Source: an uncultured Clostridia bacterium
Lineage (GTDB): Bacteria; Bacillota; Clostridia; Peptostreptococcales; Anaerovoracaceae
Direction of reading: 5' to 3'
Assembly: GCA_934255435.1 (NCBI GenBank)
Contig: CAKQNZ010000142.1
Coordinates: 1-5,206 of the forward strand
Length of the DNA stretch: 5,206 nt
Shown here: positions 1 through 5,206 of the stretch, piece by piece
Layout: every line of letters begins with the position of its first letter
How positions within the stretch are numbered: position 1 is the first letter of the stretch
The notes under the pieces: model-generated
What the model was told of the DNA's origin: nothing
The model's input: only the letters and a program-made list of their open reading frames with translations
Database searches by the model: none
Translations under genes and position numbers: made by a program

Positions 1-481
1 CGCCGCCTGAAATGAACACCTTGGAGCCGTTCAGCAGGTAATGATCGCCCTTGTCCTCTGCGATGGTCTGCTGCATTGCGGCGTCGGTGCCTGCGTTAGG
101 CTCAGTGAGTCCGAATGCTCCTATCTTCTCTCCCCTGAGCAGGTCAGGAAGATATTTTCTCTTCTGTTCTTCTGTGCCGTATGTGAATATCGGCCAGCAG
201 CACAGTGCGTTATGCGTCTGCACTATAACGCCGTGTGACGGACATATCTTTGATATTTCCTCCACTGCCATGACGTATGTGACATAGTCGAGACCGCTGC
301 CACCGTATTCCTTCGGGAACGGCATGCCCATGATACCCATTTTACCGAGTTTCTTCACGGTCTCCAGCGGATACTCCGCATCCCTGTCCATCTTGTCCAG
401 GATCGGAGCTATCTCTTTCTCTGCGAAGTCTCTGAGCATAGCCTTTATCTCAAGCTGTTTTTCAGAATAACCAAATTCCAT
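1..481 (-). CDS. Acyl-CoA dehydrogenase, N-terminal part (cut by window edge)
   Basis: This is a flavoprotein that oxidises an acyl-CoA to the 2,3-enoyl-CoA, passing electrons through FAD to an electron-transfer flavoprotein in the cytoplasm. I translated 160 codons from the ATG at 481 by hand. The protein opens MEFGYSEKQLEIKAML and has the typical all-helical N-terminal domain, then PKEYGGSGLDYV at about residues 57-68 and VEEISKICPSHG at about 73-84. The family signature AFGLTEPNAGTDA lies at about 122-134, at the start of the beta domain that contacts FAD and substrate. It continues as YLLNGSKVFISGG to the edge. Family members are about 380 residues, so roughly 58% is missing, including the catalytic Glu, and chain-length preference cannot be read. 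The closest type is short-chain/butyryl-CoA dehydrogenase. The start is supported by GAGAGGAGA (486-494) four bases upstream. It is divergent from the STAS-CoA ligase gene. Confidence 0.93.
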   Translation of the reverse strand, partial: MEFGYSEKQLEIKAMLRDFAEKEIAPILDKMDRDAEYPLETVKKLGKMGIMGMPFPKEYGGSGLDYVTYVMAVEEISKICPSHGVIVQTHNALCCWPIFTYGTEEQKRKYLPDLLRGEKIGAFGLTEPNAGTDAAMQQTIAEDKGDHYLLNGSKVFISGG

Positions 482-485
482 TGTT

Positions 486-494
486 TCTCCTCTC
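486..494 (-). promoter_or_regulatory. Ribosome binding site of the acyl-CoA dehydrogenase gene
   Basis: On the minus strand this reads GAGAGGAGA, followed by AACA and the ATG at 481. Spacing and sequence are near ideal and fix the start codon. Confidence 0.8.
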
Positions 495-524
495 TTTCAG
501 TAGATACAAATACACTTTAATGTT

Positions 525-533
525 ATTATATCA
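525..533 (-). promoter_or_regulatory. Extended -10 promoter for the acyl-CoA dehydrogenase gene
   Basis: The minus strand reads TGATATAAT: a perfect TATAAT hexamer (525-530) with the TG of an extended -10 element one base upstream. At 17-bp spacing the -35 position (548-553) reads TACAAA, a poor match, which extended -10 promoters tolerate. Transcription would begin near 518, giving a leader of about 37 nt that contains the ribosome binding site. The same nine-base motif serves the divergent gene at 655-663. Confidence 0.6.
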
Positions 534-614
534 TGTCTGGCAGAATATTTGTATAATCTTCACTCACATCTGCGATATTTGGATTTTTCACATATTTTAC
601 TGTTGCAAATAAGC

Positions 615-626
615 ATGATAAATCAT
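615..626. promoter_or_regulatory. Short inverted repeat in the divergent control region
   Basis: ATGAT-AA-ATCAT is an inverted repeat with 5-bp arms, lying between the two divergent promoters and just upstream of the rightward one. It may be a protein-binding site, but arms this short in AT-rich DNA can arise by chance. The rest of 534-634 shows no gene. Confidence 0.2.
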
Positions 627-634
627 TAAGTTAT

Positions 635-652
635 TACACCAGACCGGGTGTA
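635..652. promoter_or_regulatory. Candidate operator: TACACC-N6-GGTGTA inverted repeat
   Basis: A perfect 6-bp inverted repeat with a 6-bp spacer (AGACCG) lies over the -35 position and most of the spacer of the rightward promoter, ending five bases before the -10 hexamer at 658-663. Its size and place fit a dimeric transcription factor controlling the STAS-CoA ligase gene. No regulator gene is in view and I do not recognise the site as that of a named family. Confidence 0.4.
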
Positions 653-654
653 TC

Positions 655-663
655 TGATATAAT
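655..663 (+). promoter_or_regulatory. Extended -10 promoter for the STAS-CoA ligase gene
   Basis: TGATATAAT is a perfect -10 hexamer (658-663) with an extended TG. The -35 position at 17-bp spacing (635-640, TACACC) is weak and coincides with the left arm of the inverted repeat at 635-652, so an activator or a repressor acting here is plausible. The predicted start is near 670, leaving a leader of about 112 nt. Confidence 0.6.
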
Positions 664-669
664 ATAAAC

Positions 670-781
670 AAAGTACGGCATTCCGCTGCCGGGACAGGTG
701 TCACTGCCTGTACTGTGCCGGATACAGACCGTGACTCAACAAAAGCAAATCTTGAGCAAGTAAGGGAAACAGGAAAAACAA
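670..781 (+). promoter_or_regulatory. Structured 5' leader with competing hairpins
   Basis: Several stems can be drawn in the leader of the STAS-CoA ligase mRNA. CGGCA (676-680) pairs with TGCCG at 687-691 or with the identical TGCCG at 716-720. ACAGG (694-698) pairs with CCTGT (707-711), extended by two G-U pairs to a TCAC loop. CTGTA (708-712) pairs with TACAG (723-727), which excludes the previous stem. GTCAC (700-704) could instead pair with GTGAC (731-735). CTCAA (735-739) pairs with TTGAG (752-756). I match it to no known riboswitch family, and there is no U-tract terminator. AGGA at 771-774, seven bases before the ATG, is the ribosome binding site. Confidence 0.4.
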
Positions 782-2659
782 ATGAGAATTTTTGAAAAAA
801 AAGAAAAGGATACTGTCACGCTCAGACTGAGAGGACGACTGGAAGTCAACACCGCTCCTTATCTCAGAGAAGCAATGGAAAAAATCGACCCGGAAAAGGA
901 AAAGCTCGTACTGGATCTGTCGGAACTTGAATATATCTCGGCAGCAGGCGTCAGGGAGCTGATGATATGTCAGACCCGGATGGGTGAAGGCCGGATGGAT
1001 ATAACGAAGATATCCAGATCGCTGATGGAGGTCTTCGAGCTCACCGGATTCGATAACATACTGCCCGTATCGAAAGAAGATGTACAGGTGCCGTCATACA
1101 TGGGTGTGTCCTTCAAATCGCTGCTGGAGCGCAAGGCCACTATGAAAGGCGACAAGGTGGTCCTGGTGGACCGTGACAGCAGCTGGACATGGAGCCAGAT
1201 AAACAAATGTGCCCAGATCATGGCAGTGGACCTGTCGTATATGGGTATAAAAAAAGGCACCCGTGTGGGACTTTGCGGAGCCAATTCCGTAGGCTGGATA
1301 ATATGCTTCTTCGCACTGCAGAAGCTGGGCGCTATGACGGTACTGCTGAATTTCGCACACAAGCCCGCCGAGATAGCAAGGATCTCCGGCCTCGGCGACA
1401 TCGAATATCTCTGCTACGGCCAGATGACCGCCATGACTGACGAGTTCGAATACATCAAGGAAGTCAGAGCCTGCGACGACAACAGGATCCTGAAATTCTT
1501 CAGTATCCAGAACCCTGTGCTGTACCTGCAGCGTCTCGGTGAATATGAGATAGTCAAGGACTACTACCACGAACCAGTGGACGCCGATATGCCAAGCGTC
1601 ATGCTTTATACATCAGGTTCCACAGGCACACCTAAGGGAGTCATGCTGTCCTCCTACAACCTGCTGCGTTCCGCCGACGTGAGCCGTGAAGCTCAGCAGC
1701 TCACCGAAGATGACCGTCTGTGCCAGGCGCCGCCGCTTTTCCATATATTCGGGCTCGTGTTCGGACTGCTCTCTTTCCTCCTGGCTGATGCAAAGGTCTA
1801 CCTGCCGGAATCCATCCACAGCTCCGATCTTATCAGGACCATCGAGGAAAACAGATGCACTGTCTATCATGCGGTGCCGACCATGATGCTGATGCTGCTG
1901 GAAAGCAGTGACTTCAAACCTGAAAAAGTATCGTCTGTCCGCTGCTCCATGCTGGCGGGAGCCCCTACCAGCCCTGCTCAGATGAAGCATATGCAGGAAA
2001 TGATGCCGGACAACCACTTCATGCAAGTCTACGGTCTCAGCGAGATAGCACCTGCCACTATCACAGAATATGGCGATACTCAGGAACATCTGCTGGATAC
2101 AGTCGGAAAGCCTGTTATCTGCTGCGAGCTGATGATAAGGGATATAAACACAGGCAAAGAGTGTGCTCCGGGAGAGGTCGGAGAGATCCTGATAAAAGGT
2201 TTCAATATGATGCTGGGCTACTACAAGCTGCCATACAGCAGCCAGCCTATAGACAAGGACGGATGGCTCCGCTCCGGTGACCTGGGAACGATAACGGAGG
2301 ACGGCTATCTGACGATCTCCGGGCGGCTGAAAGAGCTGATAATCAGAGGCGGCGAGAACATCATGCCTAACGAGATAGCCGATGCTGTCGTAAAACTCGA
2401 TGCTGTCAAGGACGTCAAGGTGGTAGGCGTGCCAAGCGAATTCTACGGTGAAGAAGTCGCTGCCTGCATCAGGCTCCGGGAAGGCGCTGTGTTCGATGAA
2501 GACGAGGCAAGGAAGCAGCTGGCTGAAGATCTGGCGAAATACAAGATACCGTCATACTTCTTCTGCTACGACAGCTTCCCTACGCTGCCGAGCGGCAAGA
2601 TGGACAGCGTCCGCCTGAAAAAAGAAGCTGCGGAGAAAGCCGCTGCACTGGGGAAATAA
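782..2659 (+). CDS. STAS domain fused to an acyl-CoA synthetase (AMP-forming)
   Basis: The protein has 625 residues and no predicted membrane segment. Residues 1-100 are a STAS domain, the fold of SpoIIAA/RsbV anti-sigma-factor antagonists: a VTLRLRGRLEVNTAPYLREAM strand-helix unit, then LVLDLSELEYISAAGVREL (42-60), then VFELTGFDNILPV (84-96). Ala54 occupies the position of the phosphorylated Ser of SpoIIAA. Residues from about 110 to 625 are a full-length adenylate-forming enzyme: P-loop YTSGSTGTPKGV (276-287), HIFG (321-324), YGLSE (417-421), SGDLG (498-502), GRLKELIIRGGENI (514-527), and the C-terminal catalytic lysine in LPSGKMD (K606). All key motifs are intact, so it should adenylate a carboxylate and pass it to CoA. 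The substrate cannot be read. P600-x4-GK fits the PX4GK context in which protein acetyltransferases modify such enzymes. The start is set by AGGA seven bases upstream and by the intact STAS first strand. Confidence 0.93.
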   Translation: MRIFEKKEKDTVTLRLRGRLEVNTAPYLREAMEKIDPEKEKLVLDLSELEYISAAGVRELMICQTRMGEGRMDITKISRSLMEVFELTGFDNILPVSKEDVQVPSYMGVSFKSLLERKATMKGDKVVLVDRDSSWTWSQINKCAQIMAVDLSYMGIKKGTRVGLCGANSVGWIICFFALQKLGAMTVLLNFAHKPAEIARISGLGDIEYLCYGQMTAMTDEFEYIKEVRACDDNRILKFFSIQNPVLYLQRLGEYEIVKDYYHEPVDADMPSVMLYTSGSTGTPKGVMLSSYNLLRSADVSREAQQLTEDDRLCQAPPLFHIFGLVFGLLSFLLADAKVYLPESIHSSDLIRTIEENRCTVYHAVPTMMLMLLESSDFKPEKVSSVRCSMLAGAPTSPAQMKHMQEMMPDNHFMQVYGLSEIAPATITEYGDTQEHLLDTVGKPVICCELMIRDINTGKECAPGEVGEILIKGFNMMLGYYKLPYSSQPIDKDGWLRSGDLGTITEDGYLTISGRLKELIIRGGENIMPNEIADAVVKLDAVKDVKVVGVPSEFYGEEVAACIRLREGAVFDEDEARKQLAEDLAKYKIPSYFFCYDSFPTLPSGKMDSVRLKKEAAEKAAALGK

Positions 2660-2699
2660 ATGATCTCTCAGCGAAACGCCGACCGGCAAGCCATGACTA

Positions 2700-2749
2700 T
2701 CCGGGACAAAAGTGGCTTCGCCACATATTACTTTTGTTGATATTCCGGA
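2700..2749 (+). terminator. Nested hairpin after the STAS-CoA ligase gene, possible terminator
   Basis: Three nested complementary pairs fit one structure: TCCGG (2700-2704) with CCGGA (2745-2749); ACAAAA (2706-2711) with TTTTGT (2732-2737); and GTGGC (2712-2716) with GCCAC (2720-2724) around a TTC loop. There is a 7-nt bulge at 2725-2731. It begins 40 nt after the stop codon. The run TTTTGTTGATATT is only moderately U-rich, so termination may be partial, or the element may process or protect the transcript. No promoter for the next gene is convincing, so some read-through is likely. Confidence 0.4.
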
Positions 2750-2780
2750 AATATCGAAAACTATATTTCCTGCATAATAA

Positions 2781-2786
2781 AGGAGG
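2781..2786 (+). promoter_or_regulatory. Strong Shine-Dalgarno with awkward spacing
   Basis: AGGAGG (within AAAGGAGG, 2779-2786) is a perfect ribosome-binding sequence. The in-frame TTG at 2789 is only two bases away, closer than usual, while the first in-frame ATG is 32 bases away at 2819. It leaves the start of the lipoprotein gene undecided. Confidence 0.55.
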
Positions 2787-2818
2787 CATTGCAGCACGAC
2801 ACTGCAGATACTATAGCG

Positions 2819-3709
2819 ATGCAAAAGAAACTTGAAATTGTGCGTAACGTGACGGAGTTTTCCTGTCTGCTTGCTGTCTGTGCAGTGCTCATGATGTTCA
2901 TGAGCGGCTGCGCAGGCGTATCCACAGCCACAGAAGATGATATAAAAAGTGCTGTTGAAAAAGGTCTTGAGGCCAGATGGGATTATCAGAACAGTCACAG
3001 AGCATATAAGCTCAACAGCAAAGAAACGACGTCCAGCCTGAAAAAATACTATAAGAAGTCCATCGATCAGGAACTGAAATACATCGGAAAATACAAAGAC
3101 GCCGATTTTGAAAGCGCCGATCTCGGTGACGCAGCTCTCGGATACATAAATAGCCTGGAAAAACAGCAGGATCTGCTTTCCAGCGATATAAAGGATTACT
3201 GGACGCTCAAGTACGATCTGAAAGCGTATCAGTGGCACGGGATTAAAGCTTTGAAACAGCTGAACGACATCTGCGGATTCGAATTTTCGGACGACTATCA
3301 GATAGAATTCGACCAGATGATGAATGACTCAGACGATGAGAATATGTCTGACGATCCGAAACAGGTCACGGAAGCATTTACGATAGAAAGCCAGACGGTG
3401 GAAAACGATAACGGCAGCTGCCAGCCGACGGTAACAGTAAAGAACAACACGGACTTTGCATACGACTGCTATGCACTGGTCTACCGTTTCAGATCAGAAG
3501 ACGGAACTATCATCGAATCTGGCCTGTACGACTATATCTACAAATTCGAGGCAGGCTCCGAAATGAAGACAATCTACAGCGGACCTGAGCTTAAACCGGG
3601 ATATACATACGAAGCATACGGATACGCCGTTGAAGAGACCGAAGACGACGAATACGTCGGCGATACGATGAAACTGCCGAAGCCGGTCACCATCAGGGTA
3701 ACAGAATGA
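2819..3709 (+). CDS. Putative lipoprotein of unknown function
   Basis: I do not recognise this protein. From the ATG at 2819 it has 296 residues. A lipoprotein signal peptide is clear: MQKK, a hydrophobic stretch at 15-28, and a lipobox ending MSGC with Cys31 as the likely lipidated residue. It would therefore sit on the outer face of the membrane. Residues about 38-155 are charged and mostly helical, rich in Lys, Asp and Tyr. An acidic linker follows (NDSDDENMSDDP, 169-180). Residues about 187-294 look beta-rich, with alternating patterns such as PTVTVKNNTDFAYDCYALVYRF and a GLYDYIY motif, resembling the FxLYD-type extracellular domains of Bacillota lipoproteins; that assignment is tentative. 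A TTG start at 2789 would add ten residues (MQHDTADTIA) whose acidic character is odd ahead of a signal peptide. A substrate-binding or cell-surface role is possible but not shown. Confidence 0.82.
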   Translation: MQKKLEIVRNVTEFSCLLAVCAVLMMFMSGCAGVSTATEDDIKSAVEKGLEARWDYQNSHRAYKLNSKETTSSLKKYYKKSIDQELKYIGKYKDADFESADLGDAALGYINSLEKQQDLLSSDIKDYWTLKYDLKAYQWHGIKALKQLNDICGFEFSDDYQIEFDQMMNDSDDENMSDDPKQVTEAFTIESQTVENDNGSCQPTVTVKNNTDFAYDCYALVYRFRSEDGTIIESGLYDYIYKFEAGSEMKTIYSGPELKPGYTYEAYGYAVEETEDDEYVGDTMKLPKPVTIRVTE

Positions 3710-3773
3710 TATATCCTCAGGATGAATCATGAATACATACGTTCCAAGCGTCGATCATGCAAGACTATCAGAA

Positions 3774-3830
3774 ACGAGATACCATACTGACTGACCCTCA
3801 TCAGCCGGTGCGGTATCCCGTTTTTCTTTC
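3774..3830 (+). terminator. Intrinsic terminator between convergent genes
   Basis: ACGAGATACC (3774-3783) pairs with GGTATCCCGT (3812-3821) with one A-C mismatch. Two further A-T pairs outside it draw on the T-run. The loop of about 28 nt contains a further CTGA/TCAG pairing. The run TTTTTCTTTC (3821-3830) completes a rho-independent terminator for the lipoprotein gene, 64 nt after its stop. Read on the minus strand the stem is followed only by GTTTC, so it might act weakly for the cysteine synthase transcript as well. I see nothing else firm in 3710-3949 beyond a short palindrome, ATCCT-C-AGGAT, at 3713-3723. Confidence 0.7.
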
Positions 3831-3949
3831 GATCATACTATTTCATGATATAAAACTGTCTCGGATCTTTCCACGAATATCCAGATATGACAAACATACA
3901 TATAGATCTGTCGCCTGTATTTTATGATCCGTTCGTTGTGCTCATATTT

Positions 3950-4879
3950 TTATTCATTGAACAGCGGTGTTGAGAAGTATCTCTCTGCTGTGTCCGGGAG
4001 CACTGTCACAACGGTCTTGCCCTTGCCCAGCTTCTTTGCCAGCTTCAGTGCTGCTGCCACGTTGGTACCGCTGGATATACCGCACATGAGGCCTTCCAGC
4101 CTTGCCAGATTCTGTGCTGTAGTGATGGCTTCTTCATCTGTGACTATATAGATCTCATCGAAGATCTGTCTGTTGAGGATCTGCGGTATAAGTCCGTCAC
4201 CTATACCCATCTGCAGGTGAGTTCCTATATCTCCGCCTGCCAGTATAGCTGCGTTCTCAGGCTCCACAGCCCATATCTCGATGTCCGGATTCTGGGCCTT
4301 CAGCACTTCTCCGATACCTGTTATGGTGCCACCTGTTCCTATTCCCGAACAGAATCCGTGTATCTCACCTTCCACCTGCTCCATTATCTCAAGAGCTGTA
4401 TGGTGTCTGTGAGCCATAGGATTTGCTTCATTCTCGAACTGCTGCGGTACGAAGACCTTTGGATCCTCTTCAGCCATTTTCATGGCAAGCTTCTGGCACT
4501 CGTCTATGCACTTTCCTATATTGCCCTCATCGTGTATCAGTCTGACCTCAGCTCCATAGTGTTTCACTATCTTGCGGCGCTCCTCGCTGACCGAGTCCGG
4601 CATTATTATTATCGTCTTATATCCTCTCACTGCTCCCACCAGTGCCAGTCCTATGCCCTGGTTGCCGCTGGTCGGTTCAACGATTATCGTGTCTTCGTTG
4701 ATAAGACCTTTTTTCTCTGCATCCAGGATCATGTTGTATGCAGTCCTTGTCTTTATGGAACCGCCTACGTTAAGTCCTTCGAATTTCACCAGCACGTCAG
4801 CGCTGTCCGGCTCCACCATCCTGTTGAGTCTGATCACCGGCGTATGTCCTACAGCTGCCAGCACATTATCATAAATCAT
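3950..4879 (-). CDS. cysK: PLP-dependent cysteine synthase (O-acetylserine sulfhydrylase family)
   Basis: A 309-residue, full-length, cytoplasmic fold-type II PLP enzyme that makes L-cysteine from an activated serine (normally O-acetyl-L-serine) and sulfide. Seen motifs: GHTPVIRLNR (11-20); FEGLNVGGSIKTR with the Schiff-base lysine K43; the substrate loop EPTSGNQGIG (68-77), which grips the amino acid carboxylate; the PLP-phosphate loop GIGTGGT (179-185); GISSGTN (267-273), whose Ser contacts the PLP ring nitrogen; and VLPDTAERYFST at the C-terminus. It departs from the textbook enzyme: NPxGSxKDR is NVGGSIKTR, SGNTGI is SGNQGI, and HKIQGIG is HLQMGIG. So the family is sure but the exact acyl donor (O-acetylserine or O-phosphoserine) is less so. 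The start follows AGGAAG (4888-4893) seven bases upstream. It appears monocistronic, with no serine acetyltransferase gene adjacent. Confidence 0.9.
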   Translation of the reverse strand: MIYDNVLAAVGHTPVIRLNRMVEPDSADVLVKFEGLNVGGSIKTRTAYNMILDAEKKGLINEDTIIVEPTSGNQGIGLALVGAVRGYKTIIIMPDSVSEERRKIVKHYGAEVRLIHDEGNIGKCIDECQKLAMKMAEEDPKVFVPQQFENEANPMAHRHHTALEIMEQVEGEIHGFCSGIGTGGTITGIGEVLKAQNPDIEIWAVEPENAAILAGGDIGTHLQMGIGDGLIPQILNRQIFDEIYIVTDEEAITTAQNLARLEGLMCGISSGTNVAAALKLAKKLGKGKTVVTVLPDTAERYFSTPLFNE

Positions 4880-4914
4880 TCTACCACTTCCTGTTTTTCA
4901 TTCTATGCTTTTAC

Positions 4915-4943
4915 TGGGTCGCAGTCCGGGATCGTCCGACCCA
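4915..4943 (-). promoter_or_regulatory. Hairpin in the cysteine synthase leader
   Basis: A 7-bp perfect stem, TGGGTCG with CGACCCA, closes a 15-nt loop within the roughly 77-nt leader. The upper part carries GTCCG twice (plus strand 4924-4928 and 4934-4938), ten bases apart, i.e. one helical turn. It may be an RNA hairpin or a DNA-binding site. No U-tract follows, so it is not a terminator, and I see no T-box motif. Confidence 0.35.
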
Positions 4944-4962
4944 TGCAATATCACACCTTACT

Positions 4963-4991
4963 ATTGTAGAACAAAAAAATGATACACGCAA
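4963..4991 (-). promoter_or_regulatory. Promoter of the cysteine synthase gene
   Basis: The minus strand shows TTGCGT (4986-4991), exactly 17 bp, then TACAAT (4963-4968), a five-of-six match to the -10 consensus. Transcription would start near 4956. The -35 element lies inside the terminator stem of the upstream gene and the T-run forms part of the spacer. Confidence 0.55.
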
Positions 4992-5012
4992 TAATCAAAT
5001 CACATATATCAT
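4973..5012 (-). terminator. Intrinsic terminator of the right-edge gene
   Basis: In minus-strand RNA, 4979-5012 folds into a 14-bp stem with a 6-nt loop (UUGAUU), starting AUGAUA and closing UAUCAU, followed by seven U (4973-4979, the first one shared with the stem end). Five of the 14 pairs are G-U, which become A-C mismatches in the plus-strand RNA, so the structure favours minus-strand transcripts. It begins 34 nt after the stop codon at 5047. Confidence 0.65.
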
Positions 5013-5046
5013 CTCTTATTATATCGACAGCATCCTGCACTTGACT

Positions 5047-5206
5047 TCATCCTCTGCCGTATATCTCCACCTGCTGCACCATGTGTCCTATATTGCCTTC
5101 ACCTGCAAAGGTCTGCATGTCGAAAAAGTCTGTGTCTTCAAGCGGTATCCAGCACAGGGGGTGTTTCTCCGGTACGAGGCTGACTTCTCTGTGCAGAGTC
5201 CCGACA
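5047..5206 (-). CDS. C-terminal end of an unidentified protein, possibly Nudix-type hydrolase
   Basis: An open minus-strand frame enters at the right edge and runs 52 codons to TGA (5047-5049). It begins VGTLHREVSLVP and continues EKHPLCWIPLEDTDFF, ending MVQQVEIYGRG. The codon style matches its neighbours, and a terminator follows at 4973-5012, both of which support a real gene. The EKHPLCWIPLED stretch resembles the end of Nudix hydrolases, where a Trp-x-Pro-Leu follows the fold's last strands, but the Nudix box itself would lie outside the window, so the assignment is a guess. The gene is read in the same direction as the cysteine synthase gene, 167 bp upstream of it, yet separated by the terminator and a promoter. 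Confidence 0.6.
   Translation of the reverse strand, partial: VGTLHREVSLVPEKHPLCWIPLEDTDFFDMQTFAGEGNIGHMVQQVEIYGRG

Follow-up and report, generated by a model that had tools for sequence, protein, structure and literature searches.

An RsbV/SpoIIAA-type STAS domain fused to a predicted acyl-CoA synthetase: family, gene clusters and a possible docking role

Introduction

The DNA analysed here, a 5,206-nucleotide stretch from an uncultured Clostridia bacterium (called the window throughout), encodes a STAS domain joined to an acyl-CoA ligase, and thus raises the question of what such a domain does on a metabolic enzyme. Partner switching through STAS proteins is known chiefly as a means of sigma factor control. 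A preliminary description of the locus proposed that the STAS domain could dock the ligase to a kinase, an anti-sigma factor or a transporter and couple carboxylate activation to a signalling state, or else could sense a nucleotide or lipid ligand.

Gene and domain organization

The gene is a single unbroken frame of 625 residues, with the STAS domain at the N-terminus and the acyl-CoA ligase after it. Its features in the window are:

782..2659, + strand: STAS-acyl-CoA ligase fusion gene, 625 aa (open frame, Pfam, homologues of the same architecture)
782..1081, + strand: STAS domain, residues 1-100, RsbV/SpoIIAA type (PF01740 at 8-97, PF13466 at 14-91; AF2 pLDDT 92; Foldseek and VIA)
842..844, + strand: Glu21, beside the switch site (homologue alignment)
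941..943, + strand: Ala54 (gca), at the phosphoserine position of RsbV/SpoIIAA (alignments, sequence)
1124..2224, + strand: AMP-binding domain, residues 115-481 (Pfam, E 4e-80)
1610..1639, + strand: putative ATP-binding loop TSGSTGTPKG, residues 277-286 (sequence, conservation among homologues)
2372..2599, + strand: AMP-binding_C domain, residues 531-606, with the Lys606 position at its end (Pfam; Lys in 110 of 111 homologues, one gap)

STAS and AMP-binding are the only Pfam families that match the protein, and the STAS match begins at residue 8. Both AMP-binding and AMP-binding_C are present, as in ANL acyl-CoA synthetases, and all ten core residues checked are kept. These include the P-loop, E421, D500, R515 and K606, which we take to be the core catalytic motifs of an ANL ligase; residues 277-286 are presumably its ATP-binding loop and Lys606 its catalytic lysine. 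The preliminary description was therefore right that a full STAS domain (Pfam residues 8-97) and an intact ligase share one frame, and the predicted product combines a STAS domain of the RsbV/SpoIIAA type with an ATP-dependent acyl-CoA synthetase. The ligase resembles the ANL acyl- and aryl-CoA synthetases (PRK06187, MenE, 4CL, feruloyl-CoA synthetase) in its complete domain pair and intact core residues, and feruloyl-CoA synthetase and MenE are among its structural matches. It differs from them in the added N-terminal STAS domain and in scoring below every NCBIfam cut-off (25 best of 114 models).

Structure of the STAS domain

Because ligases filled the structure search made with the whole model, the STAS part was folded alone. 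The resulting AF2 model has a pLDDT of 92, and its top matches by Foldseek and VIA are RsbV, TM1442 and SpoIIAA. The preliminary description had named a different fold for residues 1-100 as the result that would overturn it; instead, Pfam and the AF2 model give a STAS fold, and these together with the alignment and the structure matches assign it to the RsbV/SpoIIAA subtype. The domain is predicted to be closer to RsbV/SpoIIAA than to the STAS domains of transporters.

Other STAS contexts fit less well. A module of the SLC26 type was rejected on Pfam content and structure matches, there being no transporter domain ahead of a STAS match that starts at residue 8. In stressosomes, RsbR has a sensor domain followed by a C-terminal STAS domain and RsbS is a STAS domain alone; the window protein has neither organization. 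SulP/SLC26 transporters and MlaB are comparable in that their STAS domain binds or regulates a partner (for MlaB, PMC7367683), but the window protein lacks a transporter domain, and its N-terminal STAS domain is less like theirs than like RsbV. The complex of the YchM (DauA) STAS domain with acyl carrier protein (PDB 3ny7) also ties a STAS domain to acyl metabolism. By this analogy with E. coli YchM, the domain here might dock an acyl carrier protein, either handing the activated acyl group to it or sensing its acylated form. We consider this quite unlikely. YchM is a transporter, not a ligase, and its structural match to the window STAS domain is the weaker one.

Family and phylogeny

Adenylate-forming enzymes had been described as seldom attached to STAS domains, but the fusion is no isolated case. 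STAS and AMP-binding Pfam domains occur together in 99 of 120 homologues (best 120 of 3660 in a public protein search), a sizeable family. Some of the other 21 are truncated and some lack the STAS domain, while in the full-length P0051 and P0093 the Pfam STAS call alone is missing. Since the fusion recurs in these homologues and across independent assemblies, a chance or artefactual joining was rejected. The source names of fused members include Lachnospiraceae, Eubacterium, Eggerthellaceae, Bacilli and Fretibacterium MAGs; single members are labelled "AMP-binding protein", "STAS domain-containing protein" or "anti-sigma factor antagonist". The full-text literature searched, in which subscription papers are mostly not included, yielded no paper on the fusion among the matches listed. 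The STAS and ligase domains are each known; their combination and its gene cluster appear undescribed in that literature.

A tree was calculated from 64 ligase parts (44 fused rows chosen from the listed 120, 10 rows lacking STAS, and 10 proteins encoded in the window and the loci). It is midpoint-rooted, with long branches for P0066, the second ligase of locus L084 and some others. All 52 fused proteins fall in one clade of 58 (100/98). Two STAS-less groups share this clade, one being P0066 and the other P0106-P0109 with the protein of genome G909. One fusion and two losses of the STAS domain are thus most simply read from this topology. The G909 ligase (L079:7822-9432), a close relative without STAS, marks with P0106-P0109 a likely secondary loss.

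The gene is infrequent among the genomes of relatives. It was found in 2 of 40 (one copy STAS-less, 35%), 2 of 148, 2 of 391 and 1 of 247 genomes, and in further searches in 2 of 140 (one STAS-less), 2 of 80 and 3 of 71, the sets overlapping. A viral or plasmid home was rejected at the sensitivity used: none of 61 viral loci matched the query before residue 104, and in the 10 plasmid records listed, of 12, the match starts at residue 98 or later.

The switch residue

The phosphoserine column was set by aligning the STAS domain to RsbV (6m36), TM1442, 4hyl and a SpoIIAA-like protein from genome G003. We take this column to be S56 in RsbV and S58 in SpoIIAA. In the window it holds Ala54, so a phosphorylatable Ser or Thr is absent. 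Across P0001-P0111 the column contains Ser in 94, Ala in 3, Ile in 2, Leu in 1, Cys in 1 and a gap in 9. Ser is therefore present in 94 of the 101 homologues that have the column, leaving out a Lys of the STAS-less P0109, which is a spurious alignment. The three Ala rows (P0001, P0002 and P0004) all lie within the window's own clade. Among the loci nearest to the window, L001 and L003 have Ala54 and L002 (83%) has Ser, as does P0003. Position 21, beside the switch site, is Asp in 80 of 111 homologues, Asn in 13, Glu in 4, another residue in 4 and a gap in 10, with Glu in the window's clade. Ala54 and Glu21 give this branch a changed switch pocket. According to the eLife paper on MlaFB (PMC7367683), phosphorylation at a structurally equivalent Ser or Thr occurs in three STAS proteins and disrupts partner binding, and the residue is broadly conserved.

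The STAS domain of the window's clade might be a structural or oligomerization module, the partnerless remnant of a former switch. The solitary gene, Ala54 and Glu21 agree with this, as does the absence of STAS from two groups inside the clade, including the sister row P0066 (a long branch), which indicates that the domain is at times dispensable. However, between the window and L001 dN/dS is 0.10 for the STAS part and 0.05 for the ligase (synonymous sites being saturated in the other five pairs), so that the STAS domain is under purifying selection in this clade despite Ala54. A structural module could show the same constraint, and we regard a leftover module as rather unlikely.

Surroundings of the gene

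The neighbours of the gene in the window are:

2-481, - strand: acyl-CoA dehydrogenase, partial
2789-3709, + strand: hypothetical lipoprotein-like protein with an MSGC start region (weak NCBIfam NF045890, far below cut-off)
3950-4879, - strand: cysteine synthase

Neither a HATPase kinase nor a sigma factor gene adjoins the fusion gene here; in the relative L083 such a neighbour is present. No switch genes were recognized around the gene in L001-L003 either, where the seven neighbours scanned are a transposase, a cupin, an HD protein, part of an ECF transporter, a metallophosphatase, an antiporter and a 2-hydroxyacid dehydrogenase. The upstream side of L003 lies off the contig, which starts only 20 bases ahead of the gene. 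Given Ala54 and this lack of an adjacent partner gene, the phosphorylation-gated coupling to a signalling state that had been proposed cannot be claimed for the window copy.

The acyl-CoA dehydrogenase gene is divergent from the fusion gene, with 300 bases between them, and is absent beside the gene in L001 and L002. The window has no Rfam match at gathering score. Promoters and terminators clearly beyond chance were rejected as well (3 promoter-like sites against 2.6 expected, 4 terminator-like against 1.8, sd 1.7).

Candidate partners elsewhere in the genomes

Candidate partner genes were counted in genomes, some perhaps incomplete, that carry the ligase or its relatives (HATPase_c_2 matches over cut-off; SpoIIE matches):

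G001: 4; 2
G002: 0; 2, both weak
G003: 1; 2
G004: 11; 15
G422: 4; 2
G934: 8; 16
G909: 4; 6

These counts bear on a reading in which the output is transcription. The fused ligase would be a metabolite-responsive anti-anti-sigma factor whose STAS domain binds SpoIIAB or RsbW, the substrate or nucleotide state of the ligase setting the free amount, and an Ala54 copy would behave like a non-phosphorylatable SpoIIAA. RsbV/SpoIIAA is indeed the closest fold, and G003 and G001, which carry Ala54 relatives, have HATPase_c_2 genes beside sigma factors. In G003 the sole match over cut-off is SpoIIAB-like, with a SpoIIAA-like STAS gene on one side and a sigma factor on the other; in G001 there are two such places, one HATPase_c_2 gene adjoining a sigma factor similar to that of G003 and another adjoining a second sigma factor. 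Against this, G002 (83%, Ser54) retains the fusion gene with no HATPase_c_2 match over cut-off in a MAG that may be incomplete, and no sigma factor was found among the scanned genes of the clusters described below (L083/L084, L004, L012). Control of transcription is unlikely on this balance.

Switch-gene clusters in distant relatives

The evidence for a signalling partner comes from some of the more distant relatives. In G934 (L083/L084) one strand carries genes for a SpoIIE phosphatase, an RsbW-like HATPase (134 aa), a STAS-ligase, two HxxxDG proteins with no Pfam match, two ABC transporters, a debranching-type enzyme (CBM48 and alpha-amylase), a STAS-APH kinase, a free STAS protein (98 aa) and a second ligase; an additional SpoIIE gene is in the opposite orientation. 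G934 is called Clostridia because it belongs to the same genus as G422; G422 shares its class with G002, and the family of G002 contains the Clostridia record G001. G1016 repeats ten of these genes up to the end of its contig at 96-100% identity.

The Coriobacteriaceae MAG G004 (L004, L080) has eight cluster families within ~16 kb that are common to the Clostridia lineage of G934. Their identities are 48% for the fused ligase, 34% for the STAS-APH kinase, 58 and 54% for the two acyltransferase-like proteins, 79% for the debranching-type enzyme, 57 and 60% for the ABC transporters and 39% for the SpoIIE-type phosphatase. Beyond these families the Clostridia copy adds the RsbW-like kinase, the free STAS protein and the second ligase with a weak, degenerate RsbW-like end. 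No free RsbW gene was seen in the stretch of the G004 cluster that was read; at least five of the 11 HATPase_c_2 matches in G004 share their frame with a SpoIIE domain. A second STAS-ligase lies further along from this cluster. The 79% identity of the debranching-type enzymes across two phyla suggests that the cluster was horizontally transferred between them. Independent clusters seen number two, G934 (with the near-identical G1016) and G004.

In G422 (L012) the fused ligase is beside two acyltransferase-like genes and a debranching-type remnant, and SpoIIE and RsbW-like genes stand side by side on another contig. The remnant (L012:4422-4724) is 100 residues long, with CBM48 below cut-off and the catalytic barrel seemingly missing. 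With equal host-contig sizes taken to indicate co-location, the 111 rows of the fused-ligase list share 2 sizes with 46 acyltransferase homologues (0.22 expected) and none with 120 homologues of the HATPase-ended second ligase (0.69 expected); the latter two sets share none.

Two kinds of ~400-residue proteins without a Pfam match recur in these loci (L083:17657-18871, L084:3878-5113, L004:3384-5829, L012:57-2513). Five of the six read contain the motif HxxxDG, which presumably likens them to condensation/CAT acyltransferases, and one homologue is labelled NRPS condensation-like at its source. Judging from its two acyltransferase-like proteins and two ABC transporters, the cluster may make an acylated, perhaps exported, compound. 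A STAS domain fused to an APH/TIGR02172-like kinase is found in the STAS-ligase cluster of both phyla (L084:10677-11924, L080:9249-10532).

The second ligase

The second ligase of the Clostridia cluster is:

L084:12240-14249: AMP ligase with a C-terminal degenerate RsbW-like domain (HATPase_c_2 E 0.001, 19.5 bits, cut-off 27.4)

The source names of its homologues (best 120 of 3777) include Synergistaceae, Ruminococcus, Eggerthellaceae and Atopobiaceae. Pfam calls HATPase_c_2 in 13 of these 120; the call is absent in most others of the same length. Residues were counted in one MAFFT alignment of the 108 with lengths of 640-690 aa. None of these has the N-box Asn of the free kinase and 3 have the last G2 glycine, the N-box Glu being retained in 107 and the G1 Asp in 97. 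With the N-box Asn lost and the G2 glycine mostly so, the C-terminus is probably an inactive HATPase that still serves for binding, although the retained G1 Asp makes its inactivity uncertain. The occurrence of a STAS-tagged and a HATPase-ended enzyme in one cluster suggests that the two tags bind one another.

Proposed mechanism

The family STAS domains are like the RsbV/SpoIIAA antagonists in their closest fold, in the phosphosite Ser that most members keep and, for some relatives, in their linkage to a SpoIIE phosphatase, an RsbW-like kinase and a free STAS protein. They are unlike them in being fused to an enzyme and in clusters whose scanned genes include no sigma factor, and the window copy has Ala at the phosphosite. 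As the SpoIIE phosphatase, with the kinase in one lineage, is clustered with relatives in two phyla, the STAS domain probably serves to attach the ligase to a signalling partner.

In the mechanism that we propose, the STAS tag would bind an RsbW-type (HATPase) partner and so dock the ligase. In most relatives the kinase would phosphorylate Ser54 and so set the ligase free, and a SpoIIE-type phosphatase would allow it to dock again, such a partner switch controlling catalysis or assembling the pathway enzymes through the tag. The window copy, with Ala54 and a gene standing alone, is predicted to be fixed in an unphosphorylated, docking-competent form, decoupled from the kinase and not switchable. 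We give this mechanism an even chance. The altered pocket (Ala54, Glu21), the absence of switch genes beside the gene in the window and in L001-L003, and a total of two independent clusters count against it. So do the lack of a HATPase_c_2 match over cut-off in G002, the SpoIIAB-like nature of the one in G003 (both MAGs may be incomplete), the absence of a free RsbW gene from the stretch of the G004 cluster that was read, and the G1 Asp retained in the second ligase. Docking to a kinase or an anti-sigma-type partner, as first suggested, is plausible in view of the SpoIIE phosphatase, the RsbW-like kinase and the free STAS protein near the gene in some relatives.

More tentatively, the whole may be a mobile cluster of anaerobes in two phyla, in which a ligase and a kinase-like protein carry STAS tags and the second ligase a dead RsbW-like tag. 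The kinase and SpoIIE would then plug and unplug enzymes with no sigma factor involved, and the window gene would be a member that has left the cluster, fixed in the plugged form.

Significance

If the proposed mechanism is true, the same partner-switch chemistry would control metabolism directly, with the switch protein fused to the metabolic enzyme. The cluster, comprising a kinase, a phosphatase, a STAS-enzyme and an enzyme with what is apparently the opposite half of the switch, provides a defined set of proteins for testing this.
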